64,000 bases of DNA from Stentor roeselii (Eukaryota > Ciliophora > Heterotrichea > Heterotrichida > Stentoridae). The stretch covers positions 153,913 through 217,912 of the forward strand of contig RSEH01000022.1 in assembly GCA_006503475.1 (NCBI GenBank). Direction: 5' to 3'. The stretch's first letter is position 1, and every line of letters begins with the position of its first letter. The notes beneath the pieces are model-generated. The model was not told where the DNA came from, did no database searches, and was given only the letters and a program-made list of their open reading frames with translations. Positions 1 to 64,000 of the stretch are shown here, piece by piece. Both the position numbers and the translations under genes were made by a program.

Positions 1-336
1 GTGTTTCTTGTTGGGCAGGCTGGGGTTGACTTGTTTTATAACTATGAGGAAACTTTTTTATTGGTCTCTTGCAAGAAAACAGTGAAGTTTATACTTAAGA
101 AGTTTAATGATAAAGGAATCTCAGTCGATCGAAGCCAACTTGAGGAAAAATGTCAACTTTTTAAAGCGGATCATATTGCGAGTTCTGTTGAAAAAAAAAT
201 TGAAAGATTATCGAGACAAGATTTGGATTTCTGTAGTATTTACAGTGAAGTCATGGAAAATGATGATGATATTTCAATCATCGATGGGCGGAAAGAGACT
301 CCTTTTTCGAGTCTTTTGGAGCAAGAGGCCTTATAA
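1..336 (+). CDS. 3' end of an unrecognised gene (5' cut by window edge)
   Basis: An open frame enters from the left edge and stops at TAA 334-336, giving the last 111 or so residues of a protein. I do not recognise it. The visible part is mixed in charge, with one possible helical stretch (KTVKFILKKF) and an acidic patch (ENDDDISIIDG) near the end. Codon use looks like that of the neighbouring genes, so it is probably real. It converges on the STPGR gene, with only 5 nt between the two stop codons. There is no evidence for its true start. Confidence 0.55.
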   Translation: MFLVGQAGVDLFYNYEETFLLVSCKKTVKFILKKFNDKGISVDRSQLEEKCQLFKADHIASSVEKKIERLSRQDLDFCSIYSEVMENDDDISIIDGRKETPFSSLLEQEAL

Positions 337-341
337 ATAAT

Positions 342-1244
342 TCACCATCTTAATTTCTTACTTTTTTTAATTTTTGATCCAATTTCATAAGCTCCAGGTC
401 CAGGCACGGCTGAGGCAAGTCTAGTGACTTCATCCATATACCTCTTAGCCTTATACGGATGAATGACTCTTCTAGTTGATTTCTTGACTTTATAGGCGAT
501 AGTCCCGATGAGGTCATCTGTATAAGTCCCCACTCCAGGAGTGCGAACAGTCGTCGCTGCGGTGCTGATCGATCTGGCTGACTTGGCCCTTGGAATTGAG
601 TACTTCGGTGGAGCTTCTTTTAAATGCTTCTCAATCGCTTTTTCCACCTGCTCGTAGTACCCGGGACCGACTTGTTCTTTCTTTCGAGCACCTGGCTTCG
701 CCGTTTTGCACCAGTTTGAATGCTTTCGGTCAGTCACTGAGTATGGCTCGTATTTCCACCCGCATGGTGTTTCTTCGGATAGGGCTTCTGTGGTTGATAG
801 GAAGGTACGTCTTTCGCATTTGCTGAATGGAAATTACTCGAATTTACCCATTGATGTCGTTTTTAGAAGAGTGTTGCTTTTTTGGTCTTCGTATTTTCCG
901 GGTCCAGGAACCCTAGCAGAAAGTTTCATGACATCATCAATAATAGACTCTTTTTTAGACTTTTCAAATCGAGCACCGATACTCTTCCACGATTTTTTCA
1001 TACTGTCATCAAAATCCCCAGCATAAGCAGTAGGTCCAGGATCATTTGCCCGTCTAACCGAGTCACTAAGAATATCAGCTTTTTTCGCTTTAGGGATAGA
1101 AATTTCACATGCAGAGTAAGTATAATCATAAGTCTTAGGTGCTTTGTACCCAAAAATCCCGAAAAGGTTCCTGTCGCCTTCAGAAACATGAAAAACCTGC
1201 TGAGGGGTGAATTTTTCATGCAGCTTTTTTGAACTTTGATACAT
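342..1244 (-). CDS. sperm-tail PG-rich repeat (STPGR/SHIPPO-like) protein, 2 exons
   Basis: Exon 1 is 1244-838 and exon 2 is 822-342, joined by a 15-nt GT-AG intron (823-837); the product is 295 residues. It carries degenerate STPGR motifs: DPGPTAY, PGPGKYE, VGPGYYE, GVGTYTD and PGPGAYE. Proteins of this family (ODF3/SHIPPO, CIMAP) bind or lie along ciliary microtubules, so an axonemal or cortical microtubule role is inferred. Without the intron the frame closes just after MGKFE, and splicing restores a frame that runs to PGPGAYEIG. The motifs are fewer and less regular than in the second STPGR gene at 7738-8972 on the same strand. Sure of the family, unsure of the exact role. Confidence 0.82.
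823..837 (-). other. 15-nt spliceosomal intron
   Basis: Reads gtaatttccattcag on the minus strand, with A at position 10. Removing it joins two frames of one STPGR protein. Confidence 0.85.
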
Positions 1245-1306
1245 TTAATTATATTGCATAAAATTTTAAATTATAGAGAGAAAGAGTTTACTTGAAATTT
1301 ATTAAT

Positions 1307-2413
1307 TTACAAAATCGTGCAAGATGATGATTTTCGAGTAGAGCAGTACTGAATAACCGACAGAAACCGAAGACGGTGGCCGTATTTTTTCATCAGCAAC
1401 TTCGACTTCAGTTCCTCTTCATTAAAAACAGAAGAATTAAAAGCATTTTCAAGTAAAAAACTAATTTTTTCCATTCCATGTCGTTTCAGCTCCAGAAAAT
1501 AAATCCCAAGTCCGATTTCCTCAAGCATTTCTTCTGTACTATTAAAAATCCCTGTAAACTTCAAGTCAAGTGAAGCATTTTCAAGTGCAACAATAAGCCG
1601 ACTTCGATCTCCAGGTTTAAAAATCCCGATTTCATTAAAATTGAAATGATTTAAAGGTTTTTGCGTTTTCATCTGAATGAGTAGTCCATCAAGATGATCA
1701 AATCCATTAGCAACAAGTATCCTGAAATAATGTCTTAATTTATTCCTTTCCAGAAAATCAAGAAGCTCTTCCTTGAAAAAGTTATTTTTAGTCTTAAGTC
1801 TTTCATCAAGAAAACTAGAACAACCAAAAAGCCTCGTCGTTTTATTGAAAAAAATAACGCTTTCATCTAAAACACTTGTTTCCTCAACAACCACGCCTTG
1901 ACCCCTTCCTTCTCTTGAGTTTCTATCAGTCAAACATTTCTGTCTCAGCGGCGAGTCATTTGAAAAGTTATCAAAAACAGAAGTTGCACTTAAAAGAAAA
2001 TCATTTGAATCCAAAGTTTGAGAAACTGGACTGTGAAGGTCAAGAAGGGCTTTAATTGACTGGTCCTCGAATTGAAAAGCGTAGTCAAAGACTGAACGGT
2101 TATCGTTTGAACGAAGACTCGGATTCGCGCCGTGTTGTAGAAGAATGGAAACTATTTGATGGTATCCTCGGAATACTGCTATGTGAAGAGGACTTTCGCC
2201 TAATGAGTTTTGGATGTTTACATCCATCTTTAAGCTTAGAAGGTACTTCACGATCGGCTCTTGGTTGTTGTCGCATGCAATGTGAAGTAACGAGTCACCG
2301 TTTATCAATGATGACAGAAGTGAATTGTTCTCGGTGACTAGAAGCTGAAGATTTTGTAGGTCGCCTTGGATTATTGAGGATTCGCATTGGGAAAATAAAG
2401 CTGTTGGGTCCAT
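1307..2413 (-). CDS. ankyrin-repeat and SAM-like protein with C-terminal CaaX box
   Basis: 368 residues from ATG 2413. Residues about 35-130 hold three ankyrin repeats (DSLLHIACDNNQEPIVKYLL, ESPLHIAVFRGYHQIVSILL, then a weaker third). Two helical SAM-like segments follow in the second half (around LLDFLERNKLRHYFRILVANGFD and EEMLEEIGLGIYFLELKRHGM). The last four residues are C-T-I-L. This fits a CaaX box, and Leu at the last position favours geranylgeranylation, so the protein is probably membrane-anchored. Both module types are protein-interaction domains, which suggests a membrane scaffold. The start is a clean ATG in an AT-rich divergent promoter shared with the gene at 2738. No intron is needed. 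Confidence 0.75.
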   Translation of the reverse strand: MDPTALFSQCESSIIQGDLQNLQLLVTENNSLLSSLINGDSLLHIACDNNQEPIVKYLLSLKMDVNIQNSLGESPLHIAVFRGYHQIVSILLQHGANPSLRSNDNRSVFDYAFQFEDQSIKALLDLHSPVSQTLDSNDFLLSATSVFDNFSNDSPLRQKCLTDRNSREGRGQGVVVEETSVLDESVIFFNKTTRLFGCSSFLDERLKTKNNFFKEELLDFLERNKLRHYFRILVANGFDHLDGLLIQMKTQKPLNHFNFNEIGIFKPGDRSRLIVALENASLDLKFTGIFNSTEEMLEEIGLGIYFLELKRHGMEKISFLLENAFNSSVFNEEELKSKLLMKKYGHRLRFLSVIQYCSTRKSSSCTIL

Positions 2414-2737
2414 TGTTGGAATAGGGTTTATTAGGTGATGACATTAGGACTGGAAGTAAAGAGTACCTGGATTTGTTCAGGGTTTATTTGTTTGAGCTTT
2501 GAAGCATTTTTTCGAATTCAGGAGGTAAAATGTTGATTTATAGCTATTTTAAAGGTTTGGAATTTTGAAAATTTTAATGTGATGTGGTTTTGGATATTTT
2601 CATTTGGTTGAAGTTTGGAATTATTGGAAATTTTTAGGATTTGATTTTTGTTTAGGTTTAGAGTCTTTATAATTATATAACTTCTTCTAGTCTGATTTCA
2701 CCATTGATGAACTAATGTCGGCCAGTGATTCATATAA
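2414..2737. promoter_or_regulatory. divergent intergenic region
   Basis: 324 bp of AT-rich DNA between two divergent start codons. No ORF is supported. The right end has a TATAA box immediately in front of the ATG at 2738. Confidence 0.4.
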
Positions 2738-5700
2738 ATGTTCTTTGTCTTTATATTTTCTTTTGCTTTCAGCAGAGAAATAAAGGACGGTGAAACTCGA
2801 TCTGGGACTTTATCTTATATGGAAAGTAATAAAGAGGTATTTTCTTATAGTTCTAAGTCAACATCTGACCTCCTGATAATGGTCTCGATGTTTTCAGACA
2901 ATAGTGACCCATTTCTGTACATCCACTCAGTTCCAGAAGTATCAGAAAACAATTTCCTATACTCAAGCACCTCAAGAAATGAAGCTTTAATGCGAATTCC
3001 ATCCTCATTGTTAAGTATATCAAATTCATCCAATTACTACATTCTACTAAAATGTCAGAACTTCTGCAACTATCGTCTTTCAATCTTTCAAGACAACGCA
3101 ATCCTCCTTCAAGATGGAATTCCAATTTCAAATACTTTGTCACCAGGAGACTCTCTTCTATTTAAATATGAGTTCACTAAAGATTCGAAAGAAACACTTG
3201 CATCTTTGCAGTACTCAGGAGAAGTTTCGATGTTTGTATCTCAAGAATCATCTGATCCTTCACCAGAGAACTCGTTGGAAGTAAAAACGAATTGGCTAGA
3301 TGACTATGAGTTTTTTTCTAATAGTTTCAAGAAAAATGATGAGGTTTATATCAAAGTAGTAGCTTCGAAACCTTCACATTTTTTACTTGTTCTTACTGAC
3401 TCACCCGATTCTCCAGTAAAAGTTCAAGAAAGCAAAGTGATAAAAGGTACCATAAATCATTCTCAAACAAAAAACTACTTCATCGAACTAACCGAAAACG
3501 CAAGCGGTCTTGAAATATCCTTAACAGTCTTCCGAGGAGACGCCGATATTTACATCTCAATCATGCGACAGCCAGGTCCAAATTTCCACGATTTCAGTTC
3601 TGAGTCAATAGGAAACGATTTCATAAGACTCACTAAAAAAGACTTCGAAAAATTAAACTTTTTATCAGGAAGAGTATTTTTATCAGTCTACGGCGCCGAA
3701 GACTCAAGTTTCAGCTTTGTCGTGCGATTAAGCCAGATCTCATCAGTAGGTCTATCTGAAGGAGTACCTTTAGAATCAAACATCTTAGACTCCGAGATTC
3801 AGAACTACTTCTTCCCTCTCGCGATGTACTCTCAAAACATCAGCATTTACCTGACAACATACGACGGCGATGCTGACCTTTACGTGCAGTTCTGTGCACA
3901 TCGATGCATTATCACATCTGAAATAAAAAACTCTGAACAAATCTTTATTAATGAAGGCTCTCAAGCTCTTCAGTCTATTGACCTTGTTTATCAACCTGAA
4001 ACCTTCTGCGTTTTTTCAAGTTGTAACTTTGCAGTCGCTGTTAAAGGCAAGTCTCAGTCTTACTACTCGTTAGTTGTCACTACGGAAAATAGTAAAATTG
4101 TTCTACAACAGGGAAGGTCTTTTATCATGAGTTTCCCTGCAACAGGGGAAAAAGGTTATGAATATAGTGTCACTGACTTGACTGTCACTCAGGTTGACTT
4201 TGTTTTAACACCGGTCTTTGGAAATCCTGACATTTGTGTTAGTTTTAATACTGGTGATCAGAAAATTTGTGAAAAAAAATCTAGTAAAAATGGATTTGAA
4301 GTTGATGTGGCTAGCTTTGTTAGAGGGGATGATCGGGAAAGTCTTGCTGGAGTTTTTGATGTTCGTGTTAGTTGTGTTGGTGGGTGTTATTATTCTATTG
4401 TTGTTAGGGAAACGGCTCCTGAAAAAAACTCGTCGGTTCATTTGATACCGGGGCATCCTCAGAAAGATGTCTTGGTGAATTCAACAGACCAAGACTACCG
4501 AATCTACTACTTCGACGTCGGTGAAAGTAAAAATGACATCAAGATAGTTTTAACATCACACATAGGCAAATTCGATGTCTTTGTTGCAAATAACGATAAA
4601 AATCTTGACTGGAAACATGAAAAGTTTTACTATAACTGGAAAGCAAGTGAATCAGGTAACAACGATCACCTCACAATAAGCCACTCAGACAAGCACTACA
4701 AAGAAAACTCAAAATACCTGATATTGGTTCAAGCAGTTCGTTTTTCAGGTGATAACTCAGCGAGTTACACAATTCAATTTACTCAAGGTGATGATATTTT
4801 CATGCTACTCTCAGACATGAGTATGTCTGGACACATTGAATCACAAGAATACGCTTTTTACTCTTTTCCATTGCACTACTCAAGGCTGGACATCAAGATT
4901 TCATTGACAGTCTCATCAGGAGATCCAGACCTTTATATTTCATTAGACTACCAAAACACCCGTCCAAGCAAATCTTCCTATTCGATCCGTTCAACAACCT
5001 TCGGAAGTGAGACCCTAACCTTATTATGGGACGATGAGATTTCAACCTACTGTCCAGAACTTGCTCAAGAGTACAAACACGGCATGAGTCACGGTTGTTT
5101 TTTATACATTTCAGTCTATTCAGAATACGCAAGTTCTTACACATTAAGAGTCTCTCCTCAAAGCAACCTTCCAAAGTACTTATCTCGTGGAGGTATAACT
5201 TACGGAAACCTCAACCGAGGCGAATACGAATTTTTCTACGGCTTTGTCGAAGTGAATGAAAAGTTAATCGTCAGTCTTCAGAACATTGTCGGTGACAGCG
5301 AGTTGCTAGTAAGTGTAAACGACAAAGACCTAGTTTCCAGTGACTTGAAGGACTGGGTGCGACCTTCAGAAGACAACTCGATGATAAAAGTAAAAAATCT
5401 GTTAACTGAAGAGGTAAAAATGACTCCAGCAGAACTAGCATCTCACTGTGAAAGTACTTGTTTGGTACTAGCAAGTGTCAAGTGTATCAGTGACACTTGT
5501 TCATTCGTGATTGAAATTCCTGAAGAGGAAATCGTTAAGTTAACTGAAGGACAAGCGAAATTTGGTTATGTCGGTCGAGACTTTCAGTACTACAGCTATT
5601 TTTGTGATAAGGCTGAAGCTGACTTGGTATTCATCGTGACTCCTCTGGAAGGATGTGATCCAAGTCTTTATATATCAAAAGGTAAAGACTCTCGTCCTTC

Positions 5701-7729
5701 ATTACTTGAATTCGACTGGTTTTCAGTGAGTTCTTCTGGAGAATCAGTGAAAATCACAGCGAAAGACAAGTACTTTCAAGGAAAGTCAATGCAAGGGACT
5801 TACATAATCGGTGTGACGAGTGAGCACGATACATGTTCCTATACAATAACAGTGACGAATCATGAAATCCCTGTCGTGGTCCTATCAGCAGGTCTTCCTC
5901 AACAGGGTTCTTTGCTGGCAAATGAATATAAATACTACGCCTTGTACAATAGTTTAAGCGAGCAGGTCTCAATCGCGTTGACCCCGTCACTAGGCAGTCC
6001 TTACCTCCTGGTATCTGTTCACAGTCAATCAGAAAATGAGTTCCTGGCAGACCTGCCTTCACAATTCTCATATCAATGGAACACCAATCATGGTAAAGAC
6101 AAGTACTCTTTAACTATCACCAGTGAAGATCCTCTCTTCTGCAGAGATTGTTATTATCTCATCGCTGTGACCTCTGAAGAAATCGCAACTTTCACAATCA
6201 CAGCTTCCACTGAAACCAGCTGGAAAGTACTTCAAAACGGTTTTCCTTATAAACGAGAAATAAAACAAGCTAATTTTCATTACTTTTCATTCACCAGCAA
6301 TGGAAATCGACCACTTCACATTTCAGTCTCTGAATACAGTGGACAGGTTGACTTTGGAGTAAGTTCTTCCAAAGGCTCAGCGGATTTCACTTGGAAGGCT
6401 TCGAGCGGGTTCAAAACGAAGTCCTTGTTGATTCCTCGAGAAGACCCTAACTTCAGTGCAGGTACCTACTTCATCACAGTATCTACAACTGACCCGATAG
6501 CAGTGTATTCAATTGTCTGTTACCACGAAGAGACTTACATCTCGCTCGTTGACGGCTGGCCTTTAGTCTATCGAATGGCAGGAAGTTCTGAAAGTTCAGT
6601 CAAGTTTAAATTCGACCAGTCCGGGTCGATTTTTTGCATGTTGGAGTCTTTGAAGCCAGGGTTTTTACCTTCAGTAGTCTCCTCGAAACGGTCAAAAGTA
6701 ACGAAAGAAGTCACTGTGATTTCAACTTTTTCTCCTGATAACTACCAAGACCGGCATATTTTGATGGACTTTCAGCTGGACTTAAGTGAAACTTTGATGC
6801 TTAATATGAAAAACCTGGTAAATCAAAGTGATCTTTGGAATGAATTCAGTCTTTACTGCACAAAATCATTTCATCCTGCAATGCTCGCTGTTGGACTCAT
6901 GTCAATCGGACACCTTAACAAGGGTCGACCTGCTCTAAGATACGAGGTGTCTTCAGTGAAAAAGCAAACTTTCAGTATTTACGTAGTTCCTTGTATGGGA
7001 AACGTCCAACTTCAAGTCTCTACCAACTGGACAATGATCACTGGAGAACCGACTCTGCTCACTTTAATTAAATTAACAGACGGAGTTATTTTTGGAAAAG
7101 TGAAGGACTTTGAAGGGCAGCTTTACTTGACTGTTTCTAATAAAGATGAAGAAGAACCTGCAAGTTTTAAGGTGTTAGTTGATAACTTACAACTTCCAAG
7201 ACTTTTTCCAGGAAATGAAGGATTTCTTAGCTGGGACTTCGAAAAAGATAAAGTGAAAGTTGAGTGGAATGGACTGGAGTACTCGGATGGGAAGCCTTAT
7301 GAGGGAAAAGTGACTTATCACTTGTTTTTTACCAGGTCTCAAAGTGTCCCTTTGCTTACTACTTGTCAAGTCCAGTACGCTGCTAGTCGCAAAGAAGGCA
7401 AATGGCTCGGGTCAACTGAAAAAACATCAATTTTAGTAGATTTGAAAAAAGACGGGTATTTAACCATTGTCGCTCAAGTTGAAGCTTTAGGAGTTGTTGC
7501 TTTAAATGAAGTCATTTATGATAAGACTAAAATTGAAGGATCTGGTCTTCTGAGTTCTTCATTGAGACTTATTTTTATACTTTCTATCACTGCCATTGTT
7601 TTGGGAATCATGGTCTGGGTCTTTTACTGCAGGTATCGCAAGGTCAAGACTGAAGTCAAGGTCATGAAGGACTACGGAAAACAACTGGAAATTGTAGATG
7701 ATACTATTATGCATGAAAATCCTAAATAG
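2738..7729 (+). CDS. giant type I membrane protein with about 13 PPC-like beta repeats
   Basis: 1663 residues. It begins with a signal peptide (MFFVFIFSFAFS) and ends with one membrane helix at about 1605-1632 plus a short basic tail, so most of the chain lies outside the cell or in a lumen. The ectodomain repeats a module every 104-125 residues. Each module is marked by a strand like GDADLYVQ, GDADIYIS, GDPDLYIS or CDPSLYIS, near residues 55, 159, 267, 374, 494, 609, 726, 851, 971, 1084, 1200 and 1420, with one weak copy near 1300. This resembles the bacterial pre-peptidase C-terminal (PPC) beta-sandwich. Paired Cys residues occur within modules. No protease or kinase domain is visible, so adhesion or surface-coat function is inferred. 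There is no visible intron. Confidence 0.72.
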   Translation: MFFVFIFSFAFSREIKDGETRSGTLSYMESNKEVFSYSSKSTSDLLIMVSMFSDNSDPFLYIHSVPEVSENNFLYSSTSRNEALMRIPSSLLSISNSSNYYILLKCQNFCNYRLSIFQDNAILLQDGIPISNTLSPGDSLLFKYEFTKDSKETLASLQYSGEVSMFVSQESSDPSPENSLEVKTNWLDDYEFFSNSFKKNDEVYIKVVASKPSHFLLVLTDSPDSPVKVQESKVIKGTINHSQTKNYFIELTENASGLEISLTVFRGDADIYISIMRQPGPNFHDFSSESIGNDFIRLTKKDFEKLNFLSGRVFLSVYGAEDSSFSFVVRLSQISSVGLSEGVPLESNILDSEIQNYFFPLAMYSQNISIYLTTYDGDADLYVQFCAHRCIITSEIKNSEQIFINEGSQALQSIDLVYQPETFCVFSSCNFAVAVKGKSQSYYSLVVTTENSKIVLQQGRSFIMSFPATGEKGYEYSVTDLTVTQVDFVLTPVFGNPDICVSFNTGDQKICEKKSSKNGFEVDVASFVRGDDRESLAGVFDVRVSCVGGCYYSIVVRETAPEKNSSVHLIPGHPQKDVLVNSTDQDYRIYYFDVGESKNDIKIVLTSHIGKFDVFVANNDKNLDWKHEKFYYNWKASESGNNDHLTISHSDKHYKENSKYLILVQAVRFSGDNSASYTIQFTQGDDIFMLLSDMSMSGHIESQEYAFYSFPLHYSRLDIKISLTVSSGDPDLYISLDYQNTRPSKSSYSIRSTTFGSETLTLLWDDEISTYCPELAQEYKHGMSHGCFLYISVYSEYASSYTLRVSPQSNLPKYLSRGGITYGNLNRGEYEFFYGFVEVNEKLIVSLQNIVGDSELLVSVNDKDLVSSDLKDWVRPSEDNSMIKVKNLLTEEVKMTPAELASHCESTCLVLASVKCISDTCSFVIEIPEEEIVKLTEGQAKFGYVGRDFQYYSYFCDKAEADLVFIVTPLEGCDPSLYISKGKDSRPSLLEFDWFSVSSSGESVKITAKDKYFQGKSMQGTYIIGVTSEHDTCSYTITVTNHEIPVVVLSAGLPQQGSLLANEYKYYALYNSLSEQVSIALTPSLGSPYLLVSVHSQSENEFLADLPSQFSYQWNTNHGKDKYSLTITSEDPLFCRDCYYLIAVTSEEIATFTITASTETSWKVLQNGFPYKREIKQANFHYFSFTSNGNRPLHISVSEYSGQVDFGVSSSKGSADFTWKASSGFKTKSLLIPREDPNFSAGTYFITVSTTDPIAVYSIVCYHEETYISLVDGWPLVYRMAGSSESSVKFKFDQSGSIFCMLESLKPGFLPSVVSSKRSKVTKEVTVISTFSPDNYQDRHILMDFQLDLSETLMLNMKNLVNQSDLWNEFSLYCTKSFHPAMLAVGLMSIGHLNKGRPALRYEVSSVKKQTFSIYVVPCMGNVQLQVSTNWTMITGEPTLLTLIKLTDGVIFGKVKDFEGQLYLTVSNKDEEEPASFKVLVDNLQLPRLFPGNEGFLSWDFEKDKVKVEWNGLEYSDGKPYEGKVTYHLFFTRSQSVPLLTTCQVQYAASRKEGKWLGSTEKTSILVDLKKDGYLTIVAQVEALGVVALNEVIYDKTKIEGSGLLSSSLRLIFILSITAIVLGIMVWVFYCRYRKVKTEVKVMKDYGKQLEIVDDTIMHENPK

Positions 7730-7737
7730 TTAATAGT

Positions 7738-8972
7738 CTAAATCACTTCGTAAGCCCCTGGACCTGGAACTTGCCTTGGCACTTCAGATGATCTGTTACT
7801 GGAACCGAAACTCCATTTTGGACCTGTTAATGTTGAAGGGCTTGGATAACTTCCTGGACCTGGAAGGTCTTTCGAGTGCTTCTCGATGTCGCTTTCGAAA
7901 CCTTTCGCTGTTTTGCATACTGCGAAGGTTGGAACTGTTTCCATTGTTATTTTTGGGTTTGGGTCGTATTTTCCTGGACCTGGAAGCTTTTCTTTGTCTT
8001 TTGAGCTGACTTCTACAGGTCGGGATCTCAGGGAAAAGCTTAGACTTGTCTCAGGGTAGATTGGGTCGTATTTGCCAGGCCCTGGAACGATCTTTTGCTT
8101 TTCATATATAGATCTAGCAGCTGAACCGAACCTAAGTGTGAAGTACACGAGTTATGACCTTGCGACTTTGGAGGTTCTGGATTATAGCTTCCTGGACCTG
8201 GTGAATCACTTGACAAGCCTGAAGCTTTTCTCTCACTTTTACTCACAGAGTAATTGGGTGAACTGCTTTTGATGAATGATGCATAAGATCCTGGGCCAGG
8301 AGTAGATTGTTTTAGAGCGGGTGTTCTTCTTGGAGTCATAGAATAAGCATAACCTAGTTTTTCTTCTTTAATAGAGTAACTCCCTGGGCCAGGCATTGAG
8401 TTTTCATATGAAACAGATCGTGAAGACTTCCCAAAGTTAATATTAGGAGTAGCTGAATCAAGAATTGGGTCATATTTTCCTGGGCCAGGGGTAAAAGTCT
8501 TCACAAACTCCCCAGTTCTTTTTGAAGATCCCAATCTAAACCCAGGAACTTTTTCCAAAGTAGCTTCATATATCGGGTTATAATTTCCAGGCCCAGGATA
8601 AGAACTTTCCGTTAAAGTTCTAGTCCTTCCTTTCAAAGAATAAAAAGGTCCATCTGCTTTAACTGACGAAGTATAAGTCCCTGGTCCTGGAATCGAGTTT
8701 TTATTAACCAGTTCTGACCGAGCCGATGTGGGCATGCTAAGTTTTCCTTACAAAGTATTTCCTCTGAAGGGCAGTTGCTTTGCTGGAGAATAAGAGCCCG
8801 GCCCTGGATTATTTCCGCTTGTTTGAATTGAACTGCGGCCTGAAGTTCCCATTCGAAAATTAGGACCTGATAAGGTAGAGTTCATCGAATATGCACCTGG
8901 ACCTGGGGTCGATTCTTGGTGTGTGTAAAATTTTCGAGTTGTCATTGTCCAGGATGGGCCTTGTTTTTTCAT
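7738..8972 (-). CDS. sperm-tail PG-rich repeat protein with 12 PGPG motifs, 3 exons
   Basis: Exons 8972-8752, 8736-8149 and 8131-7738 give 400 residues. Twelve evenly spaced PGPG-x-Y motifs (PGPGAY, PGPGSY, PGPGTY, PGPGNY, PGPGKY) run through the whole chain at roughly 25-35-residue steps, which is a textbook STPGR array. It probably binds microtubules of cilia or the cortical fibres. The first intron is a normal 15 nt (8737-8751). The second must remove 17 nt (8132-8148) to keep the repeat frame. Aligning repeats supports this, because the 12-residue spacing between Tyr and the FGxxxR segment is then kept. It converges on the giant membrane gene with 8 nt between stops. Confidence 0.85.
8132..8148 (-). 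other. 17-nt intron with a nested 15-nt donor
   Basis: gtgtacttcacacttag. Using the first GT (17 nt) keeps the PGPG frame. Using the second GT gives a canonical 15-nt intron with A at position 10, but it changes the frame and closes it near 8040. Confidence 0.6.
8737..8751 (-). other. 15-nt spliceosomal intron
   Basis: gtaaggaaaacttag on the minus strand, A at position 10, removes an in-frame TAA between PGPG repeats. Confidence 0.85.
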
Positions 8973-9750
8973 GGATTTTATATTTAATGAATTTTGAAAG
9001 TTTGAGAAGGTGAATTGAATTAGTTGTTGTTTTTAAGATTTAATTTGAATTGGAATTTTTTGGATATTTGAAGATTTTGGAAATTTATGGATTTTAGTTT
9101 CAGGGGTTTTGATATGGAATTTAATATGTTGGGTTGAGAATTTGTGTGAGATTATTGATTTTTTTTTATTTGAGGGGAGTGAAATTCAGTAGATACTTTA
9201 GGGATTTAGTTTCACTTGTGATCTTATTTAATTATAGTAGAAATTATTGAATAATTAAAGTTAGATTACCTTTATGTGATCTTGTCTAAACGTAATCAGT
9301 TGAATATTGATATAGAACGTGAAATAATTATTATAAGAGTTCTTCCAAAAAATTATTTGGAATCGATTTTCTATATATATATTTCGAAATTTTGGTATTC
9401 ATAGTCTGGTCTCTATACTAACCTGCAGTATCTAATAATACGATTTCTTCTAAATTTTATAAATTCCTTAAACCTTGGTAAATAATTCTATCAAAACTTA
9501 ATATTATCAACATTTTTCACTGCCTAGCAATAACAAAAATTTAACAATCTTGAATTTCTTAAAATTTGAAAAATCGATAAATTCAAATATTTCATCATCA
9601 GCATTTATTAATTAAAGCTACTAAATCTATATTTACTCAGTTTCTTTAAATCCGCCATAATCAACCTTAATTCATTCCTCAACATATTCCTCTGCATATT
9701 CAAAACCCACTTCCAAATAATAAACTAAATTATTTCCATTATCTTAATAA
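8973..9750. other. AT-rich gap, no gene seen
   Basis: About 780 bp. The part next to 8972 is T/G-rich on the plus strand (upstream of a minus-strand gene) and the right half is A/T-rich. I see no ORF, RNA gene or repeat. Confidence 0.4.
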
Positions 9751-10404
9751 TTAACTCGACCTCTCCTTGGCTTTCACTTTAATATTGTTGATTACCAAAG
9801 GCTGGATATGAATCCCTTTCGACTCCAAACTTTGTTCTGGTTCAAGAACCAAAGAAAAGAGTCCTCCAACATAATGCGATGAGACTTCCTTGATCTGAAG
9901 TTTAAAGTGAGCCAAGTGTTTTTCTTCAACTATATCATAAGCTAAAGTCGAATGAAAATTACCTCTCAAGATGTTCTTTCCTTGCATCGTGTAAATGACT
10001 TCAACTGGTTTCGAATCATAAGTAAAAAGTTTCACAGTAATTCGGACTTTATCGTCTCTAGAAATAATGATCTCTGGATCTAATTCGAGTTTCACGGTAA
10101 ATTTAAAGTATTTTGACTTGCAAAGGGACACTGGAAAGTTTTTGCTCATTTTAAGTTTACTGTTATAAGTACTGGATGTTTCGGTTATTTCAGCTATTGT
10201 GTCCACATTTGGTGAATCTGTGATGGTAGAAACATTTGATTGTTTAGTTAAGTTTTCATAAATTTTCTGCATTTCTTGAAGTATTTTTGCATTTTTCCAT
10301 ACCTCTATTGAAAGAAATTTATTTCTGCTTAACAAGTATTCGCGAAATTTACTGTTATTGGGGTCTTGTTGAAATTTCGTGATATTTTCATTGTAGGAAA
10401 ACAT
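9751..10404 (-). CDS. unrecognised 217-residue protein
   Basis: Starts at ATG 10404 and ends at TAA 9751-9753. The first 90 residues are charged and probably helical. Residues about 95-215 alternate short hydrophobic strands (YFKFTVKLELDPEIII, KVRITVKLFTY, HLAHFKLQIKEV, GGLFSLVLEPE) and end with a basic segment (IKVKAKERSS). The second half looks like an immunoglobulin-like or other beta-sandwich domain, but I cannot assign a family. It is isolated by AT-rich DNA on both sides. Its coding bias and length make it a likely real gene. Confidence 0.6.
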   Translation of the reverse strand: MFSYNENITKFQQDPNNSKFREYLLSRNKFLSIEVWKNAKILQEMQKIYENLTKQSNVSTITDSPNVDTIAEITETSSTYNSKLKMSKNFPVSLCKSKYFKFTVKLELDPEIIISRDDKVRITVKLFTYDSKPVEVIYTMQGKNILRGNFHSTLAYDIVEEKHLAHFKLQIKEVSSHYVGGLFSLVLEPEQSLESKGIHIQPLVINNIKVKAKERSS

Positions 10405-11840
10405 TATTTATTAATAAAAGTATCAAAAAAGTATAAAGAAAAGAATAATTAGGATGTAAGAGTTGAAGTGCTTTTGAGGATCTCAGCATTAATCTTGAAA
10501 TTTAAATATTTTGGGGATTTTCGTATATACTTATAGAAGTGAAAAAGTTATGTTATGCATCTGTTTTATCGCAAGTATTGATAATCTGATTTGGATCAGA
10601 TTGTAAACTTGAGATAATAGATTCTAGACTCGCTCACTAGTCAAGGTATGTTTATTCCATTATGTTGAAAAAGGAAGAGATTTAAGAATAAGGAAAATTT
10701 TAAAGACTTGCATATTAGGATAAAATCAAAAAGATTGATTAATTATAGATGTTTGAGGATATAATAGATTTTCAAAGATATTTAGGAATTCTTTGAAATG
10801 GTCTATAGAAGTTTAGTCTTTTGGAAGAAAAACAATATAATTGATATTTTGGATATTTCAATTGTTTCTTAGACCTTTAAGTATTGATTCCTTGAAGGTT
10901 TAACAATGATCTTAGAATTTGCTTGTGAATAGATTATCCTTAAATCTAAACACTTGCTAACACGTTCTAAGAATTTTGAAAAATTTTATTGAAAATTGAT
11001 AAATTTAATCACTTCTTTTCAAGCATCCTGAAGTATTAAAGAGATCATAAAAAGCTTAAACTGTTCAGTCTTCTCTTGGGTAATCATAAAATCGATAAAT
11101 TTTGTGATAATATCACTGAAAAGTGACTCACAAAATTTTAATTTAGCCGAAGTAAAATTTGAGAAAGATGATTACTTATGTTATCGTTCATTTAATATTT
11201 AAGACGATATTTATTAGAAGCAATACTATTGAAGAAGATTGACAAATACAAAGGATAAATTAAAACAAATTAAAAAAATTATAAAGGCTGGGAATCTCGA
11301 ATTTTTTAAGAAAATTGAGAGAACTGGTAGATGTTTTGATTCTGTCAAGGGAAAAAAGAGCAATTTTAATCAGGATTTTAAGATTTGTCTTTGAAAACAA
11401 TCCTAATAAATTTTGATAGATCTTGAAGATTTGTTTATATTAAATATAGCAAAAATGAGGTATTTAAGTCTAATCTTCCAATTTGTTAAGTTTCACAAGG
11501 AAAATTACGTAATAATAACAATTATTATCAGGAAATTTTATAGGTAACTATTTAAAACATTAAAATTTCAAAAAACATCCAAATTCTTCAATATTCAAAA
11601 GAATCGCTTAAAATTCTTAGTTTTCATTTAAAAAAATTATTAATTACCGCAATTTGGAATCCCAAATAAATTTTCAATCCTTCAAATTATTAATTCTCTA
11701 ATTCTTAACAAAACCATTAAAATCCAATCCCAAACCTCATAAAAAGTCTTAAAAAAAAACATAAAAATAATTTCTCTCATATCATTCATCTCCTAAAATA
11801 CCTAAAATATAAACATTAAACATAAAAAAGGGGCCTAATA
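10405..11840. other. 1.4-kb AT-rich gap, no gene seen
   Basis: Divergent intergenic region. The left part is A/G- and T-rich; the last 200 bp before 11841 become C/A-rich with almost no G, the pattern seen before other plus-strand genes. A 7-bp inverted repeat (aatctga/tcagatt) lies near 10580. No ORF or tRNA is visible. Confidence 0.4.
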
Positions 11841-12707
11841 ATGACATCATATCAAGGTAAAGGCAAAAGGTCAGCCACAGATTCTCTAGTTTTTTCCTCG
11901 TCCTTCAAACACGTTAAAGCGAAAGACCCTGACGACCTCCTCTCAAATCACAGTGATTCCCCATCACATCGATCCGAAGAATCAATCCATTCAACCGACA
12001 ACTACCACTACGTGAAAAAAATCATAAAATACCGAGACAACCCTCTCCTCTCCTCAGATTCCGACGAAAGTGGCAAAGACTCAGGCGATTCCTTAAAATT
12101 CAAGTCATCCGGTTACAAAATCCAAAAATTTCCCTCTAAAAAAGAAAAAAAACATAAAAAATCCCCTAAATTCCAGAAACCTTTCGAAAAAATCAAAAAA
12201 AAACCAGGAAAAAATCAAAGAAAATCTGAAAAAAATCGAAATTTTTTCGAAAAGGAAAAAAAAATCAAGAAAAAACGAGTAAAAGAAAAGACTGACCCAG
12301 TGAAAGACGATTTGATAAACAGGATCTTAAGAAGATGGTGGTACGCTTTAGACGAATGGCCTCCAGAAGGTTTCAACTACTCAGAAGTTCTAAAAAAGCA
12401 GAAGTTTCGACTGGTCCATCAGGATTCCTGGTCTTCAGAGCCAAATGTGAATCACGGGTTCACAAAAGTGATGCAATTGCCGGGGTACCCAGGAGTTTAC
12501 GTCCTTCCCAACGGGTACCTGAAAGACCTGCGTCCTGAAGACAGTTGTCCTTCTTACCACAACCTCTACAAGAAGCCTGTGAAAGAACTGAAAGAGATTC
12601 TTTTAACTGCCATCAACTGTCAGATCAACCAGGTCCGTGAATTGAAAGACAATGATTTAGCTGATGAGTTGATTTCTGAACTGAAAGAAATAAAAAGCAA
12701 ATTCTAA
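11841..12707 (+). CDS. basic, Lys-rich protein with conserved-looking C-terminal domain
   Basis: 288 residues. Residues 1-155 are Ser-rich and then strongly basic, with dense Lys runs (KKEKKHKKSPKFQKP, KKIKKKRVKEK) resembling nuclear localisation signals. Residues about 160-288 look folded and contain RRWWYALDEWPPEGF and LPGYPGVYVLPNGYLKDLRP, followed by two helices. The many Trp, Pro and Gly residues suggest a real domain, but I do not recognise the family. A nuclear location is inferred. It converges on the CXorf65-like gene with 6 nt between stops. Confidence 0.65.
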   Translation: MTSYQGKGKRSATDSLVFSSSFKHVKAKDPDDLLSNHSDSPSHRSEESIHSTDNYHYVKKIIKYRDNPLLSSDSDESGKDSGDSLKFKSSGYKIQKFPSKKEKKHKKSPKFQKPFEKIKKKPGKNQRKSEKNRNFFEKEKKIKKKRVKEKTDPVKDDLINRILRRWWYALDEWPPEGFNYSEVLKKQKFRLVHQDSWSSEPNVNHGFTKVMQLPGYPGVYVLPNGYLKDLRPEDSCPSYHNLYKKPVKELKEILLTAINCQINQVRELKDNDLADELISELKEIKSKF

Positions 12708-12713
12708 CATTTA

Positions 12714-13550
12714 TCACTTCTTTTTTATAGGAGGCTTCATTTTTGACTTCCCTTTGGCATCAGGTTCATCTGCGTAGGTCAGGTCTTCTTCTATTGTCCT
12801 GATGCAGTACCCGTCAATATCAAACAACTGGCAAGAGTCGTTATCTTCAACGACGACTACCTGATAAACAGTACGAGTATTCAAAAAAGAACTTGCCAGG
12901 TCTTCAAACTTATTCTTAACAAATTTTCTATTTCCAGACTGGTCCATTAAATCAATTTCTTTAGGAATAGCAGAGTATCTCTCTTTAGAACTTTTCACAA
13001 TATCAAGTTTTTCATAAAGTTTCTCTTTCCTACTAAGAATTTCAGCGATTTCTTTACGAACTTCTTCTTTTTCCGCTTCAAGTTTCTGCTGCTTTATCTC
13101 TTCAGGAGTCAGTTCTTTCACCTCCTCAACGACAGGTTTTTTAGCAGCTGCTTTTTTCGGGTCTTCTTTTTTTGCAGGTTTTTCGTTTTTGCCCTTAGGC
13201 GGGTTCTTTTTTTCTTCTTTGATTTCTTCAGGTTTTTTTTCTTCGACTTGTTCTTCTTGTTTGGGTTCTTTAGTGTCGGAGGCTGTTTTGACTCGGGACT
13301 TGGCATTTGCAGCTTCTTTTAAGTCTTCTTCTGGAGGAGGGTTCTCAAGACGATTGAGCTTTTTTTGTTTGGCCTCCAGCCGTTGGCTGGTTTCTTCGAT
13401 TTCTTTGTGGATCTGGACTTGACGCGTGTTCAGCAAGTGCACCACGTCGGTGAAGGCTTGCTTGCGGATTGACTCGATTAAAGGCGCTGTTTGGCAGTTG
13501 ATGTTGTAGATTTGACCTTGTTTGTACCCGTATGCTGCTAAGATAAACAT
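12714..13550 (-). CDS. CXorf65-like protein with a Lys/Glu-rich insertion
   Basis: 278 residues from ATG 13550. The first 30 residues (MFILAAYGYKQGQIYNINCQ, then IESIRKQ) and a later block (IDLMDQSGNRKFVKNK, then LNTRTVYQVVVVE) match the two halves of the animal CXorf65 family. There a short N-terminal strand with an NC motif is followed by a region ending in R-x-x-Y. Here about 160 residues of coiled coil and KKEEK-type charged repeat sit between the halves. The function of CXorf65 is unknown to me. The family call comes from memory of the motif pattern and is moderately sure. A basic tail (KGKSKMKPPIKKK) ends the protein. Confidence 0.6.
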   Translation of the reverse strand: MFILAAYGYKQGQIYNINCQTAPLIESIRKQAFTDVVHLLNTRQVQIHKEIEETSQRLEAKQKKLNRLENPPPEEDLKEAANAKSRVKTASDTKEPKQEEQVEEKKPEEIKEEKKNPPKGKNEKPAKKEDPKKAAAKKPVVEEVKELTPEEIKQQKLEAEKEEVRKEIAEILSRKEKLYEKLDIVKSSKERYSAIPKEIDLMDQSGNRKFVKNKFEDLASSFLNTRTVYQVVVVEDNDSCQLFDIDGYCIRTIEEDLTYADEPDAKGKSKMKPPIKKK

Positions 13551-14097
13551 TTTAGTTAGGAGAATGTGGAGAAGGAGTTTTGATGGATCGATGAGAATAG
13601 AAATTTAATGGATGGGATTTTTAGAGAGTTTTGAAGGATTGAGGAGGGTTGGGTTAGGAGAATTTTTTGGGGATTGGGATTTTGTTGTTTTGGAGTTTTT
13701 GATATATTGAGAGGGTTTATTATTATTTGGAGAATGGTATTAGGGTGAATTATTATAAATATAGGGATGGTGAATTAGGAAATCTTGATTATTTGGAAAT
13801 TTTAAGTGGCGTGGATGTTCAAGATCGTTGTTATGGGACTGAAACTCAAACCTCCTTAACTTAACCTCACCTCCCTTCGAAACTTAAAATTTTCCTGAAA
13901 ACAAGGTACAATCTGAAACGAACCCTATCACAACAATTCAAACCCCTTCAATCCCAAAACCATTCACCTCATCCTTTCATTCCCCAAACTCTCCAACATT
14001 CACGATCCTCCATGACTTTCCCAAAAATCCCAAATAAAAAAATCCACATCAAACCCAAACTAAAAAATGATCCACCCTAAGCTATGACGTAATACTA
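13551..14097. promoter_or_regulatory. divergent intergenic region with strand-asymmetric composition
   Basis: 547 bp between divergent genes. The half next to the minus-strand gene is G/T-rich on the plus strand, and the half next to the plus-strand gene (13855-14097) is C/A-rich. Each gene therefore sees a C/A-rich sense strand upstream. No ORF is supported. Confidence 0.4.
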
Positions 14098-15114
14098 ATG
14101 GATCTAATACAAAAGGCCGAAACATCAGGACTTCTCTCAGAAGTCTGTCCTCGTTTAAACGTTTTCCCGACATTACACAAGCCAAGTTTTAAGCGCAAAA
14201 GCGAGTTGCCAAGCATAATAAGTTCTCGTCTGAATTCTGAAGGTTACCACAACATGCGCGTATTAAACAATGAGGGTACAGATCTGAACCCAGTCTTCGA
14301 AATCGTCAAAAAAATCTACGTGGAAGAAATGGCAGCCACTGAGGTTCTTCTTTTGCGTCATGTTCACCTCGATGAACTTTTTATTCTGAAGCGAATTATA
14401 AAACAGAAGCTTCTCCAGCCCGAGCACTGGGAGTCTGCATCACGCGAATTGCAGATTCACAGTCAACTAAGCCACCCGAACATAGTAGACAACATCGACA
14501 CAGGGGAGACAAGTACTTATTTCATGGAACTTCTGGAGTTTGTACCCAGGTCGAATTATTTTGTGGAAAAGGTCGAGATTAATAACACGCCTTTCATGAC
14601 TAAAAGAGATGGAGGAATACAGAAGTTAAAAAGTTTTTGCTTTGATATCTTGCAAGGACTGAAATTTTTGCATTCGGTTAACATTATTCATATGGATATC
14701 AAACCAGCGAATTTACTGCTTAGCACGAAAGTCACTGAGGATGAGTACTCGATTGTTAAGATTTGCGACTTTGGACTTTCTAAAATCGCGGATATTGAAG
14801 GGAAGACACTTATTCTGCATCGTTGTGGCACTGAACCGTACATCGCCCCTGAAGTCCAAACTGGCAGGATGGTGACTTGTGCTGTTGACATGTGGAGCTT
14901 TGGAATTTTTCTTTATATTGTGACTGTCGGGTACTCTCCTATTACTCTTAAGTGGAAACCGGGAAATAAACTACCGGCTTATGCAAGACATTGGAAAAAA
15001 TATGAAGGAACTGGACTTTTCGATTTGATTGATAATTGCTTGAAGTTTGACCCGGGAGAGAGAATCACTGCTGAGCAAGCTTTGAATCATCAGTGGCTGA
15101 GGTGCAGAAGCTAA
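14098..15114 (+). CDS. Ser/Thr protein kinase with an altered glycine loop
   Basis: 338 residues. The kinase domain starts near residue 65. The catalytic Lys is in LFILKRI, the catalytic loop is HMDIKPANLL (Met replaces Arg of HRD), then CDFGLSK, a GTEPYIAPEV activation segment, and DMWSFGIFLY. The glycine-rich loop is absent: the segment KIYVEEMAATEVLLLRH stands where G-x-G-x-x-G should be. Lys, Asp (HMD) and DFG are kept, so the protein may still be active, perhaps with weak ATP binding. The lobe order and activation segment look CAMK-like. The N-terminal 60 residues are low-complexity. The start is the only reasonable ATG. Confidence 0.85.
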   Translation: MDLIQKAETSGLLSEVCPRLNVFPTLHKPSFKRKSELPSIISSRLNSEGYHNMRVLNNEGTDLNPVFEIVKKIYVEEMAATEVLLLRHVHLDELFILKRIIKQKLLQPEHWESASRELQIHSQLSHPNIVDNIDTGETSTYFMELLEFVPRSNYFVEKVEINNTPFMTKRDGGIQKLKSFCFDILQGLKFLHSVNIIHMDIKPANLLLSTKVTEDEYSIVKICDFGLSKIADIEGKTLILHRCGTEPYIAPEVQTGRMVTCAVDMWSFGIFLYIVTVGYSPITLKWKPGNKLPAYARHWKKYEGTGLFDLIDNCLKFDPGERITAEQALNHQWLRCRS

Positions 15115-15902
15115 GATTATTTGTATTATTTTAGATTTTTTTATGATTTTATAATAGAGAGAATGATTATGTTGGAAAGTTTGATTAAAAACTGGAAATT
15201 ATGGCAGAACTCATAGTTTTATTGTTTGCCATTAATGTTAGAGTAAAATATAATAATGAAGATAAATTTAATCGAAGTTTAATAAATATGTCAGAAAATT
15301 TATTAAGTCTCAATTGATTCAAAAAAGACGGAAAGTCTGAAAGAACTGTGGAGTGGTTGGATGGATTAATGATTTAATTTTTGTAATTTTATTGGAAAAA
15401 TATTGAAACTGTTTGTTTTGATTGAACTTCTTGCTTAAACAAATAAAATTATGGAAACAGAACATATAATCCTCATTTATTTAGCCAAATACCCTAAATC
15501 TTTTCAGCCCACTTTAGAGTTTCTCTCAAACTTTTAAAATTCCTATCATAAATTTTCAGTCCTCATAACTAAAGTGAATTGATTAATCGAACATAAATGT
15601 TCTGATAACCAGCTCAAGTAGTTTCTTTAGATTTATATAAAGTTACCCATTTATACTAAAAAGCCAGTCTATATTCCAGCATCTCTACTTTCATTAAAGG
15701 CCTCATCTTCCAAGACGATTATTCGATTTCTTCACAGAGACTTTCACAATTTTTTATTTAATTCCCTAAAATAATCTTTAATTCCTTCATTCTACTGAAA
15801 TTTGACTCTATCAATTTCAAAAATATCACTACAAAAATAAACTTATAAGGGTTTATTTTTTCATTTTTGTTTCTTTTTTGGCCACAGGTCTGGTTTAATA
15901 AA
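15115..15902. other. AT-rich gap, no gene seen
   Basis: 790 bp between two plus-strand genes, G/T-rich just after the kinase stop and more C-rich from about 15500. No ORF, RNA or repeat is supported. Confidence 0.4.
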
Positions 15903-16355
15903 ATGCAAAATATTCCTAGTGTCGAGACCTTAGACTTGGTGATATGTTCAGGAAATGGCCAGCAGTATAAATGCAAGAAGTGTGATTTGACCTTTTTTAG
16001 TGAGTTTCATTTAAGGAAACACGAACTGATGCAAAATGAGTCTGAATCGAATGATCTTCTCAAAAAAAGATTATGCAAAATCTGCAACCAAATCTTCGCC
16101 ACCTACAGAGGAATGAGACAGCACATGGGGAAAATCCATTCCTCAACGAAAAAAGTCAAATGCAAATTCTGCCATAAGCGGTTTAAAGATAACTACGCTG
16201 TTAAGTACCATAGAAAACAGGTTCACGATAAAGTGACGCAAGTTTCTTGCCATTTATGTGAGAAGGTGTTGTATAATCAGTACAGTTTAAAAAAGCATCT
16301 AGAGCTTTGTGAGCAGGTGCACGCGAATTTCAATGGCTTAGAAGTACAAATATAG
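15903..16355 (+). CDS. C2H2-type zinc-finger protein
   Basis: Start chosen at ATG 15903 (MQNIPSVETL), giving 150 residues; the frame is open further left but has no ATG. Four finger-like units follow. CKKC...RKHELMQ lacks the last His. CKIC...MRQHMGKIH and CKFC...VKYHRKQVH are complete C2H2 fingers. CHLC...LKKHLELC has the H-x3-C ending. The two complete central fingers are joined by a basic linker (SSTKKVK). This is a likely nucleic-acid-binding protein, probably nuclear. The short acidic C-terminus has no other domain. Confidence 0.8.
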   Translation: MQNIPSVETLDLVICSGNGQQYKCKKCDLTFFSEFHLRKHELMQNESESNDLLKKRLCKICNQIFATYRGMRQHMGKIHSSTKKVKCKFCHKRFKDNYAVKYHRKQVHDKVTQVSCHLCEKVLYNQYSLKKHLELCEQVHANFNGLEVQI

Positions 16356-17423
16356 ACTAGATATAGTAAAGATGATTGAAGATGTCTTAGAATAAATTGA
16401 TGGGGTTTTTTTCATTATGGGAGTAAATGAATTTTAGGCTTTAGAGGAAATATTATCGGGTATAGATAAGATTTTACTATTTACAGCTTTGGATTGAAAG
16501 AATATTTTGTGAATTCGGGGGTTTGGTGATTTGGTGACTACTTCCATATTGGTTAATTTTTAGTATATTTTTAGACTTAAAATAACAACAAATTTGAATT
16601 ATATTTTGAAAATCTGATTTGTTTTTGATGGATTTAGGAAAATTAACTAAACGGTTTAAGAATTAGTTTCCTTTGAGGTTGATATTCTATTTTTTTTAAT
16701 TTTTCTCAATTTTTTTTATCGAAGCTGTCAAGAAAATAAGCAAAAAAGTCTCATTAAAGTGGTTTCATTGATGCTCATTCGACTTATTGACTGTTTTTTC
16801 AAAATTTTTGTTAGGGCTTAGCCCATTTACAATAATATAATCGTGAATGATAGTATTTCAATTATCTAAAATGTAAATATTTTTAATATAACCTCAAATT
16901 TTGAATATTTTGGACTGTCTGAGCAATAACGAGCAGATTTTATAATAAAAATCTAAAAGAAAACTATTCAAAATAATGCACTCATATATATTCTAATATC
17001 CATTTGACTTAATTAAATTATATTCAAATTAAACTATTTAAAAGCCTTTATATCGATTTAATTAATCCTACCTAAAATATTCCTTTATTTTTATCAATTT
17101 GAAAGTCTCCTCTCAATCATTTGCTTCTTGTTCTGAAAACTTTTAACGATTCATAAATTAGAAGGTATCATCAATGATTAAGACCATGTTTTTAATATTT
17201 TTAAAACACTCAAATATTCATCATTTAAACAATTAATTGATTGAAACTTAAATTACTCGCAGACCAAACCTTCTAAATACATAAAATACTTTAAAACTCC
17301 AAATTAAACTTCCAATTCTATAAAATTCTTTAAAAACAAATAAAAATCTCCTTAAAGTGTTTTCTCTTCAATCATCTTCCCTCAAATTTGAATCAACCTT
17401 GATGACGCTGTAGAATAAACATC
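16356..17423. other. 1.07-kb AT-rich gap, no gene seen
   Basis: Runs of T and A dominate. Near 16815 there is a short inverted repeat (gggc tta gccc). The 80 bp before 17424 are C/A-rich as before other plus-strand genes. No gene is supported. Confidence 0.4.
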
Positions 17424-18035
17424 ATGGAAGAAATACTTTTCCGTATATTGATAGTGGGAGACTCAGGAGTAGGTAAATCCTGCATTTTACTTCGATTCAC
17501 TCAAGGTATATTTTCCACTAGTGTTGATCTCACCATTGGAGTAGACTTCGCAACAAAGACTATTCAATTGTTTAACAAACAAGTCAAACTTCAAGTCTGG
17601 GATACTGCTGGACAAGAAGGTTTCAGAAGTATAACTAGAAGTTTCTATCGCAATGCTGATGGAATTTTTTTGGTTTTCAATGTGAATAATCGAAAAACTT
17701 TTGATAATTGTGAGTCTTGGATCAATGAAATAAGAAATAATTCTCCCCCTGAAGTTTTAATTTATCTTCTTGGAAATCAATGTGACCTGCCAGGTGCGAA
17801 AGAAGTCACACCGGACGATGCAAAATCCTTCGTAAATTCCCGTAACCTAAACGGCTACATCGAGACCTCAGCAAAAGAAGGTCTAGGTATAAACGACGCC
17901 TTCCACGACTTCTGCAGTCAAATCTACAAGAAAGCCGGAGGCCGTTTATCAGATCCTCCAAAATCAATCAAGCCATCAGTAGAGCGTATGCAATTATCCC
18001 ACCATTCGCCTAAAAAGAAGAAAAAGTGTTGCTAA
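17424..18035 (+). CDS. Rab-family small GTPase
   Basis: 203 residues, normal for a Rab. G1 is GDSGVGKS, switch I carries TIGVDF, switch II is WDTAGQE, G5 is ETSAK, and the C-terminus is KKKKKCC, a double-Cys geranylgeranylation signal that places it on vesicle membranes. The G4 motif is NQCD rather than NKxD: Gln replaces the usual Lys, which may alter nucleotide affinity. The RabF motif IGVDF and the YRNADGIFLVF segment put it in the Rab1/8/2-like group; I cannot name the exact subtype. It converges on GSK3 with only 20 nt between stops. Confidence 0.9.
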   Translation: MEEILFRILIVGDSGVGKSCILLRFTQGIFSTSVDLTIGVDFATKTIQLFNKQVKLQVWDTAGQEGFRSITRSFYRNADGIFLVFNVNNRKTFDNCESWINEIRNNSPPEVLIYLLGNQCDLPGAKEVTPDDAKSFVNSRNLNGYIETSAKEGLGINDAFHDFCSQIYKKAGGRLSDPPKSIKPSVERMQLSHHSPKKKKKCC

Positions 18036-18055
18036 TCTTATTCATAACAATCATT

Positions 18056-19177
18056 CTAACTACTTACCCAGCTAGGAGTCAAGTTTCTGATAAGTTCAGG
18101 ATGAGTCTTGACTTCAATTTCACTCCAGTTAAACAAAGGTGGCAAAGAATCGCCATTCGGCAGTTTGGTCCCTTGTGCCCTGAGTTCGTCGAAGAAAGGA
18201 TGGCCCATCAACTGGTAAGCGTTCGGCCTTCGCCCCGGGGAGTAAACAAGGATCTGAGAAAGAAGGTCCACTGCGTCAGCGTTCGCTCTTCCTCTGAACA
18301 CTCGGGTCCATGGCGTTTGTCTTATGTCTGGAAAACGCCCTTCTGTGTAGTTTGGATTCATTTCGTAGATCTGTTCACGTGTCGGCGTTCCTAACACTTT
18401 TATTATCTCTACTAACTGGTCAACTGCTGACTCACCTGGAAATAGAGGCTGGAATAAAAACATCTCGGCTATCACGCAACCGGCGGACCAGATGTCGATC
18501 ACTGTTGTGTAGTCTGTTGCACCGAATATTAACTCTGGCGCTCGGTAGTATCGGGAACAAATGTACGCCACATTAGGTTCTCCCTTGACCAATTTCTTCG
18601 CAGATCCAAAGTCACATAAAACCAATTTATGACTAGCGGTATCGACCAACAAATTCTGCGGTTTGATATCACGATGACAGACCCCCATAGCATGAATATA
18701 CCCAAGACTTCTAAGTATCTGATAACTATAAAGTTTCGCCAAAATAGTCGGAATAGGTTGTCTCATCCTTCCATAGTTCTTAACAACTCTATAAAGAGTC
18801 TCAGGAAAGAACTCCATAACAAGATTCAAAAAGACTTCATCAGGTTTTTCTCCCTGAGTATAAAACGCATGCTTAAGTCCGACCACGTTATTATGGCTGA
18901 GTTCTTTCATGATCTCGTATTCTCTGTTCTTGTATCGCTTGTCTTGAAAGACCTTCTTTATCGCCACCTTGTCTCCCGTTTCAGCGATCGTCGCTTGATA
19001 AACCACTCCAAATGTCCCGTTTCCGATCGCTTTGTCTGATATGTAAGTGTGACTCACACCTTTGTCATTCAGCGACAGTCGCTGTAGGGATGTGTTTATT
19101 TCACCCATTCTTGCTGAGGCTGTTGAAATGTTGTGGACTTGAGATTTTGGCTTTGCTCCTCGTTTTCCAGGCTCCAT
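18056..19177 (-). CDS. GSK3: glycogen synthase kinase 3 (shaggy) homologue
   Basis: 373 residues. Hallmarks are the glycine loop [21 protein letters not shown], the catalytic [22 protein letters not shown], and the activation segment [19 protein letters not shown] with the autophosphorylated Tyr of the GSK3 family. CMGC features ([33 protein letters not shown]) are also present. Cytosolic/nuclear kinase of glycogen, Wnt-like and ciliary-length signalling in other eukaryotes. The N-terminus (about 40 residues) lacks an obvious inhibitory-Ser motif of the animal type. Start at ATG 19177, after a C-rich leader. Confidence 0.96.
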
Positions 19178-19262
19178 TTTGAGTTTATTTAGGATTTAAA
19201 TGTTGGAATTTGAAATTTTTTAGGGTTTTTTTGGAATTTGGTTTGAAGTTTAGGTTTTAGGT

Positions 19263-19287
19263 GGGATTTGGGGTTGGGGTTAGGGGG
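19263..19287 (+). promoter_or_regulatory. G-quadruplex-type motif upstream of GSK3
   Basis: Four G-runs of 3, 4, 4 and 5, separated by 4, 2 and 3 bases, on the plus strand (template side for GSK3), between GSK3 and the end of the B-box gene. It superficially resembles a ciliate telomere repeat but is short and internal. Confidence 0.5.
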
Positions 19288-19307
19288 TTGGAATGGTTTG
19301 GAATGGG

Positions 19308-20231
19308 TTAAGAATAGAAACATCTCTGGAGCCAATGCTTTGCTTCTTCTTCGTCGATGTATCCGCCGTATTCTTTCTTTCTTGAGTTCACATCGTAGAT
19401 TCGGACTGCCTGTCAAATACTAACTATTTTTCAACTACTTCTTCCTTTCTTTCAAATACTTGCTGCATATGCGATACCCACTGAATAAACCTAACAATCT
19501 TCATAAGTATCACAATCTTAATGCCAGATACAATCTACCTAAATCCAACAATCTGCATAATCCCTACAAACAACAACAAACTGTCTATCATTCGAAACCC
19601 TGACATCATAAGTATCAACCTGGACATCATGTATTCTAATTCCAACCCTATTCAAAAATTCTATCTTTTCCTTCAATTCTAAAGAAGAAAACATTCTCTG
19701 CACATCTGAATGACTGCCAAATTTCACTTTTTACTCAATACAAATTATCTCATCTTGAAAAGTCGCTTGTCGAAACCTTTGTTCTTCTCCCGGATCATTA
19801 GAAAAATGTTGATTTAGCAACTGGACTGTTAAATCTGCGAAGCCTTTCAGTTCTTTTCCTTTGAAGCTCGAGTATCTGAACTGCCCGAGGATTTCGTCTA
19901 CGTTTCCTGCTTGGCCTTTTGATATGAAACTTTTTAGAATTCTTTGTTTTGTCTTGATCAGGTCGAGGAATTGCTTCGCCATTCTGCTTAAGTCGTCTGT
20001 CATTTTGTTTACTATGAAGATTGCCTCGTTTTTTGCTTCTTGCAGTTGAGAATATGCCTGGTTCATAACAAATAAATGAAAAGAAACTTCATGAGTCTTC
20101 GAATTTCCATAGCATCCAGACATCTCTCCATGCATCCTAAAATGAAACTCGCAAAGCCTTAACTTCCGAGGACACGAACATTCATATTCAACCCATCGAG
20201 AGCAGTCAAGGCTTTGACAGCGAAGAGACAT
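19308..20231 (-). CDS. B-box-like zinc/coiled-coil protein with a tandem 15-nt intron array
   Basis: Exon 1 is 20231-19742. A 15-nt intron (19727-19741) removes a TAA. Exon 2 is 19726-19568, followed by the array at 19567-19406 and a last exon 19405-19308 ending RCFYS. If all nine units are spliced, the product is 257 residues and stays in frame. Residues 1-50 form a B-box-like zinc site (CQSLDC...YECSCP...LCEFHFRMHGE...THEV), followed by a helical coiled coil (residues 60-130). The tail (RIYDVNSRKKEYGGY, IDEEEAKHWLQ) looks like part of a folded domain. TRIM-like architecture without a visible RING. The start ATG lies 16 nt after the stop of the WD40 gene, so the two may share a transcript. 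Confidence 0.65.
19406..19567 (-). repeat. nine tandem 15-nt intron-like units with 3-nt spacers
   Basis: On the minus strand, nine 15-mers follow one another: 19553-19567, 19535-19549, 19517-19531, 19499-19513, 19481-19495, 19463-19477, 19445-19459, 19424-19438 and 19406-19420. Every one begins GT, ends AG and has A at position 10, exactly like the verified introns in this window. Spacers are att, att, att, att, tgg, caa, gaagaa and tta, so the period is 18 nt. Read through, the frame holds six stops, each inside a unit. The first four units share an AGATTGT junction, pointing to tandem duplication; otherwise the sequences have diverged. Confidence 0.7.
19727..19741 (-). other. 15-nt spliceosomal intron
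   Basis: gtattgagtaaaaag, A at position 10; removes an in-frame TAA of the B-box gene. Confidence 0.75.
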
Positions 20232-20247
20232 TTATAAAAACTTAACT

Positions 20248-21711
20248 TTAAACAATTAACTTAAAAACCTGGTATTTCAAATTAAGACTAGAAACAATCA
20301 AATATTTCAAAGACCTGCTCATACACAAAGTCCGGATAGCAGAAATTTTGGTATATGTTGAAAGGATTGAACTTTGCTCACCTTTTTCCCTGTTGTTAAT
20401 AAAAATCTTATTCAAATCAGCGAAAATCATCAACGAAGGGCTTGGACTTAAAATCCTGATTTTATTTTTAATCTCAAAAGAAATTTTGCGAGTTGAAAAA
20501 GTTTCCATATCAAGTTGAATCAAAGCCTTGTTAAAAACAATCAAAAATACACTTCTCCCGTCATTAGAAACTGAAAAATCATAAACTAATCTCTGATTAT
20601 CAATGAACTTTACTTCACTTTTTTCATTCCAGATATAAAAGTAAGACTTTTGAGTAAGTCCTGCAAGATTTCTGCCATTTCCAAACAAAGCGATTTTTTT
20701 CAGTTTTCCATTCAAAAATTCAAAAGATTTAATTGCAATTTCTTTTCGTAAGTCCCATAAAATGACTTGAAGGTTGATGTACCCAACAACAAGTCTCAAG
20801 TCATCCTGAGTGACACAAAGTGAAGTGACTTGAGCTGAAGTGTTTCCAAGTCTTTTTACTTCCTGGTCAACTTGCCATACACGAACATCGAATTCTCCAG
20901 TAAAAAAAAATTTCCCTTCATGATCTGAAACTAAAGACAATGTCGAAGTCCTGCCCAGAGATCTTTTCCAGATTTTTCTCTCATTTTTCAAGTCCCAAAG
21001 AGTCAAAGTCAGGTCTCTCGAAGAAAATACTAAAAAATCATCATTTGCTAGAATTAAAAGACGCTCAACTTCACTTTCCAATCCTTGAATTTCTTGAATG
21101 ATAAATTTTTGCTCTATTGACCATATCAACACTTTTTTTTCAAGAGCGATTGCAAGATTATTGCTGAAGTGAAAAGGACGAAAAGAGCTTATCCAAAGAT
21201 TTTCCCCGAAGTTGTATTTGAAGTTATCAAGATTTTTATCTTCTAAGGGGAACTGAAGGTCGAGAATCAAGAGTTCGTTTTCAGATGATTTTGTTATCAG
21301 CCACCTTGAATCGAATGAAATGGAAAAACTGGAAAAGGAGGTCCAGTCTTTTGAGATTTTTGTTAAAAGCTTCAGGGATCTTGTGATAAGGTCGAGGGTG
21401 AAGATTTGATGGTTTTTAAGAGAAATTATTATTGAAGTTGATGTGCTGTTCATATAGGATATTGGGAAATTGAATTTTAGAATTTCTAACATTTTTCCGG
21501 TGTTTGAGTCCCAGAGACATAACTTTTTACCGTCTGTTGCTGTTAAGATTGTTGAGTCTTTCTCGAGGATTTTTAGACAACCTGATTTGTTTTCTTTGAA
21601 AAAGTAAGACTTGGATTCTCGGCAAAGCTTTTTAAATCTTTTGAGTCTTTTTAAGGTGAAACTTTGGTTGATTACTGAAAATTCTTTTATTACCAGACCT
21701 TTGAAATCCAT
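20248..21711 (-). CDS. WD40-repeat beta-propeller protein
   Basis: 487 residues made largely of WD40-like blades: KLCLWDSNTGKML, LLILDLQFP, LTLWDLKNERKIW, DVRVWQVDQEV, LQVILWDLRKEIAIKSF and FYIWNEKSEV are spaced 40-60 residues apart. At least seven blades can be counted, so a single propeller plus a divergent N-terminal segment (about 50 basic residues) is likely. No other domain is visible, so the specific role is unknown; a protein scaffold is inferred. Its stop lies 16 nt before the B-box gene start, and its start is 186 nt from the end of the gene upstream. Confidence 0.78.
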   Translation of the reverse strand: MDFKGLVIKEFSVINQSFTLKRLKRFKKLCRESKSYFFKENKSGCLKILEKDSTILTATDGKKLCLWDSNTGKMLEILKFNFPISYMNSTSTSIIISLKNHQIFTLDLITRSLKLLTKISKDWTSFSSFSISFDSRWLITKSSENELLILDLQFPLEDKNLDNFKYNFGENLWISSFRPFHFSNNLAIALEKKVLIWSIEQKFIIQEIQGLESEVERLLILANDDFLVFSSRDLTLTLWDLKNERKIWKRSLGRTSTLSLVSDHEGKFFFTGEFDVRVWQVDQEVKRLGNTSAQVTSLCVTQDDLRLVVGYINLQVILWDLRKEIAIKSFEFLNGKLKKIALFGNGRNLAGLTQKSYFYIWNEKSEVKFIDNQRLVYDFSVSNDGRSVFLIVFNKALIQLDMETFSTRKISFEIKNKIRILSPSPSLMIFADLNKIFINNREKGEQSSILSTYTKISAIRTLCMSRSLKYLIVSSLNLKYQVFKLIV

Positions 21712-21897
21712 TTTATTTTTAGATTTTGCTTTTTTTTAAACGATTTATTTGGGGTGGTTGAGATATGAAAAACAAATCATATACACCCTAGCATTAATTC
21801 AATCTTTACCAATACTAAAAAAATTACCATATTTCATAAAATCAACCAACCTCCCAATCATAATTTATTATCAAAAAGATCCTCAAAACACCTCACC

Positions 21898-22686
21898 TCA
21901 AATCAAATTTTCAAACAATCTTCTAACAAGTGGATCATTGACTTCATCAACCAACTGCCCCAAATCCTGCGCCTGATAAAAACATCTAGTCTCCTCACCC
22001 CGATTAAAAAAAACCCACTGCAAAGTAACAATAGCCCTAGGCCAGGAATCATCAATACTAAAAGTCCACAACTTACAAACATCCTGAGTAAAATCAAAAG
22101 CAACTTTATGATTATTCGGTGAAATACTCAAACAGCCACTTTTAAAATGCATGGACATATACTCAAGTCTAAACTCCTCAAACTTCACTCCTCCATTCTG
22201 GATTTCTCTAACACCCTGAATAGGAAGAATGCAGGAAGGTATATGTTTAACTTTTCTTCCATTGGTAAATCCAGTGATAGCCCAGGCGTGGTTTACCAGA
22301 TTTAAAACCTGTCCTTTCTAAATGTTTTTTACGTGTTTCAGTTCAGACAAGTCGCTTACCACCCAAAAGAAGTCAATTTCTTGGGGAATCGGAAAATTCA
22401 TTCGTTTTGAGATCCATTCGCCTTTCTTGTTTGGAGGAGGGTAAGTGTAGTAAGACTCTTCGCAACTTTGAAGAACTTGATGCACTCTCTCCGGAAAGTT
22501 CAGCAAGTCGCCGTTAATACGCACGATGCAGAGAGGGTCTGAATGGAACTTACCACCGTATGGGTAGTTTTCTCCGTAGTACGCTAGTGTTGGGATCTTG
22601 TAAAAACCTAGGTTTAGGTCGAAGATTTCTTCGATCTTCTCGTTGGAGAGAGATAAGTGGAAATAAGGACCTGGCTCTTTTTTCAT
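21898..22686 (-). CDS. unrecognised 257-residue protein, 2 exons
   Basis: Exon 1 is 22686-22333 and exon 2 is 22317-21898, joined across a 15-nt intron (22318-22332) that carries an in-frame TAG. The product has no signal peptide or membrane segment. Visible features are a Gly/Tyr-rich segment (YYGENYPYGG), a YTYPPPNKKGEW stretch, and several beta-like strands with Trp (FFWVVSD, HAWAITGF, CKLWTFSIDDSWPR, LQWVFFN). I do not recognise the family. The continuity of frame and codon bias across the intron support a real gene. Confidence 0.7.
22318..22332 (-). other. 15-nt spliceosomal intron
   Basis: gtaaaaaacatttag on the minus strand, A at position 10; removes an in-frame TAG. Confidence 0.8.
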
Positions 22687-23220
22687 TATGGATTAGAGAT
22701 TTTTGAAGATTAGGATTAGATTGATTGGAAATGGTTGGGTTTTGAAGAGGGTTAGGATTTTTAGGGGTTTTTTATGGAATATTAAGATATTCAGTTTTCT
22801 TTTATTTTTCATGAAGGCTTATTGGTTGATTTTCTATGAATTGTGAAAATTTTTATTATTTATATGAAAGAAGTTTTAATTATTATTTGCAATGAGTGGA
22901 ATAAGATTTCTTTGTTATACTATTATTTAAAACTAGCTCATTTTATTGAAAAGGAAAGCTTCTGGCATTACTCTGAAAAACCAGTTGATTCATATGCCAA
23001 AATAATTCTGATAAAAAAATAATTGAAAACCCACAAACTAAAAATAGCACCTTTCTCAAGTTCCATATATCGATTTTAATATTGCTGTCTTCCCTCACCT
23101 TTCCCCTAATCCTCCAAAAAGATTCATCCCTTCCCAAGCCATCAACTGCACCTTTTCCATTCAAATCTCTTTCATTCCAGTCATCCTTGCCTCATTCATA
23201 GGTTTAAACCATTCATATAA
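22687..23220. promoter_or_regulatory. divergent intergenic region
   Basis: 534 bp between divergent starts. The left part is G/T-rich and the right part C/T-rich on the plus strand. It ends catataa directly before ATG 23221. An ORF on the minus strand here is judged spurious. Confidence 0.4.
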
Positions 23221-24264
23221 ATGAGTGCAGTGCTTGACCGATCCCTAATGGAACTGTGGAGATCAGTATACCAATCAAACCCTTCCTCGTTCAATGTGCG
23301 TCTCGAAGAGACGCGCCATAGAGAAGTAGCTCCTTACCATGTGATGCTGAACACATCCGCCCCTGCTTCAGCGTCATCAATTACGAACACCACTTTTAGC
23401 AACTTTGACGATAGTCAGAGCAAACTGGGGGATGAAAGCAACGTCATCTGTTGGGTTGACTTTGACAATGAAGAAATCTCTAAAGAAAAACCAAGTGAGG
23501 AGTCGAAAGAGATCTGTGATGAAGAAGTTGGAGATTCTTACCACCCACTTTATGTGAATCCGACACCATGGGTAGAGGGTCAATGCCTTCTAGCCTTATT
23601 CCCAGACGAATGTCTTCCGCAAGCAGTAAGCACAGAACTTCTAACCCTCGCAATGAACATCTTCCGTCTCTCTAAAAACCCTCACCTAAGACTAGGCTAC
23701 GATTCCCTCGGAGCGAATTCCGACATAAACCATCTTCACTTCAACGTTTTATTCACAGACCGTTTCGGTCCTCTTCCCGTAGAAAAGGCTGACCGGAAGC
23801 TTCTGATCGAGTCTTCACTTCAGCACAAAAAGCCCGACGAAATAAACATGTTCAGCATCGGTGTTCGTTTGTTCGAACTCACTTACCCCGCGAAGTGTTT
23901 ACTAATCACCCCTGCCTGTGTGATTGACGAAAGCAACGTCAGCGACGGTACTGAAAGTGTTGGAAACGTGACAGGAATGGTCGTGAACCACTTGATTGAG
24001 AAAAACGTGCCTCATTCCTTGTACATCGCAGGGGACAAGCTCGAGGTTTACATCTTTCCAAGAGCCTTTCAAACTGACTTCTCAGTCAGCAAGGCAAGTT
24101 TCTTGGACATGGCAGGAGTCGTCTGTTCGCACTCGGAACAGTTCTTTGGAAGTGCCGGTCATGGCGATATTGATGGCTTTTTGAATAACATCGCTGCCAG
24201 TCAGGCGGACTGGGCAGAGGCGACTGGGTACATAACGCAATTACTAGCTAAGCTATATAATTAG
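23221..24264 (+). CDS. GDP-sugar phosphorylase-like protein (GDPGP1/VTC2 family, HIT superfamily)
   Basis: 347 residues. The block RLGYDSLGANSDINHLHFNV matches the VTC2/GDPGP1 signature around the HIT-type catalytic histidines (typical form: GYNSLGA...INHLHFQ). Enzymes of this family cleave GDP-hexoses by phosphorolysis, through a His-nucleotidyl intermediate, releasing GDP and hexose-1-phosphate; they act in the cytosol. A preceding segment (NPTPWVEGQCLLALFPDE) and later strands (HSLYIAGDKLEVYIFPRA) fit the same fold. The last position of the H-x-H-x-Q/H motif is Asn here, so activity or substrate could differ. The insert at residues 50-110 is acidic and unstructured. Confidence 0.72.
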   Translation: MSAVLDRSLMELWRSVYQSNPSSFNVRLEETRHREVAPYHVMLNTSAPASASSITNTTFSNFDDSQSKLGDESNVICWVDFDNEEISKEKPSEESKEICDEEVGDSYHPLYVNPTPWVEGQCLLALFPDECLPQAVSTELLTLAMNIFRLSKNPHLRLGYDSLGANSDINHLHFNVLFTDRFGPLPVEKADRKLLIESSLQHKKPDEINMFSIGVRLFELTYPAKCLLITPACVIDESNVSDGTESVGNVTGMVVNHLIEKNVPHSLYIAGDKLEVYIFPRAFQTDFSVSKASFLDMAGVVCSHSEQFFGSAGHGDIDGFLNNIAASQADWAEATGYITQLLAKLYN

Positions 24265-24287
24265 ATAGGAATATTTTATATTTGAAT

Positions 24288-25049
24288 ATGGACAGACAAC
24301 AGAATCATTGGACGTCAAATACTTACCCGTCTCCACCTTTGCCTCAAGCGGGGTTTACCGGGTTTTATCCTCAAGTGCAGAATATTCAGAACTTTCAAAA
24401 TACTCAAAATTTCTTGGGTAATGGAGTACCTCATTTTCAAGGACTTTCTGAAGATATTAACTCACATGATGCCCAGCAACTTCAAAGATGGGCTAATTGG
24501 GTTAAGTTCGTTGCTGCTTTCATGGCGATTAAAGCTATTTTATCTATTATTTCTGTCGGGTTTCAAATGACTTTTGCTCAGAATGCCAGTGAAATGGATT
24601 TGCTTAGTCAGGTGCTGTTTGTTTTGATTTTATTTTTTGTTGTTGGACTCATTGGGTATCGAGTCGGGAATAGAAAGTCAGCTGCTGGAGCGAAGTTTTA
24701 TATTTTTTGTATTTTGACTTATGTGGTGGTTGAAGGACTTTGGATTGTTAATTTTACTGGGGATATTGTGAAGAGTGTCTGCAGAGAATCTGATGTTAGG
24801 ACTGAGGGGCAGTCAGAAAGTAAGTGCTTTGATGAGATTTATACTACTGCTTGCACTTTTATTGGAATTGGTTATATTCTGGTCAGTTTGGGTGTCTGTG
24901 CTCCTGTCATTTGGTGTCCTTATAAGATGTATAAACATGCTAAGGCGGTTGAGAGATTTAATACTAGAAGACTTCAGAATATGTCGGGCGAGACTGGCCA
25001 TTTTCAGGTGTTTGGGTTTCATCCGGTCTTGGGAACGCCTGTTAGTTAA
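24288..25049 (+). CDS. four-helix membrane protein, tandem family member 1
   Basis: Start chosen at ATG 24288 (MDRQQNHWTS) because paralogue 2 starts MDRNASQWTQ; 253 residues. A Gln/Asn/Pro-rich cytosolic N-terminus (about 60 residues, with NIQNFQNTQNF) is followed by the block QRWANWVKF and four membrane helices (near residues 70-90, 105-125, 138-160 and 195-220). Then comes CPYKMYKHAK and a C-terminal motif GFHPVLGTPVS. The same order and end motif occur in the genes at 27679 and 28499. I do not recognise a known family; it looks ciliate-specific. It starts 23 nt after the phosphorylase gene. Confidence 0.75.
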   Translation: MDRQQNHWTSNTYPSPPLPQAGFTGFYPQVQNIQNFQNTQNFLGNGVPHFQGLSEDINSHDAQQLQRWANWVKFVAAFMAIKAILSIISVGFQMTFAQNASEMDLLSQVLFVLILFFVVGLIGYRVGNRKSAAGAKFYIFCILTYVVVEGLWIVNFTGDIVKSVCRESDVRTEGQSESKCFDEIYTTACTFIGIGYILVSLGVCAPVIWCPYKMYKHAKAVERFNTRRLQNMSGETGHFQVFGFHPVLGTPVS

Positions 25050-26479
25050 TTAGTTATTATGGTTTTTAGAGATCATTAGGAAAATATTTATTATCTTGAA
25101 GAGTTTATGTTTGTTATTGGTTAATTTTAAAGATTATTATATTTGTTGAGATAGAAGTTTTTTTTCAATTTTTCTGAAAACTTATGTGCTTTTGAATTAT
25201 GAGGAATATTTCAGGTGTTTTTGAATATTGAAATGATTTAATCATTATGATCTAAGTAAATGCAAGGAGTGAAAATGATAATAATATTATGCTTTAGAGT
25301 TTGAATAAAATATAAATATAAAACTATAAGATAGAATAGAATATCAAAAGAATAATTGAAAGTTCAATGATACAAATAGTTGCAGAATAATAATGAATGT
25401 AGGTGGATCAATAATAGAAAAAATAAGATGATATAACCATTATTATAGGATTATTCAATAATATAATTAAAAGGCTCGCTGAAAAAAATAAAAAATATAA
25501 TACAATAAATATAATATGATTTCAGCTAAAATGATTTGAATGTGAAGAGTAAATATTCTTAATAGATTCAGAATAAAATTGAGATATCGATGATAAACAC
25601 GGAATTTTAACAAAACAAGAGGATCAAGATGATTAGACACATTAATTATCATTATGTATAATAGATCTAAACAGAAATATAGAAGGATCAATTGTTAAAA
25701 TATCAAATGAAGAATATATGAATTTACCCCTCAATTTTAATTAATAAAGACAAAGAAAATTTCAAGAAATAAAATATTAATTTTTACAGAGAAGAATCGC
25801 TCTTACCAATAAACGAGAATGAAGCACATAATGTATATATGAAAGTCGATCAACTGAAAAGAAACTGTGACGAATCAAAGTAAGCCAACAAGAAAAAATT
25901 CAATAATTAAACGATTTCCAAATTTAAAAAATAGTAAGCGAACTTAAAAAAGCGAAGGATACTTGATTAATAGATTACAAAAATTCAACAGTTTCCAAAA
26001 TTAACAGAATTATGACTTTTATCAATAATTCTTATATTAATGCATCTACATATAATCGCATACAAAAAGGCTATAACATTTGATCAAATAAAAAGCAATG
26101 AATAAATATTTATTGAATAGCCCAAGTTTTTAATATCAATTATTTCATTATACTAATGTTTCTAAATTATAAAAACAGTATATAATAAATATAAAATCAC
26201 CCAATTTTATTTTACCAATCAGCTAAGCAGTAGTGACAGAATTCAGGATATAAATCATCAGCTGGAAATTTTTTCTTCAATGCTAAGGTTATCAAAAATA
26301 GCTTGATGCCTATTCTGGTTAAAAATAGTTGTCCTTGTTATTACTTGAATCATTTTTGTGATATATTATTACTAAAAAATACCCATCTTATCATTCTTTT
26401 TCTTTTGTGTTCAAATGATTAATCATTAAGTATAAATTTGTTTATTGGAAAACTAAAAAGATGATTTAAGGAAAGTGAT

Positions 26480-26630
26480 TATTTTGTTTTTCTTCATTTG
26501 CATCAAAGTTACAAGAACTTCAATGTCACAAAAGATTAAAGAAAATAAGCTACCAGAATATGACTTTTCGAAAACTTATGGCAAGGGAGTTGATTTTCAT
26601 CCTGTTCTGAGTTTTCTGTTAGTTTTTCAT
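26480..26630 (+). pseudogene. remnant 3' end of the four-helix membrane protein family
   Basis: Translating around 26533-26625 gives SYQNM, TYG, KGVDFHPVL, which aligns with SYQNM, NTYVQ, GVGFQPVM of the gene at 27679 and GFHPVLG of the gene at 24288. Just upstream, a T-rich stretch matches the last membrane helix (ttattttgtt...ttcatttgcat) of the gene at 28499. The N-terminal three quarters are not recognisable, and the frame upstream is broken by stops. It is a decayed or partial copy. Confidence 0.6.
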
Positions 26631-27090
26631 TCGAAGTAATTAAATTTCCAGCCTAGCCTGATTATAATCGATATTTATAAATAAGTAACAATAAGTACTC
26701 TCTTAAATTTGGGAGTATACTCATAACTCAAATCATTCTTATAAGTTAATAATAATTATAGTGACTTTGGATAATGATTTCACTCAGGTTTGAAATATTT
26801 TAATGAATTTCCCTTAGATATGGCCTAATCTTATTAGATGTATCGAGAAATGGCAGACTATAGTGAAAGCGAAAGAGATTAAAATAAAGGCAACTATGAG
26901 GATTTATTATGTAAAACATAATCTGATCAATAATACAAGTGAAGATTTTGATTTCATTTGTATAAATTCAAAGTGAAACTTGAAAATATTGAAAAACCTT
27001 TAAAAAAGTTTTCGTGCAAAGATTGATCACTTGATTATATTGAATATTAAAATTTATTGTTTTTTATAATACAATATTTAAGGTAATTTT

Positions 27091-27150
27091 TAGATACAGC
27101 CATCATGTTGAAATAATATTTACATACAGCCATCATGTTGAAATAATATT
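27091..27150. repeat. two-copy 30-bp direct tandem repeat
   Basis: 27091-27120 and 27121-27150 are identical except for position 4 (g/c). The first 7 bases of a third copy follow (to 27157). Core: acagccatcatgttgaaat. Confidence 0.85.
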
Positions 27151-27678
27151 TAGATAGATGGAGTTGATTTATATATATTTTTCAAGTATTTTTCAATTAT
27201 CTATGAGATATTACCTAAAACTTACACTTCTAAGACATTATGTGAAGCCTAATATTATAAGAAATCATTCATAAATAAAATAAGTAATAAACTAATACCC
27301 ATGATCAGAATTATCTTCGTGAACTTAGCAGTTCATTCAAGTGCTCCAAAACATAATTTTCGAAAGTATGCCAATCAAAAGATTTTTATGCTTGAGGAAC
27401 TTGGATCGCAATTTTCTAGTAGAGAAAAAATTAGTTGATTTTATATTATTTTCGTCTAAGTTCTATATTAACTATCTTTAAACTCCTAAACAACTTTCAT
27501 TCATCAAAGTGAAACTTTTGATCCTTTTCAAAACTAATTTTCTAAAACTTAGAATACATTTTGTTATTATTCTTTATGATGCCGCATCGGGGAAGGTTTC
27601 AGAGCCTTCTTCAAAAGACTAAAGAAAGTCTATACGTCGGACATGGGATTTGACTAAGAATTTTTCCACATATAAATA

Positions 27679-28410
27679 ATGGATAGAAATGCTTCTCAAT
27701 GGACTCAGCCAGTCCAAGCTCAGCCAACTCCACTTTATCCATCTTTGTTATCTCCAAGTCTCCAGACCGAAAACATTTATCCTCAATCTGGGCAGATCCA
27801 AAATCATCAAAATCTTCAACACTTTCTAATCCCTCATCAGCCATTATATCAGTTCCCAAACAGTGAAAATAGCATTAAGAATGCAGAGGATCAGCTTAAA
27901 ATATCTATGACGGTTTATAGGCTCATTGCATTAGGATTGTTTCCAATCGTATTTTCTAGGCTTGTTTATGTTATTATTGATTGGGTACGTTATATGCATC
28001 CAGGTTACCCTTATAGATTAATTGTCTTATTACTCCTTTTAATTTTAAGTGCAATCGATTTAATCTTTATGGGAAAATTTCAGCCGGGTTATAATTTCAA
28101 GTACTACTTCTTGCTTATTGTAAAAAATTTAGTATTTGATATAATTGCTATTTATGTTGACTTTGTGAATCATTTTCGGAAAAAAGTAACAAGTGGAAGT
28201 GATCATGTTGAAGATAGTGATTATTTAGTGTTGCTTCTTATTGGAGCTTATATGAGTCATCATATAATCGTCTTTTCAACTGCATTTAAAGTTCATAAGC
28301 ATTCAAAAGAAGTCGAAAAGTTGAAAGCAAGAAGTTATCAGAATATGGGTTTGATGAATACTTATGTTCAGGGGGTTGGATTTCAGCCTGTTATGGGAAT
28401 CCCCTGTTAG
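27679..28410 (+). CDS. four-helix membrane protein, tandem family member 2
   Basis: 243 residues. The N-terminus (MDRNASQWTQ, then a Gln/Pro-rich region with QIQNHQNLQHF) and the C-terminal motif GFQPVMGIPC match the first paralogue. The four membrane helices (near residues 80-102, 112-132, 145-165 and 188-210) are more diverged. It lacks the RWANWVKF block, and its helix 4 boundary reads FKVHKHSKEVEKLKARSYQNM in place of CPYKMYKHAK. It ends in a single Cys where the paralogues end VS. TATAAATA stands directly before the ATG. Function unknown. Confidence 0.75.
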   Translation: MDRNASQWTQPVQAQPTPLYPSLLSPSLQTENIYPQSGQIQNHQNLQHFLIPHQPLYQFPNSENSIKNAEDQLKISMTVYRLIALGLFPIVFSRLVYVIIDWVRYMHPGYPYRLIVLLLLLILSAIDLIFMGKFQPGYNFKYYFLLIVKNLVFDIIAIYVDFVNHFRKKVTSGSDHVEDSDYLVLLLIGAYMSHHIIVFSTAFKVHKHSKEVEKLKARSYQNMGLMNTYVQGVGFQPVMGIPC

Positions 28411-28498
28411 TTAGTTATTTAGATAATTAGGATCTTCTCTTTATTTGATTTGAATTGAATTTTCTATAAAAAATTAATGATTCGTATTGTCTTTATAA

Positions 28499-29275
28499 AT
28501 GGAAACTCAAATGCAGAACTTGAATCAGTCTTCACAATTCGCACGTTTTCAGCCATCCTTAGTTTCAGCTGTACCTGTGCAATCGCCTTTCACTCCATCC
28601 GGATTTCAAAATGGAAATCATTACCCTTATCAGAATCATCAAAATATGCACAGGTATCATCTAGTGCAAGAAGAATCCCGTCTGTATCACCAACAACAAG
28701 TGCAAAGATGGGCAAATTGGGTAAAATTTATAGCTGTGTTTATAATAATCAAGAATCTTATGTCAATTTTTATAATGGCAGCAGAATTATTATTCACGAA
28801 GGTAAATACGACTACTAAAAACATGTTATTGCCAAATTTTCTTGAATCATGTTCATTTGTGTTGGTGGGAATGATTGGGTTCAGGGTATCATTGCAAAAA
28901 ACAGTGAAAGGAGCCAAGGTTTATATTTTTACCTTAATTTTGTTGATTCTTGTTGAATTTCTTTACGCTGTTTTTGTTGTTGAAGATATTATTGATTATT
29001 TATGTGAAGATGGAATAATGAGTGCGATTTATGGGTCTTATGGAGATAAAGTGTGTGATGATAAGAAGCTCTATATGATTACTCAAGTATTTACTATTTT
29101 TCTTTATGTTATTTTGTTCATTTGCATTATGGTCCCGATTATTTGTTGTCCTTACAAAATGATCAAGCATACGAAAATAATTGAAAGTAGTCGGCTAAGT
29201 AGAGAGGAGTCTCATTCAACTGAACATTTCCAGAGTTTTGGATTTAATCCTGTTATAGGAAGGCAAGTTAGTTAA
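28499..29275 (+). CDS. four-helix membrane protein, tandem family member 3
   Basis: 258 residues. The Gln-rich N-terminus (METQMQNLNQ, YQNHQNMHRYH), QRWANWVKF block, four hydrophobic helices (near 78-98, 112-130, 142-163 and 195-218), CCPYKMIKHTK and the end motif GFNPVIGRQVS make it the close partner of the gene at 24288. It starts 88 nt after paralogue 2, and ctttataa immediately precedes the ATG. An acidic, Cys-containing loop (CEDGIMSAIYGSYGDKVCDD) lies between helices 3 and 4, as in paralogue 1, suggesting a disulphide in the outside or luminal loop. Confidence 0.75.
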   Translation: METQMQNLNQSSQFARFQPSLVSAVPVQSPFTPSGFQNGNHYPYQNHQNMHRYHLVQEESRLYHQQQVQRWANWVKFIAVFIIIKNLMSIFIMAAELLFTKVNTTTKNMLLPNFLESCSFVLVGMIGFRVSLQKTVKGAKVYIFTLILLILVEFLYAVFVVEDIIDYLCEDGIMSAIYGSYGDKVCDDKKLYMITQVFTIFLYVILFICIMVPIICCPYKMIKHTKIIESSRLSREESHSTEHFQSFGFNPVIGRQVS

Positions 29276-30342
29276 GATTGTTATTAAATCAATTAGGATT
29301 AGATGATTCTTTTGTTTTATGAGAGATTTTTCGTTATTTATAAAGATTGAGTTGGGATTAAGGATTTTATGATTAGCTTGGTTATTTTGATAGTGTTTAA
29401 GATTTAGTAGAAATAACTTTCGTTTTATTCACTATTAAACAATGAATGAAATTTTATAAATTTAATTGGAAATATGAAGTCAAGTGATTTAAAAATCAAT
29501 ATAGTAATTTTATTATGCAAATAAATCATATCGAATATATCCCTTCTAATATAGTAACTATGAATTCTCCTCTACTTAGACGATTACCTCATTAGCATTA
29601 TCACACAATGATTAACCTTGCACAGAACATTAAATCTTTAATTTATTAAACTTCTGATTTTATTTGAGAGTCTTCAGATATTAAACTCTTGTTGATATCA
29701 GAGAAAATTCTGTTAAAACAGCATCTTTTCAAGAAAGACCTTCATTGATTTAAATCATTCAATATATTTGCCTACAGTTTTGAATTCTTTACTGCATTCC
29801 TTTAAGATAATCTGCAAGTTTCATAAGAAATACGACCTCCAATGGAGAGAACATTATTATGTGAAGGGTCTTAAGACAATATTAAGTAAATAAAGGATGA
29901 GCAAAGATAATATATGACTTAAGTGAAGAAGTAAAGACAATATTAATCATTCAAATAGTAATTTCGATTAGTTCTGAATATTATTGCAAAGAATAATTAA
30001 TCAGAATTGAAAATTGATTTCAAAAGAAAAAGTGCTGAACTATCTCTAATGCACAAGAATAACATAAAATAATTATTTTTCCCTATATGATTATATCATT
30101 TTCGTTTAAACATTGAGATGCTAATATATTAAAAATTTCAAAAAAATGATGAACAGCAGCAAGAATGAAAAGAAGAAGAAAATTCCCTTAACCACAGCCT
30201 AGCCTGATCGGCTAAAGAACCTAACCTCAACTGGTAAACCAATCCAGAAACCTACAAATAGAATTAAAAACCATACCCCCATAAAATTAATACATTCAAA
30301 CAAATAATCCAATTAAATTCATTCTCTCACCAATTCTCATCA
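29276..30342. other. 1.07-kb AT-rich gap, no gene seen
   Basis: Lies 3' of paralogue 3 and 3' of the coiled-coil gene (convergent). No ORF, RNA or clear repeat is supported. Confidence 0.4.
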
Positions 30343-30888
30343 TTATTCCTCATTAAATACTCCCATCAACCCAGCAGCAGGAATTCCACAAAGTCCATCA
30401 AACCTTCCCTGAGCATCAATAAACTCATCTAAATCCTTCACTCCATTCAACAAATTCAAAGCCTCATCAATTTCCTCCTGCATCATCCTAATCCTAATCC
30501 CACCAGCCTCAACTTCCATTTCAAGTTTCCTTTCCACTTCCTTCTGCTTAAAACATTCAGCTTCCAGCCTCTTTTTACTTTTCATTAATTCAACAACTTG
30601 AATTTCAACATCATTAAAACATTCCTGCAAATCATCTAAATTTTTAACTATTTTCTGATCATCATCAGTTTGAACTTCCACATTTTTCATCTCATTTCTC
30701 ACTTTTTCCATTCTTTCCCTAATTCTCGGATAAACACTTTGCAAGACTTTTTGCAGTTGTTGACTTTCTTCTTGACTTTGAGCAAGAAAAGCTTTAAGTT
30801 CAGCTTCAGCGGATTCAAGAAGACTTTCAAGTTCTTTATTTTCTCTTTTAAGTTTTTCAATAGTTTTAAAGTCCCTGCTTTGTGTCAT
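30343..30888 (-). CDS. coiled-coil protein
   Basis: 181 residues from ATG 30888, preceded by cttataa. Residues 5-145 are almost all heptad-rich helix (KTIEKLKRENKELESLLESA, then RIRERMEKVRNEMKNVEVQT, RKLEMEVEAGG). The last 40 residues (DEFIDAQGRFDGLCGIPAAG) are not coiled coil. No family is recognised; a structural or adaptor role is likely. Its start is 19 nt from the start of the divergent DHHC gene. Confidence 0.65.
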   Translation of the reverse strand: MTQSRDFKTIEKLKRENKELESLLESAEAELKAFLAQSQEESQQLQKVLQSVYPRIRERMEKVRNEMKNVEVQTDDDQKIVKNLDDLQECFNDVEIQVVELMKSKKRLEAECFKQKEVERKLEMEVEAGGIRIRMMQEEIDEALNLLNGVKDLDEFIDAQGRFDGLCGIPAAGLMGVFNEE

Positions 30889-30907
30889 TTATAAGAGTTC
30901 TCAATAA

Positions 30908-32553
30908 ATGTCGGCAGAAATTTTTGAGATGCTTCATTCATCTCTTCTGAATCTTGACGACAGAAGGTATATCTCGATTCTTTCAAATATTCCTTGCAAG
31001 GTCACGAGTCTTCTGACGAAGGAGGACAACAACAGTAGAAATATTTAGTTTTGCATGAATTGGCTTTGGACATTGGCAAAGAAGAACATCTTTTGACGTT
31101 TCTTGAGAAGATTGAAATGCATGTAAGGAAAAATCAGTTCTCGAATGAACCGGAGATTATGAAAATTTTGTCAAATCAGCAGAATAAGGATGGAAAAAGT
31201 CCACTTCATCAGGCAATTATGACTGGAAGGAAGGTAAAAAAGAATTAGAAACTTGTTAAGTGTTTTATTGACTTTGGAACTGACTTGAACCTTCTGGATT
31301 ATCAGGGACAAGGAGTGATTCATATGGCGACTATCGCTGAGCAGTTGTCTTTGCTTACACTTTTTCATAAGGTTTACCAACTGCCTATTAATTCTAAGGA
31401 TAAAAACGGGAGAACGCCTCTTCACATCGCAGCCTTTGAAGGCCACGAGCAGAGTTCAACCCTATTAATCGCTTGGAGTGAAGACATGAATGAATTAGAT
31501 AATGAAGGACTGACTCCTCTACATCTAGCCGTGGTCGCAAAATCCTATCGCATAATCCGACACCTACTAATGCGAGGTGCAAGAAGAAGCATAAAAAACA
31601 ATCAAGGTTCAACAGCTTTAGAAATCTCAGAACGAGTAGGAGTATCCGATCAAATAAAAGAATCACTTCAAGAGCCATTTTGCCTTTCAGGTCTAAATCC
31701 AATAAAATCACCATTACAGCCAGTGACAAACAGTTACTCTTCATTCGTGGTATACGTTGTCACCTTTTGTTTAAGATACATTCTTATCTTTCTCTACCTT
31801 TTCCCACAGCTCAATTTATTTTATGACATTTGTTTTATTTTTCTTTTTACCATCAATTTTGTGTTGTTTCAAATCGTGAGCAACGTCGACCCAGGCTACG
31901 CGAAGATCGACTTTTCAATGGGTTACCTTCAGTTATACGAGAAGTACAACGGGGACTTCGTTTGTGCCTATTGCCAGGTGAAGAGGCCGTATCATATAAA
32001 GCACTGTCAACATTGCAATCGTTGTGTTCGGAAGTTTGACCATCACTGTCCTTGGATCCATAATTGTGTAGGTGAAGGAAATCATCGAGTCTTTTTTTGG
32101 TTTCTTGTCTTGACGGAAACTGACTTCATGTTTAACCTCGTCATCGGGATTCTTCATTATCTCGGCATTATTGCTGGAGATAGTCCTTTTGAAGAACTTT
32201 CAAGGCATAGTCCTTATGTTGACTTGGAAATTTACTTTGCACTTGGAACTGCGATTTTTAGTGGGGTTGCTTTTTTGATTGTCTCACCCCTGCTTTATGT
32301 GCAACTTACTAATTTGATTCAGAAAACTACCACTAATGAAAGGTTCGCTTTTCAAAAGCATAAAGGGAAGAAAAAAGGGGATTTGGACTCGGATACTCGC
32401 AGCATGCTGCTCGTTGATGATGATGCGGAACCTCAGATGGTCAATGAACAGAATTCGGATTTGAGTGATAGTGAAATAAGTGTACAGGCTGTTCATAGGA
32501 GATGCTGCTTTAAAAGGTCGGCTAGGGTTAGTTGGGATAAGATACCGAACTGA
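30908..32553 (+). CDS. ankyrin-repeat DHHC protein S-palmitoyltransferase, 3 exons
   Basis: Exons 30908-31034, 31049-31233 and 31249-32553 give 538 residues, ending at TGA. The N-terminal half has about six ankyrin repeats (NNILHELALDIG, KSPLHQAIMTG, QGVIHMATIAEQ, RTPLHIAAFEG, LTPLHLAVVAK). Then come two membrane helices, a DPG motif (VDPGYAK) and the zinc-binding DHHC domain (CQHCNRCVRKFDHHCPWIHN) with catalytic Cys. Two more helices and a TTxE-like motif (KTTTNER) follow. This is the HIP14/ZDHHC17, Akr1 and plant TIP1 architecture: a Golgi or plasma-membrane enzyme that transfers palmitate to protein Cys. The tail is acidic, then Cys/Arg-rich. The first intron is only 14 nt. Confidence 0.93.
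31035..31048 (+). other. 14-nt intron
   Basis: gtagaaatatttag; A is sixth from the end, as in the 15-nt introns. The frames on either side differ by two, so 14 nt is required to join the first two ankyrin segments (NN/ILHELA). Confidence 0.65.
31234..31248 (+). other. 15-nt spliceosomal intron
   Basis: gtaaaaaagaattag, A at position 10; removes an in-frame TAG between ankyrin repeats. Confidence 0.88.
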
Positions 32554-32948
32554 AGATTATTTAATAAGTTGGATGGAAGAGATTTTGAATGGATTAATTT
32601 TTTTCGGAGTTTTGTTGATTTGATTGTTTTCTTCTTGAATAGATTAATTTTTTTCATTGTGTTCGTTAATCTTCTTGTTTTCTTCTTGAGTGGATTAATT
32701 TTTTTTATAGTTTTAGTTGATTTGATTGTTTTTCTTCTAAAATTGGCTAATTCTTATTGTTTCTATAGTTTCCGTTGATTTACTCAACTTGTTATTTGTC
32801 TTATCATTTAAGGACTTTATTTTTATGATTGAAGATTTTTGATTTTCAGGAAGAATACTCGTTGAAGAAGTGAAAAAGTATGTATTTTTATAGAGTTTAC
32901 TGTATTTTAAATTTAATTTCGCTAAAGACACATGTTTATTAAAGTAAA
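32554..32948. other. 395-bp gap between DHHC and SUB1-like genes
   Basis: Contains the T-rich tandem repeat at 32586-32742 in its left half. The rest is AT-rich with no supported gene. Confidence 0.5.
32586..32742 (+). repeat. three-copy T-rich tandem repeat after the DHHC gene
   Basis: Units begin ggattaattttttt at about 32591, agattaattttttt at 32641 and ggattaattttttt at 32692, so the period is 50-51 bp. Each contains tgttttcttctt-like cores. It lies 3' of the palmitoyltransferase stop and gives a spurious hydrophobic ORF. Confidence 0.7.
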
Positions 32949-33164
32949 ATGGAAGATGAGGAACTCAAGGTGCAGCTGTCTGAAACTCGGTTCTTAGAGG
33001 TCACTAAATTCAGGGGAAAAACACTTATTAGCATCAGGGAATTTTATGAAGATGCTAATGGAAATTTGAGACATAGCAAGAAAGGAATTAGTCTTTCTGT
33101 TGATCAATGGACGACTTTAGTTGAAAATGCAGAAAGGATTAACGAAATGATCTTGAATAATTGA
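32949..33164 (+). CDS. SUB1: transcriptional coactivator PC4/SUB1 homologue
   Basis: 71 residues covering just the PC4 ssDNA-binding domain: RFLEVTKFRGKTLISIREFY, then DANGNLRHSKKGISLSVDQW and a C-terminal helix. The K-x-x-G-K, V/I-REFY, KGISL and W features are those of the human SUB1 C-terminal domain, which dimerises, binds single-stranded or melted DNA and assists RNA polymerase II. The Ser-rich regulatory N-terminus of the human protein is absent, as in many protist and plant forms. It ends with TGA and converges on the SAM gene with 9 nt between stops. Confidence 0.93.
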   Translation: MEDEELKVQLSETRFLEVTKFRGKTLISIREFYEDANGNLRHSKKGISLSVDQWTTLVENAERINEMILNN

Positions 33165-33173
33165 TTAAAATAA

Positions 33174-33497
33174 TTAGTTTATATGACCAGTCGCATCAGG
33201 CCTTGTGATTTTTAATGATGCTGTTTTCAAAACTTTTTCAGTGTCCCACAGCGAATTAGTTGTTGTTAATTTATAGTTCTCACACGATGGGACACCTGAA
33301 ATTTTGAACCTCTCAACCGCCTTTCTTACTTTAATGATATGTCCAATTTTAAACCCGAGTCTCTCGAAGTGATTCTCAGTGAGTTCCATTAATATTTCAA
33401 CCTCATCAACTCCATTATCGAGCAGTACTTGCTGATATTCCAACAAATTCAAAATTTTCAAAAATTCAAAAAGTTCCATAATTATTCTAAAATTCAT
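33174..33497 (-). CDS. small SAM-domain protein
   Basis: Start set at ATG 33497 (MNFRIIMELF; an alternative ATG is at 33479), giving 107 residues. Residues 8-70 form a SAM fold: MELFEFLKILNLLEYQQVLL, DNGVDEVEILMELTENHFER, LGFKIGHIIKVRKAVERF. The GxKxGH-type loop before the last helix is typical. The tail (about 35 residues, KLTTTNSLWDTEKVL) has no known domain. SAM domains mediate homo- or hetero-oligomer contacts; the partner is unknown. Divergent from the sorting nexin gene, with about 110 nt between starts. Confidence 0.8.
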   Translation of the reverse strand: MNFRIIMELFEFLKILNLLEYQQVLLDNGVDEVEILMELTENHFERLGFKIGHIIKVRKAVERFKISGVPSCENYKLTTTNSLWDTEKVLKTASLKITRPDATGHIN

Positions 33498-33606
33498 CAA
33501 CCCACTAAAACCCAAGACCTAAAAAAACCCAAACTCTAAATTATTCCATTCTTCCATAAAATCCAGCCATTCACATATCTCTAAATTTCTCAATAATCAT
33601 CTAATA

Positions 33607-34749
33607 ATGGATCCATCAAACAATTTCGAGAACCTCGAATTAATCGACCCAGTACCTTCTTCCCATTCACAAGAGCCTCGGATCCAAATAACTTCAGCAA
33701 TCTTCGAAAAGTCAAACCTCTCCAAATACGTAGCCTACGAAATCAAGCTCTTCCAAAACAACGAGAAACTCGAGTTACGCAAGCGCTACACAGAATTCAA
33801 ACAACTCCGAAAACAACTTCTTCAAACTTGGGGTGGAACCTACATCCCCCCCCTTCCTCCAAAGAAATTAATGGTAACCTCCACAAAGGGAAAATTCGAC
33901 CCATCTTTCATTGAAAGTCGTCGAAAAATCTTAGAAAAATTCCTTCAACAATGTATCAAAATCCCTCATCTAAGCAATTCAGAAATTTTCCAAAGTTTTC
34001 TTAAAGGACTTGAACCTTCTTCTGAAAAAATTACAATTTTTCATATTCAGACTCTTTTTGAAGTAAATTTTGCGAATTATGTAGGAGCTCCTGTTAAAGC
34101 TGATTATCATGCAAATCTTGTCAATGCCAAGAAGAACTTCGAAGTTGCTTTAAGCGAGTTACAAGTTTTTAAAAGATTTGTTGATAAAACATCGGAGCAG
34201 CTTTACAAGCATCAAAAGGGCAGCAATTCTTTTATGGACTCTTTTTCTATTTTAGCTGGAGTTTATTTGTGTAGGAATGTTGAGGTGAAGACCAGGGATT
34301 TACTTTTTAATCCTTATTGGGTGTTAAGGGATTGGGTTAATTCAGAAATTTTGGATACTGAGGCGATGATTGAAGCGATTTTAGTTATTGAGAATTATGA
34401 TGAGGTTATTAAGAAGTTGATTAACAAGGCAGAGGGATTGGATGAGAAATTGAAAAATGCACTGGGAGGAAAGAAGGGAATCAGTAATTTTTTTAAGGAT
34501 AGGGATGGACTTGTTAAGGAGTCCACTGAGGCTTTGGAAAAATGTAAAAGGGAAACTGTTGCTTATGAGAATGTCAGGAATGTTTTGTATAACTTTATGA
34601 TTGATGTTGATGTTTTCAAGTTTATTTCAAGTAAAAGCTCGGTCTTTCATAATTGTCTCAAGGAGTATATTAGTCAACATACTGAAGAATATGAAAATCA
34701 GCTTGGGATGATTAGTGTATTAGCTAGTAACTTTACCAACTATTCTTAA
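33607..34749 (+). CDS. PX-BAR sorting nexin
   Basis: 380 residues. Residues about 22-135 are a PX domain: ITSAIFEKSNLSKYVAYEIK, then RKRYTEFKQLRKQL (the RRYSEF-type phosphoinositide-binding Arg-Tyr) and PPLPPKK, and ESRRKILEKFLQQC, which carries the second basic site. Residues 165-380 are helical like a BAR domain (KKNFEVALSELQVFKRFVDK, a long charged middle helix, ENVRNVLYNFMIDVDVF). It should bind PI3P on endosomes and curve membrane, as in the SNX1/2/4/5/7/30 group and yeast Snx4/Atg20. The precise subtype cannot be fixed. It converges on the RIB43A gene with 25 nt between stops. Confidence 0.9.
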   Translation: MDPSNNFENLELIDPVPSSHSQEPRIQITSAIFEKSNLSKYVAYEIKLFQNNEKLELRKRYTEFKQLRKQLLQTWGGTYIPPLPPKKLMVTSTKGKFDPSFIESRRKILEKFLQQCIKIPHLSNSEIFQSFLKGLEPSSEKITIFHIQTLFEVNFANYVGAPVKADYHANLVNAKKNFEVALSELQVFKRFVDKTSEQLYKHQKGSNSFMDSFSILAGVYLCRNVEVKTRDLLFNPYWVLRDWVNSEILDTEAMIEAILVIENYDEVIKKLINKAEGLDEKLKNALGGKKGISNFFKDRDGLVKESTEALEKCKRETVAYENVRNVLYNFMIDVDVFKFISSKSSVFHNCLKEYISQHTEEYENQLGMISVLASNFTNYS

Positions 34750-34774
34750 TTCTCAACTAACTTTAATAATCTAA

Positions 34775-35497
34775 TCACTTATACGGGATCAAATAATCAC
34801 TTCCAGATACATTATAAGGGTCAGAATCTTTAATATTTTTTTCCTTCATCTGAGTTTTCAAGTACTCCCTGTTTTCCTCATTGACTCTATCATTTTTAGC
34901 TTTCATTTCCCTTTCATATAAAATAAGAGCTCGTCTCTGAGCTTCACTCATTCTTGCCTCTTGTTTTTCAGTTTCTTTTTGAACCCTGGTTTTTTCTTGT
35001 TTTTCAAGAATCTGCTGTTTTTGTCCATTGATGACGTTGTTTCTCTGGTCTTCGTTAAACCCTTTGAAGTGATAGGGAATCACTCGATGAGGCGCTAGTT
35101 GAGACTGTTGAGTGGCTGGATTTTCAGTCATGAAGTTTGAGTTAGTCACGTAATGAATGTCGCTCAGACCTTGGAAGGTTTGCTCTTCTCTTAATGCTCT
35201 TTCTTTAGCGAGTTTTTCAATGATCAGCTGTTTATTTGCCTCTTTACAAGCTTTTTCCATATCAAAATTCCTTTTCTTAAACTCTTCCTCCTCTCTAGTC
35301 CTCTGCTCATATACCCTACGGTTATAATCAGCAAGTCGAGCGGCTTCCTCCGCTTCCTGCCTTCGTTTCTCTTCATTTTCCCTCATTTGTTGTTCAGCCC
35401 AGAGTTTTTGCTGATACCTTTGCTTAAAAGTGCGATCTCCATAGTCCAAGTCCTCCCCATCCATCCTTCTAAGTCCAGAGCAGTCTTTTCTATTCAT
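34775..35497 (-). CDS. RIB43A: short RIB43A-like microtubule inner protein
   Basis: Start chosen at ATG 35497 (MNRKDCSGLRRMDGEDLDYG); 240 residues. The middle and end match RIB43A/RIBC proteins: a long charged helix (QRYQQKLWAEQQMRENEEK), then FMTENPATQQSQLAPHRVIP, YHFKGFNEDQ, and a terminal helix (QKQQILEKQEKTR). RIB43A proteins line the inner wall of ciliary doublet microtubules near the ribbon. The usual N-terminal 130 residues are missing, so this resembles the short form described in ciliates such as Tetrahymena. The start lies only 14 nt after the stop of the multi-pass gene, so no upstream exon fits unless the genes are nested. Confidence 0.85.
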   Translation of the reverse strand: MNRKDCSGLRRMDGEDLDYGDRTFKQRYQQKLWAEQQMRENEEKRRQEAEEAARLADYNRRVYEQRTREEEEFKKRNFDMEKACKEANKQLIIEKLAKERALREEQTFQGLSDIHYVTNSNFMTENPATQQSQLAPHRVIPYHFKGFNEDQRNNVINGQKQQILEKQEKTRVQKETEKQEARMSEAQRRALILYEREMKAKNDRVNEENREYLKTQMKEKNIKDSDPYNVSGSDYLIPYK

Positions 35498-35511
35498 TAT
35501 ATTCAAATTAA

Positions 35512-36609
35512 CTACCTATTCTTACACTTAAAAAAGTGCCAATAAATGAAGTAACAAAAGGTGCAAACGATCATTCCCGCGTGAATCACTAACTGAAAAA
35601 CGCGTAAGACTGGAGAAATCGACTCAGAATCCAAAAAGTCGTGAATTGAATGCACTGCAAAGCCACTCATGACTGTCACAAGACTTGCTCCGAGGATGGA
35701 ATCGATTGAGATGTCTTTAGAGCTTTGTTGGAATCGCCAGTAGTAGCCTAGAAGAGAGACTATTAAGTAAAAAGAACCGGAAAGGGACTCGAATAATGCG
35801 TCGTGAGAGTTGATTAGAGTTGAAATGCGACTTGATGACTCGAAACCGCAGCTTAAACCGCATGGAGACATCACTAGAGACTCTACTAGGACTCCGGTTA
35901 ATAAACTTAACACCCAGAAACCGTCGCATAGGAGGAATAAGGCAAATAGGATTGATAGGGATTGGAATAGCTTGTTGTCTGTTGTGGTTTTCTCTAGTTT
36001 GCTTAGTTTGTATTGGATTTGTTCGCATTCTCGCTCGATTTGCTTTAGGTTGTGCAGCTCGTGCTTGGGAGTTGGGAGTCCCCTACAAGTATACTGAAAA
36101 GAAATGTTACTTTTCGCCCTTTCAATGCTATAATGTTGATGTTCCAAATTAACCCTCTTAAAAAAGTGGCTAATAAACGGATACACCAGCAATTCCGGTA
36201 CAAACGAGTACCCCATCATAATCAAAAACCCTCCAACAGCCAAGCACACAACACAAACAACCGCCTCAACAACCTGCAAACCCTGATCAACAAACTCCAA
36301 ATCAAATTTTCCAAAATAAGCCAAAACCACCAAAAAACAAGCCAAAGTAATTCCCTGCAAAATCAAGATCCAAACAGCATAGAGCCAATTTTGAACTCCA
36401 GCAAAACTAGCAGGCAAAACAATAACAAAAAGAATTAAATTGAGTATCCTTACCTCATCCTCAAAGACCTTAACAAGACTCATCACATACAAAGCAAGAG
36501 TCAAAAAGAACATTAAACTTGTCTGATATTTGGTGAAACTCGTTTTTCCGAACATGTTCATCGCACTTAAACTGGAGAAAACGCTTATCCCGAGGCCGAC
36601 TCCCAGCAT
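35512..36609 (-). CDS. multi-pass membrane protein, family not recognised
   Basis: 365 residues with about eight hydrophobic helices (near 30-48, 55-73, 78-99, 112-132, 218-243, 279-293, 305-323 and 336-357). A charged cytosolic loop with helical propensity (residues 150-215; HELHNLKQIERECEQIQYKL) separates the first four from the last four. The pattern of two four-helix halves around a coiled loop is reminiscent of LMBR1-like proteins, but I see no signature that proves it. Cys-rich segment CGLSCGFESSSR lies in a luminal or external loop. Third gene of a minus-strand cassette. Confidence 0.7.
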   Translation of the reverse strand: MLGVGLGISVFSSLSAMNMFGKTSFTKYQTSLMFFLTLALYVMSLVKVFEDEVRILNLILFVIVLPASFAGVQNWLYAVWILILQGITLACFLVVLAYFGKFDLEFVDQGLQVVEAVVCVVCLAVGGFLIMMGYSFVPELLVYPFISHFFKRVNLEHQHYSIERAKSNISFQYTCRGLPTPKHELHNLKQIERECEQIQYKLSKLEKTTTDNKLFQSLSILFALFLLCDGFWVLSLLTGVLVESLVMSPCGLSCGFESSSRISTLINSHDALFESLSGSFYLIVSLLGYYWRFQQSSKDISIDSILGASLVTVMSGFAVHSIHDFLDSESISPVLRVFQLVIHAGMIVCTFCYFIYWHFFKCKNR

Positions 36610-36639
36610 ATTATTATAAGTTAACCTTAAAGATGTGTG

Positions 36640-37692
36640 TCAGTCTTCACTGATTTCAACAGAGCCTTTCGAGTCGACGAGGACTAAAAACTCTCGAATT
36701 TCTGAAACTGTACTTTCAAAGTTTCGCTTTCGACAACTGGTGCCTTCGACTTTCATTGAAAACCAGACCTGTTTACCTGAAAACTTCGGAAACCAGACTT
36801 GAACATCGACAAAAAGACGGTTTTCAGTGAGTTTCGTGTCTAAAATGTTGATGTCTGTAAAGCGCCCGTCGGTTATTTCTAGGTAAACACGAGTTATTTC
36901 CCACCCTGGGGCACCGGAATAAGAGACTGTTTGGGTTTGGCTTGTTTGGGTCCTTTTAAAGCAACGACGACAACAGTTTATTAAAGATTTCTGCATTTTT
37001 TCGTAATCTACTGATTCTGAAACTGTTTCTGAGAAGTTTATCCATTCTGTGCGACTTTGGACTTTTTTTGATAGATTTTCCATTTGTGCTCTTTGGATAC
37101 GGGGCTGGGAACTGGTTTCAGAAGTTTTTTTTTGGACGTTTAGGGTTTTTTGCATTAGGGTTTCAGTCATTTTAGTGAAAAAAATGTGAAAATCACTGAT
37201 TTCTGGGAATATGTTGCAGGTGAATTGAGTTAGGTTCAGGTGAGTATGGCAAAGTTTTAAAAGAGATTCGAGGTTTTTTTCGCTTTCGAAAAGGATTTCT
37301 TTTAAATAGTCTTCTAAGAGGTTTAAGGTCATCATTGAGTTGCTGGTTAGAAGGTTTCTCCACTGGCTAAAGACGGAATTTTTCAATTTTCCTTCCCAAG
37401 GGTAGGTCTTGAGTGTAGTTTTTAATGAATCTTCAAAGGTTTTCATTGTTTTTCCCTCAAAGTTAGTATTGTGAATAATCAGAAATTTCGAGATTTCCGT
37501 GTAATGCTTGATGATAAGACTTTCCCGGACCACAGGAAAAGAAGTAAACAATTCATCAACTAAAGTAAAAAGCAAGTCAGTAAGAGTTTCAAGTATCCTA
37601 TCAGTTTCCAAGTTACTATTAGTAACCACTGCACTTCTACTGTGATTTGAAGGCGCTAAAGACGATTTCAGTTCAGTACTTTTTCCATACAT
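36640..37692 (-). CDS. unrecognised 350-residue protein
   Basis: The first 200 residues are mainly helical (ILETLTDLLFTLVDELFTSF, LLEDYLKEILFESEKNLESL). The last 110 are beta-like, with GAPGWEITRVYLEITDGRFT and RLFVDVQVWFPKFSGKQVWF, ending in a short strand (REFLVLVDSKGSVEISED). There is no signal peptide or membrane segment. Family unknown. Its ATG is separated from the TAA stop of the gene upstream by a single extra TAA triplet, and the two ORFs are in the same frame. Confidence 0.65.
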   Translation of the reverse strand: MYGKSTELKSSLAPSNHSRSAVVTNSNLETDRILETLTDLLFTLVDELFTSFPVVRESLIIKHYTEISKFLIIHNTNFEGKTMKTFEDSLKTTLKTYPWEGKLKNSVFSQWRNLLTSNSMMTLNLLEDYLKEILFESEKNLESLLKLCHTHLNLTQFTCNIFPEISDFHIFFTKMTETLMQKTLNVQKKTSETSSQPRIQRAQMENLSKKVQSRTEWINFSETVSESVDYEKMQKSLINCCRRCFKRTQTSQTQTVSYSGAPGWEITRVYLEITDGRFTDINILDTKLTENRLFVDVQVWFPKFSGKQVWFSMKVEGTSCRKRNFESTVSEIREFLVLVDSKGSVEISED

Positions 37693-37695
37693 TTA

Positions 37696-38706
37696 TTAAT
37701 ACTTCCCCTTACTTGGTGAGAAAAACGTAGAAACCGGGTATTTCAAAAGCATCTCTCCACCCATCGGAAGCTTCTTCTGACTAGAAGTATTCAGTTTCAC
37801 CTTCTGATGCACACAAAGCCCATTTTCCAAAGTCTTCGCGTCAACATGCATCTTCTGCTTCGAAAGCGCTTTTTTCACTTTAGCAACTTCTTCAGCTAAT
37901 GCAAAAGGAACCTGGTCGATCTCCCTGTCAATCTTCGCAGGTTTTATCATGCGAAACTTGTGAGCGACTCTTCGAAAGTCCATACTCGGCGACTGGAGCG
38001 GACTTTCCAAGAACTGGTCTCCTTGCATTTCTGGAGTTCGAATTGATTTTTGTTTAGATGAAGGAGAACTGTCTAAAGCATGGTTTTCGTTTGTTTCATT
38101 CAATTTTTCTAACTTTTGCAGATTTTGCAAGTTTTTAGTTAAAATTGGTTTCACTGGTGAGAAAAAAACAAGTTTTTCTTGGTCGATTTGCTTTTCATGG
38201 CGATTTTTTATTTGCTCGATGAGAGATTCTCGTGATTTTTGGGAAAGTTTTCGAGGGACGTAACGAAAAGGACTTTTAAAGATAAATTCTTGATTTTTTC
38301 GCTTTTCTTTTAAATGTTTGAAGATTTTGGGTTCGTGGTTTTGCGATTTTGATGGTTTTGGGGTTAGGCTTGACATTGATGGAGTTGTTGTCCTTGAAAT
38401 TCCAGAACGTTTCAAGTACCAGGTGTAAGTTTTTTCTATCATTTTTGATTGGGTTTCTGGGTCTTTTGTGTAGAGGATTTGAAGAAGAAGGTTGTGCAGA
38501 TTTGAATGGAGCTGGGTTTGGAAATTGGTTTGCTTTTTTATTGAAAGCTTTTTGGAGGGTGAAGGGGAGGAACGGAAGTAGATGTGAAGGGATTCTTTCA
38601 GGAAAGAGTATTTCTCGTTTTTGTCTAGGGAGTAGTCGTTTAAAAAATTTAGGTTTGAGGTGGTTACAGAGTCGAGTAATGAAGATTCTTCTAGTGAGAG
38701 GTCCAT
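37696..38706 (-). CDS. unrecognised basic, Ser/Lys-rich protein
   Basis: 336 residues from ATG 38706. It is low in hydrophobic residues and rich in Ser, Lys and Gln, with many SP sites (SSPSPSKKLSIKK, SSPSSKQKS, ESPLQSPSMDF, FFSPSKGKY), which suggests phosphorylation by proline-directed or CDK/GSK3-type kinases. Two probable helices lie near residues 60-95 and 155-180. No family recognised; a cytoskeletal or cortical scaffold is a guess. First gene of the cassette 38706-34775. Confidence 0.62.
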   Translation of the reverse strand: MDLSLEESSLLDSVTTSNLNFLNDYSLDKNEKYSFLKESLHIYFRSSPSPSKKLSIKKQTNFQTQLHSNLHNLLLQILYTKDPETQSKMIEKTYTWYLKRSGISRTTTPSMSSLTPKPSKSQNHEPKIFKHLKEKRKNQEFIFKSPFRYVPRKLSQKSRESLIEQIKNRHEKQIDQEKLVFFSPVKPILTKNLQNLQKLEKLNETNENHALDSSPSSKQKSIRTPEMQGDQFLESPLQSPSMDFRRVAHKFRMIKPAKIDREIDQVPFALAEEVAKVKKALSKQKMHVDAKTLENGLCVHQKVKLNTSSQKKLPMGGEMLLKYPVSTFFSPSKGKY

Positions 38707-39821
38707 TAGTTACACTTATTTATTGTTAATAAGTTTGGAGTGTAAGGATTCTCAGTTATTTTGAAAAATATTTAAGATTTTAATTGGAATATTTGGTGAA
38801 AGTTAGTAATTTTTCATTTTTTGTTTGGGATATGATGTCGAATTAAAGTGATAGACTAAAAACATATTTAGGTCTCTTATTATAAAACAAATAACTCTTT
38901 ATATGAAGCCATTGAAATTCGAGGGAGTTAGTTGTTATCAAGTTATATAAGGAAGGAATTATAACAATTAAACCACCAGTAATTGAAAATATATCTATGC
39001 TCGAATATAGAATTTACCTGTTATAAAATCATTTATTAGTGTAAATATAAGTGATAAAGACATATGGAAGTAATAAACGTGAAGAAATAGAGCCCTTTGA
39101 AGATCGATAGTTATTTAAAATATATATTTTTTCTACCTTATGTTAATCTAAAATTAATAATCATCAAATTCTCGGTCCATTTTATATTTTAGGATATCTA
39201 TATAAAGTTTCAAGTGGATATAATTTGATTTAATAAATAAGGTATTGAAGAGAAATTTTCATTAGATTTATGAAATATGATATTGTGGATCAGATTAGTT
39301 TCCTAATTTACTATCTATAGTTTATGTTTACTTACACTAAAAGTAAGGCTTATAGGTAGATATTTCTTCTTTAAGCAGATTGAAGTGAATAGTATTTCGG
39401 AATACATTTAATAAGAGCAATCTATCGTTTTCTACCCATTTTCTACCTAATCTATTCGAAAAAAATTAAAAAAAATCTAATCATCTAAATCTCACTAGTT
39501 TTATTCAACCCTAATCTCTTCAAACATTTGTTATAATCTTGGTCTAGAAAATGATTTCAAAGATTATAATCTAAATTTTCATACAATTAAAAGTATCAAA
39601 ATTATTAAAGTCTCCATTAACCTTCTAAATTTCAATACCTGACTGAAAAAACCTGTATACTAAAAAACAATTTCCCCTAAAAATCTCTTAAAATCTAAAA
39701 AACCTTTTAAACCTACAATCACTTTGATTAAAAATCCAAAAAATATAATCAAATCTTCAATCCCAACCCAAATTCCAGCCATTTTGATAAACCCTACAAT
39801 TTAAACTCACCCATAAAAATA
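38707..39821. other. 1.1-kb AT-rich divergent region
   Basis: Between the cassette start and the first GRDP-like gene. The last 180 bp are C/A-rich. No ORF or RNA gene supported. Confidence 0.4.
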
Positions 39822-41405
39822 ATGGGTTCAGCTTGTGTTTCCGAGAAAAAAAAAAGAGAACGTTTTGACCTCTTCGCCAAATTATTCGATTCATTCGATT
39901 TCCGTCTAAGTCCATCAGACGAGTTCACTTTCCTAATGAGAGCGAAAAGAGAACTAACAGGTGGCTACGGTCCCGACGAGTTCGTCCAAAAAATCTTCAA
40001 TGGTTATCGCCGGTTCATGATAGAGACCTGCATCAAAATTCACTTATTTAAAAACCGAGACCATTCAAAGCCAGTGATTGCAAAACTCACTCCTCCTCCT
40101 CTAGTTGACGAGATGTGGCAATTGGCGATTTTATATACAGAGAAGTACCGAGAGTTATGTCGTAGCATGATTGGAACTGTCATTCATCGAGAACCACAGC
40201 CGAGAATCGATGGGTTTAAATCTTTGTTCAAAGGAGTCTGGATTGACTATAGCCAAAATATGTGGGCTTGGGATAGAGAGTTCACTGTTTGGATTTTCAA
40301 TCGTGATGTTGTTAGAGTTGTCACTCAGGCTTATGAGGAGTTTATGAAATTATTGAAAAATGATAGAATACACTTTGAAACTGATCTAATGAGGTCTTAT
40401 TTAACGAAGATTAGGTCGTTTGTTGAAAGGGTTGGGAGTAATCAGGACTATCACCGTCCAGTGACTCAGATTCCGACTCATCATGAATATTACAACACTT
40501 CGAAGCAAGATAATGTGGATTTGATATACTCAAATATCAAATCTTCTCTTCCTCCAGAAATTCACAATCAATTATTTCAAAAGTACTGCACTTCGACTCT
40601 TACAGATCAATACATACATGAATACATCAGATTCATGGTCCTTATCTACTTCTCGAAATGCACCTTGACTCCTAGTGAAGAAGTCGACCAGGTTTGGCAT
40701 CTTCATCAGTCTTTTAGCTTATATTATGAAAAATTCTGCATTGCTATCTTTGGTAAGTTAATTATCCACACTCCAACTGCTGGAGGTAGTGCAGACGAGG
40801 TTAAATTTAAAGAGTGTTATTTGAAAACAATAGAGTTTTACAAGTTTATTTTCAAAGAGAGTCCTATGTATGGCATTTGGCCACCCGTTGAGATAAGATT
40901 CGACCCAAACTACTTCATCGGTTGTTGGGTAAGTCTAGCAAGGATTTTCCAGTCCTTAGTTCGCATAATCGAAATAAACAAGACAACCCGTCCTCAGGAT
41001 ATTTTCATAGACGTAATGACTTGTTACTACTCCTGGACCGGTAAAAATCTATTCAATAAGAGGATGTTCAAGATTAACATGAAAAAGACTGCAAAATATA
41101 GAAATGGTTATTCATCTGGAACTTATTGGGTGGCTGGAGGATGCGCACTCATTATTGGCACTGGATGTGCTGGAGGATGTGGAGGCGGATGCGGAAATTC
41201 TGGATGTGGAGGAGGAAGCGGATGTGGAGGAAGCGGATGTGGAGGAAGTGGATGTGGAGGAAGTGGATGTGGAGGAGGAGGAGGAGGAAGTGGATGTGGC
41301 GGAAGTGGATGTGGAGGAAGTGGATGTGGAGGAAGTGGATGTGGAGGCGGAGGATGTGGAGGTGGAGGTTGTGGCGGAGGCTGTGGAGGAGGGTGCGGAG
41401 GATAG
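39822..41405 (+). CDS. GRDP-like (DUF1399) protein with Gly/Cys tail, copy 1
   Basis: 527 residues. Two copies of a W-centred motif mark the DUF1399/glycine-rich-domain family: LVDEMWQLAILYTEKYRELC then GTVIHREP near residue 93, and EEVDQVWHLHQSFSLYYEKF then GKLIIHTP near residue 285. From about residue 446 the chain is nearly pure Gly, Cys and Ser (GCGGSGCGGS), encoded by a 15-bp microsatellite-like unit (ggatgtggaggaagt). Plant GRDPs act in development and stress; bacterial relatives carry similar Cys/Gly tails. The tail may form disulphide- or metal-linked aggregates. Two paralogues follow on the same strand. Confidence 0.78.
   Translation: MGSACVSEKKKRERFDLFAKLFDSFDFRLSPSDEFTFLMRAKRELTGGYGPDEFVQKIFNGYRRFMIETCIKIHLFKNRDHSKPVIAKLTPPPLVDEMWQLAILYTEKYRELCRSMIGTVIHREPQPRIDGFKSLFKGVWIDYSQNMWAWDREFTVWIFNRDVVRVVTQAYEEFMKLLKNDRIHFETDLMRSYLTKIRSFVERVGSNQDYHRPVTQIPTHHEYYNTSKQDNVDLIYSNIKSSLPPEIHNQLFQKYCTSTLTDQYIHEYIRFMVLIYFSKCTLTPSEEVDQVWHLHQSFSLYYEKFCIAIFGKLIIHTPTAGGSADEVKFKECYLKTIEFYKFIFKESPMYGIWPPVEIRFDPNYFIGCWVSLARIFQSLVRIIEINKTTRPQDIFIDVMTCYYSWTGKNLFNKRMFKINMKKTAKYRNGYSSGTYWVAGGCALIIGTGCAGGCGGGCGNSGCGGGSGCGGSGCGGSGCGGSGCGGGGGGSGCGGSGCGGSGCGGSGCGGGGCGGGGCGGGCGGGCGG
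41161..41403 (+). repeat. Gly/Cys codon microsatellite
   Basis: Imperfect 15-bp units (ggatgtggaggaagt) and shorter variants encode the tail of copy 1. Strongly purine-rich on the coding strand, unlike the rest of the gene. Confidence 0.8.
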
Positions 41406-44189
41406 AGTATAGATAGAGTAAATAATTTTAGATTTAAGTTATTTGGATTGGTTTTTAAGTCTTTTGTTTAGTTTATAAAGAGAGGAAGTATATGCTCATC
41501 TTTCGTGATTTGATATTGGGTTTATATGAGTTTTGGGTTTTTTTTTGGATAAGTTAGTGACAATTTTGGTATTGTACCAGAATTGATTGTTAAGAAAGAA
41601 AAAGCAGATTTTTAAGGATTAGTTTTGATTAAAGTTAAATTAAGAGTTTTACTCTTTCCAATAAATTACATAATCAATTCAAGATTTGCAAGTTAACATT
41701 TAAAATTGAATAATTTATTGTTTGATTGTTTATAGTATTATTAAAATAAAGTTAAAATAATATTATTTAACACATAAGAATTTTTGAATCACTCAGATTT
41801 GATGAGTATATGATAGGCCTAAGAAAATCATTTTTTGAAGCTATATTTATCACTTAAACCTTCCAAATCAACATTCAAACCATTTTTTTATCAAATAAAT
41901 AACTGGAAATATTTGAAAATATTTTTTTTTGGTAAAGGAGTAGATTGATTAATAAAAATAAATTGCTATTAGTTTGGAATACAATCAAGGATTGTTATAT
42001 TTTTTAGAATGAGATTAATTATCCTCTTTTATTGACCTAAACTCCCACCTTTCTGTTAAAAATTTTCAAATATAAAATGAAAATAAAGCATTCTACTAGA
42101 TATCTTCAATAAAATAAATCAAAAAAATTCGTTTTAAAAGGCTAATTTGATTTCCTATCTTTCATAATACCTTGGATTTAAAATTATGATTATTAATGCT
42201 GAAAAGTCATCAGATTAAATATTGACATATTAAGATTCATTCACTCATAAGTACAAAAAATTTTGAGGTATTTGCTTATACATGTCAGAAATCTACTTTT
42301 ACTGCCCATTCATAATTTCGATGAAGATTTTTATAGAAAATTAAGTGATGCCCAATTAAATATATAATTTTGGCTAGGCTATTTACAGTCTATTAATAAA
42401 CTCCGATTAGTATAAGCAATTAAATCTCAAACCTGCATATTCTTATTTAAAATGAAAAGCTAGATTATTTTACTATATCAATAGGAGTAAACTCAAATAT
42501 CACATTTTTATAGTTGATATGTATTCATTTCAATTCTTTGAGATAACTGAATATTCAGATAAATCAATAGATACTCCATTAAACCTTTTTTCAGTAAAGA
42601 TTTAGGAAAGATTTACTATAAAAAAACTATAAAAATCATTTATGGTTTAAGATTAAAGCAAGAATCTCTAATTAAATAAAAAAAAATACTCAACTATTAA
42701 GCTGAGTCATGAACTGATTCTTGAACACAACTTAGAGATGATTTTGATTCTATATACAATAAAGAAGAAGAGAAAAACCTAAAAGAGGTGTTATGAAAAA
42801 ATGTGCAATACTAAAGGTATCCAAAAGCATCTAAAAGTAATGTCAGAAGCAGTCAATCAATAGCAGAAGGTAATCATTAATATATACAGAAATTAATAGT
42901 TATATAAGATAAATTCAAATAAATCAAAGATTTATCATTCCAATCAAATATTAGATACGAATTAAATCTATCAATAATCTAGATTCAGATAAACTCAGCA
43001 ATGAAGAAAAAATTATAAACCAAGTTGATAATAATACATGACATCAGATAAACTTTAATGACAAAGAAAGCGACATACCACTCGCAAGAAGAAGTAGCTA
43101 TATATTTAAAACTCACAAATAATTTTTTCAAAATAAAAAGAATAAAAAACTAATTTTAAATAAAGGATTCAAACAATGCTTTGAGAACCATGCGGCCAGT
43201 AAGAGATTAAATTACCATCTGTAAGTAATCCTTTATTAATAATAAATTTTATACTAAAGTCAATTTCCAAATATTAAGAATGATAATATCAAGTATAAAT
43301 ATTCTCCAAACATTAAAAATAATACATTCAAGTAAATATTATCCAAACAATAATTATAGAATACTCACAAATTCTCTGAAGAATTAAGAGATATTTAAAA
43401 TAATCAAAATTTACCAAATAATACTCATAATAGCCAGGGAAATTCACGAAAAATAATCATAAAAAACATCCAAATTCTCAAATCTTAAAAATAATCATAG
43501 CCAGTATTCGAATCTCAATGAATTAAAATAATTATATAAAGCATCTAATTGATCAAATAATTATAACAAATATCCAAACCCCAAAATAATAATTATAAAG
43601 TCGAAGTAATACTCCAAATAATATTTGGAGTTCTCAAATTTTTACTTGAGTATCAGAAATAAATAAAAATTCAACGAAATATAAGAGCCTTAAAAGCTCG
43701 AACTATTTAAGTTACTTTAAAATTTAACTTTTATGATTAACCGTGAATGTTCAATATAAGATTTTCGCTATACTGGACATATTTTTTAAAATTTTATAAA
43801 TTTTATTTAATTTACAATTGAAATATTTAAGAGTTGAAAGCTCAGTATGCCCTTAAAATATTAAAATATATTATTTCAATGTTGTTAACTAAAAATTTTT
43901 CATATTTTGTGATTAAATTAATTCCATTTTTATCTATTAATATTTTCATTTCTTTTAATCATAAGTTTTTGGGGTAGAGAGCGTATCACCATGACCTTTA
44001 CTCATATTACAGCTAGAATAATAAATCATATCAATTTCTATAATCTTAAATCATATTTATGAATTTTTTAAAGCATAGATAAGTATACTTAATAAAAATT
44101 CCCAAAATAACAAACCGAATCAAAAAATTAAGATCTTCATTCTATTAAAATTCATTAAAAGTTTATTCATGAAAAATTCTAATCATAAA
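41406..44189. other. 2.8-kb AT-rich region between GRDP-like copies 1 and 2
   Basis: No ORF of substance. 43240-43630 has degenerate A-rich segments that reuse words like atccaaa and ataattata. A 21-bp hairpin is at 43611-43631. Nothing resembling a decayed GRDP-like copy was seen. Confidence 0.45.
43611..43631. repeat. 10-bp perfect inverted repeat
   Basis: Arms actccaaata and tatttggagt, separated by one base, in non-coding DNA. Role unknown. Confidence 0.7.
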
Positions 44190-45707
44190 ATGGGTACAGC
44201 AAGTGTTTCAGAAACTAAAATTGAAAAAAGTTCCGATATCTTCGAGAAAATATTCGATTCTTTCGATTTCCGTCTGAGTCCATCAGATGAGTTCACCTTT
44301 CTAATGAGAGCGAAAAGAGAACTAACAGGGGGCTTTGGTTCTGATGAGTTCATCCGAAAAATCTTCAAGGGTTATAAACAGTTCATGATAGAGACCTGCG
44401 ACAAGATTCACTTAGTTAGAAACCGAGACCATTCAACGCCAATTATCGCAAAACTCACCCCTCCTCCGCTTGTCGACGAAATGTGGCAACTAGCGATTTT
44501 ATATACCGAGAAGTACCGAGAGTTGTGTCACAACATGATTGGAACAGTTATTCATCGAGAACCACATCTAAAAATCGATGAGTTTAAATCTTTGTTCAAA
44601 GGAGTCTGGGCTAACTATGAGAAAAAGATATGGGCTTTGGATCGAGATAATACTGTCTGGATTTTCAATCGCGATATTGTTAGAATTGTGACCCAGGCTT
44701 ATGATTACTTGATGACCTTAGTGATTAATGATAAAATTTACTTGCATGAAAACCAACTTTCAGCTTTTATATATTATATGAAATCGGATAATGAAACTGG
44801 TGTCACTTATAAAGACATGACCAGTGAAGAGTCGCAAATTCCAACGCATCATGAATACTTCAACTCTTCAATTCAAGACTCTGTAAATTCAGTATACTCA
44901 AAGATCAGTTCTCATCTTCCGACAAACTTGGCAATCCTTTTATCTCAAAAGTACTGTACTTCAACTTTGACAGAACAATACATAAGTGAATATACCAAAT
45001 TCATGGTTTTACTTTACTTTTCCAAATACTCCTTAACTCCAAGTGAAGAAGTCGATCAAGTTTGGCATCTTCATCAGTCTTTAAGCCTTCAATATGAAAA
45101 ATTCTGTAATTTTATCTTTGGAAGATTAATTATTCACACTCCTACAGCTGGAGGAAGTAAAGAAGATCTAAAATTCAAAGAGTTTTATGTACAAACAATT
45201 GAATTTTATAAATTTATATTCAAAGTAAACCCTTCTAGGGGCTTTTGGCCACCAGTGGATGTAAGATTTGACCCAAACTATTTCATCGGAAGTTGGGTAA
45301 GCCTTCTAAGAATTTTTTTTTCAATTGTTCTTATCATTCAAACAAACAAGAAAAACCGTCCAAAAAATCTTTTCATTGATGTAATGAATTGTTACTATTC
45401 ATGGACTGGTAAAAATATATTTAATAAGAAATTTTTGATCATTAATATGAAACGACCCGCAAAGTACAGAAAAGTAGAGGAAACTAAGTTTGTAGGAAGA
45501 GGTGGAGGTGGAGGAGGAGGAGGAGGAGGAGGAGGAGGAGGTGAAGGTGGATGTGGAGGTGGAGGCGGATGTGGAGGAGGAGGTGGATGTGGAGGAGGAG
45601 GATGTGGAGGAGGAGGAGGAGGAGGTGGATGTGGAGGAGGAGGAGGTGGATGTGGAGGAGGAGGAGGTGGATGTGGAGGAGGAGGAGGTGGATGTGGAGG
45701 AGCTTAG
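44190..45707 (+). CDS. GRDP-like (DUF1399) protein with Gly/Cys tail, copy 2
   Basis: Start set at ATG 44190 (MGTASVSETK), matching the starts of the other copies; an in-frame ATG lies seven codons upstream. 505 residues. The two W motifs (VDEMWQLAILYTEKYRELCH and VDQVWHLHQSLSLQYEKFCN) and the IHTPTAGGS segment are kept. The tail is longer in pure Gly (runs of Gly, then CGGGGG units) and has lost most Ser, so it diverged by slippage from copies 1 and 3. All copies start M-G, and Ser/Thr at positions 3-7 makes N-myristoylation conceivable but not a good match. Confidence 0.78.
   Translation: MGTASVSETKIEKSSDIFEKIFDSFDFRLSPSDEFTFLMRAKRELTGGFGSDEFIRKIFKGYKQFMIETCDKIHLVRNRDHSTPIIAKLTPPPLVDEMWQLAILYTEKYRELCHNMIGTVIHREPHLKIDEFKSLFKGVWANYEKKIWALDRDNTVWIFNRDIVRIVTQAYDYLMTLVINDKIYLHENQLSAFIYYMKSDNETGVTYKDMTSEESQIPTHHEYFNSSIQDSVNSVYSKISSHLPTNLAILLSQKYCTSTLTEQYISEYTKFMVLLYFSKYSLTPSEEVDQVWHLHQSLSLQYEKFCNFIFGRLIIHTPTAGGSKEDLKFKEFYVQTIEFYKFIFKVNPSRGFWPPVDVRFDPNYFIGSWVSLLRIFFSIVLIIQTNKKNRPKNLFIDVMNCYYSWTGKNIFNKKFLIINMKRPAKYRKVEETKFVGRGGGGGGGGGGGGGGEGGCGGGGGCGGGGGCGGGGCGGGGGGGGCGGGGGGCGGGGGGCGGGGGGCGGA
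45502..45704 (+). repeat. Gly/Cys codon microsatellite
   Basis: gga/ggt/tgt repeats with unit lengths of 15-24 bp (ggatgtggaggaggaggt) encoding the tail of copy 2. Confidence 0.8.
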
Positions 45708-47369
45708 CTTTATTAGTTGATTTTTATTAATTATCAAAAAGTAAAGAAAAAAAAATTTCTTCATATTTTTCATAGTTTTTGAATATATAAGGCACCGATG
45801 ATTAAGGGAAGGGTAAGAGGTATCTCGATTTCCAAATGTGATTTAAAGAAGTAGGTAAAGATTGATTCTAATTTGAGGGTTTGTATTGATCTGATATATG
45901 ATGAAACTCTGGGATTTAAACAAGAATAGTTTTGGAATCCTGGCTATAGTTGAATGATTTTATTTGAATCAATCATGTAATATTTAAATTATCTGTTGAA
46001 GGAGTGGGTTTCTTCCTAGCCCTTAGTTGATATAATATTATAAACAGTTAGATTATTAAACTATAATTTTAATGACTAGTTCCAAACTGCTTGTAACCTG
46101 TGATACTCTGGCAGTCTTTTTTTATTATAATTCTGAATTAGGTTTTCTTTGAATATTGAAAATTTCCAGTTAGATGCTAGACCTTTTGTAATACTAAGAT
46201 ACTCAAGACAATCTTTAACTAATTTTGTTCTTTTTAATGTTGTTGTAATTCTTCAGAATCGAATACCCTCGATCACTATGATTGGAAATCATCAATTAAA
46301 AAGTTCAAGAAAAGAAAATCTTTCCAGATTTCTTTTCCTATTCAAAATTTATGATTTTCAAACTTTAATTCACAGCTTTAAAATATATTTTTCTTTGAAT
46401 AAGTCTCGAGATCAAACTCAAACTTTTCAAATCACTCAAAAATCTTAAACTCTTTAAACTTTCGATAATGCCCTTGAGACGAATTCAGCTTTCTTCAAAG
46501 ATCAGCTCTTGAACTATTCCTGTTATGAAACCAACTTAAACCCAAACCAGATAAAAAATGATTATTAAAACTTCCAGTTAAATATTGTGTCAAGTTCTCA
46601 ATCCAAGTTCAAACAACTGAAAACTTTGATTGCGCCCTTCCAAGTTTTCCCTTTGGTGTGGGAAAAGTGGTAACTGGCGATATTCATAAAGAAAATACAA
46701 AGAACTATAAAAACTTTGATAGCCAGTATTAATTATCAATACCCTTAAAAGATTACTCTTTGACTGAAACTTTTAAGGAATTTATTTTTTATTATTAAGC
46801 TGCTGAAGCGATGAGAGAAATTTCATATTTTGGGTGCAAGTCAGATTTTTCAGAAAGTGCTTCGAGCACTTCTTTTCGTTGCGGAAAGGAAACGGGAGAA
46901 ATTAAGATTTATTGAATTAAGAACCATCTATGCTGATCTTTACAAGGTTTTAGAGGTTTCTTTGTTCGCAGAGATATTCAAGATGGAACACCCGGATTTG
47001 ATTGTCTCACTTTATAATAATGGAACCTTTTGAGAAACTTACTGATTTTTGAAGTAGATCATTTTAAGGCTGCATATTGATTGATAGGTTGGCTATTAGA
47101 AGTACTGCAATGATTAGTGTACTTAGATATATATTTAAAATGTTGCGGGCATCTTTTTGCCTATTCGAAGCAGGTAAATCAATTGGAAGAAATTATCGTG
47201 GAAACCAGGTAACTTTGGGAAGATGCTGGGTATTCTGGGGAGACGCTGAATGTTTCCGGGATGGGGAGATGCAGTCCAAACAATAAACTTGATAAAATTC
47301 CCAAAAGAAAAAAACCAAATAAAATCTCCAGCTTAAAAACAAAAACCTCAAAAAAACTTCCACCATAAA
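45708..47369. other. 1.66-kb region between GRDP-like copies 2 and 3
   Basis: Small ORFs at 46149-46448, 46830-47033 and 47077-47286 are less AT-rich than usual spacer and might be worn gene pieces, but I recognise nothing. A hairpin-forming patch lies at 46634-46680. Confidence 0.4.
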
Positions 47370-48896
47370 ATGGGTACAGCAAGTGTTTCCGAGAAGAAAA
47401 AACGAGAAAGTTTCCAACACTTCTCAAAGCTTTTCGATTCCTTCGATTTCCGTCTGAGTCCATCAGACGAGTTCACTTTCCAAATGAGAGCTAAAAGAGA
47501 ACTAACAGGAAACTTCGGTCCAGACGAGTTTATCCAAAAAGTCTTCAGTGGTTATCGACGTTTCATGATAGAGACCTGCGTCAATATTCACTTCCTTAAA
47601 AACCGAGACCATTCAAGGTCAGTGATTGCAAAACTGACCCCTCCTCCCCTTGTAGACGAAATGTGGCAACTGGCGATTTTATATACAGAGAAGTACCGAG
47701 AGTTATGTCGCAGCATGATTGGAACCGTCATTCATCGAGAGCCTCAGACGAGAATCAATGGATTTAAATCTTTGTTTAAAGGAGTCTGGATTGACTACAA
47801 TGAGAAGATGTGGACATTGGATCGAGATTACACTGTCTGGATTTTCAATCGCGATATTGCTAGAATTGTGAATCAAGCTTATGATAAATTGATGAGATCT
47901 GTGACGAATGATAGAATTCACTTGATTGCTAGTCAAGTTCCGACTTATTTAAATTATATGAAGTCGGATAATGAAAATGGTGTCGCTTCTAGAGATATGG
48001 GGAGAACTGAGACAGAGATACCGACGGAACATGAATATTTTAACTCTTGTAAGAAAGAGTCTGTTAAATCAATATTTTCTAAGATCAAGTCTTATCTTCC
48101 GAGAAATTTGTTAAACCTCTTGTCTCAAAAGTACTGCACTTCAAATCTTACAGAGCATTACATCAGTGAATATATTAAATTCATGGTTCTTGTATACTTC
48201 TCTAAATCCACATTGACTCCTAGTGAAGAAGTTGATCAAGTCTGGCATCTTCATCAGTCTTTAAGCTTGCAATATGAAAACTTCTGTAATGCTGTTTTTG
48301 GGAAGTTGATTATTCATACTCCAACTGCTGGAGGCAGGACAGATGAGGTTAGATTCAAAGAGTTTTATGTAAAAACAATAGAGTTTTATAAGTTTATATT
48401 CAAAAAAAGCCCTCCTAGAGGTCTTTGGCCACCTGTAGAGGTAAGATTCGACCCCAGCTACTTCATCGGAACTTGGATAAGTCTCGTGAGAATCTTCCAG
48501 TCAATCGTTCGTATCATTGAAATAAACAAGTTAAATCGTCCACCGAATCTTGTCAATGATGTAATGAATTGTTACTATGCCTGGACTGGAAAAAATCTTT
48601 TTAATAAGAAGATGTTCAAGATCAATATGAAAAGAACCCCAAAGTATAGAATTGGATATTCAGATGGAACTTATTGGGTAGAAGGAGGATGTGCACTGCT
48701 TATTGGAAATGGAGAATCGGGAGAATGTGGAGGAGGGTGCGGAAATAGTGGATGTGGAGGCGATTGTGGATGCGGGGGAAGTGGTTGTGGGGGAAGCGGA
48801 TGCGGTGGAAGCGGAAGTGGATGCGGAGGAAGTGGATGCGGAGGAAGTGGATGCGGGGGAGGCGGCTGCGGGGGAGGAGGATGTGGAGGAGATTAG
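47370..48896 (+). CDS. GRDP-like (DUF1399) protein with Gly/Cys tail, copy 3
   Basis: 508 residues, start MGTASVSEKKKRESF. Domain layout as in copies 1 and 2: W motif 1 near residue 93 (VDEMWQLAIL), W motif 2 near residue 285 (VDQVWHLHQS), and GGS/GCGG tail from about residue 450. Closest to copy 1 in the N-terminal region and tail (both have Ser-containing CGGSG units preceded by a GGCALLIG or GGCALIIG segment). The hydrophobic GGCALLIGN step before the tail might insert in a membrane or act as a spacer. Function unknown; the tandem family suggests dosage or variant production. Confidence 0.78.
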   Translation: MGTASVSEKKKRESFQHFSKLFDSFDFRLSPSDEFTFQMRAKRELTGNFGPDEFIQKVFSGYRRFMIETCVNIHFLKNRDHSRSVIAKLTPPPLVDEMWQLAILYTEKYRELCRSMIGTVIHREPQTRINGFKSLFKGVWIDYNEKMWTLDRDYTVWIFNRDIARIVNQAYDKLMRSVTNDRIHLIASQVPTYLNYMKSDNENGVASRDMGRTETEIPTEHEYFNSCKKESVKSIFSKIKSYLPRNLLNLLSQKYCTSNLTEHYISEYIKFMVLVYFSKSTLTPSEEVDQVWHLHQSLSLQYENFCNAVFGKLIIHTPTAGGRTDEVRFKEFYVKTIEFYKFIFKKSPPRGLWPPVEVRFDPSYFIGTWISLVRIFQSIVRIIEINKLNRPPNLVNDVMNCYYAWTGKNLFNKKMFKINMKRTPKYRIGYSDGTYWVEGGCALLIGNGESGECGGGCGNSGCGGDCGCGGSGCGGSGCGGSGSGCGGSGCGGSGCGGGGCGGGGCGGD

Positions 48897-49249
48897 GTTT
48901 ATTAGCAAATAATATTCACTTCAATAGCCTTGGCTTGGTATATTCTGGTTGCTCGCCCTACTTACTGCAATATGTATGAAGTAAACTTTAATGATTTGAA
49001 AATTTAATTCAGTTAGTATAAGCGATTTTGGACCAGTCTAGAATCAAGAAATTCACATATTAAGAAAACCGATGACAATAAGCTAGAAATCTTATTTGAA
49101 ATGATAGCCTCTATTTAAAATAACTTCAAAATCACTCAAATTCAAAGTTAATCAAGAAAATTACCATCAAATCTCGTAATGTTAAAAGTCCATTCAAAAA
49201 ACCTTATTTCACCCTATCAAAGATCACTCATAAATTAAACTCTTCAAAT
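48897..49249. other. 353-bp convergent gap, no gene seen
   Basis: AT-rich DNA between convergent stops. No ORF or RNA supported. Confidence 0.4.
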
Positions 49250-49873
49250 TCACTTACCAGATATGTTTAAATTATCATTTCCTATAGCCATTATTCTACT
49301 CGAAGTCACCATCTTAATCCTCTGATCATCAGACCTTTCCTTAGCAAAAGCAACAACATCTTCCCAAAGAATATTGACAACTTCAAAATCCCTTTTAAAC
49401 TCTCTAAAAGAATACAAGGACAAGTCACTAAGACTTCCAATACAAAGTAATTCCAGATGTTTATCCTCGACTTCATTAAAAACATCGATTTTAAATTCAG
49501 TAAGTCTTCCAATTTCCTTTTTCAATGTGACAAGATCTTCAATAAGCGGGTAGTTAAAATAAGAGACACTTTTTCCTTCACCCAAATGAAAGTCGTCATA
49601 AGCAAAAACTCTGTGAGTAGGAAGGTTTGACTTGTTTCTTTTGTACTTATGAAGAACATGTTTAAAGCTGTGAGCGACCATCTTCAAATAAACAAGACTC
49701 ACAGGCTTGGCTTCTGCATCAAGCCTTGACCAATCAAGAAGCTTATCTAAGGCTTCAGCATATCGAAAGGCGAGTTTATGATTAACACCCGGATAAGCAT
49801 ATTTAATGTTCTTCGACTTAGCCAGTGGCTCGTCCTTCAAGAAAAACGCGATACGTTTCGCGAAGTTAGCCAT
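49250..49873 (-). CDS. unrecognised 207-residue protein overlapping the kinase gene
   Basis: Start set at ATG 49873 (MANFAKRIAFFLKDEP), which lies inside the last codons of the kinase gene; the overlap is 8 nt (ATGGCTAA). Ends at TGA 49250. Helical, mixed charge, with an early hydrophobic stretch and segments such as AEALDKLLDWSRLDAEAKPV and LIEDLVTLKKEIGRL. No known family. The overlap makes translation from its own short-leader mRNA or a shared mRNA the main options. A possible 16-nt intron at 49242-49257 lacks the usual A and is not adopted. Confidence 0.65.
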   Translation of the reverse strand: MANFAKRIAFFLKDEPLAKSKNIKYAYPGVNHKLAFRYAEALDKLLDWSRLDAEAKPVSLVYLKMVAHSFKHVLHKYKRNKSNLPTHRVFAYDDFHLGEGKSVSYFNYPLIEDLVTLKKEIGRLTEFKIDVFNEVEDKHLELLCIGSLSDLSLYSFREFKRDFEVVNILWEDVVAFAKERSDDQRIKMVTSSRIMAIGNDNLNISGK

Positions 49874-51002
49874 TATTATCAATTACAACATCTCTCGAAG
49901 TCAACTGAATTTGCGCCTTAACCAACTCAGCAAATTCTTCCTTGACACTAACCTCATCCACCCTTCTCAAAAAATTCGTACAAAGCAAATCTCCAGCAGA
50001 GGCTCTTCTTGCAGGATCATTCTGCAAACAAAGCCTAACAAACTCTTGAAAATCTTGAGAAAAATTCTCAGGAATGCGAGGTTCAGGTCCTTTATTGATT
50101 TTCGCAGCAAGTTCCACAAAATTCTTACAATTCGAATAAGGAGTCACAGCAGAGATGACTTCAAAACAAATAATTCCAAGTGACCAAATATCACAAGAAC
50201 ATTTGTACTTTCGACCATTAATAATTTCTGGAGAGTTCCACAAAGGTGACCCTGCAACTGTTTCTCTTTCATCTTTTTCTCGACATAATTGCGCGGAAAG
50301 TCCAAAATCGCCGATTTTTACATCTCCTTGAAAGTTGACGTAAATGTTTTCAGCTTTTAGGTCTCGATGAATGACGAACAAACTATGAATGAATTGAATT
50401 CCTTTTACTATTTGAAGGATTATGTAAGCCATAATAGTCTCATTGTCGCGTTGCCAATTTTGGAGAAATTGAAGTAAAGTCATGTCCATGTATTCTTGAA
50501 GTAAGGAATGCATGTTGTTGAAAAAGTATAAAGCATAACAACTTACTATGTTTGGGTTTTGGTTAATCACTGACTTGCTAAATTCTTCATAAACGACTGT
50601 TTTATTTAACTTGACTTTTATTTCTTTTAATGCGAAAATCTTTTTTTCTTCATTTTCTACTTGAAAAACGTTTGAAGTCGACCCTTCGCCCAGTTTCTTT
50701 AATTTTGTGAAAACGCTTAAAGGGTTGGATTTTATTGGCTCGATACTTGTGTTGAGGAAGTCTTGGTGCTATTTGAAAAGTACTTGTTTTAAAGTGGGAA
50801 TGTTCATGCCGAAGTACTTTGGGTAGTTTATTGTTTCAGGATTTAATTGAATGTAACAATTGTTGCAATGGCCTTTGATGGAAATACCTGAATCGAGAGA
50901 AGCCATGAAACAAGCTCCACAAAATTTTTTTTGGCAGTTAAGGCATTTTCGTTTCCTTCTGAAGACTCCGGTTATATCTTTTGAGCAGTTTCCGCATGAC
51001 AT
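49866..51002 (-). CDS. FYVE-type zinc finger fused to STE-like protein kinase, 2 exons
   Basis: Exon 1 is 51002-50784 and exon 2 is 50768-49866, with a 15-nt intron (50769-50783); 373 residues. Residues 1-50 have eight Cys in FYVE spacing (CGNC...RKRKCLNCQKKFCGAC...GHCNNC). The basic RRKRKC stands where R-HHC-R binds PI3P. From about residue 90 a kinase domain follows: LGEGSTSNVFQVE glycine loop, FALKEIKVKL, HRDLKAENIYV, IGDFGLSAQL, GSPLWNSPEI. It is STE20/NEK-like. The finger probably brings the kinase to PI3P-rich endosomes. The ATG is chosen at 51002 after tataaat; the upstream frame is open but overlaps the previous gene. Confidence 0.85.
50769..50783 (-). other. 15-nt spliceosomal intron
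   Basis: gtacttttcaaatag, A at position 10; removes an in-frame TAG between finger and kinase. Confidence 0.85.
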
Positions 51003-51039
51003 ATTTATAGGAAAAAGTGATTTATATAGAAACTTTAAA

Positions 51040-51741
51040 CTATACATCGAAGTTGATATAGTTTGATACGCTTCCACTGTTGCCAGCAATCAAAGGTAAA
51101 GGCTCAAGCGAGTTAAGAAATTCCGGCAAGAGCGGAGGTGAAGATCTTGTCTGTTCCTTCAAATCATTTTTTTGATTCTTCTTAGGATTATTATAAGGCA
51201 GATACTGAAACAATACATCATCAACATAATAATTGTAGTTAATAACCCTGGTCTTTCCCTTATTCAGCGCCTTATACATAGAATTCAGTCTTTTCACTGA
51301 CAGTCCTTCAGGTTGTCCTCGTTTCCACTCTTTATAAACAGTTCTAAAATCAAAAACTTTTTCAGAAAACTTCAACAAGAGATACTCAACATCTTCTCCT
51401 AATATTTCTTTACTAAAAACAGCAGAATTAATCAAAGCAAGACTAAGTTCATATTTCTTACTCGGCCAAACAGAACTTTCCAAGATCATTGCCCAGGCAG
51501 CGACTTCCAACTCATTTAAACAAGTTTCATTAAAGATTTGAAAAACAAGCTGCTTTAATTTCGTAATTTTTGTTTCTTCTGGGATTTTCGATGAGTTTAA
51601 AAGACTGTCTACCATCCTGAGACTTACCTGACTTGCTCCGAAACGGAAAAAGTTACTGTTTGAGTTGTAGAAGTTCTCAATGTGCTGATCTTGATTTATT
51701 AAAATAATTTTTTGTATTGACTGATCATGAGCATCGACCAT
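51040..51741 (-). CDS. unrecognised protein, paralogue of the gene at 53971
   Basis: 233 residues. It aligns with the 53971 product over about 130 residues: both have NELEV/NELEI followed by a helix, an E-W or W-Y segment, and the block NYNYYVDDVLFQYLPYN / DYNSYVDEILQYNPHM. The N-terminal AT-hook-like segment of the other copy is absent here. All-helical, no catalytic motif. Function unknown; DNA- or chromatin-linked work is possible by analogy. It leads a three-gene minus-strand group (37 nt to the next ATG). Confidence 0.68.
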   Translation of the reverse strand: MVDAHDQSIQKIILINQDQHIENFYNSNSNFFRFGASQVSLRMVDSLLNSSKIPEETKITKLKQLVFQIFNETCLNELEVAAWAMILESSVWPSKKYELSLALINSAVFSKEILGEDVEYLLLKFSEKVFDFRTVYKEWKRGQPEGLSVKRLNSMYKALNKGKTRVINYNYYVDDVLFQYLPYNNPKKNQKNDLKEQTRSSPPLLPEFLNSLEPLPLIAGNSGSVSNYINFDV

Positions 51742-52720
51742 TTTCTAGTATATTGGGAGTTAATGAGACATGGTTTTCGATTTTCTTTCAGGATTTTTTT
51801 AGTTTGTTGAAGAGATTTCAAGGATTTTAGGGAAAAGTTTGGAATTTTTAGGGATTGGTTTTTATGTTGTTGTTGGATTTATTGGTTTTTTGGGAAAGGA
51901 TTGGGGATGGGGTTTATGGGATTTTTTTAGGGTGGTAAGAGGATTTTTTTGGGTTTTTGTAGAATGGTTATTTGGGATTTTATGATTTTTATGGGATAAG
52001 GATGTGATTGTGATTGTTGAATTTATTGTTTAGGTTTTTTGTAAGGAAATGAATTAAATCGAGAAGGAATTTTAAATTGATTCTATCAGACGAGGTCAGT
52101 ACTTTTATCTATTTAAATTAATCATTAAACAATAAGGTTTAATCCACTAATAATTCTCAAACTCAACTTAAACTATTTCAAGTATTGCAATTTTTTCAAC
52201 TCTTAAAAAATTACTTCATTAAAGAATTCTTTTCTAATTAAAGATGAGTTGCAGATGAAAAATATTAATGAACTCTTGTTTTGTGATATTCAGTTTTTTT
52301 ATTCTTTGATGGAAAACTCTTTTAATCGCTCTTTTCAAAAGTTTTTCGATTGAAATAGAAATGATTTATAAAAATTACCAAAATATTACAATACAAGTAG
52401 GCTAAGGTTTACTTCATATAAATTTAAAGGAGCATGGTTACAATATTCACATTAATCAATATTTTTAAGTATATTGATTTTATTTCAAGCAAATTGCAAC
52501 ACTTCAGTTCCCAGTATTCGAAAAATAAGGAAATTTTTATTATTACTTATAACTGTGCATTATTTTTAAACTAAATCAATCAAAATCTTCCCCATTAAAC
52601 AACTTCAAAATTTTTCATACCCCATTCACCACAAATAACATCAACCTTCTCTCCTGCACCATCTAAAACCGATAAAAAATCCTCCAAACTATCAGTTAAA
52701 TTCCAATAATTCCTAAAAAA
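51742..52720. promoter_or_regulatory. 980-bp divergent region
   Basis: The left 300 bp are G/T-rich (C/A-rich as seen by the minus-strand gene), and the right 170 bp are C/A-rich. The middle is plain AT-rich. No gene supported. Confidence 0.4.
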
Positions 52721-53941
52721 ATGCAAAAAAACTCCAAAAAAATCCCTGAAGACTGGACAAAAATTCCAAACGTATCAACCAGAAGTGAATTACTAGAACA
52801 ACGTAAAAAGGCAAATCTTCCGGATATTTCCTTCGACCTCGACGGAGACGGTATCGTTAATGGCAAAGACTACTGCATAGGCAAACGATTCGACCTAGAC
52901 GGTGACGGTAAGTTAAACCCAATCGAAAAATCCAAAGCTTTAGCTGCCGTCGCTTCAGGATTCGACGATCAGTTCATATGGGGTTGCGACAGTTCAGGTA
53001 TAAACCGTTCTTTCCGCATAGTCCAAAAGCGAGGCAACGTGATTTTAAACGAAGAGTACAACGGAGTCCAAAGCACTTATCCTGTCTATCCAGTAAAAGT
53101 CTCAACTTCAGTAAAATCAAAAAGCGAGTTGCAAGAATCCCGTCAAAAAGAAATCCGTCTTCAAGGAAAGTACTACGAACAAAAAATGCATAAAGAATAT
53201 CGCATGCAAATAGTCAACCCTTACTCAACTTCTAATAATTTCACAACACCCTGCGAGACTTATGCAGTGAACCCGAGATTTCATAGCAAAGCTGAAATGA
53301 TGGAAGAAAAAAGACAACAACTTGTAAAGATTAAATAGCTGGAAGACTTGAATAACTCTTGTAATTATTCACATAAGTCACAACTTGATAGACTTCTTCT
53401 TAGAGAAAAAACTATTTATGCCTCACCTGGACTGAAAGTTAATAATTTACATGAAAAAATCAAACAGGAAAATATGCAACATTTTTCAAAGACTTTTGGA
53501 AATCGCCCACTTGGAGTACATGGACAAGAACTTCCGAAATTCGCTGAAAATTGTCAGGAGTACTGGAAAAATAAAGAAACGAAAAGATCTGACTCTAGTA
53601 AAAAACTTATTGTTGTCAAAACTGAAGAGAAAAATGGATTAAAAAGTGACAGGCCACGAAAGATAGAAATAATAAAAAAACCGACAGAAATCGAAGTTTC
53701 AGAGAATCTTCCAAGCAAAGAACATAATCGAGACTCACGATGGAGCAACTATCATTCCAAGTTTTACCAGAAGACAGGGTTTGACTGTGAAAAAGTCATC
53801 ACAAAAAGCGCTACTCCTGATGTAAACAGCCAGAAAAAAACCTCTAAACCACCAAAACTACTAATGGTTCACAGAATGATGAAAAGAGGAGGATTTTCTC
53901 CTGGAAAAGACCAGCTGATTTCAACTGGTTTCACTAGTTAA
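52721..53941 (+). CDS. EF-hand protein, probably ciliary, 2 exons
   Basis: Exons 52721-53323 and 53339-53941, joined across a 15-nt intron (53324-53338) that carries an in-frame TAG; 401 residues. Two tight calcium loops lie near residue 40-75: DLDGDGIVNGKDY and DLDGDGKLNPIEK. The rest is basic and largely unstructured, with short motifs (WGCDSSGINRSF, QEYWKNKETKRSD, RDSRWSNYHSKFYQKTG) and many Lys/Arg. The two hands are close together, an arrangement seen in several axonemal EF-hand proteins, so a calcium-responsive ciliary or cortical role is inferred. No specific family name is certain. Confidence 0.75.
53324..53338 (+). other. 15-nt spliceosomal intron
   Basis: gtaaagattaaatag, A at position 10; removes an in-frame TAG, phase 0. 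Confidence 0.85.
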
Positions 53942-53970
53942 CCAAAACATTTAATAACTCTTATCCCAAC

Positions 53971-54900
53971 ATGTCAGAACTTCCTCAAAAACGAGCAAAA
54001 CGTGGAAGACCCGCCAAAAACCCAGAAAAAAAACAAAGGCCCAGGTCAGAATCTCCCAGTTCTGCCGGAAACAATGAAAACGAAGTAAAAATCGAGAGAC
54101 CTAAATCAGGCAACAAGTTAATCGACCTTTACTACGAGATTCACAGTTTGTTCATTCGAGAAGGAATCTCTCAACAAAGCCAGCATCTTTTACGTAAAAT
54201 TTCATCAAATCCTTTAGTTCCTGAAAGTCTTAAAGGACAACCTTTACTTGTGATGTTGAATTTGAGAATACAAGAGTTTTTCATGAATGAATTAGAAATC
54301 GTTGTTCTTAGTATTTATTTGGAAAAATTCGGATGGGCTGAAAGACAACAAGACCCTGAGTCATTATTGAGACTTTTAACATATGCAGTAAAACATAACC
54401 TTTCTGAAGATATTGGAGCCATTCATGCTTATGTTGATTTGAAGTACCCGGGATTCATGGAAGACTTTCAGCCGTGGTATGATAATTTGAAACATTTGAT
54501 GAGTGTGAACCCGAAAGACTTAAATGATAAATTTAAAGAACTTAGTAAAGCTGCTGCTCTTCCTGGAGATGCGAAGATTATGGACTATAATTCTTATGTT
54601 GATGAAATTTTACAGTATAATCCACATATGCTTTATGATAAACCTACTGTTGATGAAGTTGTTAGTGACCCGGGTTGTGTTGAGTTTATTACTGCTGTTA
54701 AGAATAAAAGGAAAATTTTTAACAAGGATAATGAAGAAATTTCGAATAATTTTTTAGTCAAAGTTGAACATGTCGCTGGAAATCTTGTTGGGAACTTGAA
54801 AGAGGAAAATAATACACCTTTGGTTATTAGTCAGGCCGTTTTGGCGAAAATGGAAGCTTTTGTTGCTGGGGATGAGGAACCTGATCAAGATGAAGATTAG
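53971..54900 (+). CDS. AT-hook-containing helical protein, paralogue of the gene at 51040
   Basis: 309 residues. The N-terminus has an AT-hook-like core (KRAKRGRPAKNPEKKQRPR), so it may bind AT-rich DNA and is probably nuclear. Residues 50-215 are helical and match the 51040 product (MNELEIVVLSIYLEKFGW; DYNSYVDEILQYNPHM). The last 90 residues are acidic at the end (GDEEPDQDED). I do not recognise the family beyond this pair. It follows the EF-hand gene by 29 nt on the same strand. The two members read outward from a shared region containing the EF-hand gene and a promoter. Confidence 0.7.
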   Translation: MSELPQKRAKRGRPAKNPEKKQRPRSESPSSAGNNENEVKIERPKSGNKLIDLYYEIHSLFIREGISQQSQHLLRKISSNPLVPESLKGQPLLVMLNLRIQEFFMNELEIVVLSIYLEKFGWAERQQDPESLLRLLTYAVKHNLSEDIGAIHAYVDLKYPGFMEDFQPWYDNLKHLMSVNPKDLNDKFKELSKAAALPGDAKIMDYNSYVDEILQYNPHMLYDKPTVDEVVSDPGCVEFITAVKNKRKIFNKDNEEISNNFLVKVEHVAGNLVGNLKEENNTPLVISQAVLAKMEAFVAGDEEPDQDED

Positions 54901-55288
54901 GATTAAGATTTTATTTTTTTTTAGAAGTTAGGTATTGGTCGGGTTTAGAGGTTTTTAGGGATTGATTTCGGGTTGGGATTAATGAGGGTTTGGGATTTTT
55001 TATATTTTAGAGTTTTTTGGGAGATTTTAGGAGGGTTTTTAAGGATTTTTTTGATTTTAGATCAAGAATCTTTTGGTAAGTTTGGGATTATTAGTGATGC
55101 TAGGTTAGTTGTTGAATTTTTGTTTTACAAGGAAGATCTTAGATATCTACATGATCATGTTAAAGGGTATTGGATTTTATTGAATTATATCATTTAAAGG
55201 AAATTAAAATAGAGATCGAAAGTTGATTTTCCTATATGTAGAAGTTATTTCTTTTAACACTTTGAAGATTGAAAATGTATTAAATTAA
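54901..55288. other. 388-bp gap, G/T-rich then AT-rich
   Basis: The sequence after the stop is G/T-rich, typical 3' flank here. The last 90 bp are plain AT before the actin-like gene. No gene supported. Confidence 0.4.
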
Positions 55289-56413
55289 ATGGAATTCGAC
55301 CCAAACGAAGCCATAGTGATCGACATAGGATCTCACACAATGCGTGCAGGTGTCTCAGGTAACGACTACCCAAAAATGATAGAAGAAACCGTTGTAGGTC
55401 GTCCTCAAATCGCAGGAACCGTAACAATGGACCAAAAAGACCTGTACATCGGGCGGGACGCGATAGAAAAGCGTGACATTCTGAGTCTTTCTCATCCTGT
55501 CAAGCATTCAACAGTGCAGAACTGGGACGAAGTCGACAAAATCTTCCAACACATCTTTTTTAATCAACTTGCCGCTGATCTTACATTAAGCCGGGTGATG
55601 CTGATGGAACCGCCACTTAATAAAAGAGGAATTCGGGAAAAAACAACGGAAATCATGTTTGAAACCTTTTCAACTGCAGGATTTTATTTGGCGAATTCAA
55701 GTGTTATGAGTCTTTTCGCTACAGGAAGAACAACTGGCATTGTCATTGAAAGTGGATTGAATGAAACTTCTATTGTTCCTATTTATGAAGGATATGCTTT
55801 ACCACAGGCAACTCTTAAACTTCCGATTGGTGGTGAAGAAGTTACGAACTTTTTGATTGTTAACTTGAGAAAAGGAGGGTTGGACCTTCCGAGTAGTAAA
55901 GAATTTGAGATTGCTCAAGATATTAAAGAAAAGTATTGTTATCTGTCAACCGACTACCAACAAGAGTTAAACATGGTGGGAACCAACCCAAGCATTTCAA
56001 AAGAATGCGAATTACCCGACGGTAACAAAATAATCCTAGCCGGTGAAAGATTCAAATCGCCAGAGATTCTTTTCCAGCCTCTTCTAGTGGGTGTAGACCA
56101 AGCAGGTATCCACGAGCTTGCTTACAACGCAGCCGTGAAATGTGACCAAGACATCCGAAAGCAACTTTTCGGCAACATAATCTTAAGTGGAGGAAACACG
56201 ATATTCCCAAAAATCAAGTTAAAACTATCAAGAGACATAAAATCCTTAGCTCCAAGCAACATCGACATCAACGTAAAAGCGCCTCCAGAGCGAAAACACA
56301 TGGCATGGATCGGAGGAGCAATTTTAAGTTCATTATCAGGGTTCAAGATGTGGATTTCTCGAAGTGAATACGACGACTACGGTCCTGCAGTAGTTCATCG
56401 AAAGTGTTTTTAA
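55289..56413 (+). CDS. divergent actin-like protein
   Basis: 374 residues, the length of actin. ATP-site segments are recognisable: IVIDIGSHTMRAGVSGNDYP (phosphate loop 1; actin has GSG), GIVIESGLNETSIVPIYEGY (phosphate loop 2; Asp replaced by Glu), ILSGGNTIFP, and the C-terminal HRKCF shared with actin. The hydrophobic plug region and the NWDEVDKIFQHIF segment fit actin/ARP1. The altered GSH and ESG residues suggest changed ATP handling. It could be a ciliate-specific actin or ARP. It precedes the channel-phosphodiesterase gene by just 9 nt on the same strand. Confidence 0.85.
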   Translation: MEFDPNEAIVIDIGSHTMRAGVSGNDYPKMIEETVVGRPQIAGTVTMDQKDLYIGRDAIEKRDILSLSHPVKHSTVQNWDEVDKIFQHIFFNQLAADLTLSRVMLMEPPLNKRGIREKTTEIMFETFSTAGFYLANSSVMSLFATGRTTGIVIESGLNETSIVPIYEGYALPQATLKLPIGGEEVTNFLIVNLRKGGLDLPSSKEFEIAQDIKEKYCYLSTDYQQELNMVGTNPSISKECELPDGNKIILAGERFKSPEILFQPLLVGVDQAGIHELAYNAAVKCDQDIRKQLFGNIILSGGNTIFPKIKLKLSRDIKSLAPSNIDINVKAPPERKHMAWIGGAILSSLSGFKMWISRSEYDDYGPAVVHRKCF

Positions 56414-56422
56414 TAGTTATTA

Positions 56423-59326
56423 ATGTGGCTTCATATCTTTAGTGTCAACACAGGAGCTGTCAGGACTCCTGACTTGAAGAATCACATGATTCAAAACAAC
56501 GATTTCTTGAAACTTGCCTTTGATGATGTTTACCTTCCGAAGCACCAGAGAATTCGCTTTCCTTTGAGACTTTTGAGGTTTTTGATTTCTGTTCCGCTTA
56601 TGATGATGATGGCAGTGTCGGTGTTGAATCAACGATACGGGTACCAGCCGAAGAATTACTGTCTTTATCGCAATGAATGCATTTCTAATTGTGAAGAACT
56701 TCATTATATGGACCAGACTTGCAAGCCTTATGCCGGCAAGATCAAGTATAATGGAAATACTTATGATGAACTTTATGAGTTCAAGTATGTCAATGATGAT
56801 GACTTCACTACTTGTCGGGATTATGTCGATGATAATGAAAACTACCCCTGGACTGAAGATCATGACAGACAATGGAAGGTCCATGCATGTTTTTTGAAGT
56901 ACAGAGAAAATAACTCCAATGATGATAACTTCGAACCTGACAACAGAGAAATTTATCAGAATTTGACTGGAACGAATATAAATGACTTACTTTGTGTTGA
57001 CCCTGGAGAAACTTGTGAAGTTCCAAAATGGACTGATGAAGACTGCTCTTCAGGTACTTGTATCAGCTTTGCAGTAATCTTCGCTGCGATTTTCATTGCA
57101 AATTTAGGTCAGTATGTATTTGAAGTCTCTTGGCTTTACACTTCAAATATCAACTTCAAACCGACTGACCTTGATTTGAAAGTGAACCCGAATAGAGCTG
57201 AAAATAATTTGAATAGTGATGAAGAACCTTCTTGTGAAAAAATCATGAAAAGGTGCTTAGGGGAGTTAACTGTTGCTGGAGCGTTTCTTGTGGCTATTTT
57301 GTGTTTAATTGCGAGTTTGATTGGAGTTCATTCTTTTGGAAGGCCGAAGACTGTTTGGACTGAGTGGATTATTGCGCTGGTTTTGGATCAGGTTAAGTCT
57401 TTGATTGTTCATCCCGCTATTTGGTGGACTGTTAGTTGTCGATGTGGGACTATACCTGGAACTTTTGCGGAGTGGAAAGATGAAACTGTCATGCCTGGCG
57501 TCAACGACCAGAGCATGATGACTGAAATCCGAGGTTACTTCGCTCAAGTTCTCGAAGGTAAGTACTTCGCCTACGGTCTGATCGGTCTGGTAATTTTTTA
57601 CGCTTTTTTCGTACTTCTAAGTCTCAGCATCGACGAGTACATCAACTCCTACCAAGTAGCTGTTGACATTTTCTACTACATCGACTTATCCCTTCTAGTA
57701 GTCTTCGTGACAGAAATCATTTTAAAGTTCATCGCCTGGGGCTTCACCTACATCTTCGAGCCTTGGAACACGGTCGACGCAGTGATAGTCCTAGTCTCTT
57801 TCAGCTTCAGCGTAAATCACAACCAAGTCAAAGGAATCGCGATTTTAAGACTACTGCGACTAGTCAGGGTGTTAATCATAATGCGTCGAGTAAGTGAAAG
57901 CAAGAAAAAGCTTTTAATGCTAAAAACCCAAAATCAAAGCGTAAGTTCAAATGTGACTCGTGTTCTTGACCTACTTGAAGAAATCTCAAAGGAAAAGACC
58001 TTGACAAGGGAAAATAAAACTGACCTCTCTTGGATCATGGGGCAAATACAAAGTCGCAAACTTTACACGAAGTCGACTTCTGAAGATGATGGAGTCTTAC
58101 TCTCTGATTACGACCGTGCATGGAAGGCACTAGTCAAAATGGACTATGAAGACTTTTCAGAATTCTCTGGACTCATCGAACATAAGGTCGGAGGTGATAA
58201 AGTCTTGAAAAGGGCAAGACAAAGCTCTATTGAAATGAAGATGTTTAATGCAAGTCATCATGTTGAAAGAGTTGATCAGATTTTTCTTACTCCTTCTTTA
58301 GATCAAACTGCTTTGGAAAGGCAGAAACTTGATGAAATTTATAAAACTTTAGAAAAAGTTGATGAGTGGAGCTGGGATGTTAATAAATTTGCACAGGCTG
58401 CTGAAGGGTGGTCTTTTCCTATTCTTTGTTTGAGGCTGTTTTTGAAGTATGATATTTATAAACAGTATGAAGATCAGCTCAATTTGGATAAATGGCTGAA
58501 TTATTTAAGCGGACTTTATCAGGGGTACTTGTTTAAGAATAAATATCATAATGAGTATCATATTTTAGATACTGTTCAAGCTACTCATTATTTTTATAAA
58601 ACTGCTGGATTGGAAATGAATTTGTCGGAACTTGAGAAAATGGTTGGAATTATTGCGGCTTTTATACATGACTATGAACACCCAGGCCTGACCAACCAAT
58701 TCCTAATCCGAACAAAGCATCCAAAAGCAATCCGTTACTCAGACCTATCCCCTCTCGAAAACCACCACGTTGCAAGTGCCTTTAAACTAATGGAAGGAGA
58801 AGGTGATCGAGACTTCCTCGACTTTTTAGACGACAAAAGACTTCGACTAGTAAGAAAGATGTTGATTTACATGGTGACTCGAACAGACATGTGTTACCAT
58901 TTCGACCTTCTAAGCAGTATTCAAGGAAAGATATACGCTGAGAACTTTCCAGGAGAAGCAAATTTAGAAGACAACTTGATGATAATGACTTTTACTCTTC
59001 ATTGCGCAGATTTAAGCAAACCAGCGCGAAATTGGATCTCATATCGAACTTGGATCGACAACATGATGGAAGAGTTCACTTCTCAAGGAGCAATGGAAAA
59101 AGACCTGAACATTCCTATCAGTTCCTTCATGGACGAGGAGAATACTAATAAAGAAAGGGTCCAACTGGCTTATATTGACTTCGTAGTAAGAGACAGTATC
59201 GACATACTTAATATTTTAAGTCCTGTTACTCTTAGCAATACGATTCAAAAGGACTTAGGCGAGAATCTTAATTTGAACAGAAAAGCACTTCAGAAGAAAA
59301 TCGAAGGAGAAGTTAACTTTAGCTAA
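56423..59326 (+). CDS. voltage-sensor domain fused to cyclic-nucleotide phosphodiesterase
   Basis: 967 residues. One helix near 53-70, then a Cys-rich outside loop (80-210), further helices near 212-232, 284-302 and 314-336, then an ion-channel-like S1-S4 set at about 381-488. S4 carries spaced Arg (ILRLLRLVRVLIIMRRV). No pore helix or S5-S6 follows. Instead residues 640-965 form a class I PDE catalytic domain with HNEYH (709-713), HDYEH (749-753), ENHH, HCADLSKPARNW (860-871) and the purine-binding Gln in VQLAYIDFVV. It should hydrolyse cAMP or cGMP at a ciliary or cell membrane, perhaps set by membrane voltage. Two domains known separately; fusion function is inferred. Confidence 0.88.
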   Translation: MWLHIFSVNTGAVRTPDLKNHMIQNNDFLKLAFDDVYLPKHQRIRFPLRLLRFLISVPLMMMMAVSVLNQRYGYQPKNYCLYRNECISNCEELHYMDQTCKPYAGKIKYNGNTYDELYEFKYVNDDDFTTCRDYVDDNENYPWTEDHDRQWKVHACFLKYRENNSNDDNFEPDNREIYQNLTGTNINDLLCVDPGETCEVPKWTDEDCSSGTCISFAVIFAAIFIANLGQYVFEVSWLYTSNINFKPTDLDLKVNPNRAENNLNSDEEPSCEKIMKRCLGELTVAGAFLVAILCLIASLIGVHSFGRPKTVWTEWIIALVLDQVKSLIVHPAIWWTVSCRCGTIPGTFAEWKDETVMPGVNDQSMMTEIRGYFAQVLEGKYFAYGLIGLVIFYAFFVLLSLSIDEYINSYQVAVDIFYYIDLSLLVVFVTEIILKFIAWGFTYIFEPWNTVDAVIVLVSFSFSVNHNQVKGIAILRLLRLVRVLIIMRRVSESKKKLLMLKTQNQSVSSNVTRVLDLLEEISKEKTLTRENKTDLSWIMGQIQSRKLYTKSTSEDDGVLLSDYDRAWKALVKMDYEDFSEFSGLIEHKVGGDKVLKRARQSSIEMKMFNASHHVERVDQIFLTPSLDQTALERQKLDEIYKTLEKVDEWSWDVNKFAQAAEGWSFPILCLRLFLKYDIYKQYEDQLNLDKWLNYLSGLYQGYLFKNKYHNEYHILDTVQATHYFYKTAGLEMNLSELEKMVGIIAAFIHDYEHPGLTNQFLIRTKHPKAIRYSDLSPLENHHVASAFKLMEGEGDRDFLDFLDDKRLRLVRKMLIYMVTRTDMCYHFDLLSSIQGKIYAENFPGEANLEDNLMIMTFTLHCADLSKPARNWISYRTWIDNMMEEFTSQGAMEKDLNIPISSFMDEENTNKERVQLAYIDFVVRDSIDILNILSPVTLSNTIQKDLGENLNLNRKALQKKIEGEVNFS

Positions 59327-59340
59327 TTTAATAAGATTTA

Positions 59341-60342
59341 ATGAACCTTCGAGAGATGGCTATGGAAATTGATAGGACTACTGGCGACTTGAATCATTGT
59401 GTTGAAGTTTTAAAGCGTTTTAAAGTGACACAGAAAGAACTTTACTGTGAGTTTAAACAGTATTGGATACTTGTTTATATCGTTGGAATGGACTTGGACT
59501 CTCTTGAAGACTGTCTCTCGATACCTGAAGAAGTTCGACTTGAAAAAATCAGAATTTTTTATCCAGAAGGTTTGAAGTACTTTTCACAGACCTTTCTTTA
59601 CAATTTACTTAAACTTCCTGATGATGACCTTCAGAAAATTTCTAAAGTTTTATGGAAAAACCTTCCTTTTGAAATAGTCCTTGATAGAGTCCTCAAGTCA
59701 CATAATCCTCAAGACTTCTTCAATGCAGATGTAAAAATCGATAAACTTCCAGAATCCTCAAGTTTAAACAGTTCTTCTCTTCGAACTTTCATTAGTCTTG
59801 CAAGTCCTGAACTACTTCCAAATGTTTTAACTTCTTATTTTCAGACCTGTTGTCAAGAGTTTATTCAAGAAAAAGTAGAAAATTGTTTTAACATTGGCCA
59901 GGGGATTACTTTGGATAACTTTCGACTTGTTAAAGCTTTTATGAAAAATGAAGACCCTTCTGGACTTTCTTTGAAATTTTGTAGTTTAAGTCAAAATATA
60001 TTGGCGAATTTTTTAGCTCCTCCTGTGATGTCTGGAAAGTTGCTGCCTTTTGAAATGGAAGAAATTTTAAATGATTTGGAAAAAAAAGATCTGGCGAAAG
60101 TTAAAAGTTTTGTTTTTTCTGCACCTGTTGCTTTTGATGTTAGATTGAAAATGAGTCAAATTTTTAGTAGTCTTGGAGTTGATTGTGAGGAAGAAGAGAA
60201 ATTAATGCAGAAGAAAGCGACTTGTATTGGAAAAATGTCGGAAGAAGCTGGACTTGAGTTGTTGCTTTGTAGGTCTGTCGAGGAGGTTGAGGATAGGGTT
60301 TTGTTATGGAAGAAGGAGAATTTATTTAATACTTTTAGGTAA
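59341..60342 (+). CDS. unrecognised 333-residue helical protein
   Basis: Starts 14 nt after the phosphodiesterase gene at ATG 59341. It is all-helical by inspection (VLKRFKVTQKELYCEFKQYW, LLPNVLTSYFQTCCQEFIQE, EEILNDLEKKDLAKVKSFVF), with no membrane segment, signal peptide or catalytic motif. Possibly a solenoid or helical-bundle adaptor. No family recognised. Same-strand third gene of the 55289-60342 group. Confidence 0.65.
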   Translation: MNLREMAMEIDRTTGDLNHCVEVLKRFKVTQKELYCEFKQYWILVYIVGMDLDSLEDCLSIPEEVRLEKIRIFYPEGLKYFSQTFLYNLLKLPDDDLQKISKVLWKNLPFEIVLDRVLKSHNPQDFFNADVKIDKLPESSSLNSSSLRTFISLASPELLPNVLTSYFQTCCQEFIQEKVENCFNIGQGITLDNFRLVKAFMKNEDPSGLSLKFCSLSQNILANFLAPPVMSGKLLPFEMEEILNDLEKKDLAKVKSFVFSAPVAFDVRLKMSQIFSSLGVDCEEEEKLMQKKATCIGKMSEEAGLELLLCRSVEEVEDRVLLWKKENLFNTFR

Positions 60343-60524
60343 AAGGTTTTGTGGTTTAGAATTGTTAGCATGTTTAAATTTCCCTAATAAAAAAAATCCC
60401 CATATTTACCCAATATCCCTAAAAAAAGATCCTAAATTTATCATATTCAACCGAATCAAACCCATTACAACCCTCTAAAATAACCCTATAAAAACTTTCC
60501 CTCAAAAACAAAACCCTCTAAATT

Positions 60525-61577
60525 CTAATAACTATAATTACTAATATGAAGGCTCTCACCAGTTTTCTTCTCATCTTGATACTTCCCCAAAGAAGCCAAA
60601 GAGTTGGCAGCCGCTCTTCTAAGCAGTTCTTTCTGTCCAGCAGCAACATTACTTCCAGCCCAGGCAGTGATACTAGAATGTTGCAAGGCTCTTCCATAAG
60701 AAAAACTTAAAGTCCAGGGCTTGAAGAACCTTTCAACTTTATTGATATTGTTGAGGTTGACAGATGATTCTTCTTCACTTTGCCCGCCAGAGAGAAACAT
60801 GATTCCAGGGACTACTGGAGGAACGGTATTTGAAAGAACTTCAACTGTTTTTAAAGCGATTTCTTCACTAGAAGCTTTATTTTTGTTTAGCATGCCTGAT
60901 GTGATCATGTTGGGCTTTAGAAGGATTCCTTCTAGAAGTACTCCGTGACGTTGAAGACTTACGAAGGTCTCTGATAAGACTAGCTTTGAAACTTCAGCGC
61001 ATTTGGAGATGTCGTGGTCGCCTTCTGAGAGAACTTCAGGCTCTACGATTGGGACTAGCCCGTTTCGTTGGCAGATCATTGCGTATTTCGCTAGGCCTTC
61101 AGCGTTGGTTGTTATTGCCAGGTTCGAAGGAAAGGTCGGCGAAATCTTAATAACAGCTCTCCACTTCGCAAACCTTAATCCAGCCTGATAGAAACTCGCA
61201 CATCGTTCATCAAGTCCATCAAGTCCAAGAGTAAAAGGTTCATCATTCGCAAGCAGACAAAGTCCTTTATCCAACTTGATGCCTGAAACAATTCCATTTC
61301 TCGCCAAGACACTTTGAAGAGATTCGCCTGAAGGCAGTTTATTGCTGATTGTTTCTTCAAACTGAATGACTCCACTAATGAACTTATTCAAATTCGCAGC
61401 AGTGAAAAGCATTGATCGATAAGCTTCGCGGTTTTCATAAGTGTTCTGCAACTTGATTCTTGTAAAACGACTGCCTATTGTTCCTGTTGACTCATCGGCT
61501 GCAAGGATTCCTTTTCCAGGAGTTGCGATTTTTTTAGCTGTTTCGAAGAGTTCTGAAGCGAATTTGGATACTTTCAT
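60525..61577 (-). CDS. class I fructose-bisphosphate aldolase
   Basis: 350 residues. Family features: GKGILAADESTGTIG, the substrate-binding KWRAVIKI (Lys-146 type), EPEVLSEGDHD, the Schiff-base Lys in LLKPNM, FLSGGQSEEE and the C-terminal Tyr (NYSY). It splits fructose-1,6-bisphosphate to DHAP and glyceraldehyde-3-phosphate in the cytosol, by a lysine imine without metal. Length is normal. It is divergent from the gene at 61615, with 37 nt between start codons. About 180 bp of C-rich sequence lie beyond its stop. Confidence 0.97.
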   Translation of the reverse strand: MKVSKFASELFETAKKIATPGKGILAADESTGTIGSRFTRIKLQNTYENREAYRSMLFTAANLNKFISGVIQFEETISNKLPSGESLQSVLARNGIVSGIKLDKGLCLLANDEPFTLGLDGLDERCASFYQAGLRFAKWRAVIKISPTFPSNLAITTNAEGLAKYAMICQRNGLVPIVEPEVLSEGDHDISKCAEVSKLVLSETFVSLQRHGVLLEGILLKPNMITSGMLNKNKASSEEIALKTVEVLSNTVPPVVPGIMFLSGGQSEEESSVNLNNINKVERFFKPWTLSFSYGRALQHSSITAWAGSNVAAGQKELLRRAAANSLASLGKYQDEKKTGESLHISNYSY

Positions 61578-61614
61578 CTTTTTGTAAAGGATTTAAGAAC
61601 TTTTTTTAAATAAT
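61578..61614. promoter_or_regulatory. 37-nt divergent promoter
   Basis: Whole space between the aldolase ATG (minus) and the coiled-coil ATG (plus). AT-rich with a T-run and ataata just before 61615. Both 5' leaders must be very short. Confidence 0.6.
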
Positions 61615-62535
61615 ATGAACATCACTAATGACTTCACTACTGAACTGGAAGATGTTCAGTACTCACCTGCTTATGTAACAGACCTTGAAAGAAAAATAAA
61701 GATCTTAGAAGCCAAAAACGCTGAACTCAATCAAAATAAACTTGAATGTGAAAAACTCTTCTTAGAACTCAGAAGAATGACTAGTTTAAAGGAAAGTTTT
61801 GAAGAAAAATATAATGAAGCTTCAATGAAACTACTTTACATGGATGACGATGAAAGCTTCATGTTCAATGAAGCTGAACAAATTCGAAACTTGAATCAAA
61901 AACTCAGTATTTTAGTTCATGCTAATCAAGACTTGCAAGAAGAAGTTCATGAACTTAAAGATTGGAATCAAAGAATAATTGATGAAAATTCACTTTTAAA
62001 GGAAAAAATCATCAAAAAAGAACTGAAGAACAAAGAAACCAACACTGATGGAATTGTTTGTGAAAACTTCGAAAATTTACAGATTTTTAATGTTAGAAGG
62101 TCTGAATGTCTTAATCGAGGGTTTTTAGCTGAGAGGCTGGAAAGGACTGAAAGGTTTGAGAGGATTGAAGGGAATGAAAAAAATGAAAAAACTGCAAAAG
62201 AAGAAAAACTTGAAAAAAATGAAAAACTTGAAAAAAATGAAAGAAATGAAAGAAATGAAAAAGGAAATCGAAGTGAAAATATTGTCAGAGATTTCAACTC
62301 TAGGAAAAATAGTGAACATCTTTTAAAAACTGTTCAGGTAGGTTCCAGTCTCAAATTCATCAGCAAAGCTAGTCCTTCACCTTTTTCGAGAAATGTAACT
62401 CCTAAGTTGGAAAGCCAAAATAAGAAAAGACCTCCAAGTATTAATTCGAGAGGATCTCCAAAAGTTGGGCAAGTTCGTAAATCAAAAAGTGTCTATAAGC
62501 CAAGTTTCCTTCGTAAGTCATTCAAAAGCTCTTAA
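61615..62535 (+). CDS. coiled-coil protein with EKNEKL repeats
   Basis: 306 residues. Residues 20-150 are heptad-rich helix (DLERKIKILEAKNAELNQNK, IRNLNQKLSILVHANQDLQE). Residues 180-225 are a charged repeat of EKNE-type units (KLEKNEKLEKNERNERNEKG). The last 70 residues are basic and Ser/Pro-rich (ASPSPFSRNVTPK, RSPKVGQVRKSKSV-like), with probable phosphorylation sites. No named family; a cytoskeletal or basal-body protein is likely. 24 nt separate its stop from the next same-strand ATG. Confidence 0.65.
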   Translation: MNITNDFTTELEDVQYSPAYVTDLERKIKILEAKNAELNQNKLECEKLFLELRRMTSLKESFEEKYNEASMKLLYMDDDESFMFNEAEQIRNLNQKLSILVHANQDLQEEVHELKDWNQRIIDENSLLKEKIIKKELKNKETNTDGIVCENFENLQIFNVRRSECLNRGFLAERLERTERFERIEGNEKNEKTAKEEKLEKNEKLEKNERNERNEKGNRSENIVRDFNSRKNSEHLLKTVQVGSSLKFISKASPSPFSRNVTPKLESQNKKRPPSINSRGSPKVGQVRKSKSVYKPSFLRKSFKSS

Positions 62536-62559
62536 CTGTAAATACTTCTTCATATTAAA

Positions 62560-63282
62560 ATGGAGTCTAAACGATGCGACGTCTCGCCTCAAGCTCCAAG
62601 GATTCCAAAGCCTCAAGAGCTTTACTCCCGTTACCAACTTCCACGTCCATCGCGAGAAGAAGAAAAGCGCGTTGAGCACAACTATTTCATGCGTCGAGTA
62701 TAATCTAAACAGCGAGGTCACAAGAATTCCGACCATCAAGACCTTCCACTGAGTAATCAAGACGACTCAAAAGACTCATCAGAAGTTCTTCCCTCAAAAA
62801 GCGAAGACAAAAAACGTCCCTTAAGAACAAACCAACCCCGTCAGAAGCCTCAAGAAAAGAAAGAAACAATAAACCTTGCAAATTTATCAAACATTGTCCT
62901 TGAAATGAAAGAAATGTTGAACAACATGCCGAATGTTCAAGAAGTAATCAATAAATCTCATGATCAAGGAAAAAAGAACTCGACTGTCACTCCAAAAAAC
63001 AGATCTCGAGAAATTTCTCTTCATGACAAGTCAGCCAGAAAATCGATGAAACTGAAAAATTACATTTTAAACAACAAACCAAGTAGAAGACTCATGTCAA
63101 GTAAACCTTCTTCTAGACCAACAACGACTCACAAGTACTCAAAGGCCTTACCTGTCATTAAAAGCAAGCCAGTTGATGACTTGTCTTCAATCCAGAACTA
63201 TTTCCTGGAATTTCATGCAAAAAGCAAGTTTTTGCTGAAAAATCTTGAAAAAAGTGTTCTTGGTGAGAATAAAATTTTGTAG
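62560..63282 (+). CDS. basic, Ser/Lys-rich unrecognised protein, 2 exons
   Basis: ATG 62560 starts a frame read through a 15-nt intron (62698-62712), giving 235 residues. Exon 1 is 62560-62697 (MESKRCDVSPQAPRIPKPQE); exon 2 is 62713-63282. The intron removes an in-frame TAA. Low in hydrophobic residues and rich in Lys, Ser, Arg and Pro, with a few short helices (NLANLSNIVLEMKEMLNNMP; KSKFLLKNLEKSVLG). No family recognised. Stops one base from the stop of the opposing gene. Confidence 0.68.
62698..62712 (+). other. 15-nt spliceosomal intron
   Basis: gtataatctaaacag, A at position 10; removes an in-frame TAA, phase 0. Confidence 0.8.
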
Positions 63283-63283
63283 T

Positions 63284-63595
63284 TTAAATGTTGTTTAACT
63301 TTGATTCTAAACGAAGAGTCATTTCTTCTAAAAGACTCACAGAGGACTCGACTTTATCAATTGTTGATCGGAAACTCTTGATTTCTTCGAATAACTCATT
63401 GTCGATTTCGTATTCAGAAAGAAGATTTGAGTAACTTTCTTCGATTTCTTTCACTTCTGAGAGAAGTGAAGAGTACTTCTCACTTGCGATGTTGTTCATT
63501 CGAGAAAGTTGCTCAAGGTTCAAGTTTGATTCTAATGTTTGAAGACGTGCTGAAAGAAGCAGGTTCTTCGCAAAGGCCTTGCCTGGATTTTCCAT
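63284..63595 (-). CDS. BLOC-1 subunit 2 (BLOS2)-like coiled-coil protein
   Basis: 103 residues from ATG 63595 (MENPGKAFAK). The helical pattern and key spacing LEQLSRMNNIASEKYSSLLS, then IEESYSNLLSEYEIDNELFE and DKVESSVSLLEEMTLRLESK match BLOS2, a small helical subunit of the BLOC-1/BORC complexes that act in endosome and lysosome traffic. Length is typical. Family call is by pattern, so moderate. Its ATG is 7 nt from the ATG of the divergent gene. The stop is one base from the convergent gene's stop. Confidence 0.55.
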   Translation of the reverse strand: MENPGKAFAKNLLLSARLQTLESNLNLEQLSRMNNIASEKYSSLLSEVKEIEESYSNLLSEYEIDNELFEEIKSFRSTIDKVESSVSLLEEMTLRLESKLNNI

Positions 63596-63602
63596 TATTA
63601 TT

Positions 63603-64000
63603 ATGGAGATACGAGTAGGGACTTTCAATATATTGAATACAAGTTGCAGGTTTTTAGAAAGAAAAGAATGGATTTTTAAAACTATTCGAGAAATGGACTG
63701 TGATGTGCTGGGTGTTCAAGAAGTTAATGAAAATGTGATTTTTGAACTATTTCAACATGATGTTTATGATTTGCATGTCGTTAAACTTCCTTGTCCGATG
63801 GTCAAAGAAGAACCTGAGTTTAAAATTGATGGAAATTGCTTTTTGATCAAGAAAGGAATTCAAGTGGTCGAAGAGAAAAGTTTCACTTTTTTTAATCAAC
63901 TTCGAGTTGCGCAGGTTTTGACTCTTTGTAAAGATGGGATTAAGTTTGTGGTGGCGAATACTCATCTTGATCATTTGTCGGATGTTACTAGAGAAGAGCA
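63603..64000 (+). CDS. endonuclease/exonuclease/phosphatase-family protein (3' cut by window edge)
   Basis: The frame from ATG 63603 stays open to the window end, giving the first 132 residues. MEIRVGTFNILNT is the first strand of an EEP fold, with the metal-linked Asn. DCDVLGVQEVNE carries the catalytic Glu (Q-E). Further on, LRVAQVLTLCKDGIKFVVAN then THLDHLSDVTREEQ gives the T-H-L-D-H substrate/metal motif of Mg-dependent phosphatases, deadenylases and nucleases. It could be a CCR4/Nocturnin-like deadenylase or a phosphatase; the C-terminal His is outside the window. Its ATG is 7 nt from the BLOS2-like ATG. Confidence 0.8.
   Translation, partial: MEIRVGTFNILNTSCRFLERKEWIFKTIREMDCDVLGVQEVNENVIFELFQHDVYDLHVVKLPCPMVKEEPEFKIDGNCFLIKKGIQVVEEKSFTFFNQLRVAQVLTLCKDGIKFVVANTHLDHLSDVTREE

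Follow-up and report, generated by a model that had tools for sequence, protein, structure and literature searches.

In this study, a window of 64,000 nucleotides of the Stentor roeselii genome (the whole stretch of DNA that was analysed, from contig RSEH01000022.1) was investigated, and we observed that nine 15-mers of the form GT-N7-A-N3-AG, with every one of these signals present in nine out of nine, fill positions 19567 to 19406 of the minus strand. Judged from the sequence, they are probably nine spliceosomal introns of 15 nt that are removed singly, leaving seven exons of 3 nt and one exon of 6 nt. The array is a real feature of a very improbable kind, and it carries strong signs of selection for splicing. 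An earlier note on this DNA had described nine consecutive 15-nt units separated by 3 nt, in one case by 6, and all were found at exactly the positions it gave. The first bases of the units on the minus strand are 19567, 19549, 19531, 19513, 19495, 19477, 19459, 19438 and 19420, and the spacers read in order ATT, ATT, ATT, ATT, TGG, CAA, GAAGAA and TTA, so that their lengths (3, 3, 3, 3, 3, 3, 6 and 3 nt) are all multiples of three. The array was not reported by Tandem Repeats Finder. The features of the locus, with the basis of each in brackets, are as follows.

19742-20231, minus strand: exon 1 of the host gene, ATG at 20231 (open frame and coding score)
19727-19741, minus strand: single intron GTATTGAGTAAAAAG, A at position 10, phase 1, with in-frame stop (gene finder)
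19568-19726, minus strand: exon 2 of the host gene (coding score)
19553-19567, minus strand: unit 1 GTAGGGATTATGCAG, without in-frame stop (motif and frame reading)
19550-19552, minus strand: spacer ATT, putative single-codon exon (sequence)
19535-19549, minus strand: unit 2 GTTGGATTTAGGTAG, in-frame TAG (motif and frame reading)
19532-19534, minus strand: spacer ATT (sequence)
19517-19531, minus strand: unit 3 GTATCTGGCATTAAG, in-frame TAA (motif and frame reading)
19514-19516, minus strand: spacer ATT (sequence)
19499-19513, minus strand: unit 4 GTGATACTTATGAAG, without in-frame stop (motif and frame reading)
19496-19498, minus strand: spacer ATT (sequence)
19481-19495, minus strand: unit 5 GTTAGGTTTATTCAG, in-frame TAG (motif and frame reading)
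19478-19480, minus strand: spacer TGG (sequence)
19463-19477, minus strand: unit 6 GTATCGCATATGCAG, without in-frame stop (motif and frame reading)
19460-19462, minus strand: spacer CAA (sequence)
19445-19459, minus strand: unit 7 GTATTTGAAAGAAAG, in-frame TGA (motif and frame reading)
19439-19444, minus strand: spacer GAAGAA, putative two-codon exon (sequence)
19424-19438, minus strand: unit 8 GTAGTTGAAAAATAG, in-frame TGA (motif and frame reading)
19421-19423, minus strand: spacer TTA (sequence)
19406-19420, minus strand: unit 9 GTATTTGACAGGCAG, in-frame TGA (motif and frame reading)
19308-19405, minus strand: last exon of the host gene RIYDVNSRKKEYGGYIDEEEAKHWLQRCFYS, TAA at 19310-19308 (coding score)

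With reference to the reading frame, coding potential was scored with a codon model trained on 13,325 codons from 37 non-overlapping ORFs, the stops of which comprise 19 TAA, 13 TAG and 5 TGA; since all three are used, the standard code is indicated. Exon 1 scored +21.8 in frame and -22.8 and -6.8 out of frame, exon 2 scored +7.26 (156 nt scored) as against -7.9 and -17.0, and the last exon scored +7.98 (87 nt scored) as against -1.6 and -1.9. The score of exon 2 was reached by 22 of 4036 overlapping intergenic windows of equal length and that of the last exon by 6 of 4480 overlapping intergenic windows; of 679 coding windows, 10.3% attain the value of the last exon. The array itself scored -15.4 when read through, with six stops counted at -3 each; the other two forward frames gave -0.4 (two stops) and -17.5 (five stops), and the reverse frames -8.5, -18.7 and -0.8, with 1, 6 and 1 stops, respectively. 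As previously claimed, all six read-through stops lie within units, one each in units 2, 3, 5, 7, 8 and 9. Removal of the array joins exon 2 and the last exon in one frame, and the splicing of all nine units, which had been said to keep the frame, yields VVVYYYYLARRIIRIYDV and indeed leaves it open to the TAA at 19310-19308. Among the nine units and an overlapping 16-nt pair, only 8 of the 640 compatible choices of removal give open frames. In each of these eight, units 2, 3, 5, 7, 8 and 9 are removed, and the variation is confined to units 1, 4 and 6.

The host gene (20231 to 19311 examined) contains 18 candidate GT...AG pairs with a length of 15 or 16 nt, 11 of them in the array. Beyond the nine units, the array has only a 16-nt pair at 19435, with an A at the branch place, and a 15-nt pair at 19424 without it, which makes the parse nearly unique. 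The pair starting at 19435 overlaps unit 8, and its use would break the frame. A tenth match to the motif, GTGAACTCAAGAAAG (19391-19377, minus strand), lies in the last exon and was excluded from the array, being in phase 0 and free of stops. It stands in the coding-like stretch RIYDVNSRKKEY, and approximately one chance match is expected per gene of such length (119 per 128 kb); it is probably coding sequence and possibly an optional intron. Directly upstream on the same strand, a WD40 propeller gene occupies 20248-21711 (minus strand), 16 nt before the host ATG.

The units conform to the intron rule of the organism, which we derived from introns placed elsewhere by a gene finder that allowed GT...AG introns of 15 or 16 nt and left position 10 unconstrained. 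Six introns were placed at a penalty of -7 and eight at -6 and -5. All eight single introns, including the one at 19741 in the host gene, have a length of 15 nt, an A at position 10 and a GTA start, so that the A10 rule which the earlier note had recognized among independently placed 15-nt introns holds in eight out of eight without being required. Every one of the eight contains an in-frame stop, and their detection partly depends on such stops. Lowering the penalty to -4.5 added a 16-nt candidate, GTACGAATTTTTTGAG at 49981 (minus strand), which lacks an A at the usual branch place. The intron at 19741 was placed at penalties of -6 to -3, though not at -7, where the host gene ends earlier, at the stop within that intron. 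At penalties of -6, -5, -4 and -3 the gene finder ends the host gene at the unit 2 stop (19539); it declines the array because nine separate penalties outweigh an exon of 31 codons.

These observations are consistent with the published descriptions, as far as the available excerpts of them extend. For Stentor coeruleus, 8806 introns with an AU content of 75.63% are recorded. Their length is 15 nt in 8173 cases and 16 nt in 633, and 8005 have their branch A at position 10 (PMC9505925). Approximately 95% of heterotrich introns are of 15 bp and the remainder of 16 (PMC11441545), and Blepharisma likewise has introns of 15 and 16 bp, together with UGA read as tryptophan (PMC9942806), a code that does not fit our window, where TGA appears as a stop. 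The length, the GT-AG ends and the branch A at position 10 of heterotrich 15-nt introns are common to all nine array units. Intron-bearing genes of Stentor are described in the excerpted text as mostly having one or a few introns, and its authors were unsure whether, in genes with more than eight, every intron is functional and spliced (PMC9505925). The array, on the contrary, holds nine introns, if such they are, only 3 or 6 nt apart and less AT-rich than usual: A or T occupies 57 of the 90 free positions of the units versus 65 of the 80 in the single introns (Fisher p 0.011). An A at position 3 is found in six of the nine units and in all eight single introns (p 0.21). The lower AT content and the missing A3 suggest that some of the units may splice poorly.

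Chance was assessed with chains of motif matches, a chain being a series of consecutive units with spacers of 0, 3, 6 or 9 nt. When 150 sequences of 128 kb were generated by a first-order Markov model, the longest chain was 1 (102 cases) or 2 (48 cases), and in 200 shuffled windows, in which codons were permuted within the 37 ORFs and the remaining bases locally, it was again 1 (106) or 2 (94), as compared with the nine observed. Chance origin of the array was rejected, as no chain exceeded two in these 350 controls. Isolated matches, on the other hand, are about as frequent as expected (128 observed on both strands; the mean over 20 simulated sequences was 119). Arithmetic extrapolation from the 119 matches per simulated 128 kb, which is not itself a simulation, puts the chance of a nine-unit chain at about 1e-18; the figure of about 1 in 20,000 that had been offered for nine A's at position 10 was thus too mild.

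The divergence of the units was also analysed. All nine units agree in each of the five signal columns, so that none of the 45 signal positions is altered, whereas the ten free columns show a mean pairwise identity of 0.314 versus 0.277 (sd 0.022) with letters shuffled, a value reached in 116 of 2000 shuffles and in 162 of 2000 when letters were permuted inside units. The three bases following each unit have an identity of 0.27, counting only the first half of the GAAGAA spacer and, for unit 9, the triplet that follows it. No indels were seen, each unit having 15 nt despite near-saturated substitution. In a star-shaped simulation of descent, columns identical in all nine copies occurred at a rate of 0.0005 at a mean identity of 0.301 and 0.007 at 0.39, two identities that bracket the observed 0.314. 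Five invariant columns standing exactly at the places of the intron rule are therefore improbable by descent, and this points to selection on the splice signals. A scan of the window for periods of 9 to 60 found 1485 start sites with at least five invariant columns over seven rows, of which 87 have an identity below 0.40 in the remaining columns. These 87 sites form four clusters, namely the nine-unit array and three in Gly/Cys-rich coding repeats starting at 41284 and at 48725-48787.

In most eukaryotes the inclusion of a 3-nt exon is hard, as a donor can also pair with later acceptors. We put forward, tentatively and as something quite possible, that a length-gated spliceosome (15-16 nt) pairs the sites of the array purely by distance, so that exons can shrink to a single codon, the introns having multiplied head to tail with hardly any consequence for the protein while selection keeps their signals, since most units leave a stop if they fail. 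Such a spliceosome would admit no introns but those of 15 or 16 nt whose branch A lies six bases before the end, and each donor would pair only with an acceptor 15 or 16 nt downstream, so that length bars the skipping of tiny exons and a one-codon exon becomes cheap. All nine introns would be of phase 1 and lie inside one protein gene (20231-19308, minus strand). Neighbours standing 3 nt apart cannot hold spliceosomes simultaneously, so removal would have to be stepwise, probably in the order of transcription, each step extending the upstream exon by one codon; in that order every donor would face a long upstream exon. The predicted product is a protein of 257 residues with YYYYLARRII between VVV and RIYDV. 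Retention of any of units 2, 3, 5, 7, 8 and 9 would leave a stop and end translation early, and retention of unit 1, 4 or 6 would insert five residues, giving up to eight protein forms. SR proteins, Slu7 and Prp18 are recorded as not found in the Stentor inventory, according to the excerpted part of PMC9505925, and we infer that their absence fits recognition by intron length and not by exons.

The 15-nt intron run proposed in the earlier note is thus supported at the level of sequence by the invariant signals on a near-saturated background, the rule of the organism, the coding flanks in one frame and the stops that only splicing would remove, and units 1, 4 and 6 need not be removed for the frame to stay open. 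It could accordingly be argued that only units 2, 3, 5, 7, 8 and 9 are introns, with units 1, 4 and 6 usually retained as coding sequence or optional. The latter three are free of stops, can be kept or removed freely among the eight open products, and read CRDYAD, CDTYED and GIAYAA as coding sequence; moreover, if unit 1 is kept and the whole sequence between donor 2 and acceptor 9 is taken out, the resulting join gives a gap-free alignment with WD40 repeats of WDR61 at an E of 0.87. This match is, however, non-significant and its join falls outside the 15-16 nt rule, and GT, A10 and AG are as strict in units 1, 4 and 6 as elsewhere, on the same diverged background, so we consider the six-intron alternative unlikely. 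Rather unlikely, too, is that the gene is decaying or truncated and now ends in unit 2, the array being a remnant of introns whose signals were once under selection and the rest being untranslated or untranscribed. The termination of the gene model at the unit 2 stop, the short protein without a Pfam match above cut-off, and the units being less AT-rich than usual are what such decay would lead one to expect. Yet the last exon is still coding-like in the right frame, at a score that so few intergenic windows reach (6 of 4480), and decay would hit signal and free positions alike, whereas all the signals are intact and the rest is near saturation.

A single intron of 162 nt, which would use donor 1 and acceptor 9 and make relics or decoys of all signals between them, had been entertained as an option in the earlier note. 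It does keep the frame, with the product VVVFRIYDV, but annotated Stentor introns are only of 15 or 16 nt (PMC9505925) and those of heterotrichs of 15 or 16 bp (PMC11441545), as stated in the excerpts, and it would leave unexplained why the donors and acceptors inside it, eight of each, and the branch A's are invariant, which makes it very unlikely. The six-codon period, with units 1 and 4 reading CRDYAD and CDTYED, might also bring to mind a coding repeat whose stop codons are reassigned or passed by programmed read-through; this is highly improbable and already close to refuted, as TAA, TAG and TGA all appear as stops in the training ORFs, the read-through coding score is -15.4 and the product finds no match in Pfam. 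Just as improbable is some other periodic DNA or RNA element, for instance an array of protein-binding sites, sharing GT, A and AG by coincidence. It draws on the fact that splicing of the units is so far deduced from base order, but the invariant columns match exactly the intron rule of the organism and the array lies in frame between coding exons.

Regarding the origin of the nine proposed introns, the array probably grew by the duplication of 18-nt blocks, each consisting of an intron and a codon, and each such step would keep the frame and add one codon to the product. Such block duplication is suggested by the spacer ATT, which occurs four times, and by the similarity among units 7 to 9: units 7 and 8, and likewise 7 and 9, share 7 of 10 free positions, and units 7, 8 and 9 share 5 to 7 of 10 with one another. 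Common descent of all nine units is hardly visible (0.314 versus 0.277) and shows only in these subgroups and spacers; for the nine units taken together, tandem duplication, as suggested in the earlier note, is plausible but weakly supported. Alternatively, the introns may have been made out of a coding repeat of 18 nt, which would agree with the units being poorer in AT and with unit 1 being free of stops; this origin, together with the WD40 alignment of the join that keeps unit 1, is to be taken as a lead only. A duplicated segment containing AGGT has been described as creating new intron ends (PMC4974935); that case, in the excerpt, made one intron, whereas repeated duplication of an intron plus a codon is proposed here.

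Comparatively, several known systems share one trait or another with the array, as far as they are described in the abstracts and excerpts available. In the MEG genes of Schistosoma mansoni, 10-20 short exons of 6-81 bp (3-81 in the abstract), in most cases of 15, are found; their lengths are mainly divisible by three, and the introns range from 100 to nearly 5000 bp (PMC10526429). The serial tiny exons in multiples of three resemble the array spacers, if these are exons; the differences are that MEG introns of 0.1-5 kb stand against introns of 15 nt, the long introns being absent from the array, and that MEG exons of mostly 15 bp stand against eight exons of 3 or 6 nt. Single exons of extreme shortness have been reported, such as the 1-nt exon in Arabidopsis APC11 (PMC4674806), the 1-nt exon in Fusarium CYP621A and the 3-nt exon in Drosophila homothorax, each of these being one tiny exon of at most one codon whereas the array has a run. 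The snoRNA host gene SNHG14 has many serial introns (29 and 48), as in the array, but its introns carry snoRNAs in a non-coding host, and the excerpt mentions neither minimal introns nor one-codon exons. Stwintrons likewise involve several splicing reactions at one place; they are nested, according to the excerpt, whereas the array units are adjacent and show no internal interruption. The joined array spacers hold no new GT. In the open-licence literature, no serial introns with single-codon exons were found by title or start of abstract among the matches listed. We regard the array as a variant form of known spliceosomal introns, in a kind of run not previously described in the literature examined at that depth.

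If the array is spliced as proposed, the lower limit of exon size would extend from single curiosities to a series of eight, and the pairing of splice sites could be set by intron length alone. With nine donors and nine acceptors in 162 nt it offers a test of partner choice, and it bears on the removal order of adjacent introns and on a simple route to intron multiplication in a gene. It also serves as a warning that gene finders charging per intron may truncate such genes.

Searches with the host protein were also conducted. Four versions of the host product, including the read-through, gave no match above the curated cut-offs of Pfam. Against PDB sequences, three join versions, one of them the VVVFRIYDV product of the 162-nt intron, gave best E values of 0.87, 0.53 and 0.36, none significant; the first belongs to the unit-1-kept join already mentioned, whose six listed matches comprise three WDR61/Ski8 chains and three of an unrelated protein (E 1.2-1.3), and the WD40 match was absent for the other two joins. 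Among viral contigs the exon 1 protein found 5 pattern-matching stretches, and among bacterial and archaeal genomes a 223-residue query found 22, with none confirmed in either collection, neither of which is meant for ciliates. No paralogue of the host protein was found within the window (next best E 2.3), and Rfam matches and tRNAs numbered 0 each. Exon 1 folded alone gave a mean pLDDT of 57.9, with a long helix at 46-104 and shorter ones, which is too weak for a fold search.

Other features were also noticed in the window. Three paralogous genes on the plus strand (39822-41405, 44169-45707 and 47370-48896) are 64-72% identical and have very Gly/Cys-rich C-terminal tails of tandem repeats. 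A 51-nt repeat in three copies (32585-32738) lies immediately behind a gene (31117-32553) for a protein that resembles, by eye, ankyrin repeats and a DHHC-type domain. An actin-family protein is encoded at 55289-56413 on the plus strand (Pfam Actin, 5.1e-105), where the gene finder placed no intron, and a large protein at 56423-59326 on the same strand resembles, again by eye, a membrane channel with a cyclic-nucleotide phosphodiesterase domain.
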